From: Mariniphaga sediminis
Lineage (GTDB): Bacteria; Bacteroidota; Bacteroidia; Bacteroidales; Prolixibacteraceae
NCBI RefSeq assembly: GCF_003573545.1
Contig: NZ_QWET01000003.1
Coordinates: forward strand, 124,001-188,000
Reading direction: 5' to 3'
Length of the DNA: 64,000 nt
Shown: positions 1 through 64,000 of the stretch, piece after piece
Numbering within the stretch: the stretch's first letter is position 1
Layout of the letters: each line of letters starts with the position of its first letter
Position numbers and translations under genes: made by a program
The notes under the pieces: generated by a model
Databases searched by the model: none
The model's input: only the letters and a program-made list of their open reading frames with translations
Told to the model about the DNA's origin: nothing

Positions 1-1
1 C

Positions 2-382
2 CTGAAACGCTGGCTTATTGAGTCGAACAGAGATGTAACCGAAGAACAGATCGACAAAGATTTCGACGGATTTTTGAAAGACCTGCGCTGGCAGCTCATT
101 AAAGATGTTATTATTAAGGATAATGAGTTGAAGGTAGAAGAAGAGGAAGCCCTCGGTTTTGCGAAACAGCTTGCCCATGCACAATACAGCCAGTATGGGA
201 TTTACAATGCACCCGAAGATCAGTTGGAATCCTTTGCGAAAATGATTCTGGAAAAACCCGAAGAGAAAGAACGCTTGTATAATAAGCTTCTGGAAGACAA
301 GGTAATCGATGTGGTAAAAGAAAAAATTACACTTCAGGAGAAAGAGGTTACCCGCGAAGAGTTTGAGGAAATGGCCAAGTAA
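2..382 (+). CDS. tig: Trigger factor, C-terminal part (cut by window edge)
   Basis: The open frame runs in from the window edge and ends at the TAA at 380-382, so only about 126 C-terminal residues are present. The helical, strongly charged sequence (LKRWLIESNRDVTEEQ, then ITLQEKEVTREEFEEM near the end) is that of the trigger factor C-terminal chaperone domain. Trigger factor is the ribosome-bound chaperone and peptidyl-prolyl isomerase that meets nascent chains. It lies about 100 bases ahead of clpP-clpX on the same strand, the classical tig-clpP-clpX order, which supports the call. The ribosome-binding and PPIase domains lie outside the window. A start inside the window is unlikely because the frame is open and family-like to base 2. 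Confidence 0.85.
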   Translation: MKRWLIESNRDVTEEQIDKDFDGFLKDLRWQLIKDVIIKDNELKVEEEEALGFAKQLAHAQYSQYGIYNAPEDQLESFAKMILEKPEEKERLYNKLLEDKVIDVVKEKITLQEKEVTREEFEEMAK

Positions 383-418
383 CTTTTGAGAGAGACATAT
401 TCGCAAACAACTTTTTTG

Positions 419-426
419 TAACTTTG
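419..426 (+). promoter_or_regulatory. Candidate -7 element of clpPX promoter
   Basis: TAACTTTG matches the Bacteroidota -7 consensus TAnnTTTG exactly and lies about 57 bases before the clpP start. No TTTG -33 element sits at the usual 19-21 base spacing, so the assignment rests on the -7 box and its position alone. It would let clpPX be transcribed apart from tig. Confidence 0.4.
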
Positions 427-482
427 GTGTTCATTTTCAATGTAAAACAAATAACACAGTTATTTTTTTAAAGAGAAAGAAA

Positions 483-1166
483 ATGGAGAGATACGACGAA
501 TTTAAAAAATATGCAGTTAAACATAGCGGAATCAGCAGTTTAACTTTGCAGCGTTATAATTCAGTATACGGTAGCTATATTTCGCCAACCATTATTGAGG
601 AACGTCAACTGAACGTAGCTTCAATGGACGTTTTTTCGCGGTTGATGATGGACCGGATTATTTTTCTGGGTGTGCCGATCGACGATACAGTTGCTAATAT
701 TATTCAGGCACAATTGCTTTTCCTGGAATCGACTGACCCAACGAAAGACATTCAGATTTATCTGAATTCGCCCGGCGGGCATGTGCATGCGGGTTTGGGA
801 ATTTATGACACCATGCAATATATTTCGGCCGATGTGGCTACCATTTGCACCGGTATGGCCGCTTCCATGGGAGCGATCCTGCTTACTGCCGGAGCCAAGG
901 GAAAACGATCGGCCCTGAAGCATTCACGGGTTATGATTCACCAGCCAATGGGTGGCGCCCAGGGACAGGCTTCTGATATTGAAATTACCGCACGCGAAAT
1001 ATTGAAAATTAAAACAGAGCTTTATAATATTATTTCCGAGCATACCGGAAAAACCGTAAAGCAAGTTGAAAAAGATGCGGATCGTGATTACTGGATGACC
1101 TCGGAAGAGGCGGTAAAGTATGGTATGATCGATGAAATTTTAGTAAGGGATAAGGCAAAAAAGTAA
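483..1166 (+). CDS. clpP: ATP-dependent Clp protease proteolytic subunit ClpP
   Basis: ClpP is the tetradecameric serine peptidase that degrades proteins fed to it by ClpX. The 227-residue protein shows the family signatures: the oxyanion-loop segment NSPGGHVHAG, the nucleophile region TGMAASMGAILL with Ser128, the HSRVMIHQPMGG segment with His153, and Asp202 in ADRDYWM. Spacing between the three (25 and 49 residues) equals that of E. coli ClpP. It is slightly longer than E. coli ClpP at the N terminus, consistent with a propeptide that is cleaved. The ATG at 483 follows an A/G-rich stretch. clpX starts 3 bases after the stop, so the two are co-transcribed. Confidence 0.97.
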   Translation: MERYDEFKKYAVKHSGISSLTLQRYNSVYGSYISPTIIEERQLNVASMDVFSRLMMDRIIFLGVPIDDTVANIIQAQLLFLESTDPTKDIQIYLNSPGGHVHAGLGIYDTMQYISADVATICTGMAASMGAILLTAGAKGKRSALKHSRVMIHQPMGGAQGQASDIEITAREILKIKTELYNIISEHTGKTVKQVEKDADRDYWMTSEEAVKYGMIDEILVRDKAKK

Positions 1167-1169
1167 TCA

Positions 1170-2402
1170 ATGGCAAATAAAATCAGAATGGATAAATGTT
1201 CTTTCTGTGGTCGCGAAAAAAAGGAAGTAAACCTTTTGATTGCCGGGATTGACGGGCATATTTGTGATCGCTGTGCTGAACAGGCTTATTCAATTATCCA
1301 GGAAGAAATTAAAAAAGACAGTTCGTTTGATTTGGCCGGGATTCAATTGCTGAAGCCAAAACAGATCAAAGAATTTCTCGATCAGTATGTGATTGGTCAG
1401 GATGAAGCAAAAAAAATTATCTCGGTGGCTGTTTACAACCATTACAAAAGGTTAACACAGCCGTTTGATAAAGACGAAACGGAGATTGAAAAGTCGAATA
1501 TTATTTTGGTGGGTGAAACCGGTACCGGAAAAACGTTGCTGGCCCGCACAATCGCCAAAATGCTGCATGTTCCTTTTACCATTGTAGATGCTACGGTACT
1601 TACCGAAGCCGGTTATGTGGGAGAAGATATTGAAAGTATCCTCACCCGTCTTTTGCAGGCTGCCGACTATAATGTGGAAGCTGCCGAGCGGGGTATTGTT
1701 TTTATCGACGAAATAGATAAAATTGCCCGGAAAAGTGATAATCCTTCCATTACCCGCGATGTATCGGGCGAAGGAGTACAACAGGGACTGCTTAAGTTGC
1801 TGGAAGGGGCAGTAGTGAATGTTCCTCCGCAGGGCGGGCGTAAACATCCAGAGCAAAAATTAATACCTGTGGATACGAAAAATATCCTGTTTGTTTGTGG
1901 CGGAGCGTTCGATGGTATTGAACGAAAAATTGCCCACAGGCTCAATACAAAAGTGATTGGGTACAGTGCCGCCAAACAAGTGGATCGTATAGAGCGTGAA
2001 AATCTACTTCAGTACATCGCTCCTCAGGATTTAAAGTCGTTTGGCTTAATACCTGAGATTATTGGGCGTTTACCTGTGTTGGTTCACCTCGATCCTTTGG
2101 ATAAAGAAGCATTACGGAATATTCTTACCGAACCTAAAAACTCGGTAATAAAGCAGTATAAAAAGCTGTTCCAAATCGACAAAATTGAACTGGAGTTTGA
2201 AGAAGAAGCGCTACAGTATATTGTGGAAAAGGCTGTAGAGTTTAAGCTTGGCGCCCGCGGGTTGCGTTCTATTTGCGAAAGCATTATGAACGATGCCATG
2301 TATGAAATGCCTTCGGAAAAAGCAGAACACCTGATTATTACCCGGGAATATGCGCAGGGAAAAATGGATCGTTCCAGTATCCGCAGACTGAAAGCAAGTT
2401 AA
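1170..2402 (+). CDS. clpX: ATP-dependent Clp protease ATP-binding subunit ClpX
   Basis: ClpX is the AAA+ unfoldase that selects substrates and threads them into ClpP. The 410-residue protein has the N-terminal zinc-binding domain with Cys10, Cys13, Cys32 and Cys35, a Walker A motif GETGTGKT at 114-121, and a Walker B motif FIDEID at 177-182. Further on are the pore-loop region ([10 protein letters not shown]) and the C-terminal small AAA domain ([14 protein letters not shown]). Length matches the family. It starts 3 bases after clpP, and the pair is closed by the hairpin at 2427-2463. Confidence 0.97.
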
Positions 2403-2426
2403 GCAAGTCAATGTATGTGAAAATAC

Positions 2427-2463
2427 AAAAAAGGCCGTCTCCATTTTGAGACAGCCTTTTTTC
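2427..2463. terminator. Bidirectional intrinsic terminator between clpX and the convergent Rnk-like unit
   Basis: The sequence AAAAAAGGCCGTCTC, a short loop, then GAGACAGCCTTTTTT forms an imperfect hairpin (AAAAGGC-GTCTC against GAGAC-GCCTTTT). There is a T-run on the plus strand and, because of the flanking A-run, also on the minus strand. It lies 24 bases after the clpX stop and can also end transcripts from the convergent minus-strand genes. Confidence 0.8.
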
Positions 2464-2545
2464 TTTACTAAAATTTATAACTCATTTTTCTCCGACTCAA
2501 CATTTTTTACTCAGTCGGTTCTAAAAAAAAAAGGAAGCCAGCGCT

Positions 2546-2662
2546 TTAAGCTCTGCTCTTTCTCTTTTTAACTTTTTCCTCCTGTTTTTTTATCTTTTTC
2601 TCCTGCCTTTTTTCTTTTATGCTTTTCTTGGGCTCTTTTAACCCCGCATTCTTTTTTGCCAT
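2546..2662 (-). CDS. Small Lys/Arg-rich protein (38 aa), unrecognised
   Basis: The minus strand carries an ATG at 2662 and a TAA at 2546-2548 with 38 codons between. The peptide begins MAKKNAGLKEPKKS and continues as an almost uninterrupted run of Lys, Arg, Glu and Gln, ending KKRKSRA. It is extremely basic, has no hydrophobic segment and could form a single charged helix. The start is 23 bases after the stop of the Rnk/GreA-like gene, on the same strand, which suggests one transcript. A weak stem around the stop codon followed by ten Ts on the minus strand (about 2523-2555) could be its terminator. No function is assigned. It could be a nucleic-acid- or ribosome-associated peptide, or a chance A-rich ORF. 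Confidence 0.45.
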   Translation of the reverse strand: MAKKNAGLKEPKKSIKEKRQEKKIKKQEEKVKKRKSRA

Positions 2663-2685
2663 ATCAATAATTTTTTAATCAGCGT

Positions 2686-3084
2686 TTATTTCTTTTCCTC
2701 CGGGTAAACAATATTTTTAATTTTTACCTTTTTTACACCCCGTGGGGCATTGAACGAAATGATACTGCCCGCTTTGTAACCAAGCAATGCGCTTCCGAGC
2801 ATCGATAGAACAGAAATATTCCCTTTTTTAAAGTCAGCATCTTTTGGGTAGACGAGTCTTACCTTCATTTCTCTTTTGGTATCCAGATCGATTAATTCAA
2901 CCATTGAATTCATAGTGATAAAATCGGGCAGGTTTTTTTTACTGTTAATTCTTCTGGCCCGTTTAATCTCAGAACCCAGGTATACCAGGTTGTTCATCTC
3001 TGTCGTGTGCCCGTCTTTTTCGGACTTAATCAGATTACACAACCTGGTGTAATCATCTTCTGTGATATTGATGTTATTTTCCAT
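2686..3084 (-). CDS. GreA/GreB C-terminal domain protein, Rnk-like
   Basis: The 132-residue protein has a short N-terminal part (ITEDDYTRLCNLIKS) and a C-terminal FKBP-like GreA/GreB domain (VELIDLDTKREMKVRLVYPKDAD, then SMLGSALLGYKAG). This matches Rnk-type regulators of nucleoside diphosphate kinase more than full Gre factors, which have a long N-terminal coiled coil. By family knowledge such proteins bind RNA polymerase near the secondary channel; the exact role here is inferred. It is divergent from a MarR-like gene at 3176. The shared intergenic region holds two 10-bp repeats 20 bp apart that may be an operator. The Lys-rich ORF follows 23 bases downstream. Confidence 0.8.
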   Translation of the reverse strand: MENNINITEDDYTRLCNLIKSEKDGHTTEMNNLVYLGSEIKRARRINSKKNLPDFITMNSMVELIDLDTKREMKVRLVYPKDADFKKGNISVLSMLGSALLGYKAGSIISFNAPRGVKKVKIKNIVYPEEKK

Positions 3085-3098
3085 TTTAAAACATTTTT

Positions 3099-3128
3099 AT
3101 CGTATTCGTACTAAATATATCGTATCCG
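3099..3128. promoter_or_regulatory. Tandem 10-bp repeats, candidate operator
   Basis: ATCGTATTCG at 3099-3108 recurs as ATCGTATCCG at 3119-3128, so nine of ten bases match at a 20-bp period (two helical turns). A -7-like TATATTTA for the minus-strand gene lies between them at 3112-3119. Placement in the divergent promoter region of a MarR-like regulator suggests a regulator binding site. This is inference from spacing and context. Confidence 0.35.
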
Positions 3129-3175
3129 ATGCAATATTAATAAAACTTTTATATTTTTACAAAAATTTTAGCTGA

Positions 3176-3877
3176 ATGGGGAAAGACAAGTACGCTATTC
3201 TGAAGCAGATAATTGATCTATATGAGGATTTCGAGGTAGAGGAAAAACATCTGGATCTGTTATCCTTTGCACAGTGGATAATAAAAAAGTTGCACGATAC
3301 ACCCGAGTTAAACAAAAAGGCTCCGCCAGAGAAGTACCCCAAATTTTTTCCGGATAATACGCCTGTCGTTAAAAAGTTTGAAGAAAAAGCGCGATTGCTT
3401 GAAGCTGCTTCGCGAATTGCCCGTTATCATGAGTTTTATTCCAGAAAGGCCCTGAAAGATTTGGTTATCAATACCCGACTTGAATTTCTGTTTCTTCAGG
3501 CGGTAGATATGACGGAAAAGGCGAAAAAGACCGATCTCATCAATATATATCATCTGGAATATACCACAGGGATGGATACCATACGGAGGCTAACGAATAA
3601 CGGGTTGCTTAATGAGATTCCGGATGAATCAGATAAACGGGCGAAGTTGTTGGTACTTACTGAAAAAGGTCGAAATATTTTGGAACAGGCCCTCAAACGG
3701 ATGAGAGAGGAAAACAAAATGTTTCTGACGGCTATTAATGACAATAAATGGAAAAAAGTTTTGGTTATTCTGGAAGAGATTGATGAATTTCACAGCATGG
3801 TTTATCAGAACCACGGTGATAAACCTTTCGCGGAGTTATGCAACCTGATGGACTCCCTGAAACATTTATATAAATAA
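3176..3877 (+). CDS. MarR-like winged-helix transcriptional regulator
   Basis: The first 90 or so residues of this 233-residue protein are helical and charged and are not recognised. From about residue 100 it reads as a MarR-type winged helix: DLINIYHLEYTTGMDTIRRLTNNGLLNEI is the recognition-helix region, and DESDKRAKLLVLTEKGRNIL is the wing with the typical LTEKG motif. MarR proteins bind DNA as dimers and often control the divergent gene, here the Rnk-like factor. The ectoine operon of several bacteria is controlled by a MarR-type EctR. This gene lies beyond the 3' end of the ect operon and points toward it, so a role there is possible but not shown. Confidence 0.75.
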   Translation: MGKDKYAILKQIIDLYEDFEVEEKHLDLLSFAQWIIKKLHDTPELNKKAPPEKYPKFFPDNTPVVKKFEEKARLLEAASRIARYHEFYSRKALKDLVINTRLEFLFLQAVDMTEKAKKTDLINIYHLEYTTGMDTIRRLTNNGLLNEIPDESDKRAKLLVLTEKGRNILEQALKRMREENKMFLTAINDNKWKKVLVILEEIDEFHSMVYQNHGDKPFAELCNLMDSLKHLYK

Positions 3878-3917
3878 AAGAGGGATTGGGCTGTACCGTG
3901 TTTATCAGCTTATTTCA

Positions 3918-5327
3918 TTATGCTGGCTTTTTATTTGTTTGTGTCGATTTACCTGGAAAATAGAGGATGGCCAACCCAACAAGTATTCCGGGCATCCCTT
4001 CGTAAATTGTGGTTTCCCATCCCAGTATCCGCCATCCCAGGGCGACCGCTAAACCCGAAAAGATGGCCAGTAAAGCCCGTATCCGGCCGGGCTTTCCGCC
4101 AAGGCTTAAATAGATGAGCAATGGCCCGAATGCACTGGCAAGTCCTGACCAAGACATAATTACCAGACTGAAAACACTTTGCTTGTTGAACAGGGCCCAG
4201 CCCAGTGCAGCAAAAGTAATAACTGCAGTACCTGTTTTTAGTAAATAGGGTTTTTCAATTTTATGAGGAATTAAGTCGTGGGTGAGTGCAGAAGAGCAGC
4301 TTAATACCAGTGAATCAGCTGTGGACATCGTGGCGGCAAAAATACCCGCCAGAACGAGGCCAACCAGATAAGGGGGGAGTAGCTCAACAGCCATGATGGG
4401 CAGGGCAAGTTCCGGGTCAAAGCTTCCCGGATCCTGAAGGTAAATGCGTGATAACATACCTACACCTGTTGACATGACATAAAACAGAGTAAACCAGGTG
4501 TAATACCAAACTCTTGCCCTGCGCATCTTGCCGGTATCGCTGAGGGTCATAAAACGGACCATCACATGGGGCTGGCCAATTACTGAAACGCCGGCAAAAG
4601 CCCATCCGACAGCAAAAAGGATACCTCCTGAAATGCCTGGAAGCAGAAGGTTTTCCGGAAATAGATCCAGGAAACCATCCACTTTGCCCATTTCCGCAAT
4701 AGTTTTCTCCATGCCTCCCAAAGAATACACCCCGATAATTAACAATGTTGCCATGGCCAGTATCATTACAACTGACTGTGCTCCATCCGTCCAGATAGAG
4801 GCACGTATTCCCCCGGAGAAACAATAAAGCACAACCAGTACTGCCCCAATGGTTGCCCCTGCCCAGTTAGGCCATCCAAACAGCACATGCAGCGCTTTGC
4901 TACCTGCAACAAGCTGGGCGCTGGCATAGGATAGCAAAAATACAAGGGAGATAACAGCGATGGTTCTTTGAAGAAGCAGGTTTTGTTTCCCGTTCCAGTT
5001 GCTCAAAACCCCTGCAAAACTTACCTCTCCTGTTCTTTGAGTGGCTTCGCGTAGTTTACGGTGGATAAATATTGAGCCGAGAAAATCGCCCAGTATCCAG
5101 CCGGCCATCAGCCAAACGGCGGCAAAACCTGTTGCATAGGTGTAGCCAATGACGCCAATAAACATGTATCCGCTGTTGTTAGTGGCTACTGCTGATAAAC
5201 CTACCAGCGATGGGGGAATTGAACTGCTTGCCAGGTAGTAATCCTTTTTAGTACCACGACTTCTTAGTACAGAACTTACACCTACCAGGGCAAACATTCC
5301 GAGAAAAATAATAAAGCTGAGAATCAT
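3918..5327 (-). CDS. Sodium:solute symporter (SSS family), last gene of the ectoine operon
   Basis: The 469-residue polytopic membrane protein has about 12-13 hydrophobic segments and SSS (PutP/OpuE-type) features. These are an N-terminal SRGTKKDYYLASSSIPPSLVGLSAVATNNSG-like region, GGIRASIWTDGAQSVVM, and GLVLAGIFAATMSTADSLVLSCSS, the conserved sodium-site segment of the family. It is 39 bases after ectD on the same strand, so it probably belongs to the ectABCD operon. That context suggests uptake or recapture of a compatible solute such as ectoine, hydroxyectoine or proline. The substrate cannot be read from the sequence. Known ectoine transporters of this kind include OpuE-like SSS proteins. 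Confidence 0.85.
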   Translation of the reverse strand: MILSFIIFLGMFALVGVSSVLRSRGTKKDYYLASSSIPPSLVGLSAVATNNSGYMFIGVIGYTYATGFAAVWLMAGWILGDFLGSIFIHRKLREATQRTGEVSFAGVLSNWNGKQNLLLQRTIAVISLVFLLSYASAQLVAGSKALHVLFGWPNWAGATIGAVLVVLYCFSGGIRASIWTDGAQSVVMILAMATLLIIGVYSLGGMEKTIAEMGKVDGFLDLFPENLLLPGISGGILFAVGWAFAGVSVIGQPHVMVRFMTLSDTGKMRRARVWYYTWFTLFYVMSTGVGMLSRIYLQDPGSFDPELALPIMAVELLPPYLVGLVLAGIFAATMSTADSLVLSCSSALTHDLIPHKIEKPYLLKTGTAVITFAALGWALFNKQSVFSLVIMSWSGLASAFGPLLIYLSLGGKPGRIRALLAIFSGLAVALGWRILGWETTIYEGMPGILVGLAILYFPGKSTQTNKKPA

Positions 5328-5366
5328 AAAAATAGTTTAGTGCCACCTAACCATTTCCCGGCAGGC

Positions 5367-6257
5367 TTATGCCGGGATAGGTTCTGTTTCTGCTCTGGTA
5401 CAGATGTATTCCGGACGTGGTGGCTGGTTGCAAAATGGTTCTGTTACATGGTTTGAAACAGCATTAAAAACAAAAAATATGTTTGAACGGGGATAGGGAG
5501 TGACGTTCCCGTTGGAGCCATGCATTGTGTTGCAGTCAAAAATAATGACATCGCCAGGATCTCCTGTTGCTGTAACGATGCCACCTTCTTCAACCATTTT
5601 GGCTAAATTTTCGTTGCTGGGTACACCGTATTCCTGTTTTTTTAGCGATGACTTAAAATGATTTTCCGGCGTATTTCCTTCGCACACGGCGAAAACATTA
5701 TGCGAACCGGGGATAAGCATCAATGCACCGTTGTAAGAGTAGTTTTTGGTTAAAGCAACGGACATGCTCAAGGCACGCATACGGGGCATGCCGTCTTCTA
5801 CATGCCAGGTTTCGAAATCGGAATGCCAGTAAAACTCTTTTCCTTTGAATCCGGGTTTGTAATTTACCCGCGACTGGTGAATGTATACATCGTCATTTAG
5901 TATATATCTTGCTAACCCTGCCAGACGCTTGTCGGCAGCCAGCTTTTTAAAAACAGGACTTATCTGGTGTGCTTTAAATACCGATCGTACATCGCCGCTG
6001 GTGGGTTCAGTAATAGTGTAATCCAATGATTTTAGTTGTTCGTCATTTTTTAACCGTTCAAGCTCATCCTGGAATACTGCAATTTCACGTTCAGAAAAAA
6101 GATTTTTTAAAATGATGAATCCATCCTCCCGGTATTTATGAATTAATGCTTTTTCGATGGGGGAGTCTTCAAAATTATCCCGGTAAACTACCGGGTCTGT
6201 TCGCGGAATTAATGTTGCCTTTCTCCCCCCGCGTGATGGATAAAAGTCTTTGCTCAT
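5367..6257 (-). CDS. ectD: Ectoine 5-hydroxylase EctD
   Basis: EctD is a non-heme Fe(II)/2-oxoglutarate-dependent dioxygenase that converts ectoine to 5-hydroxyectoine. The 296-residue length fits the family. The signature FYWHSDFETWHVEDGMPRM (143-161) supplies iron ligands His145 and Asp147, and His246 in NTMHGSNG is the third ligand. It lies 25 bases after ectC in the same operon. Hydroxyectoine often gives protection against heat and desiccation as well as salt, so the strain is likely exposed to such stress. Confidence 0.96.
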   Translation of the reverse strand: MSKDFYPSRGGRKATLIPRTDPVVYRDNFEDSPIEKALIHKYREDGFIILKNLFSEREIAVFQDELERLKNDEQLKSLDYTITEPTSGDVRSVFKAHQISPVFKKLAADKRLAGLARYILNDDVYIHQSRVNYKPGFKGKEFYWHSDFETWHVEDGMPRMRALSMSVALTKNYSYNGALMLIPGSHNVFAVCEGNTPENHFKSSLKKQEYGVPSNENLAKMVEEGGIVTATGDPGDVIIFDCNTMHGSNGNVTPYPRSNIFFVFNAVSNHVTEPFCNQPPRPEYICTRAETEPIPA

Positions 6258-6282
6258 TGCTTTTTGTTTTTAATGTGAATTG

Positions 6283-6687
6283 CTAATCTGCTATGGTTTC
6301 TGCATCTAACTCATAAGCACCTTCTGCGTTATGCACCTCTTTCCCGCTTAATGGAGGGTTAAAAACGCAAGCCATCTTCATCTCGGTAAAGGCGCGTAAA
6401 ATGTGCTCGTCGTTTTTATCTAAAATATAAATGGTACCAGGACGAATTTTATACTTGTTCCCGTTTTCCAGTGTTTCTATTTCACCTTCTCCCGACATGC
6501 AGTACACTGATTCGAGATGGTTTTTATAGTGCATCCGGAAATCGGCACCTTTGTAAATGGTCGTAATGTGAAATGAAAAGCCCATATTGTCGTTTTTCAA
6601 CAACAGGCGTGTACTTTCCCAATTGCCATCGGGAGAGACAATTTTTCTGTCAGACTGCTCCGCCTCGTTTAAATTTCTTACTATCAT
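6283..6687 (-). CDS. ectC: L-ectoine synthase EctC
   Basis: EctC cyclises N-gamma-acetyl-2,4-diaminobutyrate to ectoine with loss of water. It is a small cupin (134 residues), as usual. Family segments visible are the N terminus [46 protein letters not shown] with the cupin metal-site region, and [18 protein letters not shown]. It starts 3 bases after ectB ends, so translation is probably coupled. Confidence 0.96.
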
Positions 6688-6690
6688 GTT

Positions 6691-8004
6691 CTATTTATTG
6701 TTATTGTTTAAAACTACGTCGTCAAAATAGTCTGAATCTACTGGTACATCGGCATTCCGGCATACCTCTTTAACCGATTGCTCGATTATATCGATACCCT
6801 TTTCCAGGTTTTTTATGTCGATGGTTAAGGGGCAGAGTAATTTGATAACCTGGTCGTCAGCGCCACTGGTTTCAATCATGAGTCCCTTTTTAAATGCTTT
6901 GCTTGTAATGTTGTTTGCAATTTCACCGTTTACACAGTTTATTCCCTGGAACATACCGCGCCCACGTGCGTGCAGATTGCCATCGCCGTATTTGGCAATA
7001 ATGTCTTCCAGTCTTTTCTGTACATAGTCTCCTTTGGTACGAATTTCTTTTTCAAATTTATCATCCGACCAATAGGCATCTATTGCAGCTTTGGCTGTTA
7101 CAAATGCCAGGTTATGCCCTCTGAAAGTCCCGTTGTGTTCTCCCGGTTTCCATAAATCGTATTCCGGTTTGATTAAAACGAGAGAGAAGGGGAGTCCGTA
7201 ACCACTTAATGACTTGGAAAGAGTAATAATATCGGGCTGAATACCAGCTTTTTCAAAGCTGAAAAAGGTTCCTGTACGTCCGCATCCGGCCTGAATGTCG
7301 TCTACAATAAGTAATATTCTGTGTTTTTTGCACACGGTCTGCAGGTCTTTTAACCATTCCATATCGCATGAGGTAACACCACCTTCGCCCTGCACGGTTT
7401 CTACAATAACTGCAGCCGGTGTATCAATACCGCTGCTTGAGTCAGAAAGAACTTTGTCGAGGTATGCGGTGGTATTTACGTCTTCTCCCAGATAGCCATA
7501 ATAAGGCATCCGGTGTACTCCCTGCAGTGAGATACCCGAAGCGCTCCGGTGTGTTGAGTTTCCTGTGGCGGCCAGCGAACCAAGTGTTACGCCATGAAAC
7601 CCGTTGGTAAACGAAATGATGGTGTCGCGTCCGGTATAATTGCGGGCAACCTTTAGCGCGGCTTCAACGGCATTTGTTCCTGTGGGGCCGGTAAACTGGA
7701 GCATATAATCAAGTCCCCTGGGCTCCAGTATTTTTTTCTTAAACGTTGTCATAAAATCACCTTTGGCGTCGGTGTGTAAGTCCAGACCATTGGTAATCCC
7801 ATCACTTTCAATATATTCAAGAAGCTTTTCTTTAAAGATTGAGTTGTTGTGGCCGTAGTTCATGGAACCTGCGCCTGCAAGAAAATCAAGATATTCATTT
7901 CCATCCTGATCGTAAATAAATTCTCCTTTTGCTTTTTTGAATACCCGGGGAAAAGAGCGGGCATAACTTTGAACTTCTGATTCAATTTCATTGAATATTT
8001 TCAT
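6691..8004 (-). CDS. ectB: L-2,4-diaminobutyrate:2-oxoglutarate aminotransferase EctB
   Basis: EctB transaminates aspartate-4-semialdehyde to L-2,4-diaminobutyrate, using glutamate and PLP. The 437-residue protein is a class-III aminotransferase. Visible signatures are QFTGPTGTNAVEAALKVAR, the PLP-contact region SFTNGFHGVTLGSLAATGN, LLIVDDIQAGCGRTGTFFSFE, and ITLSKSLSGYGLP with the Schiff-base lysine. It is the second gene of ectABCD, 40 bases after ectA. No dedicated aspartokinase gene (ask_ect) accompanies the operon, so precursor comes from general aspartate metabolism. Confidence 0.96.
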   Translation of the reverse strand: MKIFNEIESEVQSYARSFPRVFKKAKGEFIYDQDGNEYLDFLAGAGSMNYGHNNSIFKEKLLEYIESDGITNGLDLHTDAKGDFMTTFKKKILEPRGLDYMLQFTGPTGTNAVEAALKVARNYTGRDTIISFTNGFHGVTLGSLAATGNSTHRSASGISLQGVHRMPYYGYLGEDVNTTAYLDKVLSDSSSGIDTPAAVIVETVQGEGGVTSCDMEWLKDLQTVCKKHRILLIVDDIQAGCGRTGTFFSFEKAGIQPDIITLSKSLSGYGLPFSLVLIKPEYDLWKPGEHNGTFRGHNLAFVTAKAAIDAYWSDDKFEKEIRTKGDYVQKRLEDIIAKYGDGNLHARGRGMFQGINCVNGEIANNITSKAFKKGLMIETSGADDQVIKLLCPLTIDIKNLEKGIDIIEQSVKEVCRNADVPVDSDYFDDVVLNNNNK

Positions 8005-8044
8005 AATATTCGACTTTTAATTTAAATAAAATGTATTTTAAAAT

Positions 8045-8557
8045 TCAGATAATCGGGCCAATACGGTAGAGCTGTTCTGTGTCATGCAACCCGTTAAAAT
8101 GTTTTTCTTTGGTAAAAGCATCCGAAACTTCGATTTTTGTTTTCAGATTATTTGCCAGCTTTTGAAATAGTTTTTTTGAAGCGGTGTTTGAAGGAGTGAT
8201 TGTTGTTTCTACAAACCGTACATCTTTGCAGGCAGGACGGTCAAGCAGCTCGTGCAACATGCGGATTGCCAGTCCGTTTCCCCTGGCCGGTTCAGCTACT
8301 GCTACCTGCCAGATAAAAAGCGTATCGGGTCTTGTGGGGATAAGGTAACCGGAAATAAACCCAGATAAATTTTCGCCTGTTTTTGCACAAACCGATGTTT
8401 CTGCAAAATGCGAACTTTGTAAGATGTTGCAGTATACGGAGTTGGGGTCTAATGGTGGGCTGGCTTCTATCAACTGATTGACTGCATAGCCATCTTCGGC
8501 AGTTGGGCGTTTAAATTGAAATGATGTCTTTTCATACGATGATTCATCTTGTAACAT
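8045..8557 (-). CDS. ectA: L-2,4-diaminobutyrate acetyltransferase EctA
   Basis: EctA is a GNAT-fold enzyme that acetylates diaminobutyrate from acetyl-CoA at the gamma-amino group. The 170-residue protein shows the EctA opening FQFKRPTAEDGYAVNQLIE, the segment SPPLDPNSVYCNILQSSHFAETS, and the acetyl-CoA site VAEPARGNGLAIRMLHELL. It is the first gene of the ectABCD-symporter operon. A candidate promoter lies about 145 bases upstream, which implies a long untranslated leader. Confidence 0.95.
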   Translation of the reverse strand: MLQDESSYEKTSFQFKRPTAEDGYAVNQLIEASPPLDPNSVYCNILQSSHFAETSVCAKTGENLSGFISGYLIPTRPDTLFIWQVAVAEPARGNGLAIRMLHELLDRPACKDVRFVETTITPSNTASKKLFQKLANNLKTKIEVSDAFTKEKHFNGLHDTEQLYRIGPII

Positions 8558-8700
8558 AAATTATCCTGTTTTTTTCATTCTGTTTAATCACACTACACTT
8601 TTGCAGGATTACTACAATTTTACAATATGTATAAAAAGCAACACTAGGGGTTTTAGATTGTTCAAACAAATTTTTTGGAGAGAACATTGGATACTTGGGC

Positions 8701-8732
8701 CAAAGTTAACATTCTCGTTAAACACATGCGAA
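8701..8732 (-). promoter_or_regulatory. Candidate ect operon promoter (TTCG-N20-TAACTTTG)
   Basis: On the minus strand TTCG (8732-8729) is followed after exactly 20 bases by TAACTTTG (8708-8701). The latter is a perfect Bacteroidota -7 box, with a one-mismatch -33 box. It is the best promoter-like site in the 388-base gap upstream of ectA. Transcription would begin near 8694, giving a leader of about 135 bases in which I recognise no riboswitch fold. Confidence 0.55.
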
Positions 8733-8766
8733 AGTAGTGCGTATGGATTACGTGTTTCTTCTTTTT

Positions 8767-8806
8767 CAGGATACCCCAATTTTTGAAACACGGGAATCCT
8801 GTTTTT
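8767..8806 (+). terminator. Orphan intrinsic-terminator-like hairpin on plus strand
   Basis: CAGGATACCC (8767-8776) pairs with GGGAATCCTG (8792-8801) with one A-A mismatch around a 15-base loop, followed by five Ts (8802-8806). No protein gene precedes it on the plus strand. It may end a small RNA transcribed from the ectA upstream region, or be a non-terminating stem. Confidence 0.4.
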
Positions 8807-8880
8807 AACAAATTATCACATATTTTTTAGGGTGATTTTTTTTACGTCTTGAGGAATGGCAGTTTGTTTTCTAATGTCAT

Positions 8881-8924
8881 AAAAATCAAAAGGCTTGCCA
8901 AATCTGGTAAGCCTTTTGATTTTT
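8881..8924 (-). terminator. Intrinsic terminator of sppA
   Basis: AAAAATCAAAAGGCTTGCCA (8881-8900) is perfectly inverted, apart from one G-T pair, in TGGTAAGCCTTTTGATTTTT (8905-8924), with a 4-base loop. On the minus strand the stem ends in a T-run. It lies 22 bases after the sppA stop. The flanking A/T runs make it symmetrical, but only sppA feeds it. Confidence 0.9.
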
Positions 8925-8945
8925 AAAGTCTTATTTTTTGAATAA

Positions 8946-10718
8946 TCAGTTTATTGATAAATCATAAGGCATGCGGGCAAAAATGCCATTCATCTGAGAA
9001 GATTTTTTCAGGTATTCGTAGTACCGGTATTTTTCACCCAGTTCCTTTTTCAGGAACCATGTACGTACGTTGTCGGAGCCGGTTTTTAACAGTTGCTGGA
9101 ACGGGTCCAGTTGTTCAGGGAGGGAAACGGTACGGTAATTCTCCAGACCTTCAATTTCTGCAGCCAGCTCAATGGCATCCTGAAGTCCGCCGAACTCGTC
9201 AATCAGTCCTATTTCCAAGGCATTTTCACCAGTCCAGACACGGCCCTGCCCAATTTTATCTACCTCTTCTTTGGTCATTCCCCTACCATCTGCCACATGC
9301 GAGATGAACAGATCGTAACCTTCTTCTATGCTTTGCTGCATCAGTTGCCTTTCGTATGCTGTCATCGGACGTGTGAGTGAAAGCAAATCAGAGTTTTTGT
9401 TGGTTTTTACAACGTCTGTGGTAATGCCCAGTTTGCTGTTTAACAACTCACCCATATTGGGAATCATGCCGAATATGCCAATGGATCCCGTAATGGTATT
9501 TGGATGTGCCACAATCTGGTCGGCCGGGCAGGCAATGTAATATCCTCCCGAAGCCGCTACATCGCCAAATGAAACAACCATGGTTTTTTGTTCGGCTGCA
9601 AGTTTTACCTCACGCCAGATAACTTCCGAATCGAAAACACTTCCACCGGGGGAATTGATTCGCAATACAATGGCTTTGTAGCTGCTGTCCTGGCGTGCTT
9701 TTCGTATCTCACGGCCCAGTTCATCACCAATTATCACCTGGTCACCCATTGACATGCCGATATCGCCGCTGGCGTAAATCACGGCAATTTTATTCCGGCT
9801 GAATGGTTTACTGAATTCTTTGACCGGTGCTTTGGCATAATTGGTTACACTAACGATTGGAACCCCTTTGGTTCCTTCAATTCCGGTTATTTTGCGCAGG
9901 TCATCCAATACTTCATCTTTGTATTTGGCAGCATCCACCAGTCCTGATTCCACCGCTTCGCCGCCTCTCTTAAAAGTTTGAACTTTATCAGCCATATCAT
10001 TTAATCCTTCTACAGGAATATCTCTTGTTTCCGAAATACCCTGCAACATTTTATTCCAAAGGCTACCCATGTACACCAGTTGTTGTTCGCGGTTTTCTTC
10101 GCTCATTTTTTCAAGCATAAACGGTTCTACCGCCGCTTTAAATTTCCCGTGGCGTACAATTTGCATTTCAATGCCCAGTTTTTCAAGGGCTTTGGTGAAA
10201 AACATCATTTCGCCCCCGAGTCCTCTGAAATCGACGGAACCTAACGGGTGAACCACAATCTCGTCTGCTACAGTGGCCAGGTAGTATGCTTTCTGATCGT
10301 ACATGTTGCCATACGCGTAAATCGGTTTGTCGCAACTGTCTTTAAATGTTATCAGTGCATTCCTGATTTCTTCCACCGAGGCCATTCCTCCATTTACCAT
10401 GGAAAGTTTCAGGTAAACACCTTTAATGCGGTCGTCGTAAATGGCCTTTTCCAGCGACGATTGAATGTCGTCTAATCCAATGGCTTTTATTTGAGGAAAT
10501 CCGGGAATGTCAAGATCCTGGAAAGGATCGTTGGGCGCACGATCGATAATCTGATGCTCTAAATCAATTACCAGCATCGAATTGGCTTGTACCGAGACCT
10601 GTTTCTCGGTAGAGGATACCAGAATTCCAATGACCATAAAGAACAGGAAAAATCCAATGATTGAAACTGCCGCAATCCCAACCACAGTTGCCAGCACGTA
10701 CTTAAAAAATTCTTTCAT
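8946..10718 (-). CDS. sppA: Signal peptide peptidase SppA, 67K type
   Basis: SppA is a membrane-anchored serine-lysine protease that digests leftover signal peptides. The 590-residue protein has one N-terminal membrane segment (about residues 6-33), then two ClpP-like repeats, the long tandem form as in E. coli. The general-base lysine lies in HGKFKAAVEPF in the first half. The nucleophile serine lies in VAASGGYYIACPADQIVAHP in the second half, next to LRINSPGGSVFDSE. It is divergent from folK, with 85 bases between the starts. Confidence 0.93.
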   Translation of the reverse strand: MKEFFKYVLATVVGIAAVSIIGFFLFFMVIGILVSSTEKQVSVQANSMLVIDLEHQIIDRAPNDPFQDLDIPGFPQIKAIGLDDIQSSLEKAIYDDRIKGVYLKLSMVNGGMASVEEIRNALITFKDSCDKPIYAYGNMYDQKAYYLATVADEIVVHPLGSVDFRGLGGEMMFFTKALEKLGIEMQIVRHGKFKAAVEPFMLEKMSEENREQQLVYMGSLWNKMLQGISETRDIPVEGLNDMADKVQTFKRGGEAVESGLVDAAKYKDEVLDDLRKITGIEGTKGVPIVSVTNYAKAPVKEFSKPFSRNKIAVIYASGDIGMSMGDQVIIGDELGREIRKARQDSSYKAIVLRINSPGGSVFDSEVIWREVKLAAEQKTMVVSFGDVAASGGYYIACPADQIVAHPNTITGSIGIFGMIPNMGELLNSKLGITTDVVKTNKNSDLLSLTRPMTAYERQLMQQSIEEGYDLFISHVADGRGMTKEEVDKIGQGRVWTGENALEIGLIDEFGGLQDAIELAAEIEGLENYRTVSLPEQLDPFQQLLKTGSDNVRTWFLKKELGEKYRYYEYLKKSSQMNGIFARMPYDLSIN

Positions 10719-10788
10719 CTTATGTATGTTTTATGTTTTCGCTACCTTTATCAATAATTGATGGGTAAATTTATATTTAAAAACATTA

Positions 10789-10796
10789 CAAATATA
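10789..10796 (-). promoter_or_regulatory. Candidate -7 element of sppA
   Basis: TATATTTG on the minus strand is a perfect TAnnTTTG match 71 bases before the sppA start. There is no clear TTTG at -33, and the surrounding DNA is very A/T rich, so chance is possible. Confidence 0.3.
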
Positions 10797-10803
10797 CAGT
10801 TCA

Positions 10804-11292
10804 ATGCACCAGGTTTTTTTAGGAATTGGAGGAAATATTGGGAACAAGCGGTTAAACGCTGAAAAAATATATGTTTTAGCAGAAGAAGAACTCGGTGTTA
10901 TTCTCGAAAAATCATCCGTTTACGAAACACCTCCCTGGGGATTTCAGGCCGAAGAAAACTTCTGGAATCAGGTGCTTTACATAGAAACCGGACTGGAACC
11001 GGAGGAGTTGCTTTTTAAAATTGAAAAAATTGAACAGCAGTTCGGCCGCAAACGTGAACCAGGAAAGTACTCATCGCGTGAAATGGACATTGATATTTTA
11101 TATTTTGATGATCTCATTTTAAATGAAGAAAAGTTGTGCATTCCCCATCCGCGTATTGCCCGGCGGCTTTTTGTGCTGGTGCCACTGGTTGAAATAGCCC
11201 CCGGGTTTATTCACCCTCAGTTTAAATTGACTAACCGGCAATTGCTCGCGCAGTGTGACGATAATGCGCAAATTAAAAAGATTGAGTTGTAG
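10804..11292 (+). CDS. folK: 2-amino-4-hydroxy-6-hydroxymethyldihydropteridine pyrophosphokinase
   Basis: FolK (HPPK) transfers pyrophosphate from ATP to hydroxymethyl-dihydropterin in folate synthesis. The 162-residue protein begins FLGIGGNIGNKRLN, the family start. It contains SSVYETPPWGF and the signature region REPGKYSSREMDIDILYFDD, with the metal-binding DxD (DID), and then IPHPRIARRLFVLVPL. Length is as expected. The gene stands alone on the plus strand; folP or folB are not adjacent. Confidence 0.95.
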   Translation: MHQVFLGIGGNIGNKRLNAEKIYVLAEEELGVILEKSSVYETPPWGFQAEENFWNQVLYIETGLEPEELLFKIEKIEQQFGRKREPGKYSSREMDIDILYFDDLILNEEKLCIPHPRIARRLFVLVPLVEIAPGFIHPQFKLTNRQLLAQCDDNAQIKKIEL

Positions 11293-11386
11293 GTGTATTT
11301 TTTCGTTTATTCTCTGTTGTGAAAATTCAGACCGGGATTATTGCTTTGTATAACTCTGGGTTCAGATCCAAATAAAGATTAATTGG

Positions 11387-11785
11387 TCAGTTAGGAGCTA
11401 GTACACAGAATGGGTAGAACGATACATTTCGTAATACCCAGAAAACGACAATGATCCCGAAAATGATCCAGGGGGTATTTTTCAAATAAAAAATATTGGG
11501 AAGTTTCCAGTTTAATTTCCGGTTAAGCAAGGGGTGGAGATAGTGGTATGCAATGGCTAAAATAGCTGGCAGAAACAGGAGGTTGTTGCTGACTACGCCA
11601 GCTAAATTGAGATGTAACAAATTGTGAATAGCCCGTTGGGAACCACACCCGGGGCAGTAATAGCCTGATATCGAGTAGAAAATGCACCGGGGAAAAATCT
11701 CATGTTTCCCGGGGTCAAGCAGAAAAAAGAGGGCTGCTGCCGCCAGTATGCCCAGCAGCAGTCCTCCTTTTAAAAGTTTCTTCAT
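11387..11785 (-). CDS. DUF2752 family membrane protein
   Basis: This 132-residue protein has three or four hydrophobic segments and the DUF2752 hallmark YYCPGCGSQRAIHNLLHLNL (about 42-61). The motif combines a CPxCG pair with Gln-Arg. The family is common in Bacteroidota and its function is unknown. It starts 3 bases after the end of the CD225-domain gene, so the two form one transcript. Such pairs recur together, which hints at a shared membrane role. Confidence 0.85.
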   Translation of the reverse strand: MKKLLKGGLLLGILAAAALFFLLDPGKHEIFPRCIFYSISGYYCPGCGSQRAIHNLLHLNLAGVVSNNLLFLPAILAIAYHYLHPLLNRKLNWKLPNIFYLKNTPWIIFGIIVVFWVLRNVSFYPFCVLAPN

Positions 11786-11788
11786 GTA

Positions 11789-12106
11789 TTACACACTCAA
11801 TGAATCGAGGGCGCCGAGGCCCAATCCGGCTACCACTCCAAATATGACCAAAAGGAGCCACAGAAGCATACCGGCAAGGGCTGCACCAAAGGATACCCAC
11901 GCCCACAATTTGGCATTTTTACTCGAAATTTTTGCCCCATCGTAATCGCCTGCCTGCCACTTGGTATTTACCTGTGCTGCATACACAATGGATACAATGC
12001 CAAACGGAAGGCAACACAAAATAGTAGTAAGAATAGCCCAAACCAGGTAATTGGATGGAGGAGCCTGTTGAGAAACTTGCGGTTGTTGTTCCTGCTGTTC
12101 GTTCAT
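11789..12106 (-). CDS. CD225/dispanin family membrane protein
   Basis: The 105-residue protein has a short Gln-rich N-terminal stretch, then two hydrophobic segments flanking a polar loop. The pattern NYLVWAILTTILCCLPFGIVSIVYAAQV, followed by GDYDGAKISSKNAKLWAWVS, is the CD225 (IFITM-like) domain, with the CCxPxGI double cysteine and the loop AxxxS..AK..W. Bacterial roles are not established. It heads a two-gene unit with the DUF2752 gene. Confidence 0.88.
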   Translation of the reverse strand: MNEQQEQQPQVSQQAPPSNYLVWAILTTILCCLPFGIVSIVYAAQVNTKWQAGDYDGAKISSKNAKLWAWVSFGAALAGMLLWLLLVIFGVVAGLGLGALDSLSV

Positions 12107-12156
12107 AATGATATTGGTTTTAAAATTTACTTTTTAATAGTAGAATTGATTGCAAA

Positions 12157-12187
12157 CAAATTTACCAACTGATTCTTTAAAATAAAA
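12157..12187 (-). promoter_or_regulatory. Candidate promoter of the CD225-DUF2752 pair
   Basis: On the minus strand TTTT (12187-12184), 19 bases, then TAAATTTG (12164-12157). The -7 box is perfect and the -33 box has one mismatch. It lies 51 bases before the CD225 gene start. Confidence 0.45.
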
Positions 12188-12271
12188 TGGATTCTGTAAA
12201 TAAATTTAAGAAGGACCCAATAAGCAGGAAATTATAAGCTTAGTAATGTATAATAAACTACAATACTTTGC

Positions 12272-12451
12272 TCATGCATCGTATTTCAATCTTTTGCCCT
12301 GTCCTTTGCCTCCTCCTGATTTCCGGCGTTTTCCTTGCCCTTTTCCCAGTTTTTGCAATAGTTCTTCAAAAGGTTTGTCTTTGCATTTTCCAAGGCCTCT
12401 CCCTGTTTGGGAGCCCTTCCCTTCAGGGCCTGTTCCGTTTAATTTTGGCAT
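12272..12451 (-). CDS. DUF5320-like small protein (59 aa)
   Basis: A 59-codon minus-strand gene runs from an ATG at 12451 to a TGA at 12272-12274. It opens MPKLNGTGPEGKGSQTGRGL, the GTGPxGxGxxTGRGxGxC pattern of DUF5320 proteins, which are usually found beside NifX/NafY-type, Mrp-ATPase, DUF89 and radical-SAM genes in anaerobes. The rest is Gly/Lys-rich (LGKGQGKRRKSGGGKGQGK), without the Cys-rich or coiled-coil tail seen in many members. It starts 10 bases after def ends and probably shares its transcript. Function is unknown; the DUF89 and radical-SAM remnant nearby support the neighbourhood reading. Confidence 0.75.
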   Translation of the reverse strand: MPKLNGTGPEGKGSQTGRGLGKCKDKPFEELLQKLGKGQGKRRKSGGGKGQGKRLKYDA

Positions 12452-12461
12452 GACTGTTAAA

Positions 12462-12986
12462 TTAAGGCACGATATAATTTTTTTTCCTGATTTGGTTGAG
12501 TTTATTCCGGAGCAACTTTCTTCTGATTGCGCTAAGTTTGTCGATAAAAAGCGTTCCTAGCAAATGGTCGTATTCATGCTGAAAAATACGTGCAACAGTG
12601 CCATCCAGCGTTTCTTCATGCCAGTCGAAGTTTAAATCACGGTAGCGTACTTCCACTGCTTCGGGGCGACTGACATCCTCAAATATTCCCGGGATGCTCA
12701 GGCATCCTTCGTTATAATAAACGTTGTTGTCACTGTAGTTCAGTATTTCAGGATTGATGAACACTTTTTCCTCACTTTGAACCCCTTCACTCTCTAAAGG
12801 CGATGTGTTGATAACAAACAGATTTTTCAAAGCTCCTACCTGAGGTCCGGCCAGACCTAACCCGTCAGCGTCTTTTAAGGTTTGCATCATGTTTTCTGCC
12901 AGTGAAATGATTTCATCCGGTTTTTCAATATCGAACGATTTTTTTCTCAGGATTGGTGAGCCGTATATTACGATGGGCATAATCAT
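12462..12986 (-). CDS. def: Peptide deformylase
   Basis: Def removes the N-formyl group from nascent proteins using a metal ion. The 174-residue protein has the three family motifs: GLGLAGPQVG (usually GxGLAAPQxG, here with Gly for Ala), EGCLSIPG with the Cys metal ligand, and QHEYDHLLG with two His ligands and the catalytic Glu. The start MIMPIVIYGSPILRK aligns with the normal Def N terminus. A TAAATTTG -7 box lies 45 bases upstream, inside the remnant pseudogene. Confidence 0.95.
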   Translation of the reverse strand: MIMPIVIYGSPILRKKSFDIEKPDEIISLAENMMQTLKDADGLGLAGPQVGALKNLFVINTSPLESEGVQSEEKVFINPEILNYSDNNVYYNEGCLSIPGIFEDVSRPEAVEVRYRDLNFDWHEETLDGTVARIFQHEYDHLLGTLFIDKLSAIRRKLLRNKLNQIRKKNYIVP

Positions 12987-13030
12987 ATCATTTTTAATGG
13001 TGCTAAATTAAGTATATGTTTAAAATTATT

Positions 13031-13038
13031 CAAATTTA
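13031..13038 (-). promoter_or_regulatory. Candidate -7 element of def
   Basis: TAAATTTG on the minus strand matches TAnnTTTG exactly, 45 bases before the def ATG. It overlaps the stop codon of the methyltransferase remnant. No -33 TTTG is evident. Confidence 0.35.
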
Positions 13039-13235
13039 TAACCACCGGCGAACCTTTCGTTTATATTTCAAAAAGGCTTCACCGAACTGCTCTGTCAGGT
13101 ATCGTTCTTTTTTTCGGATATAAAAAACTTCCATAGCAAGCCCGAATAAAAGGAGGGTAAAAGCAGAAGAACAGATTTTAACAAAATTACTACACCGGCA
13201 AGAATGAGCAACATTCCGAGGTACATGGGAGCCGG
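13036..13235 (-). pseudogene. Remnant of an isoprenylcysteine carboxyl methyltransferase-like gene (C-terminal end, frameshifted)
   Basis: In one minus-strand frame from about 13229 the sequence reads PMYLGMLLILAGVVILLKS, the conserved PMYLG membrane segment of ICMT/PEMT-like small methyltransferases. It shifts frame near 13130, and another frame then reads LFGLAMEVFYIRKKERYL, TEQFGEAFLKYKRKVRRWL and a stop at 13036-13038, the typical family C terminus. No start codon or N-terminal half remains. Upstream it abuts the radical-SAM remnant. I read it as a decayed 3' end left by a deletion. Confidence 0.7.
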
Positions 13236-13301
13236 TTAATACTTGTTTATTCCCATGCTTAATCCAGGCCTTCTCGATGGTACTGGTCCAAATGCTATCA
13301 T
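13236..13301 (-). pseudogene. N-terminal remnant of a radical SAM gene (21 codons)
   Basis: An ATG at 13301, one base after the DUF89 stop (TAACATG), starts MIAFGPVPSRRPGLSMGINK and reaches a TAA after 21 codons. FGPVPSRRLGxSLGIN is the characteristic N terminus of a radical-SAM family whose CxxxCxxC motif follows at once; that motif is missing. The intact gene was evidently translationally coupled to DUF89. The same frame runs on past the stop into the methyltransferase remnant, which places a deletion junction around 13230-13240. Confidence 0.7.
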
Positions 13302-13302
13302 G

Positions 13303-14154
13303 TTAAGATTGTTGGTTAAAATATACAACCGAATTTTTCGTATGCGTGCCAATCAGTTTCCCAATTACATCGCATTTTACCATAAACAGGAAAAATATTT
13401 TTTTCTTCCGGTTATTAATCAGTCCTTCCAGGTTTCCCTGTCCCTTGGAGATGATGATATCGACTTCATCAAATAGCTTTTTAAACGAAGGGGAACAGTG
13501 TTTCTCCAGAGTGGAAGGTGCATCGTATCCATTTGAAATAATTTTTGCAACATGAGCCATTCCCACGTTCTCCGCGTCTTCCGTTGTTACATCGTTGATA
13601 ACCGGTGCACCTCTTGTGGCAAACCAGAGGTTGGGGTGGTTTATCACGCTGATAAAAATTTTATCGAGCACAATTTCTCCGGTATTGTCGCCAAGATACA
13701 ATACGCTGGAGGCTCTTTTTAGTTCTTCGTAAAGTAATTCTGAGTGATCGATGACAGGTATTTTCGAGGCAGCTGTCGCCAGCGTCTCCAATACATTAAA
13801 TGGCTCCGGCGGGCCAAAATCAATGATATTTCCTGCCAGCGCGTAGCGCAACGCCGTTTGGAAGGGATTTGCGGATTTGTCAATTTTTTCCCGGATATCT
13901 TCTTCCAGGTCCAGCATGAGCTGATTGTATTCTTCTTTTTCGGTTTTATATAAGTCTTCAATATGGGTTTCTTTTTTTATTAACCGGTGCAGGAAACATG
14001 CAACTTCAGGTGATGGCAGGTTGTTGTTCCTGTTTTTATGTATGAACAGCTTGAAGCTATCCATAATATTGTTTGACCGTTCTTTCGGGATATTGTGTTT
14101 TGTCAGCATCTTTTGTGCCTGTACAAGCAGGCAGTTTATACAATCAGTTTGCAT
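13303..14154 (-). CDS. DUF89 family protein (damage-control phosphatase-like)
   Basis: I place the start at the ATG at 14154, giving 283 residues beginning MQTDCINCLLVQAQKML, the family N terminus (DCxxCxxxQ). An open frame extends 45 codons further up to 14289, but that part is not family-like, and a perfect -7 box (14172-14179) lies inside it. Motifs visible are LYLGDNTGEIVLDKI (Asp and Asn metal ligands of DUF89/ARMT1 proteins), FATRGAPVINDVTTEDA and IISKGQGNLEGL. The family contains metal-dependent phosphatases acting on damaged sugar phosphates or nucleotides. It is followed by the radical-SAM remnant. Confidence 0.85.
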   Translation of the reverse strand: MQTDCINCLLVQAQKMLTKHNIPKERSNNIMDSFKLFIHKNRNNNLPSPEVACFLHRLIKKETHIEDLYKTEKEEYNQLMLDLEEDIREKIDKSANPFQTALRYALAGNIIDFGPPEPFNVLETLATAASKIPVIDHSELLYEELKRASSVLYLGDNTGEIVLDKIFISVINHPNLWFATRGAPVINDVTTEDAENVGMAHVAKIISNGYDAPSTLEKHCSPSFKKLFDEVDIIISKGQGNLEGLINNRKKKIFFLFMVKCDVIGKLIGTHTKNSVVYFNQQS

Positions 14155-14475
14155 CACATGATATTTTTCCACAAAATTAATGAGAATGATTTTATTTTGA
14201 ACTAAAGTTTGATTAATTTTGTTTATTTCCTTCTGGAAACCCTTTGAATAGTAAGGAATAGTTAATAGGCGGCTTGGACGAATAGTCAAAAGGTGTAAGG
14301 AGTATTGTTACGGTATGGAAGCAATGAGAATGACAAAATTTTGTTGCAAAAAATCATTTTAAGCATGCGGATTTTATTGAAATAAGTTTACGAATTCTGT
14401 TGGGAGTCACTAAAGTAATTGATGGAGTATAGCAAATTAGTCACTGGAATGAGAAGAAATCTTAAATCAAAAATC
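14155..14475. other. Divergent intergenic region (321 bases), candidate metal-regulator repeats
   Basis: This A/T-rich gap separates the DUF89 gene from the FAD oxidoreductase. It contains the 11-bp sequence AATGAGAATGA twice, at 14179-14189 and 14323-14333. The first copy continues as TGAGAATGATTTTAT, which resembles a Fur-type 7-1-7 site in its left half. I found no RNA gene or clear plus-strand promoter here. Confidence 0.35.
14172..14179 (-). promoter_or_regulatory. Candidate -7 element of the DUF89 gene
   Basis: TAATTTTG on the minus strand is an exact TAnnTTTG match 18 bases before the chosen DUF89 start, so the transcript would begin about 10 bases ahead of the ATG. It supports the shorter start. 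No -33 TTTG is visible. Confidence 0.4.
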
Positions 14476-15831
14476 ATGAAAACTTACGATGTAATTATTA
14501 TCGGCGGAGGCCCGGCTGCTATTGTAACCGGGATGACAATCAAAAGATTTTTTAAGGGTAAATCTGTCCTGATGATTAAAGAGGAGGCAGATGGTCTTGT
14601 GCCGTGCGGAATTCCCTATATTTTTTACCTGCTGGCAAATGATTCCGAAAAAAATAAAATGGGCCCGAAACCTTTTGTAGACCTGGGAGGAGAAGTAATA
14701 GTAGGCAAGGCCGCTAAAGTAGACAAGGAAGAAAAGGTTGTTTCAATAGAATCGGGAGATCTGTTTGGTTACGATAAATTGGTTTTTGCTACCGGCTCAC
14801 TTCCGGTTGTTCCGACTTTTATTCCGGGATACGACCTTCAGAATGTATTTTATATGAAAAAGAGTTTTCCTTACATTCATAATCTGGCTTCTCAAATCAA
14901 CCGGTTCAAAAATGTTGTTACTGTCGGCGGTGGATTTATCGGGGCCGAAGTTGCCGAACAGTTGTCGGCAGCCGGAGCAAATGTTACCCTGATAGAAAGT
15001 GAACCGCTCTGCTTCTCCAGGGCTTTTTCGCCCGAGCTGAGTTCCATTGCCACCGAGGCTTTAAAAGGGACAAAAATGAAGGTATTGACCTCTGCCCTTG
15101 TGAAAGAGATTGTTGGTGAAAATGGTACGGTTCAACAGGTAATGCTGGCCGATGGCAGCAGGATCGACGCAGATGCAGTCATCCTTTCAATCGGTTACAC
15201 GGCCAATTCCAAACTGGCGAAAGAGGCAGGCATTGAGTTGAACAGGTATGGCGATATTCATGTCGACCATTACGGACGTACAACTGCAAAAGACGTTTGC
15301 GCAGTGGGAGACTGTGCGCAAACTTATGGATTCCTTACCGGGCGAAGTGATGTAATAAAACTGGCCTCAACTGCCACGGCTGAAGCACGTACGCTGGGGC
15401 ATAACCTTTTTGGGATAAGAATAAAAAAATGTACAGCAGGAACACTGGGTGTATTTTCTACTGAAATTGACGGATTGGCTATGGCTGCATCTGGAGCAAA
15501 CGATAAAAATGCCAGGGAATGGGGTGTGGATCTGATATCTGCTAAATTTTCGTCTCCCGACAGGCATCCGGGTTCTTTGCCAGGAGTATCCAACCTAACG
15601 GTAAAGTTGTATGCCTCGCCAGTCGATGGAAGTATCCTGGGCGGTGAAGCCTGGGGTGGAAAATCGGTTGGGGAAATTATAAATGTTATCAGCCTTGCTA
15701 TTCAGAAGTCTGTTACGGTTTTTGAACTGGTATCTTTTCAGGTGGGGACGCACCCGCTGCTGACAGCTTCTCCGGTGAATAACCCGATTATAAGAGCTGC
15801 CGAAGAAATTGTGTATAAAATGACTTCGTAA
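14476..15831 (+). CDS. FAD-dependent pyridine nucleotide-disulfide oxidoreductase (CoA-disulfide reductase/NADH oxidase-like)
   Basis: Starting at the ATG at 14476 gives 451 residues beginning MKTYDVIIIGGGPAAIVTG, the FAD Rossmann motif. Earlier in-frame ATGs from 14419 add a non-conserved leader. Cys44 in LVPCGIPYIF is the single redox cysteine of the CoA-disulfide/persulfide reductase and NADH oxidase group. FATGSLPVVP, the NAD(P) motif VTVGGGFIGAEVAEQLSAAG and VCAVGDCAQ complete the fold, with a dimerisation domain at the end. The exact acceptor (CoA disulfide, persulfide, oxygen) cannot be told. It heads a same-strand run with trmO, a DUF4405 gene and a ZnuA-like gene. Confidence 0.85.
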   Translation: MKTYDVIIIGGGPAAIVTGMTIKRFFKGKSVLMIKEEADGLVPCGIPYIFYLLANDSEKNKMGPKPFVDLGGEVIVGKAAKVDKEEKVVSIESGDLFGYDKLVFATGSLPVVPTFIPGYDLQNVFYMKKSFPYIHNLASQINRFKNVVTVGGGFIGAEVAEQLSAAGANVTLIESEPLCFSRAFSPELSSIATEALKGTKMKVLTSALVKEIVGENGTVQQVMLADGSRIDADAVILSIGYTANSKLAKEAGIELNRYGDIHVDHYGRTTAKDVCAVGDCAQTYGFLTGRSDVIKLASTATAEARTLGHNLFGIRIKKCTAGTLGVFSTEIDGLAMAASGANDKNAREWGVDLISAKFSSPDRHPGSLPGVSNLTVKLYASPVDGSILGGEAWGGKSVGEIINVISLAIQKSVTVFELVSFQVGTHPLLTASPVNNPIIRAAEEIVYKMTS

Positions 15832-15857
15832 AGAAAACGGTAAGATATGGAGATGCA

Positions 15858-16379
15858 ATGAAAGATATAACTTTTCATCCTGTGGGTGTTATCCATTCAT
15901 CCTTTAAAAAAACGGAAAGAATGCCCATTCAGCCAGCGGCTGCTGCCGGGAGCAAGGGGCGGATCGAAATTTTCCGGGAATATGCCGACGGGTTAAAGGA
16001 TATAGAGGGATTTTCGCATATTATTTTGCTGTATCATTTTCACCAGGCAGCCGGTTTTAGATTAGAAGTAAAGCCGTTTTTGGATGAAAAATATCACGGG
16101 GTATTTGCTACCCGCGCTCCCCAAAGGCCCAATCCTATCGGTCTGTCGATTGTAAAGCTTGTTGGCAGGACAGACAATATTCTTGAAATCGAGAATGTCG
16201 ATATTCTGGACGGCACTCCGCTGCTCGACATTAAGCCTTTTGTTCCTGAATTTGACGCAATAGGTGAAATTTCTATCGGTTGGCTGGCAAATTCGAAGCA
16301 CAAAATAATTCATTCGGTAAGCGATGGTCGTTTCAATAGTAACTTTAAAACAGAAGATGATGACAAACCGGAAATTTGA
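15858..16379 (+). CDS. TrmO/TsaA-type tRNA methyltransferase
   Basis: The 173-residue protein has the TsaA-like beta-barrel: FHPVGVIHSSFKKTERMPIQ at the start, IEGFSHIILLYHFHQA, then the SAM-contact signature FATRAPQRPNPIGLSIVKL and ENVDILDGTPLLDIKPF. TrmO methylates N6-threonylcarbamoyladenosine at position 37 of certain tRNAs. Short members like this, found in metal or redox clusters of anaerobes, may act on other substrates. It starts 26 bases after the oxidoreductase, and its tail overlaps the DUF4405 gene. Confidence 0.85.
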   Translation: MKDITFHPVGVIHSSFKKTERMPIQPAAAAGSKGRIEIFREYADGLKDIEGFSHIILLYHFHQAAGFRLEVKPFLDEKYHGVFATRAPQRPNPIGLSIVKLVGRTDNILEIENVDILDGTPLLDIKPFVPEFDAIGEISIGWLANSKHKIIHSVSDGRFNSNFKTEDDDKPEI

Positions 16380-17100
16380 CAAATCCAAAGTCAATCTGAT
16401 AATTGATGGCATCATGCTATTGCTGCTGGCTCTGATGGCCGGCCTGGGATTCCTGATAAAATATGAGCTGGTGCCCGGATTTAAGCGAAACGCTGTATAT
16501 GGGGGCGACGTAGAGCTTTATTTTTGGGGACTCGACCGGCATCAGTGGGGAAGTGTCCATTTGTACATCAGCTTTGCATTTCTTTTTCTTATTCTTCTTC
16601 ACATCGTATTGCACTGGAAAATGATAGGGTGTATTTTCCGGAAAATGGTTCACGGGAAAGTTCCGCGAACTGCTGTCGTGATTTGTCTGAGTGTAGTTTC
16701 CTTGTTTTTTTTCGTTGCCCCGTTGCTGGTGTCACCCGATATTGCTCCGCTGCAGGGCAGAAGTATCCACGGTGGCCATACCGGGCATTTGGAGGGTGGC
16801 TCGCTGAGGGAAGCGCATCAAAATATTTCTGTTGCATCTGAAGCTCTGGCGGAAGAAAAAGCGGGCAAGAGTAACCCGGAGAATCACCCGGAACACGCTT
16901 TTTCCCATTTGGAGATTCATGGAAGCATGACTGTTGATGAGGTTTGCAGCAGATACTCTGTTTCTGCAAATAAACTAACAAAGGCATTGGATATTCCGTC
17001 CGGTTTGTCATCTGAAAGGATTGGGCGACTGAAAAAGAGGTATGGGTTTGAGATGGAGGAGCTAAAAGAGGCTATCGTAGAAATCAAAAATCATAATTGA
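16357..17100 (+). CDS. DUF4405 domain membrane protein with His-rich linker
   Basis: I start at ATG-ATG (16357/16360), inside the end of trmO, giving about 247 residues; the open frame extends to 16324. The N-terminal half is a DUF4405 cytochrome-b-like region: LIIDGIMLLLLALMAGLGFLIKY, HQWGSVHLYISFAFLFLILLHIVLHW and a third membrane segment RTAVVICLSVVSLFFFVAPLL. The conserved histidines could bind heme. A polar linker rich in His (IHGGHTGHLEGG, NHPEHAFSHLEIHG) follows, then a small helical C-terminal domain (SMTVDEVCSRYSV, IGRLKKRYGFEMEELKEAI) often attached to this family. It sits between trmO and the metal-binding lipoprotein gene, suggesting a membrane redox or metal task. Confidence 0.75.
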   Translation: MMTNRKFDKSKVNLIIDGIMLLLLALMAGLGFLIKYELVPGFKRNAVYGGDVELYFWGLDRHQWGSVHLYISFAFLFLILLHIVLHWKMIGCIFRKMVHGKVPRTAVVICLSVVSLFFFVAPLLVSPDIAPLQGRSIHGGHTGHLEGGSLREAHQNISVASEALAEEKAGKSNPENHPEHAFSHLEIHGSMTVDEVCSRYSVSANKLTKALDIPSGLSSERIGRLKKRYGFEMEELKEAIVEIKNHN

Positions 17101-17168
17101 TTGTTGGTACTGACAAATTTGAGTTTTTAACAGAAATTCGTTTAAAAAGTATTTATTTTGTTTTCAAT

Positions 17169-18050
17169 ATGATAGCAAAAATAACAAAGGTAGTTCTGGT
17201 TATTGTTGTTTCCCTGTTTTTTGCGTGTAACTCAAAAAGGGCTAAAAACAATGAAGATGAGCAGGTAATCACAGTTAGTATTTTACCGATAGAGACATTT
17301 GTAAAAAAAATTGCCGGTGACGATTTTAGGGTGAACGTGTTGTTGCCTCCCGGTGCAAGTCCCGCCAACTTTACACTTATTCCTTCGCAACTGGAAGATA
17401 TATCCCGCTCAAAGGTTTGGCTGCGTATTGGTTACATTGGCTTCGAATATTCATGGAAAGAAAAAATAGCGCAGGCTAATACAAGTATGAAGGTAGTTAA
17501 CCTTTCGGAAGGATTGGATTTGATTTACAGTGGGAAGCAAACTCAAAACAACTCAAAAACGGCCATGGGAGTGAACCCCCATACCTGGTTGTCGCCCATT
17601 CTGGTGAAACAAATGGCAGAGGTGATAACCAAAGAATTAATTGAATTGAATCCCGGGAAGAAAGAAGTTTATACCCGTAATTACCTCCAGTTTGTAAAGG
17701 AAACGGAGCAGTTGGATCAAAAAATCAGAAGCGGGCTGCAAAATTATAAAGGACGTCAGTTTATCATGTTTCACCCCAGTCTTTCGTATTTTGCACGAGA
17801 ATACGGGTTGGTTCAGCATTCACTGGAACCCGGAGGAAAAGAACCCACACCGCAGCGGATGGCAAGTCTTGTGGAACTGGCCCAAAAAGAAGATATTGGC
17901 GTTATTTATATTCAGAGTGATATGGATCGTGAGCAGGCCCGTGTGTTTGCAGAAGAGATTGATGGAGAAATTATTGACATGTGGCCGCTAAACCCTGCGT
18001 GGGAAGAGAATTTGATAAAAATTACTGACATGCTCATTGATAACTTTTGA
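17169..18050 (+). CDS. ZnuA/TroA-like metal-binding lipoprotein with altered first ligand
   Basis: The start at 17169 yields a lipoprotein signal MIAKITKVVLVIVVSLFFAC with the lipidated Cys20; the frame extends up to 17097 but that part lacks signal features. The 293-residue protein has the cluster A-1 metal-binding fold: ITVSILPIETFVKKIAG, NPHTWLSP (His138), FHPSLSYFAREYGL (His202) and a late acidic position near IYIQSDMD. The usual first ligand motif PHSYEPT is replaced by PANFTLIPS, so the first His is Asn67. No ABC permease or ATPase is adjacent, so it may serve transport encoded elsewhere, or bind another ligand. It is last in the run from 14476. Confidence 0.8.
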   Translation: MIAKITKVVLVIVVSLFFACNSKRAKNNEDEQVITVSILPIETFVKKIAGDDFRVNVLLPPGASPANFTLIPSQLEDISRSKVWLRIGYIGFEYSWKEKIAQANTSMKVVNLSEGLDLIYSGKQTQNNSKTAMGVNPHTWLSPILVKQMAEVITKELIELNPGKKEVYTRNYLQFVKETEQLDQKIRSGLQNYKGRQFIMFHPSLSYFAREYGLVQHSLEPGGKEPTPQRMASLVELAQKEDIGVIYIQSDMDREQARVFAEEIDGEIIDMWPLNPAWEENLIKITDMLIDNF

Positions 18051-18094
18051 TGAGTTGGATGCTCATTGTTTTTCTGGGAGCCTGTCTTTGATAC

Positions 18095-18124
18095 AAAAAA
18101 AAGGCAGGTGACGCTCCTGCCTTT
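18095..18124. terminator. Intrinsic terminator between ZnuA-like gene and convergent secreted-protein gene
   Basis: AAAGGCAGG (18100-18108) pairs with CCTGCCTTT (18116-18124) around a 7-base loop. On the minus strand eight Ts follow (plus 18095-18102), so it mainly ends the minus-strand gene. On the plus strand the T-run is short. Confidence 0.8.
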
Positions 18125-18147
18125 AAGCACAATTAAAAAATTTCCGG

Positions 18148-18759
18148 CTAATTTTCTGTAATGGTATAAGTTACCTGTACAGAGAATGTTTCTGCCATCA
18201 CCTTATCAAATTTATTGTCTTTTACTGCGAGACTGTACGTTAACCGGTGTCCTTTTCCTGCTCCATTTTCTGTATAACAACTGCCAATGTCGTCGATTAC
18301 TGTTGTGGGGCCTTTTTTAAGGGCGATTTTCTCCTGGATAGCAGTACCTGTCTGGCCGCTACCGGAAGCAATTGTCCCCACTTCAAGCATCAGATCGAGG
18401 CCGTCAGGAAGGTTTTCATCTATTTCGGCTTTTATTTTTCTGGTTTTCGAACTCCCATTTCCATTTCCATTCCCGTTATTTCCTTGCTCGATAATGGAGG
18501 TGTAGTTTAACCAAAGACTGTTATCATTTGCAGTAGTAAAATCAACAGCGGCACCGGCTTCCAGGTTATTAATATTCGGAGACAGGTTAATTGTTGTGCC
18601 TTCTCCGGAAGGACCTTCCACGTCAACCAGGGCCACCTCAGGAACGGAAATGCCAAGGTTATGTGAGGAAGTTTCGTCGTCACCCGTGCTACCTGTCGAT
18701 ACTTTAACTGTTGCTGAAATTAAAATAATAGAAGTAAGAATGAATGCTAGTTTTTTCAT
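18148..18759 (-). CDS. Secreted protein of unknown function, predicted beta-rich
   Basis: The 203-residue protein starts with a signal peptide (MKKLAFILTSIILISATVKVSTG, cleavage probably near residue 20). The mature part alternates short hydrophobic strands and Gly/Thr-rich turns (HNLGISVPEVALVDVEGPSG, INLSPNINNLEAGAAVDF, SLWLNYTSI), which suggests a beta-sandwich. A Gly-Asn tract NNGNGNGNG sits mid-protein, and FSVQVTYTITEN ends it. No enzyme motif or lipobox is present. It resembles small secreted or surface proteins found in gliding or marine Bacteroidota, but I do not recognise the family. It is divergent from the TonB-type receptor gene at 19088. Confidence 0.6.
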   Translation of the reverse strand: MKKLAFILTSIILISATVKVSTGSTGDDETSSHNLGISVPEVALVDVEGPSGEGTTINLSPNINNLEAGAAVDFTTANDNSLWLNYTSIIEQGNNGNGNGNGSSKTRKIKAEIDENLPDGLDLMLEVGTIASGSGQTGTAIQEKIALKKGPTTVIDDIGSCYTENGAGKGHRLTYSLAVKDNKFDKVMAETFSVQVTYTITEN

Positions 18760-19087
18760 GATTTTGTGTTTTTAAAGTCTGTTAAAAATTTTAGAGTTTG
18801 TAAATTCAATCTTCAAAGCGTTTCTGTGCCTCCCCATTTCCAATATGAATGCCAAAAACTTAAATTCCTGTTTTTTAGTTTATTGCGAGAAGGTGCATTT
18901 TTTCCTGTCGTCCCGTTATCAGAACGTGTGTTTTATTTTGGGACAGCTGTTTCAATTCGGTTGTCTGTTAGAAAAGACTTATGGTATTAACAACTCGTTA
19001 ACAAAAACCGGGTTAAACCAATAAGGGAGCATTTTGTCTTAATATCTGCGTGCTCAATTTGATCACATAAAATAAATAGCGAAAAGG
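18760..19087. other. Divergent intergenic region, 328 bases
   Basis: This gap lies between the divergent secreted-protein and receptor genes. A/T-rich, with GTTAA-type words repeated (around 18988-19017), but no perfect promoter element, RNA gene or strong hairpin was found. It must hold both start signals. Confidence 0.5.
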
Positions 19088-21562
19088 ATGAAGAATTTGC
19101 AGGTACTGTTATATTTTCTTGTTATAGTTTGTCTGTTGGTAATTCCTGTTAAAGAAATAATGGGAGACCCTTCTGACGATGATTCAAAAACGGTAAAGAT
19201 CACTGGTGTGGTGCTTGACGAGGCCACGGGAGCACGTTTAGAGTTTGCCAATGTGGCTGTTTACAGTAAAAATGATTCATCGCTTGTGTCGGGAGTAATA
19301 ACCGATGAGAAAGGCCGGTTCGAAATAAAAGGTCTTGGTTACGGAGAGTATTACCTCGAAGCTAATTTTATTGGTTTTTCCAAAACAAATGTGGATGATA
19401 TTGTTGTGAGTAAGGACGAACCTTCTCCCGACCTGGGTAAAATTCATTTACGTCCCTCTTCCGTCGAGCTTGGTAGTATAAATGTAGTGGCAGACAAAGC
19501 CGCTGTTGAATTTGAACTCGACAAAAAGGTGGTAAATGTGAGCCAGGTAATTAGCGCTGTGGGTGGTACTGCGGTTGATGTATTGGAAAATACTCCGTCG
19601 GTACAGGTAGACATTGAGGGCAATGTGAGTTTACGGGGTTCTTCCAATTTTACGGTTTTAATAGACGGCCGCCCGAGCGTGCTCAGCGGCAGCGATGCTT
19701 TGCGCCAGATACCTTCATCTGCGCTTGAGAGTATTGAAATAATTACCAATCCTTCTGCAAAATACGAACCCGATGGAATGGCAGGAATTATTAACCTGGT
19801 GACGAAAAAAAATTCAATGAATGGGTTGAGTGGTATTGTCAATGGTTCAATTGGAACCGGGGATAAATACCGCGGCGATTTTACATTGAATTACCGTACA
19901 GAAAAAATCAACTTTCTGTTGGGAGCAGACTGGCGTGATGAAACGAACTACGGAAGCATGTATTCTTTCCGTGAAACCTATTCAAACGACACAACTTCTT
20001 ATCTGATTATGGATGGTTCCAGAAATTTTACCCGCGGAGGACATAACTTTAAAGCAGGGGCAGAATGGTTTCTTTCTGATAATACAACGCTGTCGCTTTC
20101 TGCCGAGCAGGGAAAGTCGAAAAATTTACGGGGAGGAGACGGGAAAATGCAAAATTATACGATGCCCGAAGAGGAACATATTTTTTCAGTAACAGAAGAA
20201 AGTTCGGAAAGAGAAAATGATTTTTATAGCTTCAACCTAAACTTTCAGCATAATTTTAATAAAGAAGGGCACAAGCTGGAGGCCATGGCTTTTTACTCGG
20301 GAGAAGAGGGAACTGATACGGAAAAAGAAGATGAGATTCTGGCTGATTCTGAATTCAGCAAAACTGATGAGTATATTGAAAGGGTATTTACCCTGGAAAC
20401 GGAAGAAGAGCAGGAGATAAGGCTGAAAGCAGACTATACTTACCCATTTAGTGAAAAAGGCAGGCTGGAAGCGGGATGGCTGAGCCGCCTTGATAGCGAA
20501 ACAGAAGGAATGACTTTTGAGAATTTTGATCCGGTATCAGGAGAATGGATTGTAAATGATGATTTTACCAGTGTAACCGACTTCAGGCGCGATATTCATG
20601 CGGTGTATTCTACGTACAGCAACGCATTGGGTAAACTGGAATACATGGCCGGACTACGTGGTGAACTTACCCAGCGTGAAATTCTGAATACAAATTTTGC
20701 GGAACCTTCTTTGCTTAATCGTTTTGATTTGTTCCCCACACTTCACCTCTCATTCAGTTTAAAGGAAAACAATGAGTTGATGACCAGTTACAGCCGCCGG
20801 ATTAACCGTCCCGGAGGACGTGATTTGGATCCAAATCCTAATTATTACAACCGATACACCATTCGTATCGGGAATCCCGACCTGGAGCCTGAATATACAG
20901 ATTCTTACGAGTTGGGAATGTTGAAAAGGTTTGGAAACAGACGATCGTATGTTTCACTGGACGCCTTTCATCGGGTTACCCGCAACAAAATAGAACGTTA
21001 TGAAACCCTTGGTGATGACGGAGTTTTTTACCTGCAAACAGATAACTTCGATAAAGATTATTCCACCGGATTTGAACTCGCCGGGAATGTCCATTTTACG
21101 GAATGGCTGCTTGTTAATACCAGCGTGTCTATGTATAATTACCGGATTACGGGAGAGGTAAACGGGGAATCTTTCGATCGTACAAGTACCAACTGGAATG
21201 GAAGAATGAACACAACACTCCGGTTTTCCGGTAGCTCAAGAATGCAGGTGAACGGGTTCTTCCGCGGTCCGTCTGTTTCTCCCCAGGGCGAAACCAAATC
21301 CATGTTTTATTCCAGTATTTCTTACCGGCAAGAGCTTTTTGACAAAAGACTAATGGCCACGCTCAGCGTACGTGATCCACTTGGGACGGCCAAATTTGAG
21401 CGTGAAACGGTCGGAGGGGATTTTAAAAGCCGGTTCAGATGGGAGCGTGAACCCCGGGTAGTGATGCTGACCCTTAGTTACCGGATAAATAACTTTACAT
21501 CAGAAAACCGGGATAATGGAAATGGCGGAGGAAATGTGGATATGGGAGGAGGGGAATATTAG
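19088..21562 (+). CDS. TonB-dependent receptor-like outer membrane beta-barrel protein
   Basis: The 824-residue protein has a signal peptide, a carboxypeptidase-regulatory-like domain (about 38-115: VVLDEATGARLEFANVAVYS, GVITDEKGRFEIKGLGYGEYYLEANFIGF) and a plug region (VLENTPSVQVDIEGNVSLRGSSNFTVLIDGRP, IEIITNPSAKYEPDGMAGIINLV). A long outer membrane beta-barrel follows (TSYSRRINRPGGRDLDPNPNYYN, TLSYRINNF). This is the layout of the OMP beta-barrel-3 group of receptors. It ends with a Gly/Asn/Asp-rich tail. No SusD-like partner follows, so the ligand is unknown. Its 3' end overlaps the convergent DUF3109 gene by 4 bases. Confidence 0.88.
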   Translation: MKNLQVLLYFLVIVCLLVIPVKEIMGDPSDDDSKTVKITGVVLDEATGARLEFANVAVYSKNDSSLVSGVITDEKGRFEIKGLGYGEYYLEANFIGFSKTNVDDIVVSKDEPSPDLGKIHLRPSSVELGSINVVADKAAVEFELDKKVVNVSQVISAVGGTAVDVLENTPSVQVDIEGNVSLRGSSNFTVLIDGRPSVLSGSDALRQIPSSALESIEIITNPSAKYEPDGMAGIINLVTKKNSMNGLSGIVNGSIGTGDKYRGDFTLNYRTEKINFLLGADWRDETNYGSMYSFRETYSNDTTSYLIMDGSRNFTRGGHNFKAGAEWFLSDNTTLSLSAEQGKSKNLRGGDGKMQNYTMPEEEHIFSVTEESSERENDFYSFNLNFQHNFNKEGHKLEAMAFYSGEEGTDTEKEDEILADSEFSKTDEYIERVFTLETEEEQEIRLKADYTYPFSEKGRLEAGWLSRLDSETEGMTFENFDPVSGEWIVNDDFTSVTDFRRDIHAVYSTYSNALGKLEYMAGLRGELTQREILNTNFAEPSLLNRFDLFPTLHLSFSLKENNELMTSYSRRINRPGGRDLDPNPNYYNRYTIRIGNPDLEPEYTDSYELGMLKRFGNRRSYVSLDAFHRVTRNKIERYETLGDDGVFYLQTDNFDKDYSTGFELAGNVHFTEWLLVNTSVSMYNYRITGEVNGESFDRTSTNWNGRMNTTLRFSGSSRMQVNGFFRGPSVSPQGETKSMFYSSISYRQELFDKRLMATLSVRDPLGTAKFERETVGGDFKSRFRWEREPRVVMLTLSYRINNFTSENRDNGNGGGNVDMGGGEY

Positions 21563-22131
21563 CCTTTTTCAAGGTAATCCGCAGCTATTTGCAACTCTTT
21601 GTACCATTCTTCTCCGTATTTCCGGATAAGGGGTTCTTTCAGAAACTGGTAGAGTTTTACCTTTTGCGATTTTCCACAAGCGCGGCCTGGCTTACAAATA
21701 TCCAGTTCTTCGTAATTTACGGCATCGAAATTTTTGTATTCTGTGATACGTATCGGGAAAAGGTGGCATGACACCGGTTTTCTGAATTGGGTTTTTCCTT
21801 CGAAAAAGGCCTTTTCAATGCTGCATTTCAGAATGCCATTCCCGTCATAAAAAGAATAGGCGCATTGGCGTTTGTTTACCAGTGGGGTAACCAAATCGCC
21901 GTCATCGTCAATAACGGAGTATCCCTGTTTTTTTATTTCTTCCCGGTGTTCTTCCGGGAGGTAACCTTCGAAACGGGAATACTCCTTCTCAATAGTTTTT
22001 GCTTCCCCGGGGGTTAACGGAGCACCTGAATCGCCTTCCACACAACAAGCCCCTTTGCATTTCAGCAGGTCGCAAACAAAATGCTGCTCAAATACATTGC
22101 GGCTTATTATGGTGCGACCTATTTCAATCAT
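21559..22131 (-). CDS. DUF3109 family Cys-rich protein
   Basis: The 190-residue cytoplasmic protein carries cysteines in the DUF3109 pattern: FVCDLLKCKGACCVEGDSGAPL near the N terminus (CxxxxCxGACC), QCAYSF, LKCSIEKAF, KPVSCHLFPIRI and LDICKPGRACG. The pattern resembles YkgJ-like zinc- or iron-sulfur-binding proteins. Function is unknown. It overlaps the end of gpmI by 8 bases, so translation is coupled. Confidence 0.88.
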   Translation of the reverse strand: MIEIGRTIISRNVFEQHFVCDLLKCKGACCVEGDSGAPLTPGEAKTIEKEYSRFEGYLPEEHREEIKKQGYSVIDDDGDLVTPLVNKRQCAYSFYDGNGILKCSIEKAFFEGKTQFRKPVSCHLFPIRITEYKNFDAVNYEELDICKPGRACGKSQKVKLYQFLKEPLIRKYGEEWYKELQIAADYLEKG

Positions 22132-23659
22132 GAATTAAATTTTTTCCAGTCATCTCTTTCGGAACCTCAAGGCCCATTAAATGCAACAGAGTTGGGGCAA
22201 CATCCGCCAGGATACCATTGTCGATTTTTACGTTTGTTCTGTCGTTGCTCACGTAAATACATGGTACCGGGTTCAGCGAATGAGCTGTATTTTCCGATCC
22301 GTCTTTATTCACAGCATTATCGGCATTTCCGTGGTCAGCAATTATTATAATGTTGTAATCACCTTCCAGCGCGGCTTCCACCACTTCTTTGGTGCACTGG
22401 TCAACAGCCATTACAGCTTTGTAAATGGCCTCATAAACTCCGGTGTGGCCAACCATGTCGCCGTTTGCAAAATTGAGGCAAACAAAATCTGCTTCCTTGT
22501 TTTTTAATTTGGGAACAATGGCATCTTTGATTTTCGGTGCCGACATTTCGGGTTGAAGATCATAAGTAGGAACGCGCGGCGACTGAATCAAAATACGTCC
22601 TTCTCCCTCAAATTCTTCTTCCCGTCCACCGCTGAAAAAGAAAGTAACGTGCGCATATTTTTCTGTTTCGGCAATTCGGATTTGTTTCCGGCCAGCATTT
22701 GAAACCACTTCGCCCATGGTGTTGGTTACGTTTTCCTTGTCGAAAATAACATGGACTCCTTTAAAATCGGCTTTATAGTTGGTCATGGTGTACCATTGCA
22801 AATCCATGGTCTTCATACCAAACTCCGGTAAATTTTCCTGGGTAAAAGCAATGGTAGTCTGACGAAGACGGTCGGTGCGGAAATTGAAACAAATAACCAC
22901 ATCTCCCTCTTCAATTTTTGCAAGAGGTTCTCCTTTTTCGTCCACCATCACAACGGGTTTTATAAACTCATCGGTTACGCCATTGTCATAAGAAGCCTGC
23001 ACTGCTGCCAGAATATCAGTTACTTTCTCTCCTTTTCCTTCAGTGTATAAATCATAAGCCAACTTCAGTCGATCGTAATTTTTATCGCGATCCATGCCGT
23101 AGTAGCGGCCAATAATTGAGGCAAAGCGGGCATTTGTACCTTTCAGCGCTTCCAGATCATTTTTAATAAATCCATAACCCGAGCGCGGGTCAGTATCACG
23201 TCCGTCGGTAAGTCCGTGAATAAAAATATCTTTCAGCCCCATTTCCGTGGCAATCTGGCTCAGCGCTACCATGTGAGAACTCAGCGCATGCACCCCGCCA
23301 GGGCCAATAAGTCCGATAAGGTGAACCTTTTTACTGTTTTCTTTTGCGTAAGTATATGCTTTAACGATTTGCGGATTTTCCCACAACGATTTGTCTTTAA
23401 TGGCGCGTGTGATTTTTACCATGTCCTGGTAAAGTACACGCCCGGCACCAATATTCAGGTGGCCTACCTCAGAATTTCCCATTTGCCCATCGGGAAGCCC
23501 TACATGTTCGCCCGAAGCCAACAGTTGCGAATGGGGATATTTTTCCATTAGGGAATCCATAAAAGGGGTAGGTGCCGAAGATACGATATCCCCTTTCGAC
23601 CCATCTCCAATTCCCCAGCCGTCGAGGATCATTAACAGTGTTTTCTTTTTATCAGTCAT
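22124..23659 (-). CDS. gpmI: 2,3-bisphosphoglycerate-independent phosphoglycerate mutase
   Basis: GpmI interconverts 3- and 2-phosphoglycerate in glycolysis and gluconeogenesis, using two Mn ions and a phosphoserine. The start at 23659 (MTDKKKTLLMILDGWG) gives 511 residues. A longer frame to 23725 is rejected because a perfect -7 box lies in it. Asp13 and Ser63 (GQMGNSEVGHLN) are the metal ligand and phosphorylated serine. HGLTDGRDTDPRSG, FNFRTDRLRQ, FANGDMVGHTG and IIADHGNADN carry the other ligands. It is co-transcribed with the DUF3109 gene. Confidence 0.96.
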   Translation of the reverse strand: MTDKKKTLLMILDGWGIGDGSKGDIVSSAPTPFMDSLMEKYPHSQLLASGEHVGLPDGQMGNSEVGHLNIGAGRVLYQDMVKITRAIKDKSLWENPQIVKAYTYAKENSKKVHLIGLIGPGGVHALSSHMVALSQIATEMGLKDIFIHGLTDGRDTDPRSGYGFIKNDLEALKGTNARFASIIGRYYGMDRDKNYDRLKLAYDLYTEGKGEKVTDILAAVQASYDNGVTDEFIKPVVMVDEKGEPLAKIEEGDVVICFNFRTDRLRQTTIAFTQENLPEFGMKTMDLQWYTMTNYKADFKGVHVIFDKENVTNTMGEVVSNAGRKQIRIAETEKYAHVTFFFSGGREEEFEGEGRILIQSPRVPTYDLQPEMSAPKIKDAIVPKLKNKEADFVCLNFANGDMVGHTGVYEAIYKAVMAVDQCTKEVVEAALEGDYNIIIIADHGNADNAVNKDGSENTAHSLNPVPCIYVSNDRTNVKIDNGILADVAPTLLHLMGLEVPKEMTGKNLIHD

Positions 23660-23688
23660 ATTTTTTTTGTTTTTTCCAAGTGAACAGA

Positions 23689-23720
23689 CAAAAGTATCTT
23701 TTTTTGAATCAATAATAAAA
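23689..23720 (-). promoter_or_regulatory. Candidate gpmI promoter
   Basis: On the minus strand TTTT (23720-23717), 20 bases, then TACTTTTG (23696-23689). The -7 box matches TAnnTTTG exactly and lies 30 bases before the gpmI ATG. Confidence 0.5.
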
Positions 23721-23889
23721 AACAATCAATCCGCTAAAAATGATTTAACAAATTCTTTGCGGGTGTGGTTTGGGAAGTTTGATTTTTTGAGTCGAACGTT
23801 CTTTGTTTGGACTTTCAAATGTCAGGGCTTCTATAAAATAAGTGAATGTAGCCGTATTCAGAACTGAGAACAAGAAATTTTACACTATC

Positions 23890-23935
23890 AAAAAAAATGC
23901 TGTTTGGAACAATGAACCAAACAGCATTTTTTTTG
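23890..23935 (-). terminator. Intrinsic terminator of ppiD
   Basis: AAAAAAATGCTGTTTGG is inverted in CCAAACAGCATTTTTTTT around a 9-base loop. The stem has about 10 G/C-containing pairs plus A/T flanks. On the minus strand it ends in Ts and lies 18 bases after the ppiD stop. Confidence 0.9.
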
Positions 23936-23952
23936 ATAAATATTATATCTGA

Positions 23953-26076
23953 CTAATAAAATTTAGTCCGCTGATCTTCGATTTCAGCCTTCTCACGATG
24001 CGCATTATAGGCTTGTGAAGAAGCACGGAAGTTCAGGCTTTGTGCCAACCGTAATTTTTCGCTTTCCACGTCCTGGTTATCCTCTTCCGAAGCGGAGGTA
24101 ACTTTTACAATAAAAACACCGTTATTCCCGGCCACAGGCGTTGAAATTTTTTCTGTAGAAAGGCTGGAGGCAGTTCCGATAACTTTCGGTTCCATCCCTA
24201 CGCCTGGTATCTGGATAGCGCTAAAGTTAATATTATTGGCGTTTCGTACCGTTGTTCCCAGCTCGGTAGCAATTTCTTCCAAATCGGTTTTCCCTTCCAG
24301 TGCAGCATTAGCTTTTTCCAACAGGTACTGACTTTTCTTTTCTTTTAAAACGGCCAGCTCAACCCGTGCTTTTACACTCTCGAAACTTGCAATACCTTCT
24401 TCTGTGGCCGAAATAAGCGTAGCAACAATGAAGTTGTCGCCCAAGTCAAAGATGGTAGAGCCTTGCGTATCCTGGATAATTTCTCCCACTTCCGAATTGT
24501 AAGCGGCGCGAATCAACGAACGTGAATTTTCAAGACCGGCAATCTGGCGGTCAGCTTCCCTGACAGACGCTGTTTTTTTATCGAGGTTTTGCTCCGCAAC
24601 AGCGGCATCAAAATCTTCTTTGCTAAGGTTTTTTCCTGCAAACTCACTTGCTTTTGCATACACATTCTGGTAGGTTTGTGTACTCGGTGTTACGTTACGC
24701 ACAAGATAGGCAATCTGCACCTGCCTTGATGCTTTTCCCCGGTCGGTAGTTTGAACAAGGTGTATTCCAAACTGAGACTGAACAATGGTTATTTCGTTCA
24801 CTTTGTTGCTAAAGGCTGCTTCTTCAAAAGGTTTTACCATTTGTCCACGGCCAAACCAGCCCAAATCTCCACCCTGAATGGCGGAACCCTGATCGTCGGA
24901 GAATGCGCTTGCAAGACTGGCAAAATCACTTCCACTTTCAATGGCTGATTTCAAACTGTCTGCCAGGGCTTGTTTTGCAAGTACTTCCGGCTGGGTATTT
25001 ATTCGCAACAGAATATGACGGGCTTCAACTGAGTCAGGCATCATCTCAGAAGCATACAACTTGGCCAGTTTATAGGCATCATCTTCAAAATATGGCCCGA
25101 AAATGCTGTTTACTTCCGCATCGGTTTCAAAAGCCCAGGTTCCAATATCTTCCGGTAAATCTTCTTTCTTATACCAACTGTCATCAAAATCCACATCGGA
25201 GTTTGCATTAATAAAAGCAACATTATCAGTGGCCGATGCAAAATCAGAAACAATGCCGTTTATCCATTTTTCAGTGTGTTCGTAGTCTTGTTTTGAAGGG
25301 GTAACCTCAAATGCAATGTATTCAATCCGGCGCAGTTTTTCCTGCTTGTAATTATCCTGATTTTCATCGTAATATTTTCTCAGGTCTTTGTCGGTAACTA
25401 CCACCTGACTGTCTGCTACGGAATTGTGATTCAGCATAATATAGTCGAAATTGACCTGCTTGTTCCTTTGTTCTACGCTCTGCTGCGCTTCCTGACTGGT
25501 AACATACAAACCTTTTCCAACCATATTGCTGTATTTGCTCTGAACGCGTTCATCCACAATTTGATTTTCGAGGTAAAGCCAGTATTGGCGTTGTTCCGGT
25601 GCCACACCGGTTTCCAGGTTTCTCAGGAACTGGACCACAGCGCCGCGATCAACCTGACCGGTATTGGGATTACGGAAAAGCTGCTGAATAATGGGGTGTA
25701 AATTGGTTCCCTGCAGCATATCGAAAAGTTCTTCAGAACTTACCTCTATTCCCAGGTTATCGTATACATCGCCCATTATTTGGTCGCGCACTATATTTTG
25801 CCAGGTTTGCTCACGAACCTGTACCCAGGTTTGTTCGTCCAACTGGTTTTGACCACTATTCATTCGGTAAATATCTCCAAGCTTTTCAACCTCCTGCTGA
25901 AATTGCGGATATTGGATGGATTCTCCGTTTATTTCACCTATTTCCAAACGGTTTCCCTGAAAAAGGGAACTTCCCCCCTGAAACATATCACCCAGAATAA
26001 AGGCAGCAAGTGAAACTCCAATCACAATTGCCACCAACAATCCTGCTTTTGTTCTGATAGTTTGTAACGTTGCCAT
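23953..26076 (-). CDS. PpiD-like periplasmic peptidyl-prolyl isomerase/chaperone
   Basis: The 707-residue protein has one N-terminal membrane anchor (LLVAIVIGVSLAAFILGDMF, about 13-32) and a SurA-N-like chaperone region (PQFQQEVEKLGDIY, WQNIVRDQIM). A parvulin PPIase domain follows (EARHILLRI at about 350, ASAFSDDQGSAIQGGDLGWFGRGQMVKPFEEAAF, IVQSQFGIHLVQ), then a second degenerate region. PpiD helps fold exported outer membrane proteins. It follows lptC after a 219-base gap with a TATCTTCG -7-like box (26125-26132), so it probably has its own promoter. Confidence 0.9.
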   Translation of the reverse strand: MATLQTIRTKAGLLVAIVIGVSLAAFILGDMFQGGSSLFQGNRLEIGEINGESIQYPQFQQEVEKLGDIYRMNSGQNQLDEQTWVQVREQTWQNIVRDQIMGDVYDNLGIEVSSEELFDMLQGTNLHPIIQQLFRNPNTGQVDRGAVVQFLRNLETGVAPEQRQYWLYLENQIVDERVQSKYSNMVGKGLYVTSQEAQQSVEQRNKQVNFDYIMLNHNSVADSQVVVTDKDLRKYYDENQDNYKQEKLRRIEYIAFEVTPSKQDYEHTEKWINGIVSDFASATDNVAFINANSDVDFDDSWYKKEDLPEDIGTWAFETDAEVNSIFGPYFEDDAYKLAKLYASEMMPDSVEARHILLRINTQPEVLAKQALADSLKSAIESGSDFASLASAFSDDQGSAIQGGDLGWFGRGQMVKPFEEAAFSNKVNEITIVQSQFGIHLVQTTDRGKASRQVQIAYLVRNVTPSTQTYQNVYAKASEFAGKNLSKEDFDAAVAEQNLDKKTASVREADRQIAGLENSRSLIRAAYNSEVGEIIQDTQGSTIFDLGDNFIVATLISATEEGIASFESVKARVELAVLKEKKSQYLLEKANAALEGKTDLEEIATELGTTVRNANNINFSAIQIPGVGMEPKVIGTASSLSTEKISTPVAGNNGVFIVKVTSASEEDNQDVESEKLRLAQSLNFRASSQAYNAHREKAEIEDQRTKFY

Positions 26077-26295
26077 TGATTTACAGTTCTTTTAATGCAA
26101 TTTTTATTTTAATTTTTCGAGGTACGAAGATAGCAATTTTAAAAAGAATCCATGAGATTTTATTCTTTTTTGGGAACTCCGTTGATAAGGAGTTATATTT
26201 TATTGATTTTCAGTGTGTAAAATTTGAGGTTTCCTGCGCTTTTTTAGGATTTGAAGGTTTGTTTAATTAGGAAAAACTTAACAGGTGACTGCGCG

Positions 26296-26985
26296 TCAGT
26301 TGCCCAATTTAAGAGGTTGTTGACCCGGTCGTTGCAATGTCATTCCTTGTTGTGATTGAGGCGAACGAAGTGTATCTGTGTCATTTTGCTCCTGATTATC
26401 TTGCACGTCGACATATATGGTGCCCTTTGGGTTTTTAATTCTCCAGTTTTGAAGCGATTGGTCAGACACAAATCCAATTCCGGTGATAATCTGATCGGTG
26501 CGAACGATTCTTACAAATTCTTCGGTATAAATCTTCTCCTCTTTTTCTTCCCAAATCAGGTGTTCGGTTTTTAATGTGTCGCCCTGGGCATTGGTGGCAA
26601 CTACATTATTTTTTGCCTCCCACTTTTTTTCCTTTTCGAATTGTTTGGCATAATCAGCAGTAATGCTGGAAATAATATTCTGCTTTTCGTCGTATTTTAT
26701 CAGTTCAATTCCTTCAGGAAATTCAGCGAAAGATTTTCCATCGGTTTCAAAGCGTAAAAGTTTCGGGGCTTTTAAAAAAAAACGTACTTCGCCACTGTCC
26801 GTAAACATCGTTTCAAAATTGGTTGCTTCCAGTACCGGAAGGTTTTCCGGAGAGCTGAATGCTTTTATTTTTTCGATGTTGTCTTCACAGGCAGAGAAAA
26901 GAAATGCAGCCCCTGTAAAAAGGGCTGCAATCTTTAAAAAATAAAATATTTTTTCGGCTTTAGAACCTGACTTTTGTGCTTTCAT
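26296..26985 (-). CDS. lptC: LPS export protein LptC
   Basis: LptC links the inner membrane LPS transporter (LptBFG) to the periplasmic LptA bridge. The 229-residue protein has a lipoprotein-type signal ending FLFSAC (Cys33), so here it is probably lipid-anchored, as is common in Bacteroidota. It then has the LptC/OstA beta-jellyroll: LEATNFETMFTDSGEVRFFLKAPKL, FAEFPEGIELIKYDEKQNI, ITADYAKQFEKEKKWEAKNNVVATNAQGDTLKTEHLIW. Its start overlaps the TPR gene by 26 bases. Confidence 0.9.
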   Translation of the reverse strand: MKAQKSGSKAEKIFYFLKIAALFTGAAFLFSACEDNIEKIKAFSSPENLPVLEATNFETMFTDSGEVRFFLKAPKLLRFETDGKSFAEFPEGIELIKYDEKQNIISSITADYAKQFEKEKKWEAKNNVVATNAQGDTLKTEHLIWEEKEEKIYTEEFVRIVRTDQIITGIGFVSDQSLQNWRIKNPKGTIYVDVQDNQEQNDTDTLRSPQSQQGMTLQRPGQQPLKLGN

Positions 26986-28621
26986 TGATCCAACCTCCTA
27001 CTTTGTAGGTTTTTCCTTCCTGCAAGCTACGGAAGAAAGCTTCTTCTTTGTTGGGGAAATATTTACGGTAATCTCTAATTTTTGTTGAAGCATCTACTGC
27101 ACAATCGGGATTTGACCGGGCACGTTCAAAATAATCGACTACTAACCAGAAGATAGAGGCTTTTTCAAAGTCGTCTCCTCCGAAAGAATGGCTTGCTGCC
27201 ACATAAATTTCGCCAATCAACATAAGTGCTTCACAATAGTTTGACTTAATATCCAATGCTTTGCGAGCATAGCTTCGTGCTTCCTGTAATGCATGTTCCT
27301 TCGCAAAAATGAAAAGGCCATATTCATAATAATACTTGGCAAGCAATTCTTTGTCTGTTTCCTGCTCCATTGCCTGCTGGTAGTATTTTTTAGCTCTTTC
27401 TGTATCATTACTTTTTACATTCCGCCGTGCCATGTTGTATGCTGCTTCGGCAGAAGGATCCAGCTCGTAAAGCCGTTCAGTTGCATCAGAAAACAATGGT
27501 GTTTCATCACAATTTGCATTACCCAGTCGACGCAGCATATTTTTTATAAAATCAATGTCATCCTTGTTTTCATCAAACTGAGGCGTAAAAATGTTTACCA
27601 GCGCTTCACAGTCTGCTGCACCCGATTTACTAAATATTTCTTCGATAGCAACTTTAACCTTTTCTATGTCACTGAGTTTTGACTCTTCTTCCGTTTCTGC
27701 CTGAATCGTATTGAGCAGGTTATTACAAATGTCGTAGTTTTTAACTACTGTTTCTTTCGGAATTTCACCCAGTTTGAAAAGAGAGCGGCTCGTTTGCATA
27801 AATAATACCAGCACCGGGAGCTCGGTTTTGCTTCCTCCTTCGGCAATCGACTCGTTAGTCCAGTCGTAGCCTTTTGTCAGGGTTTCTTTTAACTCTCCAT
27901 TTTCAAGCTCCCTGCCGTTTTCGAGTTTATATTTGAGCCATGCGGTTGCTTTACGCCCCAATACAAAACCCTTCTCGTTAAAATACTTGACCCTTTTGTC
28001 ATAAATTTTCATCAACTCATTGATGTTCTCATTCTTTTTTTCCGGCGAATCCGACTTCTCAATAAATTTTTCAAACATGTTGGCGCCATGAATGTAAATG
28101 TTCAGAGTGGATTTCGGGTACCTGGCATAAATTTTTCTCCAGTGAGGAAGGGCAGACTCAAAATTTTCCTGCTTGTAGAACTGATCGTACAACGACCATT
28201 CATTCATAAAATCCCTGTCCTGATCCTGGATGAGTTCTTTTATGGATTTTAATATAACATCGGACGATTCTCCTTCTTCCTCTCCTTCTCCGGCAGAAGG
28301 TAACTCTCCTTCAAAAGGAAAATCGAATACATCGCCTGTTTTATCTTCAATATCCAGTCTTTTGCTCTCATTGATATAAGTAAACTTAATCCACTTGGTT
28401 TTTTCGTCGGCCTCTACTTTATACTTCCCGTCGAAACTTGTCATCATCGAACTGCCACGATGGGCTTCAACATTAATACCCGCAGCAGGTTCCCCGTCAC
28501 GGTAGACAGTACCGCTTATCATTCTTTGAGCCTGCAGGTTGGAGGCGAATACCAACCCAAGTGAGGTAATTAAGAGCGCTATGCGAAAAACAGCTTTCAT
28601 AGTTTTGTTAATTTTTATCAT
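26960..28621 (-). CDS. Secreted TPR-repeat protein with N-terminal regulatory-like domain
   Basis: The 553-residue protein has a signal peptide (RIALLITSLGLVFASNLQAQ). An alternative ATG at 28600 would start closer to it. A short carboxypeptidase-regulatory-like beta domain follows (MISGTVYRDGEPAAGINVEAHRG, TSFDGKYKVEADEK), then an acidic linker (GEGEEEGESSD) and helical repeats, with TPR-like units near the C terminus (AYNMARRNVKSNDTERAKKYYQQAM, LFIFAKEHALQEARSYARKALDI). This type is conserved between the CoaX-linked outer membrane protein gene and lptC in Bacteroidota. A role in outer membrane assembly is inferred from context only. Confidence 0.8.
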   Translation of the reverse strand: MIKINKTMKAVFRIALLITSLGLVFASNLQAQRMISGTVYRDGEPAAGINVEAHRGSSMMTSFDGKYKVEADEKTKWIKFTYINESKRLDIEDKTGDVFDFPFEGELPSAGEGEEEGESSDVILKSIKELIQDQDRDFMNEWSLYDQFYKQENFESALPHWRKIYARYPKSTLNIYIHGANMFEKFIEKSDSPEKKNENINELMKIYDKRVKYFNEKGFVLGRKATAWLKYKLENGRELENGELKETLTKGYDWTNESIAEGGSKTELPVLVLFMQTSRSLFKLGEIPKETVVKNYDICNNLLNTIQAETEEESKLSDIEKVKVAIEEIFSKSGAADCEALVNIFTPQFDENKDDIDFIKNMLRRLGNANCDETPLFSDATERLYELDPSAEAAYNMARRNVKSNDTERAKKYYQQAMEQETDKELLAKYYYEYGLFIFAKEHALQEARSYARKALDIKSNYCEALMLIGEIYVAASHSFGGDDFEKASIFWLVVDYFERARSNPDCAVDASTKIRDYRKYFPNKEEAFFRSLQEGKTYKVGGWINESTKVRF

Positions 28622-28629
28622 TTAATTTT

Positions 28630-29925
28630 TTAATCAAATCTCCGTTGAATAAACCATAAGTCATATAAATTGACACTCAGGTTAATTTTTGCATAATTTT
28701 CAAGAACCAAATTGTTTTCTTTTGTTCCTCTTTTTCCCAATTCAGCCGAAATATTGATCGTTGAATTGGACCGATAAACAGGTAATCCAAAACCAAAAGT
28801 TATGCCAAAATCATTAATCTGTTGACCTTCAAGCTTTAAGTATGTTTGCTCATATTTAAAACCTGCGCGATAGGCAATCCGGCTCAGGTAGCTCCTTATG
28901 GAAAATTTGTCTGGAATCCATTCGGCGCCGACGGCAAATTTATTTAAATCTGTCAAAACAGGATTCGTTGAGCCAAGGAATTTTGCTTTTGACCATGCCT
29001 GGTGGTAGTAGTCGGCATTAACCTCCCATTTATTTTCTTTTACATAAGAAAGTCCAAATCCGTAAGTGAGAGGAAACTCAATGCTGCTCTTTTTCTCACT
29101 TTCAAACGGAATAATGGTGTCCTGATCGGATATGCTACTATTCCCAATCTGAAGGGAAACAATTTTGCGGGTTAAATTGGATGCAAACCCGGCGTAAGAA
29201 GGTTTGTTTTCCAGAACAGCAGCAAATGTCAGGGATTGTTCTTTTTTTAACGGTAAGGTAGCCTGCATTCCCAGGCTTAGGTTAAAATCACGCATCCTGA
29301 TGGATTCATATTCCTGGTTATCGTAAATGTCGGCAGCGTCTAAGAAGTAAGTTTCTGCATTGTTATTTAGTCTGCCGAATAAATAATTCAGGTTAACACC
29401 AATCGAAATATTTTTCACAGGGTCTAATGCAAATCCCATGTAGGCTTTCGACAAAGAACCTTCTCCATAATATTTTTGCAGGACACTTCCTGCATTTTCC
29501 ACTTCTTCGTTCAACTCCAGGTCGTACCCTACATCAGAGTATGGTAATAATCCAAGCGAGGTTGCCAGCCAGTTGGTTATTTGAAAATTCATGGCGAAAT
29601 ACCTGAAGTTGGCATCGTTGGCAGTCATGCTGGAAATATCGTTGCTGTATTTGGCAAATGAGCCACTCAATCCGAATTCAAACATAAAGGCCAGCGAATC
29701 GACAGCGGTGTAGGAAGCCGGATTGGAAAGGTTGATTTGCTGTTTGTTCCGGCTTGCAAGCGAAGCTCCTCCCATGGCCGTGGTTCGCCCGAAACTGTAC
29801 GGCTGGAGATCGCCCAATCCAAACCGTGAATACGGTGAGGTAGTATTGTTGTTAAACTGTGCAAATAATAAAGCCGGCAGTAATACTAACCCGGCCAATA
29901 AACTAACGCTTCTATATCTCCCCAT
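28630..29925 (-). CDS. Outer membrane beta-barrel protein (FadL/PorV-like)
   Basis: The 431-residue protein has a signal peptide (MGRYRSVSLLAGLVLLPALLFA). It opens FNNNTTSPYSRFGLGDLQPYSFGRTTAMGGASLA, the usual start of long-barrel outer membrane proteins of this phylum, with a NLSNPASYTAVDS motif. Alternating amphipathic strands run to an aromatic end (LYDLWFIQRRFD). It resembles the FadL/PorV transport group; the substrate is unknown. Its start overlaps the end of coaX by 14 bases, and the TPR gene follows 8 bases later, so it lies inside the nadB-to-lptC operon. Confidence 0.8.
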   Translation of the reverse strand: MGRYRSVSLLAGLVLLPALLFAQFNNNTTSPYSRFGLGDLQPYSFGRTTAMGGASLASRNKQQINLSNPASYTAVDSLAFMFEFGLSGSFAKYSNDISSMTANDANFRYFAMNFQITNWLATSLGLLPYSDVGYDLELNEEVENAGSVLQKYYGEGSLSKAYMGFALDPVKNISIGVNLNYLFGRLNNNAETYFLDAADIYDNQEYESIRMRDFNLSLGMQATLPLKKEQSLTFAAVLENKPSYAGFASNLTRKIVSLQIGNSSISDQDTIIPFESEKKSSIEFPLTYGFGLSYVKENKWEVNADYYHQAWSKAKFLGSTNPVLTDLNKFAVGAEWIPDKFSIRSYLSRIAYRAGFKYEQTYLKLEGQQINDFGITFGFGLPVYRSNSTINISAELGKRGTKENNLVLENYAKINLSVNLYDLWFIQRRFD

Positions 29926-30646
29926 TATATTCTAATATGCGGTTTAACCCGATGGCTATTAAATTGAAATGTACAAAGAAAGAATTTTTTAATTTCTTAT
30001 CAAAAAAATTGGCATTGCCGCCGGTAATAATAACGTATAAATTTTTATAAAATTCCTTAAATCTATCGATTACCTTATCTGTTTCAAAAACAAGGCCGTT
30101 TTGCACTCCCCCCAGGATGGCTTCTTCGGTTGTCTGTCCGAAAAGTTTATTGAAGTTTTCATTTCTCTCAACTAAAGGCAACCTGCCCGTGAACTGGTTG
30201 AGTGCTTTAAAGCGCATCTCCAACCCTGGTGAAATAGTGCCGCCGAGGTATTGTCTGTTTTCGTCTACCAAATCGTAAGTAATTGCTGTGCCAGCATCAA
30301 TTACTAATACGTTGTTTTCCGGATACAGATGGAAAGCTCCTACTACGCCTGCAAGCCGGTCTTTCCCTAAAGTTTCTTTCGATTTATAGCAATTTTCAAT
30401 GGGCAAAGGGGTGTGCTCGCCCAGCTCAATAAATTTTTTTAATTTTTTTTGAAGGAGTTCTTTTAAGGCGGGGGAATAATCCTTTACCGAAGAGATAATT
30501 GCTTTTTCAATAGAAGGATATTCTTTCAGTAAAATTTCTATATGCGAAGGCAATAATTCTTCAACGGGGACTGAAATCATTTCCTCCCCATGGTTAAAAA
30601 CTGAAAACTTGGTGCGTGTGTTGCCTATGTCAATTACCAGATTCAT
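29912..30646 (-). CDS. coaX: Type III pantothenate kinase
   Basis: CoaX phosphorylates pantothenate in the first step of CoA synthesis and needs a monovalent cation. The start at 30646 (MNLVIDIGNTRTKFSVF) gives 244 residues with the phosphate-1 motif of the acetate kinase/hsp70 fold. Then come LGKDRLAGVVGAFHLYP, VLVIDAGTAITYDLVDENRQYLGGTISPGL (the aspartate base and signature) and VITGGNANFF. It begins 1 base after the nadC stop. A longer frame reaching into nadC is not family-like. Confidence 0.94.
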   Translation of the reverse strand: MNLVIDIGNTRTKFSVFNHGEEMISVPVEELLPSHIEILLKEYPSIEKAIISSVKDYSPALKELLQKKLKKFIELGEHTPLPIENCYKSKETLGKDRLAGVVGAFHLYPENNVLVIDAGTAITYDLVDENRQYLGGTISPGLEMRFKALNQFTGRLPLVERNENFNKLFGQTTEEAILGGVQNGLVFETDKVIDRFKEFYKNLYVIITGGNANFFDKKLKNSFFVHFNLIAIGLNRILEYNGEI

Positions 30647-30647
30647 T

Positions 30648-31493
30648 CTAATCGATAATACGCTGACTGATATCAAGGGCCTTTACCGAATGAGTAAGCG
30701 CCCCGATGGAGATGTAATTTACACCGGTGGCCGCTACTTTTCGTATTCGCTTCAGCGTCATATTTCCCGAAGCTTCAATTTTTGTGCGCTTGTTTATTAA
30801 TTCCACTGCCTCTTTCATCATTTTCGAACTCATATTGTCGAGCATAATGATATCTACGTCGGCATCAAGAGCTTCCTGTACCTGTTCCAGGGTGGTGGTT
30901 TCCACCTCTATCTTAATACTTTTGGGCACTTTAAAACGGATCGCTTCCACAGCCTGCCTGATACTGCCTGCCACCTGAATATGGTTATCCTTGATCATGA
31001 CCATGTCGTACAAACCAAACCGGTGATTGGAGGCACCCCCCATTCTTACGGCATACTTGTCGAGGTAGCGGTAGCCGGGCAATGTTTTTCGGGTATCAAG
31101 TATTTCCACATTGTGCCCTTCTATTTCTTTCATGCATTTGTTTGCGTAAGTGGCTATGCCTGAAAGGCGCTGCAGAAAATTGAGAGCTTTCCTTTCCCCG
31201 GTAAGTAATGCCCGGTAATTACCCTTAAATTCCACAATGATATCGCCCGGTTTTACTTTACTTCCATCGGGCAAAATTTCTTTCCATTCGATGTTTTTAT
31301 CGAATTTTTTAAAAACCATTTCAGCGACGGCCAGTCCGGCAATCACTCCCTCTTCCTTAGCAACCAATATGGCTGTTCTGTCGGTGTCTGGCGGCACCAG
31401 GTTGTTGGTGGTAATGTCTCCATCTCCAATATCCTCTGCATAGCCCAGGTCAAATAAGACCTCGGCCGATCTTAATGTTTTTTTATCTATCAT
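30648..31493 (-). CDS. nadC: Nicotinate-nucleotide pyrophosphorylase (quinolinate phosphoribosyltransferase)
   Basis: NadC turns quinolinate and PRPP into nicotinate mononucleotide. The 281-residue protein has EDIGDGDITTNNLVPPD near the start, ERKALNFLQRLSGIAT, the substrate loop DTRKTLPGYRYLDKYAVRMGGASNHRFGLYDMVMIKDNH, and IEVETTTLEQVQEALDADVDIIMLDNM. Its start overlaps the nadB stop by 4 bases, so NadB and NadC are made together. No nadA lies in the window. Confidence 0.97.
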   Translation of the reverse strand: MIDKKTLRSAEVLFDLGYAEDIGDGDITTNNLVPPDTDRTAILVAKEEGVIAGLAVAEMVFKKFDKNIEWKEILPDGSKVKPGDIIVEFKGNYRALLTGERKALNFLQRLSGIATYANKCMKEIEGHNVEILDTRKTLPGYRYLDKYAVRMGGASNHRFGLYDMVMIKDNHIQVAGSIRQAVEAIRFKVPKSIKIEVETTTLEQVQEALDADVDIIMLDNMSSKMMKEAVELINKRTKIEASGNMTLKRIRKVAATGVNYISIGALTHSVKALDISQRIID

Positions 31494-33073
31494 CCCTTCT
31501 CTTTTCTAACGTGTTCAAACTGAATTTCTGTGTCTTTCTGATGTACAATATGTACGATAAGATCGGGGTTTTCTTTTGGAAAATCGTCACGTATATGCCC
31601 GCCCCTGCTTTCTTCACGTGTGAGAGCGGCCTTGGCAATTAAATGGCATATGGTGGCGCTGCTGTTTATTTTGAGTTGGTTATAATCATCTCCAAAGTAA
31701 GTGTATTCTGTACGGATTTTTTCAAATTGTTGAAGCGCTTTCAAAAGTCCGTCCCGGGTTCTCACAATTCCAAGATGTTTCATCATCAGCGAGGCAATTT
31801 CATTTTGCTTCTGAAGAAATATCTTTTCATTTTTAGGATTTATTCCAATAGGGTCGGTTTGAGACAGATTGTTCTCCTGTGGCCGGTCAAGCCTGGCTGC
31901 CGTTTGGCTGGCACGTTTCCCGAACACAAGGCATTCCAGCAAGGAATTGCTGGCCAGCCTGTTGGCTCCCATGACTCCTGTGGATGCTGCTTCGCCGCAA
32001 ACAAACAGGCCTTTGATATTTGTTTCTGCATCAAGATTTGTTCGGATACCTCCTACCATGTAATGGGCTGCCGGAGAAATGGGGAGCAGGTCCTTTGTCA
32101 GATCAAAACCTTGCTCTTTCAGGTGAAGAAAAATATTTTTAAAACGGAATTTAATTTTTTCAGCATCAAGGTGCCGCAAAGACAAATAAACGTACTCTTT
32201 GTCCGATTCCTGAATTTGTTTGAAAATATTAAATGATACCACATCGCGGGGAGCCAGTTCAGCCAAAGGGTGAACATCTTTCATAAATCTCCTGCCTTTG
32301 TGATCAAGCAGCCAGGCGCCTTCACCCCGTACTGCTTCACTAATCAGATAAGCTTCTTTGCCCGGTACATACAAGGCCGATGGGTGAAACTGAACAAATT
32401 CGATGTCGGCAATGCGTGCGCCGGCTTCATAGGCCAGTGCAATCCCGTCGCCTGTGGCTGTGTGCGGGTTAGTAGAACGGGTAAAAATGCGTGAGAGACC
32501 TCCGGTAGCAAGAATCACTGCATTCGCTTTGAAAAGCATGTTCTCGCCTGTTTTAAAATCCAGCGCCTGAACGCCAACAATACGCCCGTTGTTTTTTAGT
32601 AGTTTAACAGCTGTGGTAAATTCAAATGGCGTAACATTGGGTTGCTCTTTTACTTTTTGGAGAATAAAACATGTCAGTTTTTTACCGGTGGCGTCGCCAC
32701 CGGCATGCAAAATGCGCCGGTTTCTATGGCCACCTTCCAGTCCAAGAACAAACTCTCCGTTTTTTTTGTCGAACTGCATTCCCATATCAATCATTTCCAG
32801 CACCCTTTCTTTCCCCTCATTCACGAGCACTTCTACAGCATCGTGGTCGCACAAACCGCGTCCTGCAGCTAATGTATCCTTTAAATGTCGGGCAGGCGAA
32901 TCGTCCTGGGCTATAGCTGCTGCAATACCTCCCTGGGCATAATACGAATTACTCGTATCGAGTTCCGATTTGGTAACAATGGCAACCCGGCCGAATTGAG
33001 CAGAATGATAAGCAGCCGTTAATCCGGCAAGCCCGCTCCCAATGACAACCGTATCAAATTCAAGTATTTGCAT
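31490..33073 (-). CDS. nadB: L-aspartate oxidase
   Basis: NadB oxidises L-aspartate to iminoaspartate, the entry to NAD synthesis. The start at 33073 (MQILEFDTVVIGSGLAGLTAAYH) gives 527 residues with the FAD motif. NSYYAQGGIAAAI, EGGHRNRRILHAGGDATG, FVQFHPSAL and the C-terminal substrate region with APRDVVSFNIFKQ are typical of the fumarate reductase/aspartate oxidase family. The earlier in-frame ATG at 33118 is less likely, because a perfect -7 box lies at 33098-33105. It heads the operon nadB-nadC-coaX-OMP-TPR-lptC. Confidence 0.95.
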   Translation of the reverse strand: MQILEFDTVVIGSGLAGLTAAYHSAQFGRVAIVTKSELDTSNSYYAQGGIAAAIAQDDSPARHLKDTLAAGRGLCDHDAVEVLVNEGKERVLEMIDMGMQFDKKNGEFVLGLEGGHRNRRILHAGGDATGKKLTCFILQKVKEQPNVTPFEFTTAVKLLKNNGRIVGVQALDFKTGENMLFKANAVILATGGLSRIFTRSTNPHTATGDGIALAYEAGARIADIEFVQFHPSALYVPGKEAYLISEAVRGEGAWLLDHKGRRFMKDVHPLAELAPRDVVSFNIFKQIQESDKEYVYLSLRHLDAEKIKFRFKNIFLHLKEQGFDLTKDLLPISPAAHYMVGGIRTNLDAETNIKGLFVCGEAASTGVMGANRLASNSLLECLVFGKRASQTAARLDRPQENNLSQTDPIGINPKNEKIFLQKQNEIASLMMKHLGIVRTRDGLLKALQQFEKIRTEYTYFGDDYNQLKINSSATICHLIAKAALTREESRGGHIRDDFPKENPDLIVHIVHQKDTEIQFEHVRKEKG

Positions 33074-33097
33074 TATGCTGGTTTTGAAAATGCGCGC

Positions 33098-33105
33098 CAA
33101 AGTTA
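33098..33105 (-). promoter_or_regulatory. Candidate -7 element of nadB operon
   Basis: TAACTTTG on the minus strand matches the consensus and lies 25 bases before the chosen nadB start, which it supports. The -33 box is not evident. Confidence 0.45.
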
Positions 33106-33147
33106 CTATTTCTTTCAAGGAAATACATTTTTTTTCTTTCCAAATAG

Positions 33148-33179
33148 TTTTAATTACTTATTATTTTTGTAGAATAATG
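33148..33179 (+). promoter_or_regulatory. Candidate promoter of nnr
   Basis: TTTT (33148-33151), 20 bases, then TATTTTTG (33172-33179). The -7 box is a perfect match and lies 57 bases before the nnr ATG. Confidence 0.5.
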
Positions 33180-33236
33180 TTTGTTCCGGGGAGATTTGTT
33201 CTTTTGAATAGTAAAGAATGACAAGCTTAAAGTAAA

Positions 33237-34760
33237 ATGAAACTTTTTTCTACAAAACAAATAGCTGAAGTCGACAGATTCACGATTGAAAACGAACCTG
33301 TTACCGACATCGATCTGATGGAACGGGCGGCCATGCAAATTACAACCTGGATAGACCAACGTTTTTCTGAAGAAAACAAAATGGTTTTCTTTGCCGGTCC
33401 GGGTAATAACGGTGGCGATGCGTTGGCTGTTTCCCGCCAGTTGGCGGAACGCGGATACCGGGGGGCGGTTTACCTTCTCGATTTTGGCAAGCCACTGAAA
33501 GGCTCTCCGGCCATCAATTGGAAACGCCTGGAGGAACAGGGGAAAGTGGAATTGCACCGGATTCAATCCATCGATGACTTTCCTGAAACAAACCCTTCCG
33601 ATATACTTATTGACGGGCTGTTCGGATCCGGTTTGTCTCGTCCGCTCGAAGGACTTCCGGCATCCATTGTTCGTAAAATCAATGGTTTGCCCAACAAAGT
33701 GATTGCTATTGATATTCCCAGTGGATTGATGGGGGAAGACAATTCCGGAAATATTCCGGAGAATATTGTAAATGCTTATTTTACGCTGACGTTACAGTTC
33801 CCGAAAATCAGTTTCCTTTTTTCTGAAAACGAACGATATACAGGTAGTTGGGAAGTTCTCCCCATTGGATTGCATCCTGAAGGGATAGCTCAAACACCTT
33901 CGAAACTGTTTCTTGTGGATAAGAAGGAGGTGACAGGAATGATTCCCCGGCGTTCCAGGTTTGCCCATAAAGGTACGTTTGGACATGCGCTGCTGATTGC
34001 CGGGAGTTATGGAAAAATGGGTGCTTCGGTACTGGCATCCAAAGCCTGTTTGCGGGCAGGTACCGGATTACTCACCTCGCATGTGCCCCGAATGGGGTAT
34101 TCCATTATTCAGACGGCGGTTCCTGAAGCTATGACAAGTGTTGATCCGCACGACTCTATTTTTACTGAATTTCCGGATTTATCACCGTTCACAGCAGTTG
34201 GTATCGGACCGGGAATCGGTGTAAAAAGTAATACGCGAAAAGCGTTGCATGAATTGCTTGAAAAAGTACAAGTGCCGATAGTATTCGATGCCGATGCGCT
34301 AAATATTTTATCCGAAAATAAGGAGTGGCTGAAACAGCTTCCTGAAAACTCGATCCTAACACCTCACCCTGGGGAATTTCGGAGGCTGGCAGGAGAGTCT
34401 GTCAACACCTGGGAACGGATACAACAGCAGCGGCAAATGGCCAGAGAGTTGAAAGTAATTATCGTACTGAAAGGGGCTTTTACCACCATTGCCATGCCCG
34501 ACGGAAAACTGTTTTTTAATGCGACCGGCAATCCCGGGATGGCTACCGCCGGAAGCGGAGATACACTCACCGGAATTATTCTCGGATTACTGGCTCAAAG
34601 CCTGCCTCCCCAGCATGCTGCTGTTGTGGGAGTGTTTTTACATGGACTGGCCGGTGATCTGGCTGCCAGAAAGAAATCAATCAATGCCCTTATTGCAAGC
34701 GATATTACCGAATTTTTGGGAGAGGCCTTTCTGGAGATGGAATCCGTTTCTGCGTTTTGA
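33237..34760 (+). CDS. nnr: Bifunctional NAD(P)H-hydrate epimerase / ADP-dependent dehydratase
   Basis: Nnr repairs hydrated NADH and NADPH: the N-terminal domain epimerises R- to S-NAD(P)HX and the C-terminal domain dehydrates it with ADP. The 507-residue fusion has YjeF-N features (FAGPGNNGGDALAVSRQL, DILIDGLFGSGLSRPLEG, IAIDIPSGLMGEDN). The ribokinase-like C-terminal domain shows HKGTFGHALLIAGSYGKMGA, IVFDADALNIL, LTPHPGEFRRLAG and GNPGMATAGSGDTLTGII with the catalytic Asp. It is divergent from the NAD synthesis operon nadBC, a sensible pairing. Confidence 0.95.
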   Translation: MKLFSTKQIAEVDRFTIENEPVTDIDLMERAAMQITTWIDQRFSEENKMVFFAGPGNNGGDALAVSRQLAERGYRGAVYLLDFGKPLKGSPAINWKRLEEQGKVELHRIQSIDDFPETNPSDILIDGLFGSGLSRPLEGLPASIVRKINGLPNKVIAIDIPSGLMGEDNSGNIPENIVNAYFTLTLQFPKISFLFSENERYTGSWEVLPIGLHPEGIAQTPSKLFLVDKKEVTGMIPRRSRFAHKGTFGHALLIAGSYGKMGASVLASKACLRAGTGLLTSHVPRMGYSIIQTAVPEAMTSVDPHDSIFTEFPDLSPFTAVGIGPGIGVKSNTRKALHELLEKVQVPIVFDADALNILSENKEWLKQLPENSILTPHPGEFRRLAGESVNTWERIQQQRQMARELKVIIVLKGAFTTIAMPDGKLFFNATGNPGMATAGSGDTLTGIILGLLAQSLPPQHAAVVGVFLHGLAGDLAARKKSINALIASDITEFLGEAFLEMESVSAF

Positions 34761-34971
34761 GATTTTATATATCAGAATTTCCTTTTGATATTCAGCTAAT
34801 GGATGCTGTTAATGTAGTTTTTATAACAGAATTTGCAGAGTAGGAGCTTTTGCTTGTGCGAAGGATTGGTTCATTTTCGAAACCGTAAAGTCAGTTCGTC
34901 CGGACAGAGAAGTCATGGTCTGCATAGCCAGAGGCAAATCCTGGTATGTTATCTTCTCTTCCAAAATATTG

Positions 34972-34979
34972 TACCTTTG
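34972..34979 (+). promoter_or_regulatory. Candidate -7 element of the U32 gene
   Basis: TACCTTTG is an exact TAnnTTTG match 21 bases before the ATG at 35001, implying a very short leader. No -33 TTTG is seen at the usual distance. Confidence 0.45.
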
Positions 34980-35000
34980 TGACCGAAAATTTTACGGATA

Positions 35001-36260
35001 ATGCAACAACGGGAAATTGAAATTATGGCGCCGGTAGGTTCTTATGAATCGCTGATGGCAGCTATCCAGGGAGGGGCAGGTTCAGTTTATTTTGGCGTAG
35101 AGCACCTGAATATGCGGTCACGATCGGCCAATAATTTTACGCTCGGCGATCTGAAAAAGATTGTTGAAATTTCTAATACATACCATGTAAAGACTTACCT
35201 TACCCTCAATGTCGAAATTTTCGACAATGAAACAGAGCAAATGCACGAAGTACTCGATACGGCAAAGGAAGCGGGTGTTTCAGCAGTTATTGCCGCCGAC
35301 ATTTCTGTGATAATGTATGCACGTTCCATTGATTTGGAAGTGCATATTTCCACTCAGGTAAACATAACCAATTTGGAGGCTGTGAAGTTTTATGCCCAAT
35401 TTGCCGATGTGCTGGTGCTGGCCCGCGAAATGAATCTGGGGCGGGTTTGTGAAATTGACAAACAGGTTAAAGAACAGCAGATAAAAGGGCCTTCCGGAAA
35501 CCTCGTAAGGCTTGAAATGTTTGTCCATGGTGCATTGTGTATGGCGGTAAGCGGGAAGTGTTATTTGAGCTTACATGAGATGAATTCTTCAGCCAACCGT
35601 GGTGCCTGCCTGCAAACCTGCCGACGTGCATACACGGTTACCGACAATGAAACAGGGGCTGAGCTGGAGATAGATAACCAATATATTATGTCTCCGAAGG
35701 ACCTGAAGACCATTCATTTTCTGAATAAAATACTGGATGCGGGTGTTTCGGTGCTTAAGATTGAAGGACGTGCCCGTTCACCCGAATACGTGAAGACCAC
35801 CGTGGAATGTTACCATGAAGCGGTAGAATCTTATTTTAGCGGAACCTTCACCGAAGAGAAAATTAAAAATTGGGATGAAAGGCTGGCCTCGGTTTTTAAT
35901 CGCGGCTTTTGGGACGGTTACTATTTGGGACAGCGACTGGGAGAGTGGAGCGCTAATTACGGGTCAAGGGCCACTAAACGAAAAATATACATCGGGAAAT
36001 GCACCAACTATTTTACCAATATCCAGGTGGCCGAATTTAAACTGGAAACACAAAACCTCAAGAAAGGCGACGAAATTATTATTACAGGGCCGACAACCGG
36101 TGTGTTTCAGACTTTTGTAAAAGAAATCCGTTTCGACCTGGACCCCGTGGAAGAAGGATTAAAAGGGCAACGTATTTCAGTGCCGGTAGAAACTAAAATC
36201 CGGCGCTCCGATAAAGTATTTAAGGTAGTGGATGCGAAAGAGGTAAAACAGCGGAGGTAA
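35001..36260 (+). CDS. Peptidase U32 family protein (TrhP/YegQ-like)
   Basis: The 419-residue protein is a TIM-barrel U32 member: IEIMAPVGSYESLMAAIQGGAGSVYFGVEHLNMRS at the start, and the family signature EMFVHGALCMAVSGKCYLS (172-190) with Cys180 and Cys187. RGACLQTCRRAY, SPKDLKTI and VLKIEGRARSPEYV follow, then a small C-terminal beta domain. Members of this branch (E. coli TrhP/YegQ) hydroxylate tRNA uridine-34 with prephenate as oxygen source. The peptidase name is historical for most of them. It stands in its own transcription unit. Confidence 0.88.
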   Translation: MQQREIEIMAPVGSYESLMAAIQGGAGSVYFGVEHLNMRSRSANNFTLGDLKKIVEISNTYHVKTYLTLNVEIFDNETEQMHEVLDTAKEAGVSAVIAADISVIMYARSIDLEVHISTQVNITNLEAVKFYAQFADVLVLAREMNLGRVCEIDKQVKEQQIKGPSGNLVRLEMFVHGALCMAVSGKCYLSLHEMNSSANRGACLQTCRRAYTVTDNETGAELEIDNQYIMSPKDLKTIHFLNKILDAGVSVLKIEGRARSPEYVKTTVECYHEAVESYFSGTFTEEKIKNWDERLASVFNRGFWDGYYLGQRLGEWSANYGSRATKRKIYIGKCTNYFTNIQVAEFKLETQNLKKGDEIIITGPTTGVFQTFVKEIRFDLDPVEEGLKGQRISVPVETKIRRSDKVFKVVDAKEVKQRR

Positions 36261-36326
36261 AATTTGATATACTTATTGGCTTTTCCACAGAGAAAATAAT
36301 ATCTTCATGCCGCGGGAACATAAAAA

Positions 36327-37232
36327 TTGGATATGAGACTAAACCTGCTTTTTTTCATTTTTTGTCTTCTGTTAGCCGAAGTGACGTCCGGACAGATTTT
36401 GAGGTATCGTTTGAGCGTCAATAGTGGTATGGTATTGGGTGAGCCCGGTCAGGCGGAGATAGATCATCCTATGAAAGAACAAGCATCGTATTCGGGAAGC
36501 AAGGATTTCGAGCCAGGCTTTAAGGCAGGAGTGGAATTTGAGATGATGGCTCCGGTTACAGCAGATTTTGAATTGGGCTTGCAGCTGGGTTATAATCAGC
36601 TTTCCGGTCACACGCCCAAAGCTCCGTTGTTCAATTTTTTTCTGTCCCGGCACAACCCGCTTCCCAATTCATATAAATATCCCGATGAAGCATTGATTTA
36701 TGATACAGAATTGTTGAATACCCTGGCAACTGCCAGATGGTATTTTCTTCCTTATAACGATGAGCTGAATATTTTTATGAAACTCTTTGGCGGTGTGGCT
36801 TTTGTTGGGACCGACTTTACATTTCATGATCCGGTTTACCGGGTAAAATATGATGTAGGCGTCCTTTATTCCCGGGGCACACAAAATAGTGAATTTCCCA
36901 AAATGGCCGGCTTCAATGGAGGAGTAGGGTTGGGTGCTACGTATCGTTTGTCTGATAAGATTGACCTTTGTTTTGAGACAACCGTTTCGGCGGTTCGTTC
37001 TGATATTGTGAACGGTGTGCCAAACTTCAATTATGTTGAAACCGGCGAAGAGACAAGTATGCAACGAACCAACGCGCTAACCACAATGGCTCAGGCAAGT
37101 ATCGGAATTATTTATTCAGCTATACCCGACAGGAGGCTTAACAAACGTAATTTTACCCGATCCAGAAAGAGTAATAAAAATCTGTTTTGGAAACGAAAGA
37201 ATAGCAGACCATATTCTAAAAGAAAAAGGTGA
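36327..37232 (+). CDS. Outer membrane beta-barrel-like protein, function unknown
   Basis: The 301-residue protein has a signal peptide (MRLNLLFFIFCLLLAEVTSG; the ATG at 36333 is an equal alternative). Amphipathic strands typical of a small outer membrane barrel follow (FKAGVEFEMMAPVTADFELGLQLGYNQL, MKLFGGVAFVGTDFTF, AGFNGGVGLGATYRLSDKIDLCFETTVSAV). The tail is unusual: about 30 residues rich in Arg, Lys and Asn (RSRKSNKNLFWKRKNSRPYSKRKR). I do not recognise the family. It follows the U32 gene after 66 bases. Confidence 0.65.
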   Translation: MDMRLNLLFFIFCLLLAEVTSGQILRYRLSVNSGMVLGEPGQAEIDHPMKEQASYSGSKDFEPGFKAGVEFEMMAPVTADFELGLQLGYNQLSGHTPKAPLFNFFLSRHNPLPNSYKYPDEALIYDTELLNTLATARWYFLPYNDELNIFMKLFGGVAFVGTDFTFHDPVYRVKYDVGVLYSRGTQNSEFPKMAGFNGGVGLGATYRLSDKIDLCFETTVSAVRSDIVNGVPNFNYVETGEETSMQRTNALTTMAQASIGIIYSAIPDRRLNKRNFTRSRKSNKNLFWKRKNSRPYSKRKR

Positions 37233-37514
37233 ATTGAATTTATATCAAGTATTCAAACTGCATTTTAAAAGTATGTTCCGAAAGGTTTTTGGTAACAGAT
37301 GTTTATTTTTAGAAGTATCAGCTTTTTTGTAATTTTAACCTAAACGATTCATTCATTTTTTAAGAGCTGAGTGTAATTCAGATTAACTTCGGCTGAGGTG
37401 AGGTTAAACTTTTGAAAAGAGAATTACGTACGCATAGTCGTCCCGGGTTGACAGAAAAATGGTTGGATTTTTCAGATTTAAACAATCGATAAAAACAACA
37501 TCAAACAGACTGAT

Positions 37515-38318
37515 ATGGAAAGGGAAGAAAAGCAGGGCCCCAAAAAAATATCGAATAAGTTTTACAACGCAGAACTGAATAAGCTCCAGATTGAACTGGT
37601 AAAATTGCAGGAATGGATTAAGAGAAAAGGGCTGAAGGTTATCGTTATTTTCGAGGGACGGGACGCCGCAGGGAAGGGCGGAACCATTAAAAGGATTACC
37701 CAGGTGCTGAATCCCCGTATTTGCCGGGTTGTTGCACTCGGTACACCTACCGAACGCGAAAAGACCCAATGGTATTTCCAACGGTATGTACCCCACCTTC
37801 CGGCAGCCGGTGAGATGGTTCTTTTTGACCGGAGTTGGTACAACCGCGCAGGGGTGGAAAAGGTGATGGGGTTTTGCACCAACGATGAATATTGGGAATT
37901 TCTTCGCTCCTGCCCCAATTTTGAACGTATGCTGATCCGTTCGGGAATTATTCTTATCAAATATTGGTTTTCGGTAAGCGAGGAGGTGCAGGAAAAAAGA
38001 TTCGGGGCACGTATGTCTGACCCTACAAAACGATGGAAATTAAGTCCCATGGATTTAAAGTCGCGGGAGATGTATGTGGAATACTCCCAAGCAAAAGATG
38101 AAATGTTTGCGTATACTGATACAAAAATAAGTCCCTGGTATATGGTGGATGCCGACAATAAAAAACGTGCGCGCCTGAATTGTATTCACCATCTGTTATC
38201 CATGATATCTTACGAGGATCTCACTCCCGACCCGATGGAACTGCCTCCCCGGAAAGACAGCAAGGGGTATGTAAGGCCGCCCATTGAAGAAATGACCTAT
38301 GTGCCGGAAGTTTATTAA
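37515..38318 (+). CDS. ppk2: Polyphosphate kinase 2 (class I-like)
   Basis: PPK2 moves phosphate between polyphosphate and nucleoside diphosphates, usually driving ADP or GDP phosphorylation. The 267-residue single-domain protein has Walker A IFEGRDAAGKGGTIKR (45-60), the lid and Walker B region LFDRSWYNRAGVEKVMGFC (103-121), and LIKYWFSVSEEVQEKRFGARMSDPTKRWKLSPMD. The C-terminal end SKGYVRPPIEEMTYVPE is family-like. The stop overlaps the convergent DUF1338 gene by 4 bases. The 282-base region upstream (37233-37514) shows no perfect promoter. Confidence 0.93.
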   Translation: MEREEKQGPKKISNKFYNAELNKLQIELVKLQEWIKRKGLKVIVIFEGRDAAGKGGTIKRITQVLNPRICRVVALGTPTEREKTQWYFQRYVPHLPAAGEMVLFDRSWYNRAGVEKVMGFCTNDEYWEFLRSCPNFERMLIRSGIILIKYWFSVSEEVQEKRFGARMSDPTKRWKLSPMDLKSREMYVEYSQAKDEMFAYTDTKISPWYMVDADNKKRARLNCIHHLLSMISYEDLTPDPMELPPRKDSKGYVRPPIEEMTYVPEVY

Positions 38319-39238
38319 TTGTCGAGAGTCCTTGTCATATTGTAAAAGGCTCTTTCCTGGCTTTCAATAAATCCCTGAAAAAGTTTGCGCCCGCCGTTTT
38401 CTTCCACCCAGCCGCGCTGCACCAGTTCTAAATAGCCATACGTCCAGGGAATTTCTTCCATCCCGTTGCTTCCTTTCACCTTAACATCTTCTTTAACCGC
38501 AAAGGTGGCAGACTGTTGCAGCGGACTGTTCTGTTCTCCCTCTTCTTCCTCTTTCATCGGTAACCCCGCCTTTTTTAATGCCTTGCAGGTGGATTTTAAA
38601 TCGGGCCAGGCATCTATATTTTGCCTGTTGACGAGGGCGGCAAAATGGCTTGGCGCATTTCCGTGCAACAGTACCCATGCGGCATAGTGCGACACGTCGT
38701 TTATTCTTAAAATTGTATCCTTTAAGGGCGGTTTCCAGGGACGATGAAAATATCGGGCCAGTTCATTCTCTAGAATTTCAGCCGCCTCGGAAGTCAACTG
38801 GTTATCCTGATTCAGCATGCCGAGGAGTTCGAGCCCCCTGTCGGAAAGTAGGTAGGGAGTGTCGGAAAGGGCAGCAGGCAGCAGGTCTTGTACCCAACCG
38901 GGCAGTTGTGAAACTTCAAGCTGGCTTATAAATATTTTTGGCAATCCTTCGATTTCCGGTTCAAGGTAAACGGCATTCAGCTTTTTCTTTTTGAACGTAT
39001 ATTTTGCAGCCGGGCGGTAACCCAGGCAATCAAAAATATGGCGGATAGATTGTATTCCTTCCGGTTGTTCCCCGGTATGGGTATTCAGCGTACGAAAACC
39101 GATATGATCCGGGAAAAAATGGCCTCCCTTCCTGCTCATCATCTCGTTATAGATTCTGGCATAAGGTACCCGAATTAAAAAAGCCTTTAGAAGATTTATA
39201 ATGAGGCTTGCAGCAATATCATGCGCAGTTTTCTTCAT
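38315..39238 (-). CDS. DUF1338 family protein (2-oxoadipate dioxygenase/decarboxylase-like)
   Basis: The 307-residue protein belongs to DUF1338 (YdcJ/HglS). HglS is a non-heme iron enzyme that turns 2-oxoadipate into D-2-hydroxyglutarate in lysine catabolism. Candidate iron ligands by motif are His45 in FFPDHIGFRT, a His in NDVSHYAAWVLLHGNAPSHFA, and the Glu in YGYLELVQRGW. The middle has AERKG-like helices and an acidic insert EEEEGEQNS. Whether lysine catabolism is its role here is not shown; no other lysine pathway gene is adjacent except the KamA-like gene 1.8 kb away. Confidence 0.8.
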   Translation of the reverse strand: MKKTAHDIAASLIINLLKAFLIRVPYARIYNEMMSRKGGHFFPDHIGFRTLNTHTGEQPEGIQSIRHIFDCLGYRPAAKYTFKKKKLNAVYLEPEIEGLPKIFISQLEVSQLPGWVQDLLPAALSDTPYLLSDRGLELLGMLNQDNQLTSEAAEILENELARYFHRPWKPPLKDTILRINDVSHYAAWVLLHGNAPSHFAALVNRQNIDAWPDLKSTCKALKKAGLPMKEEEEGEQNSPLQQSATFAVKEDVKVKGSNGMEEIPWTYGYLELVQRGWVEENGGRKLFQGFIESQERAFYNMTRTLDN

Positions 39239-39370
39239 ACTTGTTTAAACAGAAAAGAGGTCTTCAGGGTTACCAAAAAAGATGTGTTTTAGAGTATTGT
39301 TTTATTCGAAAATTATACAGGGGATTGGGGAGAGAACAAGCTGCTTTTCCGGCGCCTTGTGGGAGAAGGT

Positions 39371-40291
39371 TTAGTCTTTCTCCGAATGTTGTTTTTTGCT
39401 ATTTTCCATAAAACTGAGTACATCTTGTTTGTCGAAATAAGAGGTAGCACCCAGTTTAGTGGCATTAAGCGCCCCCGCAGCATTCCCAAAATTGAGTGCT
39501 TCCTGCAACGAACTTTTTTGCAGAAAGAAATGGAGAAAGCCTGCTGAAAAGGCCATGCCCGATCCAATATTGTCCTCCATTTCAATGAGGTACCCTGAAT
39601 CAAAAAAGGCTCCCTGCTTTTTATGAAAAGCGAACACCCCTTTTGCTCCCCGGGTAATCAAAACCAAATCGATATTGTATTTATTTACCAGTTGCTCTCC
39701 AAATTTCTCCAGTCCGCCGTTTTGTAAGCCCAGTTTTTCAGTTAGAAAGCCAATCTCTTTTTCCTTTATTCTGACCAGATGGGAAGAAAATAGCAAGTTT
39801 TCAACTACGCTGACATTGAAGAAGTGCTGAAAAAGTTTTAAATCGAAAAATTTGAGAGAGGAAGGAGATTCTTTAATCAATTCACGGATGGTATTTTTTG
39901 AAATACCAAAACGTTGTGGCAGTAATCCGAAAAACAGACAGTCGGCATTGCGTACCAGTTTTAGCGCTTCCGTAGAGAATTCGATATGGTCAAATGCCAC
40001 GTCGGGGGTCACATTAAAAACAGGCTCATTTTTGTTGTCGAAAGTAATGTTTACCGTGCCTGTAGGGAATTCAGAATCGACCTGAACATTGGCAATAGAA
40101 ATTCCCAACTCCTGTAAACGGGCCAGTGCCTCGTTTCCCAGTTCGTCATCTCCCACCCGCGAAAGAAGGTGGCCTTTTTCGCCAAAGGAGTTGCACCGGA
40201 AAACCATGTTAGAAGGCGTTCCCCCTAACACCTTGTTGTGGGGCAGAATATCCCATACAACCTCTCCAAATGCTACAATTTTTTTTCTCAT
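39371..40291 (-). CDS. PfkB-family carbohydrate kinase homologue, probably catalytically inactive
   Basis: The 306-residue protein is clearly of the fructokinase-like PfkB group: AFGEVVWDILPHNKVLGGTPSNMVF, LLSRVGDDELGNEALARL, TGTVNITFDNKNEPVFNV, FGLLPQRFGISKNTIREL. But key motifs are changed. The usual DTVGAGD(A/S)F is DNIGSGMAF, so the catalytic Asp is Met246 (codon ATG at 39554-39556). The usual FDxNLRQHFY is FDLKLFQHFF, and the usual LKLNxEE is VRIKEKE. The frame is intact and it has the best promoter in the window, so it looks expressed, perhaps as a pseudokinase that binds a sugar or regulates. It is divergent from acpH. Confidence 0.8.
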   Translation of the reverse strand: MRKKIVAFGEVVWDILPHNKVLGGTPSNMVFRCNSFGEKGHLLSRVGDDELGNEALARLQELGISIANVQVDSEFPTGTVNITFDNKNEPVFNVTPDVAFDHIEFSTEALKLVRNADCLFFGLLPQRFGISKNTIRELIKESPSSLKFFDLKLFQHFFNVSVVENLLFSSHLVRIKEKEIGFLTEKLGLQNGGLEKFGEQLVNKYNIDLVLITRGAKGVFAFHKKQGAFFDSGYLIEMEDNIGSGMAFSAGFLHFFLQKSSLQEALNFGNAAGALNATKLGATSYFDKQDVLSFMENSKKQHSEKD

Positions 40292-40310
40292 CGGTTTCTT
40301 TTTGCCGCGA

Positions 40311-40342
40311 CAAAAATAGCGATAAATAAAGAAGGATTCAAA
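40311..40342 (-). promoter_or_regulatory. Promoter of the PfkB-like gene (TTTG-N20-TATTTTTG)
   Basis: On the minus strand TTTG (40342-40339), exactly 20 bases, then TATTTTTG (40318-40311). Both boxes match the Bacteroidota consensus fully. The start of transcription would be near 40304, about 13 bases before the ATG. Confidence 0.75.
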
Positions 40343-40384
40343 TTTTGTTTTCTATCTTGTCCATTCGTTTTTAAAAGGGGAAGG

Positions 40385-40981
40385 GTGAACTTTTTAGCAC
40401 ATTTATATTTGTCGGGAGATGACGAGAAATTGCTCACCGGTAATTTTATCGGCGATTATGTGAAGGGTAAAAATTTTTTGAAGTATCCCGGAAAAATAAG
40501 AGAAGGTATCCTTCTTCATCGTCAAATAGATTCATTTACGGATAAACACAGGCTGTTCAGGGAGGTTAAAAAACTATTCCGCGATGAGTTTGGACTGTAT
40601 TCGGGCGTAGTTACCGACCTGGTTTTTGATCATTTTCTGGCCATTGACTGGCGGGCCTATCATCCTTTAACACTTTCCCGGTTTGCCCGTCGTGTTCATG
40701 CAGTGCTGCTTTCCCATTTTTTTTACCTTCCCCCCAGAGTGCAGGGTTTTCTGCCTGTTTTAATCAAAAACAAAAGGCTGGAGTCGTATGCCCGGTTAGA
40801 AGGGATTCAGCAATCGCTTGAAATCATGGGCCGTTACACATCACTTCCTCCCAAATCAGAGACAGCCATTGAAATTTTGCGGCAAAACTTTGACTTCATT
40901 GAGGGCCACTTTGCCCTTTTTATGAACGAAATGATAGACTTTGCAGCGACCGAGACCGGGATACAAATTAAAAAGCCGTAG
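40385..40981 (+). CDS. acpH: Acyl carrier protein phosphodiesterase
   Basis: AcpH (ACP hydrolyase) removes the phosphopantetheine arm from holo-ACP. I use the GTG at 40385, preceded by the purine-rich AAGGGGAAGG, because the protein then begins VNFLAHLYLSGDDEKLLTGNFIGDYVKG, the family N terminus. The longer frame from 40238 overlaps the pfkB start and is not conserved. The 198-residue protein has ILLHRQIDSFTDKHRLFRE and VVTDLVFDHFLAIDW, whose His and Asp residues bind the metal. It is convergent with the KamA-like gene, 9 bases apart. Confidence 0.88.
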   Translation: MNFLAHLYLSGDDEKLLTGNFIGDYVKGKNFLKYPGKIREGILLHRQIDSFTDKHRLFREVKKLFRDEFGLYSGVVTDLVFDHFLAIDWRAYHPLTLSRFARRVHAVLLSHFFYLPPRVQGFLPVLIKNKRLESYARLEGIQQSLEIMGRYTSLPPKSETAIEILRQNFDFIEGHFALFMNEMIDFAATETGIQIKKP

Positions 40982-40990
40982 CCAATTCTT

Positions 40991-42298
40991 TTATGCCTGC
41001 ATCCCGTAATACGCTTCTTCTTCGAAGAAAAAGCTGGACTCCCCGAATGCCGGTTCCAAATCATCAATCCAAATAGCGTCCGGGTTGTATTTGGCAAAGA
41101 ATGGTTTATCCACCCAGCTGGACTCTCTACCCTGCAGAAAATTCAGTACGAAAATTTTTTCTCCTTTTACCTCAGAAACACCAACAATCTGAATCTTTCC
41201 CGGATGACACGACATGCTCGGGCCTTTTACCGTACGGCAAATTCCGCTCACCTGGTTGTAGGCACTTCGAAAGATTTGCCATGCCCTGTTCAGCGAAACA
41301 GCAAAATAATCCTGCGCTCCGGTATCGCGTGCAATAAACATGTAGTAAGGAATAATACCCATTTTTACCTGCTCCTTCCAGTTTTCAGCCCACAAATCGG
41401 AGCTGGCGTTAATATGCCTGAGGATCGGAGACTGGGAGCGTATTTGTACTCCGGCGGCAATCAACCGTTTCACCGCTTCTTTCACCGCTTTGGTTTTTAA
41501 TTCGCCGGGGTGATTGAAGTGGGCCATCAAGGCAATATTGATCCCTTTCTTTTTCATTTTTTTGAAAAGACGGATCAGATCGTCGGCATCGTTGTCGGTA
41601 GTGAAGCGGTAAGGCCAGTATGCCAATGATTTTGTTCCGATGCGGATGTTTTTCAGGTTCGGAATATCTGCTTCTGCAAGCGCATCGAAATAGGTTTCAA
41701 AAAAGCGGGTTTTCATGACGGCCGGATCGCCTCCGGTAAAAAGGACATCGGTAATTTGCGGGTTGGCTTTTAAGTAACGGATGAGGGTATCTGCTTCTTT
41801 CATGGCAAACTTGAACTCATTGAGTGCAAACTGTGGCCACCGGAAACAGAAGGTGCAATAAGCGTGGCAGGTTTGTCCCTGGGTAGGGAAAAACAGCATG
41901 GTTTCGCGGTATTTATGTTGTATGCCGTTCAGTTTTTTCCCTTCGAAAACGGGGACATTGCTTTCCTGTCCGGCGGGGTTGGGGTTGAGTTTCAGCCTGA
42001 TTTTCCGGACCGCTTCCTGTACTTCTTTTTTGGAAACTCCGCTTTTTAACAGGGAAGCAACGGTGCCGAAATCAGCCTTGTCGAGCATCTCTTTCTGCGG
42101 GAAATTCAGGATAAAAAACGGGTCTTTTTCAAAATTGTCCCACTCAATCAGTTCATCCACTACGTAATTATTGGTTTTGAACGGTAAAACCGTTCCAACT
42201 ACTTCAATGTCAAATTTCTGTTCTTCAGATAAATAATCCATTTGAGGGATTTCCCTGAAATTGTGTAAAGAAAAAGATTTGTACTCCACCATAAGCAA
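40991..42298 (-). CDS. KamA-like radical SAM protein (lysine 2,3-aminomutase family)
   Basis: The 435-residue protein has the radical SAM cluster motif CHAYCTFCF (Cys144, Cys148, Cys151), with FTGGDPAVMKTR after it (the GGD SAM-binding segment) and IRIGTKSLAYWPYRF. It resembles lysine 2,3-aminomutase over the barrel. However, the PLP-lysine segment usual in true aminomutases (a Gly-rich PGGGGK) is not seen; the matching place reads MSCHPGKIQIVG, with one Lys that might serve. So the substrate is uncertain. In salt-stressed microbes KamA homologues make beta-lysine osmolytes with AblB, but no ablB is nearby. Confidence 0.75.
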   Translation of the reverse strand: MLMVEYKSFSLHNFREIPQMDYLSEEQKFDIEVVGTVLPFKTNNYVVDELIEWDNFEKDPFFILNFPQKEMLDKADFGTVASLLKSGVSKKEVQEAVRKIRLKLNPNPAGQESNVPVFEGKKLNGIQHKYRETMLFFPTQGQTCHAYCTFCFRWPQFALNEFKFAMKEADTLIRYLKANPQITDVLFTGGDPAVMKTRFFETYFDALAEADIPNLKNIRIGTKSLAYWPYRFTTDNDADDLIRLFKKMKKKGINIALMAHFNHPGELKTKAVKEAVKRLIAAGVQIRSQSPILRHINASSDLWAENWKEQVKMGIIPYYMFIARDTGAQDYFAVSLNRAWQIFRSAYNQVSGICRTVKGPSMSCHPGKIQIVGVSEVKGEKIFVLNFLQGRESSWVDKPFFAKYNPDAIWIDDLEPAFGESSFFFEEEAYYGMQA

Positions 42299-42339
42299 AA
42301 AAATTTATAAAGAACTGAATATTCATTCTTTTTTGTAAT

Positions 42340-42359
42340 AATGTTCCCGCCGGAACATT
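42340..42359. repeat. Perfect inverted repeat between rodA and the KamA-like gene
   Basis: AATGTTCC-CGCC-GGAACATT is a perfect 8-bp inverted repeat with a 4-base spacer, 42 bases upstream of the KamA-like ATG and 107 bases past the rodA stop. Neither strand has a T-run after it, so it is not an obvious terminator. It may be an operator of the KamA-like gene. Confidence 0.4.
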
Positions 42360-42465
42360 AGAGGAAACAAAAAATGATGATTTTATTAATGTTACGCGAA
42401 TATATAAAAACAGGGGAATTCCTGAAAATAAACTGCAAAACGAATGGTAGTCTTAACTTTAGGTT

Positions 42466-43893
42466 TTAATTGGACAGGTGGTCAAGGCGACTGGCATCGA
42501 GCCGCAGAAAGATGAAAAGCAGAATGGTAAAAGCCCAAAGAGACGAACCTCCATAGCTAAAAAAGGGCAATGGTATACCAATAACAGGCATCATCCCGAT
42601 GGTCATTCCAACATTAACCATAAAATGAAAAAAGAGAATGACGGCCACAGAATAACCATAAATTCGTGAGAAGCCCGAGCGTTGTCGTTCGGCCAGTAAA
42701 ACAAGCCGGATGAACAGGGTTACAAACAAAAGCACTACCAGCGCAGTACCGGCAAAGCCCCACTCTTCGCCTACCGTACAGAAAATGAAATCGGTACTCT
42801 GTTCAGGCACAAAATTAAATTTAGTCTGCGTTCCGTTCAGAAATCCTTTGCCCCAAAAACCTCCGGAGCCAATGGCAATTTTGCTCTGGTTCACATTGTA
42901 ACCCACTCCAAGAGGATCGGACTCAATGCCGAGCAGTTCATTAATACGGGCCTGCTGGTAAGGTTCAAGCATATTGTCGAAAGTGTAGTCCACCGAAATG
43001 GAAAACAGTACCGACCCGATGAATACGAGTGCAACCAGAGCATAATTTTTCAGTTTCATGCGGAGGCTGTAAATAAAGATTGCCACTCCTCCGAGAAGGA
43101 GCATTCCTGCCAGAAGCTGTTCGGGTTTGTACCCTGCCAGTATCACAAAATTAATTCCAGCCAGCAATCCAAAAGCAATAGCAAAAAACAGGAGTATTCT
43201 GAAGAAGTGCTTTAGCCCCGGATTTATTGCGAGAAACACCAGTACAGCCAGGCCTGTCAGCAAAGCATACAAAGCAAGCGGCGACAATACCAGTGAGAAA
43301 ATGAACAACAGCGCTATCAGGGTACCAAAAAACAATACAACCCCGGAAAGTCCTTCGCGGTATAAGACCAGGATAAAAACAAAATAAACCAGTGCCGAGC
43401 CTGTATCGTTTTGAAGAAATATCAGGGCAGCCGGCAAAAGAATAATTGCGCCAATTACTACGAGCGACTTAAACCGTTGTAGTTTAAATCCGAATGAACT
43501 CATGTATTTAGCCAAAGCGAGAGCCGTGGCAAACTTGCCAAATTCAGCAGGTTGAATAGCAAAACCACCAAGTGTAAGCCATGACTTTGAGTTGTTCACT
43601 TCGGTTCCGGCAAAAAGTACTGCAACGAGTAACAGGATTATGGCTCCGTAAATGATGTAGGAGAAAAAAACATAAAAATTGGTTTCGATGAGCAGAATGG
43701 TAAAAGCGATGAGCAGGGCGGCGCCAATCCATATCATTTGTTTGCCGTAGCGCTGGGTAACATCAACAATGCTGTGATGTTCGGTGTCGTAAACTGCAGA
43801 ATAAATATTCAACCATCCCATAAGAACCAATACGAGGTAAAGGAAAACGGTAAACCAGTCGATATTTGCCCAAAGGCTGTTTCTTCTTGCCAC
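42466..43893 (-). CDS. rodA: Rod shape-determining glycosyltransferase RodA
   Basis: RodA is the SEDS-family peptidoglycan polymerase of the elongasome, working with PBP2. The 475-residue polytopic protein has IDWFTVFLYLVLVLMGWLNIYSAVY at the start, GSWL-like NNSKSWLTLGGFAIQPAEFGKFATALALAKYM, QNDTGSALVYFVFILVLYREG, GGFWGKGFLNGTQTKFNFVPEQSTDFIFCTVGEEWGF and IGIPLPFFSYGGSS. It is about 100 residues longer than E. coli RodA because of extra membrane segments in the middle, usual for this phylum. It starts 1 base after mrdA ends. Confidence 0.95.
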   Translation of the reverse strand: MARRNSLWANIDWFTVFLYLVLVLMGWLNIYSAVYDTEHHSIVDVTQRYGKQMIWIGAALLIAFTILLIETNFYVFFSYIIYGAIILLLVAVLFAGTEVNNSKSWLTLGGFAIQPAEFGKFATALALAKYMSSFGFKLQRFKSLVVIGAIILLPAALIFLQNDTGSALVYFVFILVLYREGLSGVVLFFGTLIALLFIFSLVLSPLALYALLTGLAVLVFLAINPGLKHFFRILLFFAIAFGLLAGINFVILAGYKPEQLLAGMLLLGGVAIFIYSLRMKLKNYALVALVFIGSVLFSISVDYTFDNMLEPYQQARINELLGIESDPLGVGYNVNQSKIAIGSGGFWGKGFLNGTQTKFNFVPEQSTDFIFCTVGEEWGFAGTALVVLLFVTLFIRLVLLAERQRSGFSRIYGYSVAVILFFHFMVNVGMTIGMMPVIGIPLPFFSYGGSSLWAFTILLFIFLRLDASRLDHLSN

Positions 43894-43894
43894 G

Positions 43895-45700
43895 TTATTT
43901 TGGTTGATTTGGATTTAATAAATTGGCCTCCAGCATTCTTTGTTCCAGCCATTTTCGACTGTCTGCAATGGAATCTGTCAGGTACTTTTCCACAATAAGG
44001 CTTGCAATTGGTGCGGCATACCGCGCACCCCACACCCCATTTTCGATGTAAACCGAAATGGCAATTTTCGGGTCATCTTTCGGGGCAAAAGCCATAAAAA
44101 CGGAATGGTCGGAACCATGTGGATTCTCAGCGGTGCCGGTTTTCCCACACATTGTAATTCCGTTGATTCGCATTAACCCCGAGGCATTTGTTTGTTCAAC
44201 CACCATTTGCATTCCCTCAATAGCAGGTTCAAAATATTCGGCTGAAATACCTGCATCATTCCGGGTTTTTAACCTGTTGTTTATTTCGGCTTCTTCAATT
44301 TCTTTTACTACGTGCGGAGTATAAAAATAACCACGGTTGGCAATGGCGGCACAAAAGTTGGCCAGTTGCATGGGGGTTACCCCCAGTTCTCCCTGTCCGA
44401 TTGCCAAAGAGCGTACCGTTAATGCATTCCAGCGACCTTTTCCGTAAAACCGGTTATAGTAAGATTCTTCCGGCAGGCTGCCTTTTGATTCGACAGGCAG
44501 GTCAATGTTCAGTTTTTTCCCCATACCGAACCGGAGAACATGCTCGCGCCAGACATTGTATCCTTCGGCAGAGGTCGGAAACTTGGAAAAAACGGAGCGA
44601 AAGGTATTCCACAGGAAGGGGTTGCATGATTCGCGAATCGCCTCTACCACATTAAGGGGTGAAACATGATTGTGCGTACAACGAATGGGAGAGGAACCCG
44701 GTCCTGCACATGAAAAATGCGTGTGTGTGTTAATTGTTTTTTCTTCCAGCGCTGCCAGCACATTCAGTACTTTAAACGTTGAACCAGGCGGGTATTCCGC
44801 CAAAAGGGCCCTGTTGAAAAGGGGTTTTAATGTATCGGTGAGTAGTTTGGTATAGTTGGTACCTCTCACCCTGCCCACCAACATTCCCGGGTGGTAGGCA
44901 GGTGCGCTGGCCAGCGTGAGAATTTCCCCGGTGGCCGGTTCGATAGCCACCACGCTGCCTTTTTTATTCTGAAGGAGTTCTTCTGCATAAAGCTGTAAAT
45001 CGATATCAAGGGAGGTAATCAGGTTTTTCCCAATCTTTGCCGGAATATCTTCATCGCCATCAAGAAAACTTCCCTGTATCCGGTTATGTACATCAACCAG
45101 GTATTTTTTTATGCCCTTCTCTCCCCGTAGCCACTCTTCATACGAATTTTCAATCCCGTCCACCCCAATATAGTCACCCATGCTGTAATAGCGGTCACGG
45201 TTCAGATCTGCCTGGTTTACCTCGCCTACATACCCCAGCACATGCGCTGCTGCGGGGTAGTTGTATTCCCGCAGGGTTCTCGATTGAGTGTGAAAGCCTT
45301 TAAACCGGTAAAGCCTCTCCTGCAAAACTGCATAGGTTTCAGGAGGGATTTGTTTTACAATAATGGAAGGTTTGTATCGTGAATATTCAGCGGCTTCCCT
45401 TATTCTTTTTTTTAGGTCTTCTTTTGTGATTTCAAGCAATTTACAAAGGTAGAGCGTGTCGAAAGTTTCTACCTCGCGTGGAGTGACCAGCAGGTCGTAG
45501 GCTGGTTTGTTGTGTACAAGTAGTTTTCCGTTCCGGTCGTAAATCAATCCGCGTGCCGGGTATTGCACAACTTCGCGAAGCACGTTGTTGGTGGCAAAAA
45601 CTTTATAGGTCGGATCGAGCACCTGTAACCTGAAAAGCCCCACGGCAAAAATTAATCCCGTGAGCACAAAGATGCCGATTATTACATAACTCCTTTTCAC
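43895..45700 (-). CDS. mrdA: Penicillin-binding protein 2
   Basis: PBP2 is the monofunctional transpeptidase of cell elongation. The 601-residue protein has one N-terminal membrane anchor (YVIIGIFVLTGLIFAVGLFRLQ), a dimerisation domain (YPARGLIYDRNGKLLVHNKPAYDLLVTPREV, GYVGEVNQADL) and the transpeptidase motifs. These are SxxK in YPPGSTFKVLNVLAALEE, SxN in RESCNPFLW, and KTG in MCGKTGTAENPHGSDHSVFMAFAP. It lies between mreD (6 bases) and rodA. Confidence 0.96.
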   Translation of the reverse strand: MKRSYVIIGIFVLTGLIFAVGLFRLQVLDPTYKVFATNNVLREVVQYPARGLIYDRNGKLLVHNKPAYDLLVTPREVETFDTLYLCKLLEITKEDLKKRIREAAEYSRYKPSIIVKQIPPETYAVLQERLYRFKGFHTQSRTLREYNYPAAAHVLGYVGEVNQADLNRDRYYSMGDYIGVDGIENSYEEWLRGEKGIKKYLVDVHNRIQGSFLDGDEDIPAKIGKNLITSLDIDLQLYAEELLQNKKGSVVAIEPATGEILTLASAPAYHPGMLVGRVRGTNYTKLLTDTLKPLFNRALLAEYPPGSTFKVLNVLAALEEKTINTHTHFSCAGPGSSPIRCTHNHVSPLNVVEAIRESCNPFLWNTFRSVFSKFPTSAEGYNVWREHVLRFGMGKKLNIDLPVESKGSLPEESYYNRFYGKGRWNALTVRSLAIGQGELGVTPMQLANFCAAIANRGYFYTPHVVKEIEEAEINNRLKTRNDAGISAEYFEPAIEGMQMVVEQTNASGLMRINGITMCGKTGTAENPHGSDHSVFMAFAPKDDPKIAISVYIENGVWGARYAAPIASLIVEKYLTDSIADSRKWLEQRMLEANLLNPNQPK

Positions 45701-45706
45701 CCTGTT

Positions 45707-46210
45707 TTACTCCCTGAATATTAAAAATTGGCTTAAAACTATTACAAAAATGGAAAAAACCGAACTTAATATTACCCGCAAGAAGGTGGTAAAAAAATGG
45801 GAAAACGTAAAAAACTCAAGGTAAAAAAGAATAAAATGGTGAATAAACACCATAATAAAGGTATAATATAAAAACCAGGAAAATTTATTTTGCTTTAGGC
45901 CTGGGTATTCACTTCTGTCTTCTTCCCGGTTGGAGATAGAACGGATAACAAACGGTCTTATAAAAGCGATGAAAACGGTGGCGGCCGCATGAATGCCCAG
46001 GCTGTTGGAGAAGGCATCGATGGTCAGGCCGATAAAAAAGCCCAGGAATAGCAGCAGGTAATGGGGAGTACTAAGGGGCAATAACAAAATAAATAAAATG
46101 TAAATAAACGGATTAACGTAACCGCTAAACTGAACCTGGTTAAATACAAGTACCTGCATTAAAACCAGTACAACGAACATTGTAATGTATTTAATCAATA
46201 CCTGGAGCAT
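45707..46210 (-). CDS. mreD: Rod shape-determining protein MreD
   Basis: MreD is a small inner membrane protein of the elongasome that pairs with MreC. The 167-residue protein has five or six hydrophobic segments (ITMFVVLVLMQVLVFNQVQFSGYVNPFIYILFILLLP, LLLFLGFFIGLTIDAFSNSLGIHAAATVFIAFIRPFV). The pattern FxxGLxxDxFxxxLGxHA is characteristic. Its start overlaps the end of mreC by 20 bases. Confidence 0.88.
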   Translation of the reverse strand: MLQVLIKYITMFVVLVLMQVLVFNQVQFSGYVNPFIYILFILLLPLSTPHYLLLFLGFFIGLTIDAFSNSLGIHAAATVFIAFIRPFVIRSISNREEDRSEYPGLKQNKFSWFLYYTFIMVFIHHFILFYLEFFTFSHFFTTFLRVILSSVFSIFVIVLSQFLIFRE

Positions 46211-47036
46211 CCCTCAGCATATTTTTGAGTTCATTAATTTCCTGCTTGTCCTGGTTCTCAATAATTTCTACATAAGAAAGCGATTTAAAATCGACAGCAA
46301 GTTCCACCTCAATCGAATAATAATTATCTCCGTCGGGGCGGGAGAAGTTGCTAATGGTCCCCACGAGTATCCCTTCCGGAAAAATAGAAGAATATCCGCT
46401 GGTTACCACTGTGTCACCCTTTGCAATTTCCACATGCAATGGAATTTCTGTTAACCCGGCATAGCGGTAATCATTTTCCTGCCAAATCAGCGAGCCATAA
46501 TACCCGCTTTTTTGCAATTTGGCGGAGACACTCCAACGACGGTTTAACAGTGATAGCCCCATGGAATAGGATTCTGAGACCTGTGCTACCACACCAACAA
46601 TTCCTTTGGGGGAAATAATTCCCTGGTCGGGTTTGATGCCGTCTTTGCTTCCTTTATTTAAGGTAATATAGTTGGAAGGCCTGTTTACCGAGTTGCTAAT
46701 AACCATAGCGGGAACAAAACGAAAAACCGTATTTGTTTCGCCGGCAAAGACAAACATGGTGTCTACCCCGGCAATTTTTCCTCCGTGGTTTTCAAGTAAG
46801 GTACGCAGCCGGGCGTTCTCCCCGGCCAACTCTTCATTAACACCTGCCAGCCCAAAATACCCGGTAACAGAATGAAACATGTTGTACACATTGCCAGTTA
46901 GCCGGGAGGAAGAATTCAGGTATTTTGCTTTCTGAAAACTGTTGTAATTGAAAACCATTACCAGGGCAAGGGTTTCCAACAGAACAAAAAGCACAAAAGC
47001 ATGGTTTTTCAGCAAATACCTGACTAGGCTTCTCAT
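46191..47036 (-). CDS. mreC: Rod shape-determining protein MreC
   Basis: MreC is the periplasmic scaffold protein that activates PBP2-RodA. The 281-residue protein has an N-terminal membrane helix (HAFVLFVLLETLALVMVFNY), a coiled-coil piece (VNEELAGENARLRTLLENHGG) and the MreC beta domains (NYITLNKGSKDGIKPDQGIISPKGIVGVVAQVSESYSMGLSLLNRRWSVSAKLQKSGYYGSLIW, GDTVVTSGYSSIFPEGILVGTI). It follows mreB by 22 bases. Confidence 0.94.
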   Translation of the reverse strand: MRSLVRYLLKNHAFVLFVLLETLALVMVFNYNSFQKAKYLNSSSRLTGNVYNMFHSVTGYFGLAGVNEELAGENARLRTLLENHGGKIAGVDTMFVFAGETNTVFRFVPAMVISNSVNRPSNYITLNKGSKDGIKPDQGIISPKGIVGVVAQVSESYSMGLSLLNRRWSVSAKLQKSGYYGSLIWQENDYRYAGLTEIPLHVEIAKGDTVVTSGYSSIFPEGILVGTISNFSRPDGDNYYSIEVELAVDFKSLSYVEIIENQDKQEINELKNMLRDAPGID

Positions 47037-47058
47037 TTTGTTTTTTTATTCCCGACCG

Positions 47059-48081
47059 TTATCTGATGAGAAATGAAAATTTATCGACGTTCTTTAATGC
47101 AATACCTGTTCCCCTGACAACAGCCCTCAACGGGTCATCGGCAACCCGGAAGGGAATTCCGATTTTATCCGTAAGCCTTTTGTCCAGTCCTTTCAGCAAT
47201 GCCCCACCGCCGGCAAGCCAGATTCCTTTCGACACAATGTCGGCATACAATTCGGGGGGTGTTTGTTCCAGGGCTCCCAACACAGCCGTTTCAATTTTCG
47301 AAATCGACTTTTCAATACAATGGGCAATTTCCTGGTATGAAACAGGCACTTCAATGGGCAACGCTGTCATTTGATTGGGGCCTTGCACTATAAAGTCTGG
47401 TGGTGGTTCCTTCAGTTGTGAAAGCGCTGAGCCCACATGAATCTTAATTTCTTCGGCTGTACGTTCGCCAATTTTTATATTATGCTGATGGCGCATGTAT
47501 TCCATAATGTCGGAGGTCAGATCGTCACCGGCAATGCGGATGGATTTGTTGGTTACAATACCTCCCAAAGAAATAACGGCGATTTCTGTGGTTCCACCAC
47601 CAATGTCTACCACCATATTTCCTTCAGGTGCTTCTACATCGAGTCCGATACCGATTGCTGCCGCCAGCGGTTCATAAATCATGTAAACTTCCCGTCCACC
47701 GGCATGTTCTGCTGAATCACGTACGGCGCGCACTTCCACCTCGGTGCTTCCGGAAGGGATACAAACAACCATTTTTAAAGCCGGTGAAAACATGCGCGGC
47801 TTGGAATTAATCATTTTGATCATTCCGCGGATCATTTGCTCTGCGGCATTAAAATCGGCAATAACGCCATCGCGCAGCGGCCTGATTGTTTTCAGGTTGG
47901 CATGTGTTTTTCCCTGCATCTGCCGGGCTTTCTCTCCAATCGCTACCATCTTTTCCGATTTCATATCGATGGCAACAATGGATGGTTCATCCACTACAAT
48001 TTTATCATTGTGGATGATTATCGTGTTTGCTGTTCCCAGATCAATGGCAATCTCCTGGGTTAAAAACGAAAATAGTCCCAT
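47059..48081 (-). CDS. mreB: Rod shape-determining protein MreB
   Basis: MreB is the bacterial actin that guides lateral wall synthesis. The 340-residue protein starts MGLFSFLTQEIAIDLGTANTIIIHNDKIVVDEPSIVAID, with the phosphate-1 motif. It goes on with RPLRDGVIADFNAAEQMIRGMI, EPLAAAIGIGLDVEAPEGNMVVDIGGGTTEIAVISLGGIV (phosphate-2) and GIWLAGGGALLKGLDKRL (adenosine motif). It begins 20 bases after purH ends, so it is probably transcribed from the purH promoter as part of purH-mreBCD-mrdA-rodA. Confidence 0.97.
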   Translation of the reverse strand: MGLFSFLTQEIAIDLGTANTIIIHNDKIVVDEPSIVAIDMKSEKMVAIGEKARQMQGKTHANLKTIRPLRDGVIADFNAAEQMIRGMIKMINSKPRMFSPALKMVVCIPSGSTEVEVRAVRDSAEHAGGREVYMIYEPLAAAIGIGLDVEAPEGNMVVDIGGGTTEIAVISLGGIVTNKSIRIAGDDLTSDIMEYMRHQHNIKIGERTAEEIKIHVGSALSQLKEPPPDFIVQGPNQMTALPIEVPVSYQEIAHCIEKSISKIETAVLGALEQTPPELYADIVSKGIWLAGGGALLKGLDKRLTDKIGIPFRVADDPLRAVVRGTGIALKNVDKFSFLIR

Positions 48082-48101
48082 CTTCTGTTATATTAGAAAT
48101 A

Positions 48102-49694
48102 TCAATGTTTAAAGTGCCTTCTTCCTGTAAATACCATGGCAATGTCAAATTCGTTGCAGGCGTCAATCACTTCCTGATCCCGAATGCTGCCGCCGGGTTC
48201 CACAATGTATTTTACTCCGTATTCGTTGGCTGCTTCAATGCTGTCGCGAAACGGGAAAAATGCATCGGAAATAAGAACTGAATTTTTCAGTTCAACCCCT
48301 TCCTTCATATCAAAACGGGGCATCGTTAAATGCCGTAGGCTGTCAAGACGGTTGGGTTGCCCCATTCCGGCACCGGTAAGCCAGTAAGCGCCATTTTCTT
48401 TTTGAGTAACAATAGCAATAGCGTTGCTCTTCAGGTGCTTGCAGGCAGTAACTCCAAATCTTGCCAGGTTTATTTTTTCTTCTTCAAATTTTCTTGCTGT
48501 TACCGGTTCAAATTGAGTATCCATTCCTTCGTCTTCATCCTGCACCAACATGCCGCCGTTAATAGAACGGAACAGTTTTTCTCCCGTTACCTCTTTCTTT
48601 ACCGGTACTACCAGCAGCCGTAAATTTTTCTTTTTCCCAAATATTTCCAATGCTTCCTCTGTAAATTCGGGAGCAATGATGATTTCTACAAATTTTTTCC
48701 CAAACCACTCAGCAACCTCTTTCGTAACGGTGTTGGTAAAACAGATAATACTTCCGTAAGCACTGATGGGATCGCCCGCCCAGGCCAGGTCGAGCGATTC
48801 AAGAATGTTGTCTGTAACGGCTAGCCCACATGGATTAAGGTGTTTTACCACAGAAACGGCTACTTTATTTTGAATGTGGCTTACAGCATGGAATGCGTCG
48901 CTGGCTGCTTTCCAGGCGGCATCCGCATCGAGCATATTGTTGTACGAAAGAGCTTTCCCCTGCAATACATCTGCACCGGCAAGCGATACTTCCGAAGGTG
49001 TATTTTTAAATTTGTAAAAAGTGGCCTTTTGGTGCGGATTTTCCCCGTAGCGGAGTACATGGCCGTTATTAAGACTTATTCGTTCTGTAGCATCCTCGCT
49101 GCCCTCATTGAAATAGCTGAAAATGGCGGCATCGTAATGTGAGGATACGGCAAAAGCTTTTGAAGCAAACCACTTCCGGTCTTCGATGGAAGATGCACCG
49201 TCCTTTTCATTTAGTAAATCGAGCAATGGCTGGTATTCGTTTTGGGAAGGAACGATTATCACATCCTTGAAATTTTTGGCTGCTGCCCTGATGAGTGAAA
49301 TACCCCCGATGTCTATTTTTTCGATGATTTCCTGTTCGGAAGCACCAGACGCAACGGTGCTTTCAAAAGGATATAAATCCACAATAACCAAATCTATTTC
49401 CGGAATTTCATATTCAGTTAACTGACTTACGTCGCCCTGGTTATCACGACGCGATAAAATACCCCCAAAAATTTTTGGATGCAGGGTTTTTACACGTCCT
49501 CCCAAAATGGAAGGATAGCCGGTAAGGCTTTCTACCGAAGTTACCTGAACGCCTAACGACTCAATAAAACTTTTCGTTCCGCCGGTACTGATTATTTTTA
49601 CATTCAACTGGTTTAAGCGCTGAATGATCCCATCGAGGTTTTCCTTGTGATACACCGAGACAAGGGCAGTCTTAATTTTTTTATTATCAGCCAT
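48102..49694 (-). CDS. purH: Bifunctional AICAR transformylase/IMP cyclohydrolase
   Basis: PurH carries out the last two steps of IMP synthesis. The 530-residue protein has the N-terminal MGS-like cyclohydrolase domain (LVSVYHKENLDGII, ISTGGTKSFIESLGVQVTSVESLTGYPSILGGRVKTLHPKIFGGILSRR). The C-terminal transformylase domain has LRYGENPHQKATFY, LSYNNMLDADAAWKAASDA, VVKHLNPCGLAV, and GMGQPNRLDSLRHL, then SDAFFPFRDSIEAANEYGVKYIVEPGGSIRDQEVI. It heads the operon leading into mreB. Confidence 0.96.
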   Translation of the reverse strand: MADNKKIKTALVSVYHKENLDGIIQRLNQLNVKIISTGGTKSFIESLGVQVTSVESLTGYPSILGGRVKTLHPKIFGGILSRRDNQGDVSQLTEYEIPEIDLVIVDLYPFESTVASGASEQEIIEKIDIGGISLIRAAAKNFKDVIIVPSQNEYQPLLDLLNEKDGASSIEDRKWFASKAFAVSSHYDAAIFSYFNEGSEDATERISLNNGHVLRYGENPHQKATFYKFKNTPSEVSLAGADVLQGKALSYNNMLDADAAWKAASDAFHAVSHIQNKVAVSVVKHLNPCGLAVTDNILESLDLAWAGDPISAYGSIICFTNTVTKEVAEWFGKKFVEIIIAPEFTEEALEIFGKKKNLRLLVVPVKKEVTGEKLFRSINGGMLVQDEDEGMDTQFEPVTARKFEEEKINLARFGVTACKHLKSNAIAIVTQKENGAYWLTGAGMGQPNRLDSLRHLTMPRFDMKEGVELKNSVLISDAFFPFRDSIEAANEYGVKYIVEPGGSIRDQEVIDACNEFDIAMVFTGRRHFKH

Positions 49695-49719
49695 TTATTC
49701 CATTTTTCAAATTCGTATG

Positions 49720-49727
49720 CAAAGATA
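49720..49727 (-). promoter_or_regulatory. Candidate -7 element of the purH-mre operon
   Basis: TATCTTTG followed by C on the minus strand is a perfect match (TAnnTTTGC form) 26 bases before the purH ATG. The -33 box is unclear. Confidence 0.55.
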
Positions 49728-49912
49728 GAAAAATCAATGCAGATCCTGTTATAAAACAGAAATTTGTCTGAAAATAGAAAGTTTCGCTGCCGTTTCAAAA
49801 TCCGATATGTAATCATTAAGAAAAATTAACACTAATAAACCGGGTACTTGCAGAAAGAGTAAATTTTTATCCGGAATCAAGACAAATTGTATTTTTACAT
49901 TCATAAAAATGA

Positions 49913-51175
49913 ATGAGACAGATGCTTCTGATCAGGCTAATTTTTGAAAGTTTTTCCTTTGCTTATAACGCGCTGAGGGCAAACAAGCTGCGAACGTTTT
50001 TGTCGTTGCTTGGAATTACAATTGGTATTTTTGCCATCATCTCGGTTTTTACAGTTATCGATTCCCTGGAACGTTACATACGTGAAAGCCTGAACGCATT
50101 GGGAAGTAACATGGTTTATATTCAAAAATGGCCCTGGATTCCACCCGAAGGTGAAACAGAATATCCGTGGTGGAAATACCTGAACCGTCCGGTTCCTACC
50201 ATGGAAGAAGCGGAAGAAATTATGCACCGCGGCGCTTCTTTTCAACATGCTGCTTTTTTTTACGGTTTTTCGCGTACGGTGCGTTACGCCGGAAATCAGT
50301 TGGATAACGCTACGGTGATGGCTACCACCTACGATTTGTTCGATGTTTGGAACCTTAACGTTTCGGGAGGACGGTATTTTAGCGAAAGCGAAATGCATGC
50401 CGGGGCTCCGGTAGCGCTTATTGGAGCTGAGATTGCAGACAAACTGTTTCCGGGAATGGAGCCGGTTGGAAAATTTATCAAAATCCAGGGATTCCGGTTT
50501 CAGATTATTGGTGTTTATAAAAGAACCGGACAAGATATGTTTGGGACCAGCATGGATAATTATATCCACATCAGCGTCATCAAATCGTTTTATATGGTGG
50601 ACGTTCGAAACCGCGATATCAACCAAAGTATTTGCGTAAAAGCAAAGCCCAACGTTAGCAAGGGCCAGTTTATGTCTGATGTGGAAGGGACAATGCGTAG
50701 CATCAGAAGACTGAATCCCCGTGAAGAGAATAATTTCGCCCTGAATGAGGTAAGCTTGATTTCCAGTCAGTTTGATCAGTTCTTTAAAGTGTTTAATCTG
50801 GCTGGATGGATTATTGGCGGTTTTTCTATTGTGGTAGGTGGTTTTGGCATTGCTAATATTATGTTTGTTTCGGTGAAAGAACGAACCCGGATTATCGGGA
50901 TTCAAAAGTCGCTGGGGGCAAAAAAATACTTTATCCTGCTTGAGTTTATTTTTGAAGCAGTTGTACTTTCCGTGATAGGGGGAATCGTAGGGTTGGCCCT
51001 GATTTTTTTCGGAACGCTCGTTGTAAATTATGCTACTGAATTTACTATTTTGCTCACTGCCGGGAATATTATCCGGGGACTTTTAATTTCCAGTGTTATC
51101 GGTTTTATTGCCGGTTTGATGCCGGCACGGGCAGCTTCGAGGTTAAATCCTGTGGATGCAATGAATGCAGTGTGA
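49913..51175 (+). CDS. ABC transporter permease, MacB/FtsX-like
   Basis: The 420-residue protein has the MacB layout: an N-terminal membrane segment (ALRANKLRTFLSLLGITIGIFAIISVFTVIDSL, with the conserved RTxLSxLGIxIG), a periplasmic MacB-PCD domain (GSNMVYIQKWPW, VALIGAEIADKLFPGMEPVGKFIKIQGFRFQIIGVYK) and a C-terminal FtsX domain with three membrane helices (IIGGFSIVVGGFGIANIMFVSVKERTRIIGIQKSLGAKK, and PARAASRLNPVDAMN at the end). Such permeases export peptides or act as mechanotransmission devices. No ATPase gene is adjacent, so the partner is elsewhere. The start at 49922 is an alternative. Confidence 0.88.
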   Translation: MRQMLLIRLIFESFSFAYNALRANKLRTFLSLLGITIGIFAIISVFTVIDSLERYIRESLNALGSNMVYIQKWPWIPPEGETEYPWWKYLNRPVPTMEEAEEIMHRGASFQHAAFFYGFSRTVRYAGNQLDNATVMATTYDLFDVWNLNVSGGRYFSESEMHAGAPVALIGAEIADKLFPGMEPVGKFIKIQGFRFQIIGVYKRTGQDMFGTSMDNYIHISVIKSFYMVDVRNRDINQSICVKAKPNVSKGQFMSDVEGTMRSIRRLNPREENNFALNEVSLISSQFDQFFKVFNLAGWIIGGFSIVVGGFGIANIMFVSVKERTRIIGIQKSLGAKKYFILLEFIFEAVVLSVIGGIVGLALIFFGTLVVNYATEFTILLTAGNIIRGLLISSVIGFIAGLMPARAASRLNPVDAMNAV

Positions 51176-51642
51176 GTCAGGTTAGATACAATGACTCGAC
51201 GTTGCTTTTTGGGCCGGAAAACTCGGGGGTGCCTTGCATCTGCCTTCCATTATTTTACGGATGAAACCTGAATACACCCTACTTTCAATATCCGGCCTCC
51301 CTCCAGAGGCAATGGTTTCCGAACCGGTGATTTAAAGCTGTGCATATTCATAAATGTAGATTTTTTACGTGAGAATCAGGTGGGCATGTTGGAAGGGGTA
51401 GCTGAAATTTGCGGCACCCGTTTGATGAGGATTGATTCGGCGGTTTTGTTGTGTTACGATTCATTATAAGTTAATTATAGTGTCTTCCTCCATCTGTTGT
51501 TTATTTAGTCCTGATATAAATTAATGTTTGTTTACAATAATGTATTGTTTTTTGGGGTTACCTTTTTGTTTTTCCCTGAATATATTAGTAATAACCGGGG
51601 CACCAGGGCTCTCCCCAAATGCCCGAAAAATAGTTTATCACA
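51176..51642. other. Long intergenic region, 467 bases
   Basis: No open frame longer than about 25 codons has family features. Short stems exist (GCCTC/GAGGC near 51297-51314), but none has a T-run. The region between 51440 and 51600 is A/T rich, as expected for the promoter of the gene at 51643, without a perfect -7/-33 pair. It may hold decayed coding DNA that I cannot identify. Confidence 0.4.
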
Positions 51643-52116
51643 ATGAAAAAAATGGCAATGTTATTTGTTGGCCTCCTGTTTATCGGAGGCATGGTTAACG
51701 GTCAGGAAATAACCATAAAAGAGGTTTTTGGCGGGCAACAATTTTATCAGAACGGTAAAAAACTCACGATGGGCCAACTGGTTAAAACCATGGAAGGAAA
51801 TGAGCTGGCATACAATGAAATTAAAAAAGCGCAGTCAACATATACGCTGGGGGCCATAGTAAGCGGGGCTGGCGGTTTTATGATTGGCTATCCTTTGGGA
51901 ACTGCCCTCGCCGGCGGAGATCCCAACTGGGTTCTTGCAGGTATTGGAGCCGGGCTGGCTGTGGTTTCCATTCCTATCGCCAAAAAATATAACAAGCAGT
52001 CGCAATCTGCTGTCAAACTTTACAACGAAGGGCTGAAAAAAGAAACGGGTTTTGTAAAACCTGAACTCTATTTCGGCTCTACTGAAAATGGTATAGGTTT
52101 CAGATTGTACTTTTGA
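51643..52116 (+). CDS. Small exported protein with glycine-rich membrane-like segment, unknown
   Basis: The 157-residue protein has a signal peptide (MKKMAMLFVGLLFIGGMVNGQ) and an N-terminal exported part (ITIKEVFGGQQFYQNGKKLTMGQLVKTMEGNE). A Gly/Ala-rich pair of hydrophobic segments follows (LGAIVSGAGGFMIGYPLGTALAGG and WVLAGIGAGLAVVSIPIAKKY), resembling glycine-zipper proteins. The end is ELYFGSTENGIGFRLYF, with an aromatic C-terminal residue. It may insert in or attach to the outer membrane. The family is not recognised. It is a single-gene unit closed by the terminator at 52242-52285. Confidence 0.6.
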   Translation: MKKMAMLFVGLLFIGGMVNGQEITIKEVFGGQQFYQNGKKLTMGQLVKTMEGNELAYNEIKKAQSTYTLGAIVSGAGGFMIGYPLGTALAGGDPNWVLAGIGAGLAVVSIPIAKKYNKQSQSAVKLYNEGLKKETGFVKPELYFGSTENGIGFRLYF

Positions 52117-52241
52117 TTTTAAAAGGCGAAATATCCGGATATGAAACCCGCAAGACACAGGGAATTATAATTTAAAGTATTGAGGAATATAAAAGTAAAA
52201 AGCCGGATGTTTTTATGTTGGAAGTTTAGTGTCAGTCGATT

Positions 52242-52285
52242 AAACACAAAAAAGGGATCGGATATCCGGTCCCTTTTTTGTGTTT
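52242..52285. terminator. Strong bidirectional terminator between 51643 gene and cysK
   Basis: AAACACAAAAAAGGGA, a short GGATATCC-type core, then TCCCTTTTTTGTGTTT form a nearly perfect 44-base palindrome. Both strands end in a T-run, so it can stop the plus-strand gene and the convergent cysK. Confidence 0.9.
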
Positions 52286-52301
52286 AACAGAAAGTGCCTG
52301 A

Positions 52302-53213
52302 TCAGTAAAGGCCTTCTACCGAAAGATATCTTTCTCCGTGATCATAGGAGAATGTGAGAATGCGTGAACCGGTTGGGAGTTCTTTTATTTTTTTTGCAAC
52401 AGCTGCCAGCGATGCCCCAGAGGAGATTCCTACCAGCAACCCTTCGAGTTTTGCCGCTTTTTGGGCGTATTCGAAGGCTTCTTCATGGGTTACAGATATT
52501 GTTCCGTCAAGAAGTCCTGTTTTTAAATTGTCGGGAATAAAACCTGCGCCAATTCCCTGAATCTTATGTGGTCCGGGATCCCCTCCGCTAATTACCGGGC
52601 TGTCGGCAGGCTCTACTGCAAATACCTGGATTTTTGGAAATTTATTTTTTAGCACTTCGGCTACCCCGCTAATATGGCCACCGGTCCCCACACCGGTAAT
52701 CAGATAATCGAAACCTTCAGGGAAGTCGTTTACAATTTCTACTGCTGTTTTTTGTTTGTGGGCTTCAATGTTGGCCGGATTGGAAAATTGCTGCGGTATC
52801 CATGAGTTTTCAATAGAAGCGGCCAACTCTTCTGCTTTGGCGATGGAGCCTTTCATACCTTTTTCTTTGGGAGTCAGCACCAGTTCAGCTCCGAATGATT
52901 TGAGAACCCTGCGACGTTCCAGAGTCATGGATTCGGGCATGGTAAGTATCAGCCGGTATCCTTTTACCGCAGCTACCAGCGCAAGTCCGATGCCGGTATT
53001 TCCCGAGGTAGGTTCAATAATGACCGACTCCGGTGTCAAAATGCCCTTTTTTTCAGCATCTTCCACCATTGAAAGTGCGATACGGTCTTTAATGCTTCCC
53101 CCCGGATTGACCTTTTCCAGTTTTACCCATACTTCGTAGTCAGACGGGAAAAGACGGTTCATTTTTACATGGGGCGTGTTCCCGATGGTCTCTAAAATGT
53201 TCTGTGCCTTCAT
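52302..53213 (-). CDS. cysK: O-acetylserine sulfhydrylase (cysteine synthase)
   Basis: CysK makes cysteine from O-acetylserine and sulfide with PLP. The 303-residue protein has the PLP lysine in [16 protein letters not shown], the Asn loop in [18 protein letters not shown], the phosphate-binding [18 protein letters not shown], and [11 protein letters not shown] near the C terminus. The order of residues fits CysK/CysM; the CysK assignment is by similarity. It lies behind a terminator hairpin and a Cys-rich leader ORF on the same strand, which suggests control by transcription attenuation. Confidence 0.94.
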
Positions 53214-53235
53214 AATTTTTTATTTTAAATTCGAT

Positions 53236-53270
53236 AAAAAAAAGCTTTCCTGGTTACCCGGGAAAGCTTT
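53236..53270 (-). terminator. Attenuator terminator in the cysK leader
   Basis: On the minus strand AAAGCTTTCC (53270-53261), a 10-base loop, then GGAAAGCTTT (53250-53241) form a perfect 10-bp stem followed by a run of eight Ts (53243-53236). It lies 22 bases before the cysK ATG, so it would block cysK unless opened. The 5' arm segment GCTTTCCC (53267-53260) can instead pair with GGGAAGGC (53320-53313), inside the leader ORF, giving an eight-pair antiterminator with one G-U pair. It could also serve to end the upstream ABC operon. Confidence 0.75.
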
Positions 53271-53296
53271 GGCTATTTAACTAAATTTCTTTCTGA

Positions 53297-53371
53297 TTAA
53301 TTGATATAACACGCCTTCCCTGGTTTTGAAACCCGGCAACATATTGTAATATGGCATGTCATGTTTTGCAT
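53297..53371 (-). CDS. Cys-rich leader peptide of cysK (24 aa)
   Basis: The minus strand holds an ATG at 53371 and a TAA at 53297-53299, with 24 codons between. Four encode cysteine: codons 6, 11, 12 (adjacent TGT-TGC) and 21, against a background of 1-2 percent Cys. The peptide starts MQNMTCHITICCRVSK. Codons 18-20 (GGG AAG GC) form the strand that can pair with the attenuator's 5' arm. A ribosome stalled on codons 11-12 would leave that strand free and allow read-through; a ribosome at the stop would cover it. TATCTTGC (53386-53379, minus) is a near -7 box just ahead. No Shine-Dalgarno is seen, as is usual here. Confidence 0.6.
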   Translation of the reverse strand: MQNMTCHITICCRVSKPGKACYIN

Positions 53372-53428
53372 TTCGGCTGCAAGATAAGCAAATCCTTTTA
53401 AATCAGAATAAAATACCTGATTAATTTT

Positions 53429-54769
53429 TTAATTTTTATATCTTAACCATTTAATCAGCTCTTTCAGGGTTACTTTTTTCCCGTACATTAACAGGCCGGT
53501 TCGATAGATTTTTGCAGCGGCCCAGATGGAGCCCCATGTTGCCAGAACGAGCAGAAACATGGAAAGCAATAATTCCCATACCGGAACGCCGTAAGGCACC
53601 CGTGCCAGCATGGCAACCGGCGAGGTGAATGGTATGATGGAACCCCAAAAGGCTACCGGTCCTTCAGGATTCCGGGCAATGGGGAACAGCAACATGATGG
53701 AAAGAATAAGCGGGAAGGTAATGGGAAATACCATTTGTTGCGAATCTTCGTCGTTATCTACAGCAGCGCCTACCGCCCCAAGTAACGAGCTGTACATCAG
53801 GTATCCGGCCAGGAAATAAAATACGAAGGAGAAGAAGATGAGCGGAAGGTTCAGGTTCCCGATTAGTTCCATCATTTCCGTTAACTGTTGTTCACCGGCA
53901 GGCTGTGCTATGGCAGGTCCCATTCCCTGCCGGCTTTCCATGAGGCTTTGTCCCATTTGCTGTGAGACTTCAGGGCTGAAAAAGCTTTGGACTGCCAACA
54001 GGGCAATCAAACCGATAACAACCCAAATGGCAACCTGTGTAAGCCCTACCAGTGCTGTTCCGATTATTTTTCCGGACATCAGTTGAAACGGTTTAACGGA
54101 AGAGATAATCACTTCCACAATCCGGTTTTTCTTTTCTTCCATTACACTACGCATGACCATAGCCCCATACATAAAAACGAAAAAATAGATAATAAATCCC
54201 ATGGCATAACTGGCAATAAAAGCTACTTCCGAGGAACTTTTTCTGGCCTGTCCGGTCTCGGAAACCTTGAGAGTATTAAGTCTGACTGAGGTGCGTGTGG
54301 CGGCCAGCCGGTCATCCAAATCCGAAATGCCAGTTTCGGCAATTATTTTTTGCCGTTTATCATTCTCAATAAACCGGCTGAGTTTTCGCGAGATTTGCTC
54401 TTCCAGTTCAAGCGGCACTTGTTTTTCTGAAATAAGTTGTGCTGCATTGTTTGTATAAACGTCTTCGGGAATGTACAACAGCGCATAAAAACTACTTGTT
54501 TTCAGGTTTGTTTTCAGCCTGTCGTATTCTTCTTTGGGAATAAAATGATATCTGGTATATCCTTCCTGTTCCAGTTCACCAAGAAAAAGGGTCGATTCGT
54601 CGTAAACAGCTATTGTTCGTTCCTGCTTGTCATCTTTCACCGATAAAAAGATGATGAGCGCAAACATTCCCGCAAACAGGAACGGTACCAGAAGCGTAAG
54701 TATAATGAACGATTTTTTCTTTACTCTTTTTAAGTATTCCTGTTTGAGTATCAGTATTGTTTTGTTCAT
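53429..54769 (-). CDS. ABC-2 type transporter permease (NatB-like)
   Basis: The 446-residue protein has an N-terminal membrane segment (KSFIILTLLVPFLFAGMFALIIFL), a large extracytoplasmic loop, and five or six C-terminal membrane segments (VAFIASYAMGFIIYFFVFMYGAMVMRSVMEEKKNRIVEVIISSVKPFQLMSGKIIGTALVGLTQ is the conserved ABC-2 signature). Such permeases with a NatA-like ATPase export sodium or small drugs, but the substrate is not readable. It starts 3 bases after the ATPase gene. Confidence 0.88.
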   Translation of the reverse strand: MNKTILILKQEYLKRVKKKSFIILTLLVPFLFAGMFALIIFLSVKDDKQERTIAVYDESTLFLGELEQEGYTRYHFIPKEEYDRLKTNLKTSSFYALLYIPEDVYTNNAAQLISEKQVPLELEEQISRKLSRFIENDKRQKIIAETGISDLDDRLAATRTSVRLNTLKVSETGQARKSSSEVAFIASYAMGFIIYFFVFMYGAMVMRSVMEEKKNRIVEVIISSVKPFQLMSGKIIGTALVGLTQVAIWVVIGLIALLAVQSFFSPEVSQQMGQSLMESRQGMGPAIAQPAGEQQLTEMMELIGNLNLPLIFFSFVFYFLAGYLMYSSLLGAVGAAVDNDEDSQQMVFPITFPLILSIMLLFPIARNPEGPVAFWGSIIPFTSPVAMLARVPYGVPVWELLLSMFLLVLATWGSIWAAAKIYRTGLLMYGKKVTLKELIKWLRYKN

Positions 54770-54772
54770 TTC

Positions 54773-55702
54773 TTATACGTTTTTGTTGTTAGATTCCTGT
54801 ACTGCTTTGATAAAAACATCGTTCATGCCGGGAATAATTTCCTCAAATGCAAGTATTTCTGCCGCCGGAATAATTGCCTGCAGCAATTCATTGTTCGACC
54901 CTTCGTCAAGGTATTGAACCTTCACCTGGTTTGCTTTTTCATTTTCTGTATGTTCAAGCACTTTGAAACGGCTTCCCAGCGCCTTGTCCACCAGCCCGAA
55001 GTCCCCTTTATATTTGATTTCAAAAATATTTGATTTGTATTTTTGACGGATTTCGTCTGTCGGGCCGTCTTCAATTTTTACTGATTTGTTGATAAGCGCA
55101 ATGTGGTCACACAATTCTTCCACTGAGCCCATATTGTGCGTGGAAAAAATGATGGTTGCCCCATCCTCACGTAATTGAAGAATTTCCCGTTTCAGCAGGT
55201 TGGCATTGATGGGGTCGAAACCACTGAAAGGTTCGTCAAAAATAAGCAGTTTGGGTTTATGTACCACTGTCGTAACAAACTGCACTTTTTGCTGCATACC
55301 TTTTGAGAGTTCTTCTACTTTTTTGTTCCACCAGCCCGTCATTTCAAATTTTTCGAACCAGTGTTTCAGGTTTCGTAAAGCATCTTTTTTACTTAGCCCT
55401 TTTAATTGGGCAAGGTAAATGGCCTGTTCTCCCACCTTCATTTTTTTGTAAAGTCCCCTTTCTTCCGGGAGGTATCCGATTTGTGCTACATCTGTACGGG
55501 TTATTTTTCTGTTTTCAAGAAAAAGTTCGCCTTCGTCGGGAGCAGTTATTTGGTTTATAATTCGGATGAGGGTTGTTTTTCCGGCCCCGTTGGGCCCCAA
55601 CAATCCAAAAATGCTTTGTTCTTTTACTGAAATGCTCACATTGGTTAATGCCTTTGTCGAGGAAAAAACTTTACTCACATTTCTTGCGCTGAATAATTCC
55701 AT
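54773..55702 (-). CDS. ABC transporter ATP-binding protein (NatA-like)
   Basis: The 309-residue protein has Walker A GLLGPNGAGKTTLIRI, the Q-loop region, signature VEELSKGMQQKVQFVTTVVHKPKLLIFDEPFSGFD with Walker B, and the H-loop STHNMGSVEEL. The C-terminal extension after about residue 220 (DUF4162-like) is typical of NatA-type exporters. It is the first gene of the pair with the ABC-2 permease, and it is divergent from the TonB-type receptor at 55853. Confidence 0.93.
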   Translation of the reverse strand: MELFSARNVSKVFSSTKALTNVSISVKEQSIFGLLGPNGAGKTTLIRIINQITAPDEGELFLENRKITRTDVAQIGYLPEERGLYKKMKVGEQAIYLAQLKGLSKKDALRNLKHWFEKFEMTGWWNKKVEELSKGMQQKVQFVTTVVHKPKLLIFDEPFSGFDPINANLLKREILQLREDGATIIFSTHNMGSVEELCDHIALINKSVKIEDGPTDEIRQKYKSNIFEIKYKGDFGLVDKALGSRFKVLEHTENEKANQVKVQYLDEGSNNELLQAIIPAAEILAFEEIIPGMNDVFIKAVQESNNKNV

Positions 55703-55805
55703 TTTTCAAAGTTTATTTATGGGTATAGAATTGTTGGTGTCAATTACAGGTTTTTTATCCTGGCTTGTAGAAAAAATAAGTCGCTTTATCGAATAAATTA
55801 TACCC

Positions 55806-55830
55806 ATTGTTCAGAACAATATTAATATTG
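55806..55830. promoter_or_regulatory. Overlapping palindromes upstream of the receptor gene, candidate operator
   Basis: ATTGTTCAGAACAAT (55806-55820) is a perfect 15-bp palindrome around a central A. It overlaps CAATATTAATATTG (55817-55830), a perfect 14-bp palindrome. Both lie 23-47 bases before the receptor ATG, in the region shared with the divergent ABC operon, where a repressor could act on either. No regulator can be named. Confidence 0.45.
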
Positions 55831-55852
55831 CCTGCCCAAATATGGTTTAATT

Positions 55853-58237
55853 ATGAGGATACTAAAAATACTTTCTGTTCTTTTTTTGCTTCATGCACTA
55901 AAATATTCTTATGCCCAGGAGGATAAGCACTACGAACAGGTAGTTCGGGGAGTAGTGGTTGACAAACAAACCCAAATGCCATTGCCGGGCGCTCATGTGG
56001 TTTTGACTGGTTCCGATCCATTGGCTGCCACAGCTACCAATCCGGAAGGTGAATTTCGTTTAACAAACGTTCCTTTGGGCCGTCAACGTTTAGTAGTAAG
56101 TTCAATCGGGTATCACAACCGGCAAATAAATAATCTTATCATTCATTCTGCACGGGAAACAGTTCTTTTTATTGAGATGGAAGAAAAAGTGGAAACCACT
56201 CAAGAGGTGGTAGTAATTGGAAATTACAGAAAAGATCAGGCGATGAATAAAATGGCCAGTGTGAGCGCACGGGCATTTACGGTAGAAGAAGCGGCGCGCT
56301 ATGCCGGGAGCCGGGAGGATGTAGCGCGGATGGCGATGAATTTTGCCGGGGTATCTGGTGCCAACGACCAGCGAAACGATATTATTATCCGGGGGAATAC
56401 ACCGGGTGGAATACTTTGGCAGCTCGAAGATGTGGATATTCCAAACCCGAATCATTTTGCTGCTTCGGGAACAACCGGCGGGCCTGTTGGAATGCTGAAC
56501 AACAATACTCTGCGAAATTCGGATTTTTTCTCCGGCGCATTTCCGGCAGAATATACCAATGTTTTTTCCGGTGTTTTCGATTTGAAGATGAGAGACGGGA
56601 ACAATGAAAAGTATGAATTGCTGGGTCAGGCAGGTTTCAACGGATTTGAACTGGGCGCAGAAGGACCTTTAAAAAAAGGAAGTAGAAGCTCGTTTTTGGT
56701 CAACTATCGTTACTCTACATTGAAGGTGTTTGAATTATTGGGGATAAATTTCGGAACTTCTGGTGTTCCGTATTACCAGGATTTAAATTTTAAGGTGAAC
56801 GTTCCGTTTAAAAAAGGAAAGCTAACCTGGTTTGGTTTGGCAGGAAAGAGCAGCATTTCCATGTTAGATAGTGAGGATAATGAAACCGATATGTACACCG
56901 AAGAAGGAATGGATTTAAAGACAGGTTCCTCCCTGTTTGTCAGTGGGTTGAAGTATGCCTGGTTCCACAATGAAAAAACATATAGCAGGTTTGTTCTTTC
57001 CTACATCGGACAAAACGGTTTTACCGATCTCGATCAATTTGATCCGGGAGAAGAACCTGAACCTTTTTACAGGGAGGATAACACGGAAACACGGTTGACT
57101 TTTAAGTACATTTTGAATACAAAGTTCAGCAGGCAGCTTTCTGCTCGCTCCGGGTTCACTGTCAATCGGTTTGGCTATAATCTGAATGTCAAAACATGGG
57201 AAGAATATGACGATAAAAGTTATAAACTGGATAATAGAAAGCCGGTTACGGAAGGCCCTGCCTTATACAGCGGATATTCGCAGTTGGTCTATAAATTTTC
57301 CGATAGGTTTGAAATAAAGCCCGGATTAAGTTTTTTGTGGTTTGGGCTAAACGACAAAATTTCAGTGGAACCCCGACTGGGGATAAACTGGAAAACCGGA
57401 TACCGGACAAGCCTGAATTTTGGTTACGGCAAGCACTCCAAAGCGCAAACAATGGCTACCTATTTTATGGAAACCATATACAACGACGGCTCGGTGGAGT
57501 TGACAAACAGCAACCTCGGTTTTACGGGGGCGCATCACTGGGTACTTGGTTTCGATGCACTTCTTTCCGATCATCTTCGCCTGAAAACGGAAACCTACTA
57601 TCAGTACTTGTATGATGTTCCGGTTGAGGCTCTTCCTTCTTCTTACAGTGTGTTAAATGCCGGATCGAGCTGGGGACTGAACACCCGCGATCTTCTCATA
57701 AATGAAGGAGAAGGCCGGAACTACGGGGTTGAGTTTACGCTTGAAAAATTTTACCATAACGATTATTATTTTTTGACTACACTGTCGCTTTTCGACTCGA
57801 AATATACTGGCAGCGACGGTAAGGAACGAAATACAGCTTTTAATGGAAATTTTGTTGCCAATGCTCTGGTGGGGAAGGAAATAAGAGTTAAGGAAAATGC
57901 CGCCCTGGTGTTCGATGCCAAGGTAGTGTGGGCAGGTGGCAAACGGTACACTCCCATTGATTTGGAGGCTTCGCGAAACGATGAGGGGAATTTTAATACG
58001 GTATATAAGGACGAACTGGCTTATTCAAAACAGTTCCCCGATTATTTTAAAGCCGATATAAAAATAGGGTTCCGCCTCAACGGGAAAAAGGTGTCGCAAC
58101 TGTGGGAGTTTTATATTGAAAACATCACCCATCACAAAAATCCTATTAACCAGTTGTACAGTAAAAGTAAAGACCAAATAGAAACTGTTTACCAGTTAGG
58201 CTTTTTCCCGATGCTTAACTACCGGATTTATTTTTGA
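55853..58237 (+). CDS. TonB-dependent receptor
   Basis: The 794-residue protein has a signal peptide (MRILKILSVLFLLHALKYSYAQ), a carboxypeptidase-regulatory-like domain (VVRGVVVDKQTQMPLPGAHVVLTGSD, GEFRLTNVPLGRQRLVVSSIGYHNRQ) and a plug domain (SVSARAFTVEEAARYAGSREDVARMAMNFAGVSGANDQRNDIIIRGNTPGGILWQLEDVDIPNPNHFA). A beta-barrel ends with NQLYSKSKDQIETVYQLGFFPMLNYRIYF. The aromatic C-terminal residue is usual for BAM substrates. No SusD partner follows. Overlapping palindromes sit in its promoter region. The ligand is unknown. Confidence 0.9.
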   Translation: MRILKILSVLFLLHALKYSYAQEDKHYEQVVRGVVVDKQTQMPLPGAHVVLTGSDPLAATATNPEGEFRLTNVPLGRQRLVVSSIGYHNRQINNLIIHSARETVLFIEMEEKVETTQEVVVIGNYRKDQAMNKMASVSARAFTVEEAARYAGSREDVARMAMNFAGVSGANDQRNDIIIRGNTPGGILWQLEDVDIPNPNHFAASGTTGGPVGMLNNNTLRNSDFFSGAFPAEYTNVFSGVFDLKMRDGNNEKYELLGQAGFNGFELGAEGPLKKGSRSSFLVNYRYSTLKVFELLGINFGTSGVPYYQDLNFKVNVPFKKGKLTWFGLAGKSSISMLDSEDNETDMYTEEGMDLKTGSSLFVSGLKYAWFHNEKTYSRFVLSYIGQNGFTDLDQFDPGEEPEPFYREDNTETRLTFKYILNTKFSRQLSARSGFTVNRFGYNLNVKTWEEYDDKSYKLDNRKPVTEGPALYSGYSQLVYKFSDRFEIKPGLSFLWFGLNDKISVEPRLGINWKTGYRTSLNFGYGKHSKAQTMATYFMETIYNDGSVELTNSNLGFTGAHHWVLGFDALLSDHLRLKTETYYQYLYDVPVEALPSSYSVLNAGSSWGLNTRDLLINEGEGRNYGVEFTLEKFYHNDYYFLTTLSLFDSKYTGSDGKERNTAFNGNFVANALVGKEIRVKENAALVFDAKVVWAGGKRYTPIDLEASRNDEGNFNTVYKDELAYSKQFPDYFKADIKIGFRLNGKKVSQLWEFYIENITHHKNPINQLYSKSKDQIETVYQLGFFPMLNYRIYF

Positions 58238-58295
58238 AAATATCTTGTGCCCAGGTGTGGCTTGGCGCCACTCCATTTTCACATGGTCGAAGAAC

Positions 58296-58859
58296 TTAAT
58301 TTTGTTCTGCCTGCAGATGACGGATATAGTTTACCAACTGCCACGTGTCTTCCACTGACATTTGAGGGCCATGCGCACCCATGACACCAAACCCGGCTCG
58401 AATGTTGTGAAAAAGCTGGCCGTCGGTCTTGTTCATCGCCCGTTCGGCTTTATAGCTTGCAGGCGGCATGGGGTATTTCCCACTGGTAAAGAGAAAGCCC
58501 TTCCCATCGCCATTATCTCCATGGCACATCAGGCAAAAGCGGTCGTAAAGTTCTCTGGCATGTTCCTGATCAAAATCATTGGCAAGCGGGTTTGTCAGCG
58601 ATGCCGCTTTCAACTCGTCTTCGGGCGTTTTTACAAAATGGTATGCATGTTCATGCGTTGCCACAGTACCTTCTACCGGGCCTGCCATGGTTTTTCCTTC
58701 GGGCATGTTTGGATTTTCACTCCAGGTTTCGTAAGCCTGGGATTGTTCCATATCGTTAAAGAAACTCCATCCCGGTTCATTCCGATTTTCGTCGCATGAA
58801 TATAAAAGTGCGATGGCAAAAATTCCCATCAGGTATTTTTTCAAATCAAATGTTTTCAT
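58296..58859 (-). CDS. actE: Alternative complex III cytochrome c subunit ActE
   Basis: ActE is a monoheme c-type cytochrome of the alternative complex III (ACIII), the quinol oxidase-like complex that passes electrons to cytochrome c or a terminal oxidase. The start at 58859 gives 187 residues with a lipoprotein signal (GIFAIALLYSC, Cys22). An open frame up to 58985 has no signal and is rejected. The heme motif is CLMCH (Cys109, Cys112, His113), followed by GDNGDGKGFLFTSGKYPMPPAS, with the Met ligand likely in GVMGAHGPQMS. It overlaps actF by 14 bases. Confidence 0.88.
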   Translation of the reverse strand: MKTFDLKKYLMGIFAIALLYSCDENRNEPGWSFFNDMEQSQAYETWSENPNMPEGKTMAGPVEGTVATHEHAYHFVKTPEDELKAASLTNPLANDFDQEHARELYDRFCLMCHGDNGDGKGFLFTSGKYPMPPASYKAERAMNKTDGQLFHNIRAGFGVMGAHGPQMSVEDTWQLVNYIRHLQAEQN

Positions 58860-60039
58860 AGTCTGAACTTTCAATAAAATAAGGATGATTTTCGGGTACC
58901 GGTTTTGCTTTTTCGAAGAAAACAAGAAAGAGAAGAAGGAACGCTGCCAGGTAAAAGAAAGGTAACCCAATCTCAAGAAGGCCAATGGCAGCCTGTTCGT
59001 GACCTACTGCTCCCGGCATAATGGCCAGGTATAAATCGATGTAATGCCCAATGAGAACAACAATGGCAATTACGGAGAGATAAAGCGGCTGACGTTTGGC
59101 TCCTCTCGTCATCAGTGCCAGAAACGGGAATAGGAAATTTACGGTCATATTTACATAAAAAAGTGTATTAAAGTTATCCACCCGTTCCACATAATAAATG
59201 GTTTCTTCCGGGATATTTCCGTACCAGATTAGCAGGTATTGGCTAATCCAGAGGTAGGCCCAGAAGATACTGAACCCAAAAAGGTATTTTCCCAAATCAT
59301 GTAAATGCTCGCTGTTTATATTTGGCATAATGTTGAATCTTTTGAAAGCTACTGAAATCAGGATAATAACTGAAATAGAAGCTACAAACATCCCCGAAAA
59401 GATGTACCATCCGTAAAGCGTGCTGAACCAGTGTCCGTCAATCGACATGAGCCAGTCCCAGGCCGAAGTGGAGCTGGTGATGGCAAAGATTACAATGAAC
59501 CAGCCAGAAGTGCTGCGAAGCTTTTTGAGGAAATTATCCCTGGGTTCAAAATCATTTTTTACCGAGATTTTACGCAGGTAAAAGGCAAAAAAGGTCCACA
59601 AGGCAAAGTACGAAACAAACCGGATAAGCCAGAACGGCATATTGAGGTATGCTGTCTTTTTTTGTAAAATTTCATCGAGGTGTTCCGTATGTGTCCATTC
59701 AAAAAGGTGCTTCAGCCCTGGGAAAGCAATAACAAAAAAGAGTATGGCGAATGGAATGGTTAATCCCATCGATTCCATAATCCGTTGAATGTTTATCTGC
59801 CAGGTGGATTCGCCCAGGGTGTTTACCGTCCAAAAGAAAAGGGCGCCTAATCCCAGGAAGAGAAACATGAGTGCATTCAGCCACAGGTTAGCCCAGATGC
59901 GCGATGCCGGCAATTGTGCAATAAATACACCCCACAGCAAGGCAATCAGCCCAACTGCTGCAGCAATGCCCAGCCACGTTTTTAGCTTTTTCCCAAATTT
60001 AAAGGGGACAGCGTCCGGTATATTTTGTTTTTCCATCAT
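58846..60039 (-). CDS. actF: Alternative complex III integral membrane subunit ActF
   Basis: ActF is the NrfD-like membrane subunit of ACIII. The 397-residue protein has about ten hydrophobic segments (WLGIAAAVGLIALLWGVFIAQL, LNALMFLFLGLGALFFWTVNTLGESTW, FAILFFVIAFPGL and more), with the family pattern PFWLIRFVSYFALWTFFAFYLRKIS and SAWDWLMSIDGHWFSTLYGWYIFSGMFV. The start at 60036 is an alternative. It overlaps actD by 4 bases. Confidence 0.9.
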   Translation of the reverse strand: MMEKQNIPDAVPFKFGKKLKTWLGIAAAVGLIALLWGVFIAQLPASRIWANLWLNALMFLFLGLGALFFWTVNTLGESTWQINIQRIMESMGLTIPFAILFFVIAFPGLKHLFEWTHTEHLDEILQKKTAYLNMPFWLIRFVSYFALWTFFAFYLRKISVKNDFEPRDNFLKKLRSTSGWFIVIFAITSSTSAWDWLMSIDGHWFSTLYGWYIFSGMFVASISVIILISVAFKRFNIMPNINSEHLHDLGKYLFGFSIFWAYLWISQYLLIWYGNIPEETIYYVERVDNFNTLFYVNMTVNFLFPFLALMTRGAKRQPLYLSVIAIVVLIGHYIDLYLAIMPGAVGHEQAAIGLLEIGLPFFYLAAFLLLFLVFFEKAKPVPENHPYFIESSDYENI

Positions 60040-60557
60040 TTTTCTGCATTAACGTGTTTAACATCGAGAGCACCGGTGGCGGCAAGGGCCTCAACCAGTT
60101 CTGTCTCTGAAAGGTTGTTGTTTTTTTCTGAAAGTATGATTTGAAAATGGTCATCTGTCACTTCTTCGTCCAAAATATCGGGAATGGAACCAGGCCCTAG
60201 GTTAGAGCGAAGGAGAAAAGCAATTCCCATGGAGAAAGCGGCAATAAGTACCGTCAATTCAAAAGTAACCGGAATAAAAGAAGGCAGCGAAAGAAATGGT
60301 TTCCCGCCAAAATTGAGCGGCCACCCTTTGGTAAATACCCAAACCTGGAAGAATAAACCCAGTGTACCTCCTATCAATCCTCCCACAAAGGCCACTTTAG
60401 GCAAATGGGAGCGACGAAGTTTTAATGCCGCATCTAATCCGTGAACCGGGAAAGGTGTCCGTACATCGGCAATCCGTATGCCTTTGTTTTGAAGCTCTTT
60501 GACAGCATTCAGCAAATCGAGCTCATCGGTAAAATATCCATAAACGATTGCTCTCAT
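60036..60557 (-). CDS. actD: Alternative complex III membrane subunit ActD (DUF3341)
   Basis: ActD is the small membrane subunit of ACIII. The 173-residue protein starts with an ACT-like domain (VYGYFTDELDLLNAVKELQNKGIRIADVRTPFPVHGLDAALKL), the DUF3341 opening, followed by two membrane segments (FVGGLIGGTLGLFFQVWVF and ELTVLIAAFSMGIAFLL). A C-terminal soluble part follows. It lies 2 bases after actC and overlaps actF. Confidence 0.92.
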   Translation of the reverse strand: MRAIVYGYFTDELDLLNAVKELQNKGIRIADVRTPFPVHGLDAALKLRRSHLPKVAFVGGLIGGTLGLFFQVWVFTKGWPLNFGGKPFLSLPSFIPVTFELTVLIAAFSMGIAFLLRSNLGPGSIPDILDEEVTDDHFQIILSEKNNNLSETELVEALAATGALDVKHVNAEK

Positions 60558-60559
60558 AA

Positions 60560-61954
60560 CTACTGTTTTTCAGATGATTGTTTTTTAATTGGTTTCCCCA
60601 GAAATTTACGGGCCGAAGAACGGGCTACTGATTTTACTTCAGCCAAAGCAATGACCGGGAATACACGAATGAAAATAAAGAAAAGTGTAAAGAACAAACC
60701 GAAAGTTCCCATGTAAATGGCTACCTCAACCCAGGTGGGTTTATACATTGCCCAGCTTGATGGCAGATAATCGCGGTGCAGCGAAGTTACCACAATCACA
60801 AACCGTTCGAACCACATTCCGATATTGATAAAAATAGACAGAACAAAGGTGAAGGCCAGGTTTCTTCTGAGTTTTTTGAACCACAACAGTTGGGGAGAGA
60901 TTACGTTACAGGTCATCATAATCCAGTATGCCCATGCATAAGGGCCGAGTGCCCGGTTCATAAAGGCGTAACGTTCGTATTCCACACCGCTGTACCAGGC
61001 CATAAAAAGTTCGGTGATGTATGCAATACCCACAATGGAACCGGTTGCGATGATAATTTTGTTCATCGATTCCACATGGCCTACGGTAATGTATTCTTTT
61101 AAATTAAGTGCTCTTCGCGTAACAATCATCAGGGTAAGCACCATGGCAAAACCTGAAAAAATAGCTCCCGAAACAAAGTAGGGCGGGAAAATAGTGGTAT
61201 GCCAGCCCGGGATAACCGATGTGGCAAAGTCGAAGCTAACAATGGTGTGCACTGAAAGTACCAATGGAGCTGCCAGACCCGCCAGAATAAGGCTCATGGA
61301 TTCATGGCGTTGCCAGTGGCGTGCCGATCCTTTCCAGCCAAAACTCAAAAAGTTATAAACTTTCTTTTTCCAGAGTGTTTTCATGCGGTCACGGATAGTG
61401 CCTAAATCAGGGATGAGGCCCATGTACCAGAAAAGCAATGAAACCAGAAGGTAGGTGGTAATGGCAAACACGTCCCACAAAAGGGGCGAGTTAAAGTTTA
61501 CCCATAACTCCCGGGTGTTGGGGTAGGGCAAAATAAAGAAGCCCAGCGGCAATCTTCCCATGTGTATGAGCGGGAAAAGCCCGGCACACATTACTGCAAA
61601 AATGGTCATCGCTTCGGCGGCACGGTTAATACTTGTACGCCATTTTTGCCGGAATAACAGCAAAATAGCCGATATAAACGTACCTGCGTGACCAATACCT
61701 ACCCACCAAACAAAATTGGTGATACTCCATCCCCAGCCGATGGTGCGGTTAACTCCCCAGGTTCCTATTCCGAACCAGATGGTGTAGCCAATCATCGCAA
61801 AACCAATCAGCATAACAATGGCGGAAATTCCAAGTCCCACAAACCATAGTTTTCCGGGTTTGGCGCGCACGGGGGCCACCACATCCTTGGTAATATCCTT
61901 GTAACTTTTTTCTCCGTTTATTAGCGGTTCTCTCACCGGTGATACATGCATCAT
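60560..61954 (-). CDS. actC: Alternative complex III quinone-binding subunit ActC (NrfD family)
   Basis: ActC is the NrfD/PsrC-like membrane subunit that is expected to oxidise menaquinol. The 464-residue protein has about ten membrane helices: VGLGISAIVMLIGFAMIGYTIWF, TNFVWWVGIGHAGTFISAILLLFRQKW, FPLIHMGRLPLGFFILPYPN, and SVHTIVSFDFATSVIPGWHTTIFPPYFVSGAIFSGFAMV. The segment with His and Asp (IGHAG, FATSVIPGWHTT) is conserved in NrfD proteins. It starts 5 bases after actB. The start at 61951 is an alternative. Confidence 0.94.
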   Translation of the reverse strand: MMHVSPVREPLINGEKSYKDITKDVVAPVRAKPGKLWFVGLGISAIVMLIGFAMIGYTIWFGIGTWGVNRTIGWGWSITNFVWWVGIGHAGTFISAILLLFRQKWRTSINRAAEAMTIFAVMCAGLFPLIHMGRLPLGFFILPYPNTRELWVNFNSPLLWDVFAITTYLLVSLLFWYMGLIPDLGTIRDRMKTLWKKKVYNFLSFGWKGSARHWQRHESMSLILAGLAAPLVLSVHTIVSFDFATSVIPGWHTTIFPPYFVSGAIFSGFAMVLTLMIVTRRALNLKEYITVGHVESMNKIIIATGSIVGIAYITELFMAWYSGVEYERYAFMNRALGPYAWAYWIMMTCNVISPQLLWFKKLRRNLAFTFVLSIFINIGMWFERFVIVVTSLHRDYLPSSWAMYKPTWVEVAIYMGTFGLFFTLFFIFIRVFPVIALAEVKSVARSSARKFLGKPIKKQSSEKQ

Positions 61955-61959
61955 TTTGG

Positions 61960-64000
61960 TCAGCTTTTATTTCTAATCTTTGTTAAATATCCGACACTTG
62001 GCAGGGTGTGCAATTCCTCCAGCAAATGATAGTTTCTCGGGTCTTTCATCATTTGGGAAACTTTGCTGTTGGGATCGTTCAAATCTCCGAATACAATGGC
62101 ATCAGAGGGGCATGCCTGCTGGCAGGCTGGCTGCAGCTCTCCGTCTTGTAAAGGACGGCCTTCGCTTTTGGCAGTGAGCTTTTTCTCCTGAATACGTTGA
62201 ACGCAGAACGAACATTTTTCAATTACCCCTTTTGCCCTCACTGTTACATCAGGATTATGTCGCATCCTGGGAAGGTCGAGGGTCAGGTTGGCAGGGTCGT
62301 AACGGTTATTCGGAATTGCATCCGATCCGGTATAGTCCAGCCAGTTGAAACGGCGCACTTTGTAAGGACAGTTATTATTACAGTAACGTGTCCCGATGCA
62401 CCTGTTGTATGCCATTTGGTTCAATCCTTCGCTGGAATGGTTGGTCGCCGCTACCGGACAAACATTTTCGCAGGGGGCATTGTCACAATGCTGGCACATA
62501 ACCGGCTGACGCACCACCTCCGGGTTTTCCTCTTCACCGTTGTAATAGCGGTCAATCCGTATCCAATGCATCTCGTGCGCTCTTTTAACTTCTTTTTTGC
62601 CAACAACCGGAATGTTGTTCTCGGTGTTACATGCCAGCACACAGGCGCTGCAACCGGTACATTTGTTCAGGTCGATGGCCATTCCCCACTTGTGCCCTTT
62701 GTATTCATGTTCTTTGTACAAAGTCGTGTGGTGATGTTCTACCTTTTCGTGCATTTCGTTGCCGGCTGCCGGATCTTTTTTCCATTCATCCAGCGTTGCC
62801 TCCCGCACAATCGGGCGGCCTTCCATTGATTGATGCCCCTGTACCAGGGCCATATCTTCGTGTTCCCCTGTTTTTTCTATGTTGAATCCATCGGCACAGA
62901 ACTGGCGAAATCCGTTGTCCAATTTTGCCAGCTGATAAGCATTTACCCCGGTAACCAGTTCCTGAGGTACTCCTGCTGTCCGGCCATAGCCTACAGCAAT
63001 GCTGATGGTTTTAGCAGCCTGTCCCGGCTGCACAAAAGCCGGAATGGTAAGGTTGCCTGTTCGGATTATATCTCCGTTTATTATTCCAAGCTCCCTTGCT
63101 GTGGATGGGGCGATGGAAGCATAATTGTCCCAGGCAATCCGTGTTACGGGATCGGGACACTCCTGCAACCAGGGATTCAGCGGGCCATGGCCCGTTCCAA
63201 TGTTGATGTTTTCAGTCAGTTCGATGGTGAATCCCTGTGCCGGCTTCTCCGTAGCAATACTTCGGAAAGCTTTACCTAATTCGGTTTCATCGAATGAGAC
63301 AGAAGTTGGCTCCACTTTGCCGGTTAATTCACCGTTTCGTAATATTTCCACCCAAAAACGATCCGTGTTTGTCTGTTCGTTTTGAAGTTGGAAATAGTTA
63401 GAAACCCAATGGCTTTTTATGTATTCCCGCCATGCCGTTTCATTACCCATCCATTTCAACAGCGATTCCTGTGCCTGCCGTGAATCGAACAACTTGTGCA
63501 ATGTTGGCTGCATGACGGAAACAACTCCTTTTTTGTATTCCGCATCGTCCCAGCATTCCAAATATCCGGGTGATGGAAAGACGTAGTGACATAATTCACT
63601 TGTTTCATCCGGCAGGGAACTGATGGCCACCGAAAGCGGAGCTTTTTGAATGGCCGCTTTTATTTTATCCGATTCCGGGTGGTTGTACACCGGATTTGCA
63701 TCCCAAACAATTACTGCACCGGGTTCGGCATTCAGCAATGTATCTTTCCATTTTTCGGTTCCCCGGAAGTGGTTATAAGTCCGTTCAAATCCAACGGTTT
63801 TCCCAATATTTTTAAGTACCTGGTTTATTCCGTTCACGATAACCTGGTAATCGGGATTGTTGTCGCCGCAAATAACCAGCGAGTTTCCTTCACTGGCAGC
63901 TAAATCCGCTACAACATTATCCAACTCTGCTGCCACAGCAGGGGCAGGTATATCCGAAGCAATGGCTGGAAACCCTTTTTGAGTTGCCAGGCTATTATAA
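61960..64000 (-). CDS. actB: Alternative complex III subunit ActB (molybdopterin-like domain plus Fe-S domain), cut by window edge
   Basis: The frame is open from the window edge to the TGA/TAA region at 61960; about 680 residues are present. The visible N-terminal part is the molybdopterin-oxidoreductase-like domain, which in ActB lacks cofactor function (VICGDNNPDYQVIVNGIN, DETSELCHYVFPSPGYLECWDD, RELGIINGDIIRTG). The C-terminal part is a ferredoxin-like domain with four Cys clusters: CTGCSACVLAC, CQHCDNAPCENVC, CIGTRYCNNNC and CSFCVQRIQ with ACQQACPSDAI. They hold [4Fe-4S] and [3Fe-4S] clusters in related proteins. The missing start lies beyond 64000, where actA is expected. It is followed by actC after 5 bases. 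Confidence 0.95.
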   Translation of the reverse strand, partial: YNSLATQKGFPAIASDIPAPAVAAELDNVVADLAASEGNSLVICGDNNPDYQVIVNGINQVLKNIGKTVGFERTYNHFRGTEKWKDTLLNAEPGAVIVWDANPVYNHPESDKIKAAIQKAPLSVAISSLPDETSELCHYVFPSPGYLECWDDAEYKKGVVSVMQPTLHKLFDSRQAQESLLKWMGNETAWREYIKSHWVSNYFQLQNEQTNTDRFWVEILRNGELTGKVEPTSVSFDETELGKAFRSIATEKPAQGFTIELTENINIGTGHGPLNPWLQECPDPVTRIAWDNYASIAPSTARELGIINGDIIRTGNLTIPAFVQPGQAAKTISIAVGYGRTAGVPQELVTGVNAYQLAKLDNGFRQFCADGFNIEKTGEHEDMALVQGHQSMEGRPIVREATLDEWKKDPAAGNEMHEKVEHHHTTLYKEHEYKGHKWGMAIDLNKCTGCSACVLACNTENNIPVVGKKEVKRAHEMHWIRIDRYYNGEEENPEVVRQPVMCQHCDNAPCENVCPVAATNHSSEGLNQMAYNRCIGTRYCNNNCPYKVRRFNWLDYTGSDAIPNNRYDPANLTLDLPRMRHNPDVTVRAKGVIEKCSFCVQRIQEKKLTAKSEGRPLQDGELQPACQQACPSDAIVFGDLNDPNSKVSQMMKDPRNYHLLEELHTLPSVGYLTKIRNKS

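Follow-up and report, generated by a model that had tools for sequence, protein, structure and literature searches.

A probable cysteine-codon transcription attenuator ahead of cysK in Mariniphaga sediminis and related leaders at other sulfur genes

We found that cysK of Mariniphaga sediminis is preceded by a short ORF with clustered cysteine codons and by an intrinsic terminator that overlaps a putative antiterminator. Judging from sequence comparison, this leader is a trp-type ribosome-mediated transcription attenuator that senses the supply of charged tRNA-Cys, with a probability that we put at close to nine in ten. We favor attenuation by a ribosome that responds to cysteine supply because the parts of the leader are conserved and because leaders of the same build match their codons to the pathways of their genes. 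The comparison revealed which parts are present, how far they are conserved, how they covary, and how they are spaced, as well as the match between codons and pathways at many loci. Attenuation is an established type of mechanism; what this case adds is cysteine as the sensed residue and a host from the Bacteroidota, where this type is little described. The proposed cysK attenuator belongs to a group of similar leaders that precede sulfur genes.

The window that we analyzed is a 64-kb stretch (64,000 nucleotides) of a 5.8 Mb assembly, and the features described here are on its minus strand. Downstream of an ABC-transporter permease gene that ends at 53429 come a promoter-like box, the 24-codon leader ORF MQNMTCHITICCRVSKPGKACYIN (53371-53297; Cys at codons 6, 11, 12, and 21), a terminator, and cysK. 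A preliminary description had reported the ORF with its four Cys codons, the terminator, and cysK in this order, and its coordinates were all correct on re-reading. Codons 11-12 (TGT TGC, 53341-53336) are the predicted stall site. cysK (53213-52302, with its ATG at 53213) encodes cysteine synthase A (303 amino acids), and its identification in the preliminary description agrees with the hit to TIGR01139 (405.9 bits, with a cut-off of 350.95).

Four segments of the leader could form alternative stems. Segment 1 (53362-53353) is predicted by folding to pair with 53315-53306, within segment 2 (53320-53306). Another part of segment 2, GGGAAGGC (53320-53313, inside the leader ORF), can instead pair with GCTTTCCC (53267-53260) in segment 3 (53270-53260), which is the 5' side of the terminator. 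Segment 4 and the T tract lie at 53250-53236. The 10-bp stem and eight Ts that had been proposed at 53270-53236 are present: AAAGCTTTCC pairs with GGAAAGCTTT (53270-53261 with 53250-53241), and the Ts are at 53243-53236. If the leader is folded alone, it forms the terminator and a 10-bp stem within the ORF (53362-53353/53315-53306); the fold has a z score of -2.37, and 3/200 shuffles fold equally well. A simple hairpin scan with a loop limit of 8 bases did not list the terminator hairpin, whose loop has 10 bases without two inner pairs.

The leader very probably mediates a starvation response: it would sense low cysteine and then allow the transcription of cysK. We infer that the ribosome and the polymerase are coupled, that the ribosome stalls, and that the outcome responds to cysteine. 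If charged tRNA-Cys were scarce, the ribosome would halt at codons 11-12 and occupy segment 1, which would leave segment 2 free. The free segment 2 would already be paired with segment 3 by the time segment 4 is transcribed; the terminator could then not form, and transcription would continue into cysK. If cysteine were plentiful, the ribosome would reach the stop codon and cover segment 2, and the 3:4 hairpin would terminate transcription.

To examine the conservation of the leader, we compared the DNA upstream of cysK across the family. The nearest cysK records in a named collection are from Draconibacterium, Mariniphaga, Maribellus, and other Prolixibacteraceae (up to 83% identity), and 125 of 140 genomes from the family have a match at 1e-90. 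Our sample of upstream DNA comprised 95 orthologues with at least 69% identity and the window itself, or 96 regions; G007 and G103 were left out despite having that identity, as those sequences lie at contig ends.

We found a leader ORF with a Cys cluster and a terminator upstream of 81/96 orthologues. The preliminary description had suggested aligning these regions; the alignment bears out both the Cys cluster and the pairing of segments 2 and 3, which covaries (see below). The cluster is CCC in 65 of these leaders, CC in 14, and CYC or CSC in 2. Terminators above our threshold were found in 84/96 upstream regions versus 3/480 dinucleotide shuffles. An automatic count found an ORF with CC before the terminator in 80/96 regions versus 0/480 dinucleotide shuffles; the frame that it called in L142, one of the 80, is spurious and lies within the upstream gene.

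Among same-residue triplets in the called ORFs, Cys is the commonest (65), followed by Met (16) and Leu (15). We also considered leucine doublets (58/96) as a signal and rejected them, as on inspection most of them are the TGT run in a different frame. In 33 non-redundant CCC leaders, the wobble base of the three codons is C in 10, 17, and 11 cases, and otherwise T. Because the wobble bases are free, it is the amino acid that is kept and not one DNA string. (The invariant TG in these leaders is a consequence of how they were selected, so we did not count it as evidence.) The codon after CC is Cys in 33 of the 43 leaders with CC. With the 5'-most in-frame ATG as the start, the Cys cluster begins at codon 11 in 61/81 leaders; an earlier choice of start for the spacing counts preferred Cys at codon 11, and the recount used the 5'-most ATG.

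The leader is missing from 15/96 regions. Twelve of these have neither part, including eight from genus g3 and one (L091) from the window's own genus. The other three (L139, L141, and L142) have a terminator directly behind the upstream gene and no leader.

Next we consider the evidence for alternative pairing. In a swap test with 44 non-redundant leaders, which like the covariation tests controls for relatedness only in part, the 1:2 stem has a mean energy of -12.21 kcal/mol with own-species partners versus -9.33 with swapped partners, and the 2:3 stem has -12.43 versus -10.60 kcal/mol. In both cases, 0/10000 permutations were as good. The control pairing 1:3 was unremarkable in this test (1503/10000 permutations as good). 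The effect is moderate: only 4/44 leaders for 1:2 and 7/44 for 2:3 pair better with their own strand than with that of any other leader, and the own strand beats the mean of shuffled strands by two standard deviations in 11/44 and 28/44 cases, respectively.

In the alignment, 81.3% of the cells in the 2:3 helix are paired versus 77.8% in shuffles (0/500 as good), and 25 cells have double changes versus a shuffled mean of 5.6 (0/500). If the helix is slid, 37-64% of cells are paired. Two of the five covariation measures for 2:3 fail to exceed the shuffles: the number of pairs with a double change (4 versus 2.9; 129/500) and the number of pair types (13 versus 12.1; 182/500). Also, one of the nine pairs that we drew forms in only 2/44 leaders. 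RNAalifold predicted the terminator alone from the alignment of 44 leaders, with double changes in 8/10 pairs of the consensus stem. Overall, the swap test and covariation support an antiterminator that overlaps the terminator. This pairing of GGGAAGGC with GCTTTCCC had been proposed in the preliminary description, with the right positions; the 1:2 stem inside the ORF and the leaders at other sulfur operons had not.

The spacing of these parts fits as well. The Cys cluster begins a median of 21 nt upstream of segment 2 (interquartile range 21-23), the stop codon ends a median of 12 nt beyond segment 2, and a median of 26 nt separates the stop codon from the start of the terminator. A ribosome covers roughly 15 nt on each side of the P-site codon, so segment 2 would be exposed during a stall and covered once the ribosome is at the stop codon. 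This geometry was part of the original proposal, and masked folding in silico also agrees with it. With transcripts that were cut before segment 4, at least four 2:3 pairs are expected in 79/81 leaders with a stalled ribosome, 13/81 with a ribosome at the stop codon, and 57/81 with no ribosome. Four pairs were likewise reached in 102/220 controls in which segment 2 had been shuffled. For the window's own leader, the expected number of 2:3 pairs is 9.20 if stalled, 1.85 at the stop codon, and 9.04 with no ribosome. The 1:2 stem co-evolves, as judged by the swap test, yet it appears to be no firm block, as 2:3 forms without a ribosome in the model. When the whole transcript is folded, the terminator wins in each of the three ribosome states; a switch of this kind therefore has to be kinetic and would operate during transcription.

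The promoters of Bacteroidota have a -7 box with the consensus TAnnTTTG. TATCTTGC (53386-53379) is a candidate for this box and would put the start of transcription a few bases 5' of the leader's ATG. TAnn(n)TTG, a pattern that we picked after inspecting the sequences, occurs within 45 nt before the ATG in 78/81 leaders versus 162/810 mononucleotide shuffles, and the commonest start of the box, seen in 27 leaders, is 15 nt upstream of the ATG. In L091, the leader and terminator were lost and TATATTGC was kept. Transcription likely starts a few bases before the ATG of the leader.

To find related leaders in the same genome, we searched it with a covariance model built on the cysK leaders. The window's cysK leader scores 88.9 bits (E = 8.7e-15). 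The leader MKNYSSDIKMNSVACMCMCCKFILVQKEWYR (E = 7.3e-6), which has the Cys motif MCMCC and a terminator, precedes siroheme-cysJ-cysI (L234:3750-3880, minus strand, or G000:C67:302249-302379). An Ile/Leu/Val-rich leader, MKLIATYILVILVVVSGFAGMG (E = 8.7e-4), is followed by a terminator and ilvD (L236, G000:C21:52794-52926, minus strand). A third leader, MQNSFANNSTATYNMACMCSAFTLWKR (E = 0.002), ends with MACMCSAFTLWKR and lies with its terminator before a DUF4395 gene (L237:3433-3571, minus strand, or G000:C45:175932-176070). The downstream genes were identified by HMM (PF14340 for DUF4395). We read 10 hits of the model in this genome besides cysK; at the 7 other than these three, including C5:17078 (E = 5.9e-4), we saw no leader.

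Across the family, the siroheme gene has matches in 83 genomes. Among the best 30, we found a Cys leader and terminator in 26, of which 23 have CMCC. All 15 of the siroheme-cysJI leaders that we folded form an antiterminator duplex (-10.8 to -17.3 kcal/mol). In two genomes (G018 and G009), the siroheme-cysJI locus has kept the terminator and has just a sparse Cys motif, MCMW (L409 and L419). These genomes also lost the ORF of the cysK leader (L139 and L142), or in other words, the two leaders decayed jointly.

We read 30 further hits from the family, namely 20 high-ranking hits away from the 96 genes and 10 lower ones, which were not consecutive; G048:C643, G058:C433, and G123:C582 were left out. 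These included 25 Cys leaders, 4 branched-chain leaders before ilvD, and 1 with no leader. The genes behind the 25 Cys leaders are 11 osmC-like, 2 cysK2, 11 siroheme/cysJ, and 1 cysK, where the names OsmC, cysK2, metB, OAH-type enzyme, and MoeB come from HMM matches of one example each and the rest were assigned by eye. There is also a second class of leaders, with (C)MCCC and a terminator of the GCCCTTCAC type, before osmC-like genes and cysK paralogues and relatives of metB or moeB (L183, L214, L215, L216, L218, L221, L223, L226-L229, and L251).

Outside the family, we assigned leader classes by eye, as well as several of the genes (ilvD, some asnA, trpE, and osmC). The best 20 hits from the rest of the order comprise 11 Cys leaders, 3 branched-chain, 2 Trp, 2 Asn, 1 Met-rich, and 1 without a leader. 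Eight of the Cys leaders are before cysE (a protein search matched each of these genes), and the others are before cysM-like, cysK, and osmC-like genes. The branched-chain leaders precede ilvE and ilvD, the Trp leaders precede trpB and trpE, and the Asn leaders precede asnA. In the sample from the phylum, 20 of the 29 loci were read: 7 have Cys leaders, 5 have branched-chain leaders, 1 each has an Asn, a Trp, or an Ile/Thr leader (the last before aspartokinase), and 5 have none. The Cys leaders precede cysH, cysH-cysD, cysK, a peroxiredoxin with cysK, mercaptopyruvate sulfurtransferase, carbonic anhydrase, and a porin. Two cysK loci from Ignavibacteriales have ICCC leaders and terminators (L029 with 54.1 bits and L070 with 41.1 bits).

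Asn-rich leaders (e.g., NNNQNNSSNNN) with terminators were also seen before asnA in other Bacteroidota (L302, L295, and L260), with asnA identified by HMM in L302 and by eye in the other two. L299 has a Met-rich leader (MMMAMMMC) and a terminator before an O-acetylhomoserine (OAH) sulfhydrylase, and could possibly be a methionine attenuator.

Cys leaders are not universal in the phylum. Their distribution is patchy: we found them at 5 of the best 30 matches for cysH, all from one genus (that of G487), and at 5 of the best 30 for cysE in the order. The automatic caller missed at least one Cys leader, L352, which the covariance model found as L287. The model has hits in 136/140 genomes from the family (E of 0.01) and, with E of 0.001, in 129/295 from the order and 105/296 from the phylum; these are not counts of leaders because many of the weak hits are plain terminators.

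On balance, we lean towards a single regulon in this family, in which cysK, siroheme-cysJ-cysI, and the osmC-like/cysK2/metB/moeB operons each have a separate Cys-codon attenuator. Together with sister attenuators for Trp, for Ile/Leu/Val, for Asn, and perhaps for Met and Thr, these would make leader peptides one of the major means of amino-acid control in Bacteroidota, largely undescribed so far and extending into the Ignavibacteria.

Could the Cys-rich leader act by another route? The nascent peptide might sense a metal or the thiol/redox state, or control might be through Rho or translation, as proposed for the Cys leaders of Actinobacteria. These Cys-rich leaders act without an intrinsic terminator, and for the mycobacterial ones the accessible part of PMC1262725 reports that no conserved terminator hairpin was found. 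Also, some of our leaders precede genes that are not cysteine-biosynthetic by name (peroxiredoxin, carbonic anhydrase, porin, DUF4395, and OsmC-like). However, the cysK leader does have an intrinsic terminator with an overlapping antiterminator, and most of the targets that we read are for cysteine synthesis or sulfur assimilation. Furthermore, the runs of Trp, Asn, or Ile/Leu/Val in leaders of the same build point to tRNA charging. We consider another route to be unlikely.

It is more improbable still that the hairpin is just the terminator of the ABC-transporter gene and that the ORF is incidental. That gene does end a mere 58 bases from the leader's ATG, and in L139, L141, and L142 a terminator directly follows the upstream gene with no leader. 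But a plain terminator needs neither a Cys-cluster ORF, which is kept in 81/96 orthologues, nor the 2:3 pairing, and the same build is found again before other sulfur genes. A metabolite-binding riboswitch or a T-box is the least credible alternative: the leader is structured, conserved, and before a biosynthetic gene, but no Rfam family matches the window or the leader at its gathering score (the leader's PyrR and Phe_leader scores, 23.5 and 18.9 bits, are below cut-offs of 54 and 55, and its other match is unrelated and on the plus strand), and on reading, the alignment has conserved Cys codons and stems and no other conserved core.

The attenuator that we propose for cysK resembles the proteobacterial attenuators of the trp, his, leu, thr, and ilv operons, which also have an ORF with cognate codons, the stems 1:2, 2:3, and 3:4, and an intrinsic terminator before the first gene. 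It differs from these in having Cys as the cognate residue, in its Bacteroidota host, and in not matching any Rfam leader model at the cut-off. Canestrari and colleagues reportedly described polycysteine leaderless ORFs of mycobacteria in 2020. The actinobacterial leaders share runs of Cys codons in a short ORF before cysteine genes, and the cysK leader is perhaps nearly leaderless too; unlike them, as far as the accessible part of PMC1262725 describes them, it has a conserved terminator and antiterminator, and its Cys cluster is in the middle of the ORF.

Another similar leader is uORFC-8-2, which precedes cysS in Rhodobacterales and has tandem Cys codons (usually codons 14-15) and a U-tract terminator; the available portion of PMC8632094 proposes attenuation. 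We compare it by its description: the tandem Cys codons and the U-tract terminator are shared, but uORFC-8-2 belongs to a cysteinyl-tRNA synthetase gene in Alphaproteobacteria instead of to cysK. In the sections available to us, PMC13236596 also covers Cys leaders or attenuators outside Bacteroidota. Within the phylum, there are clues for leader-peptide attenuation at amino-acid operons of Flavobacterium psychrophilum, although the part of the main text that was available names no cysteine leader and gives no detail of the mechanism (PMC9723704), and the accessible text of PMC7366714 mentions that 5' UTRs of a Bacteroides contain short ORFs.

Our literature search turned up no Cys-codon attenuator from Bacteroidota and no account of how cysteine synthesis is controlled in this phylum; its coverage excluded most subscription journals, so an earlier description is possible. 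The proposed attenuator, which the comparison supports strongly and which recurs at several sulfur operons within the family, would be a direct and testable answer about cysteine control in Bacteroidota. It also counts against regarding attenuators of amino-acid operons as mostly gamma-proteobacterial: according to the available part of PMC3766115, Rfam then had attenuator leaders only for His, Leu, Thr, and Trp, and a gamma-proteobacterial origin was suggested.

Because the codons of a leader name its amino acid, leaders can hint at the roles of poorly known genes, such as those for OsmC-like proteins and DUF4395. The leader in the window's genome hints at a possible role of DUF4395 in sulfur metabolism. 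We rejected the DUF4395 leader as a steady member of the regulon and treat it as a lead, as only 2 of the 30 best matches in the family have a Cys leader: the one in the window's genome and, alone among the other 29 relatives, L374 (MCTCC).
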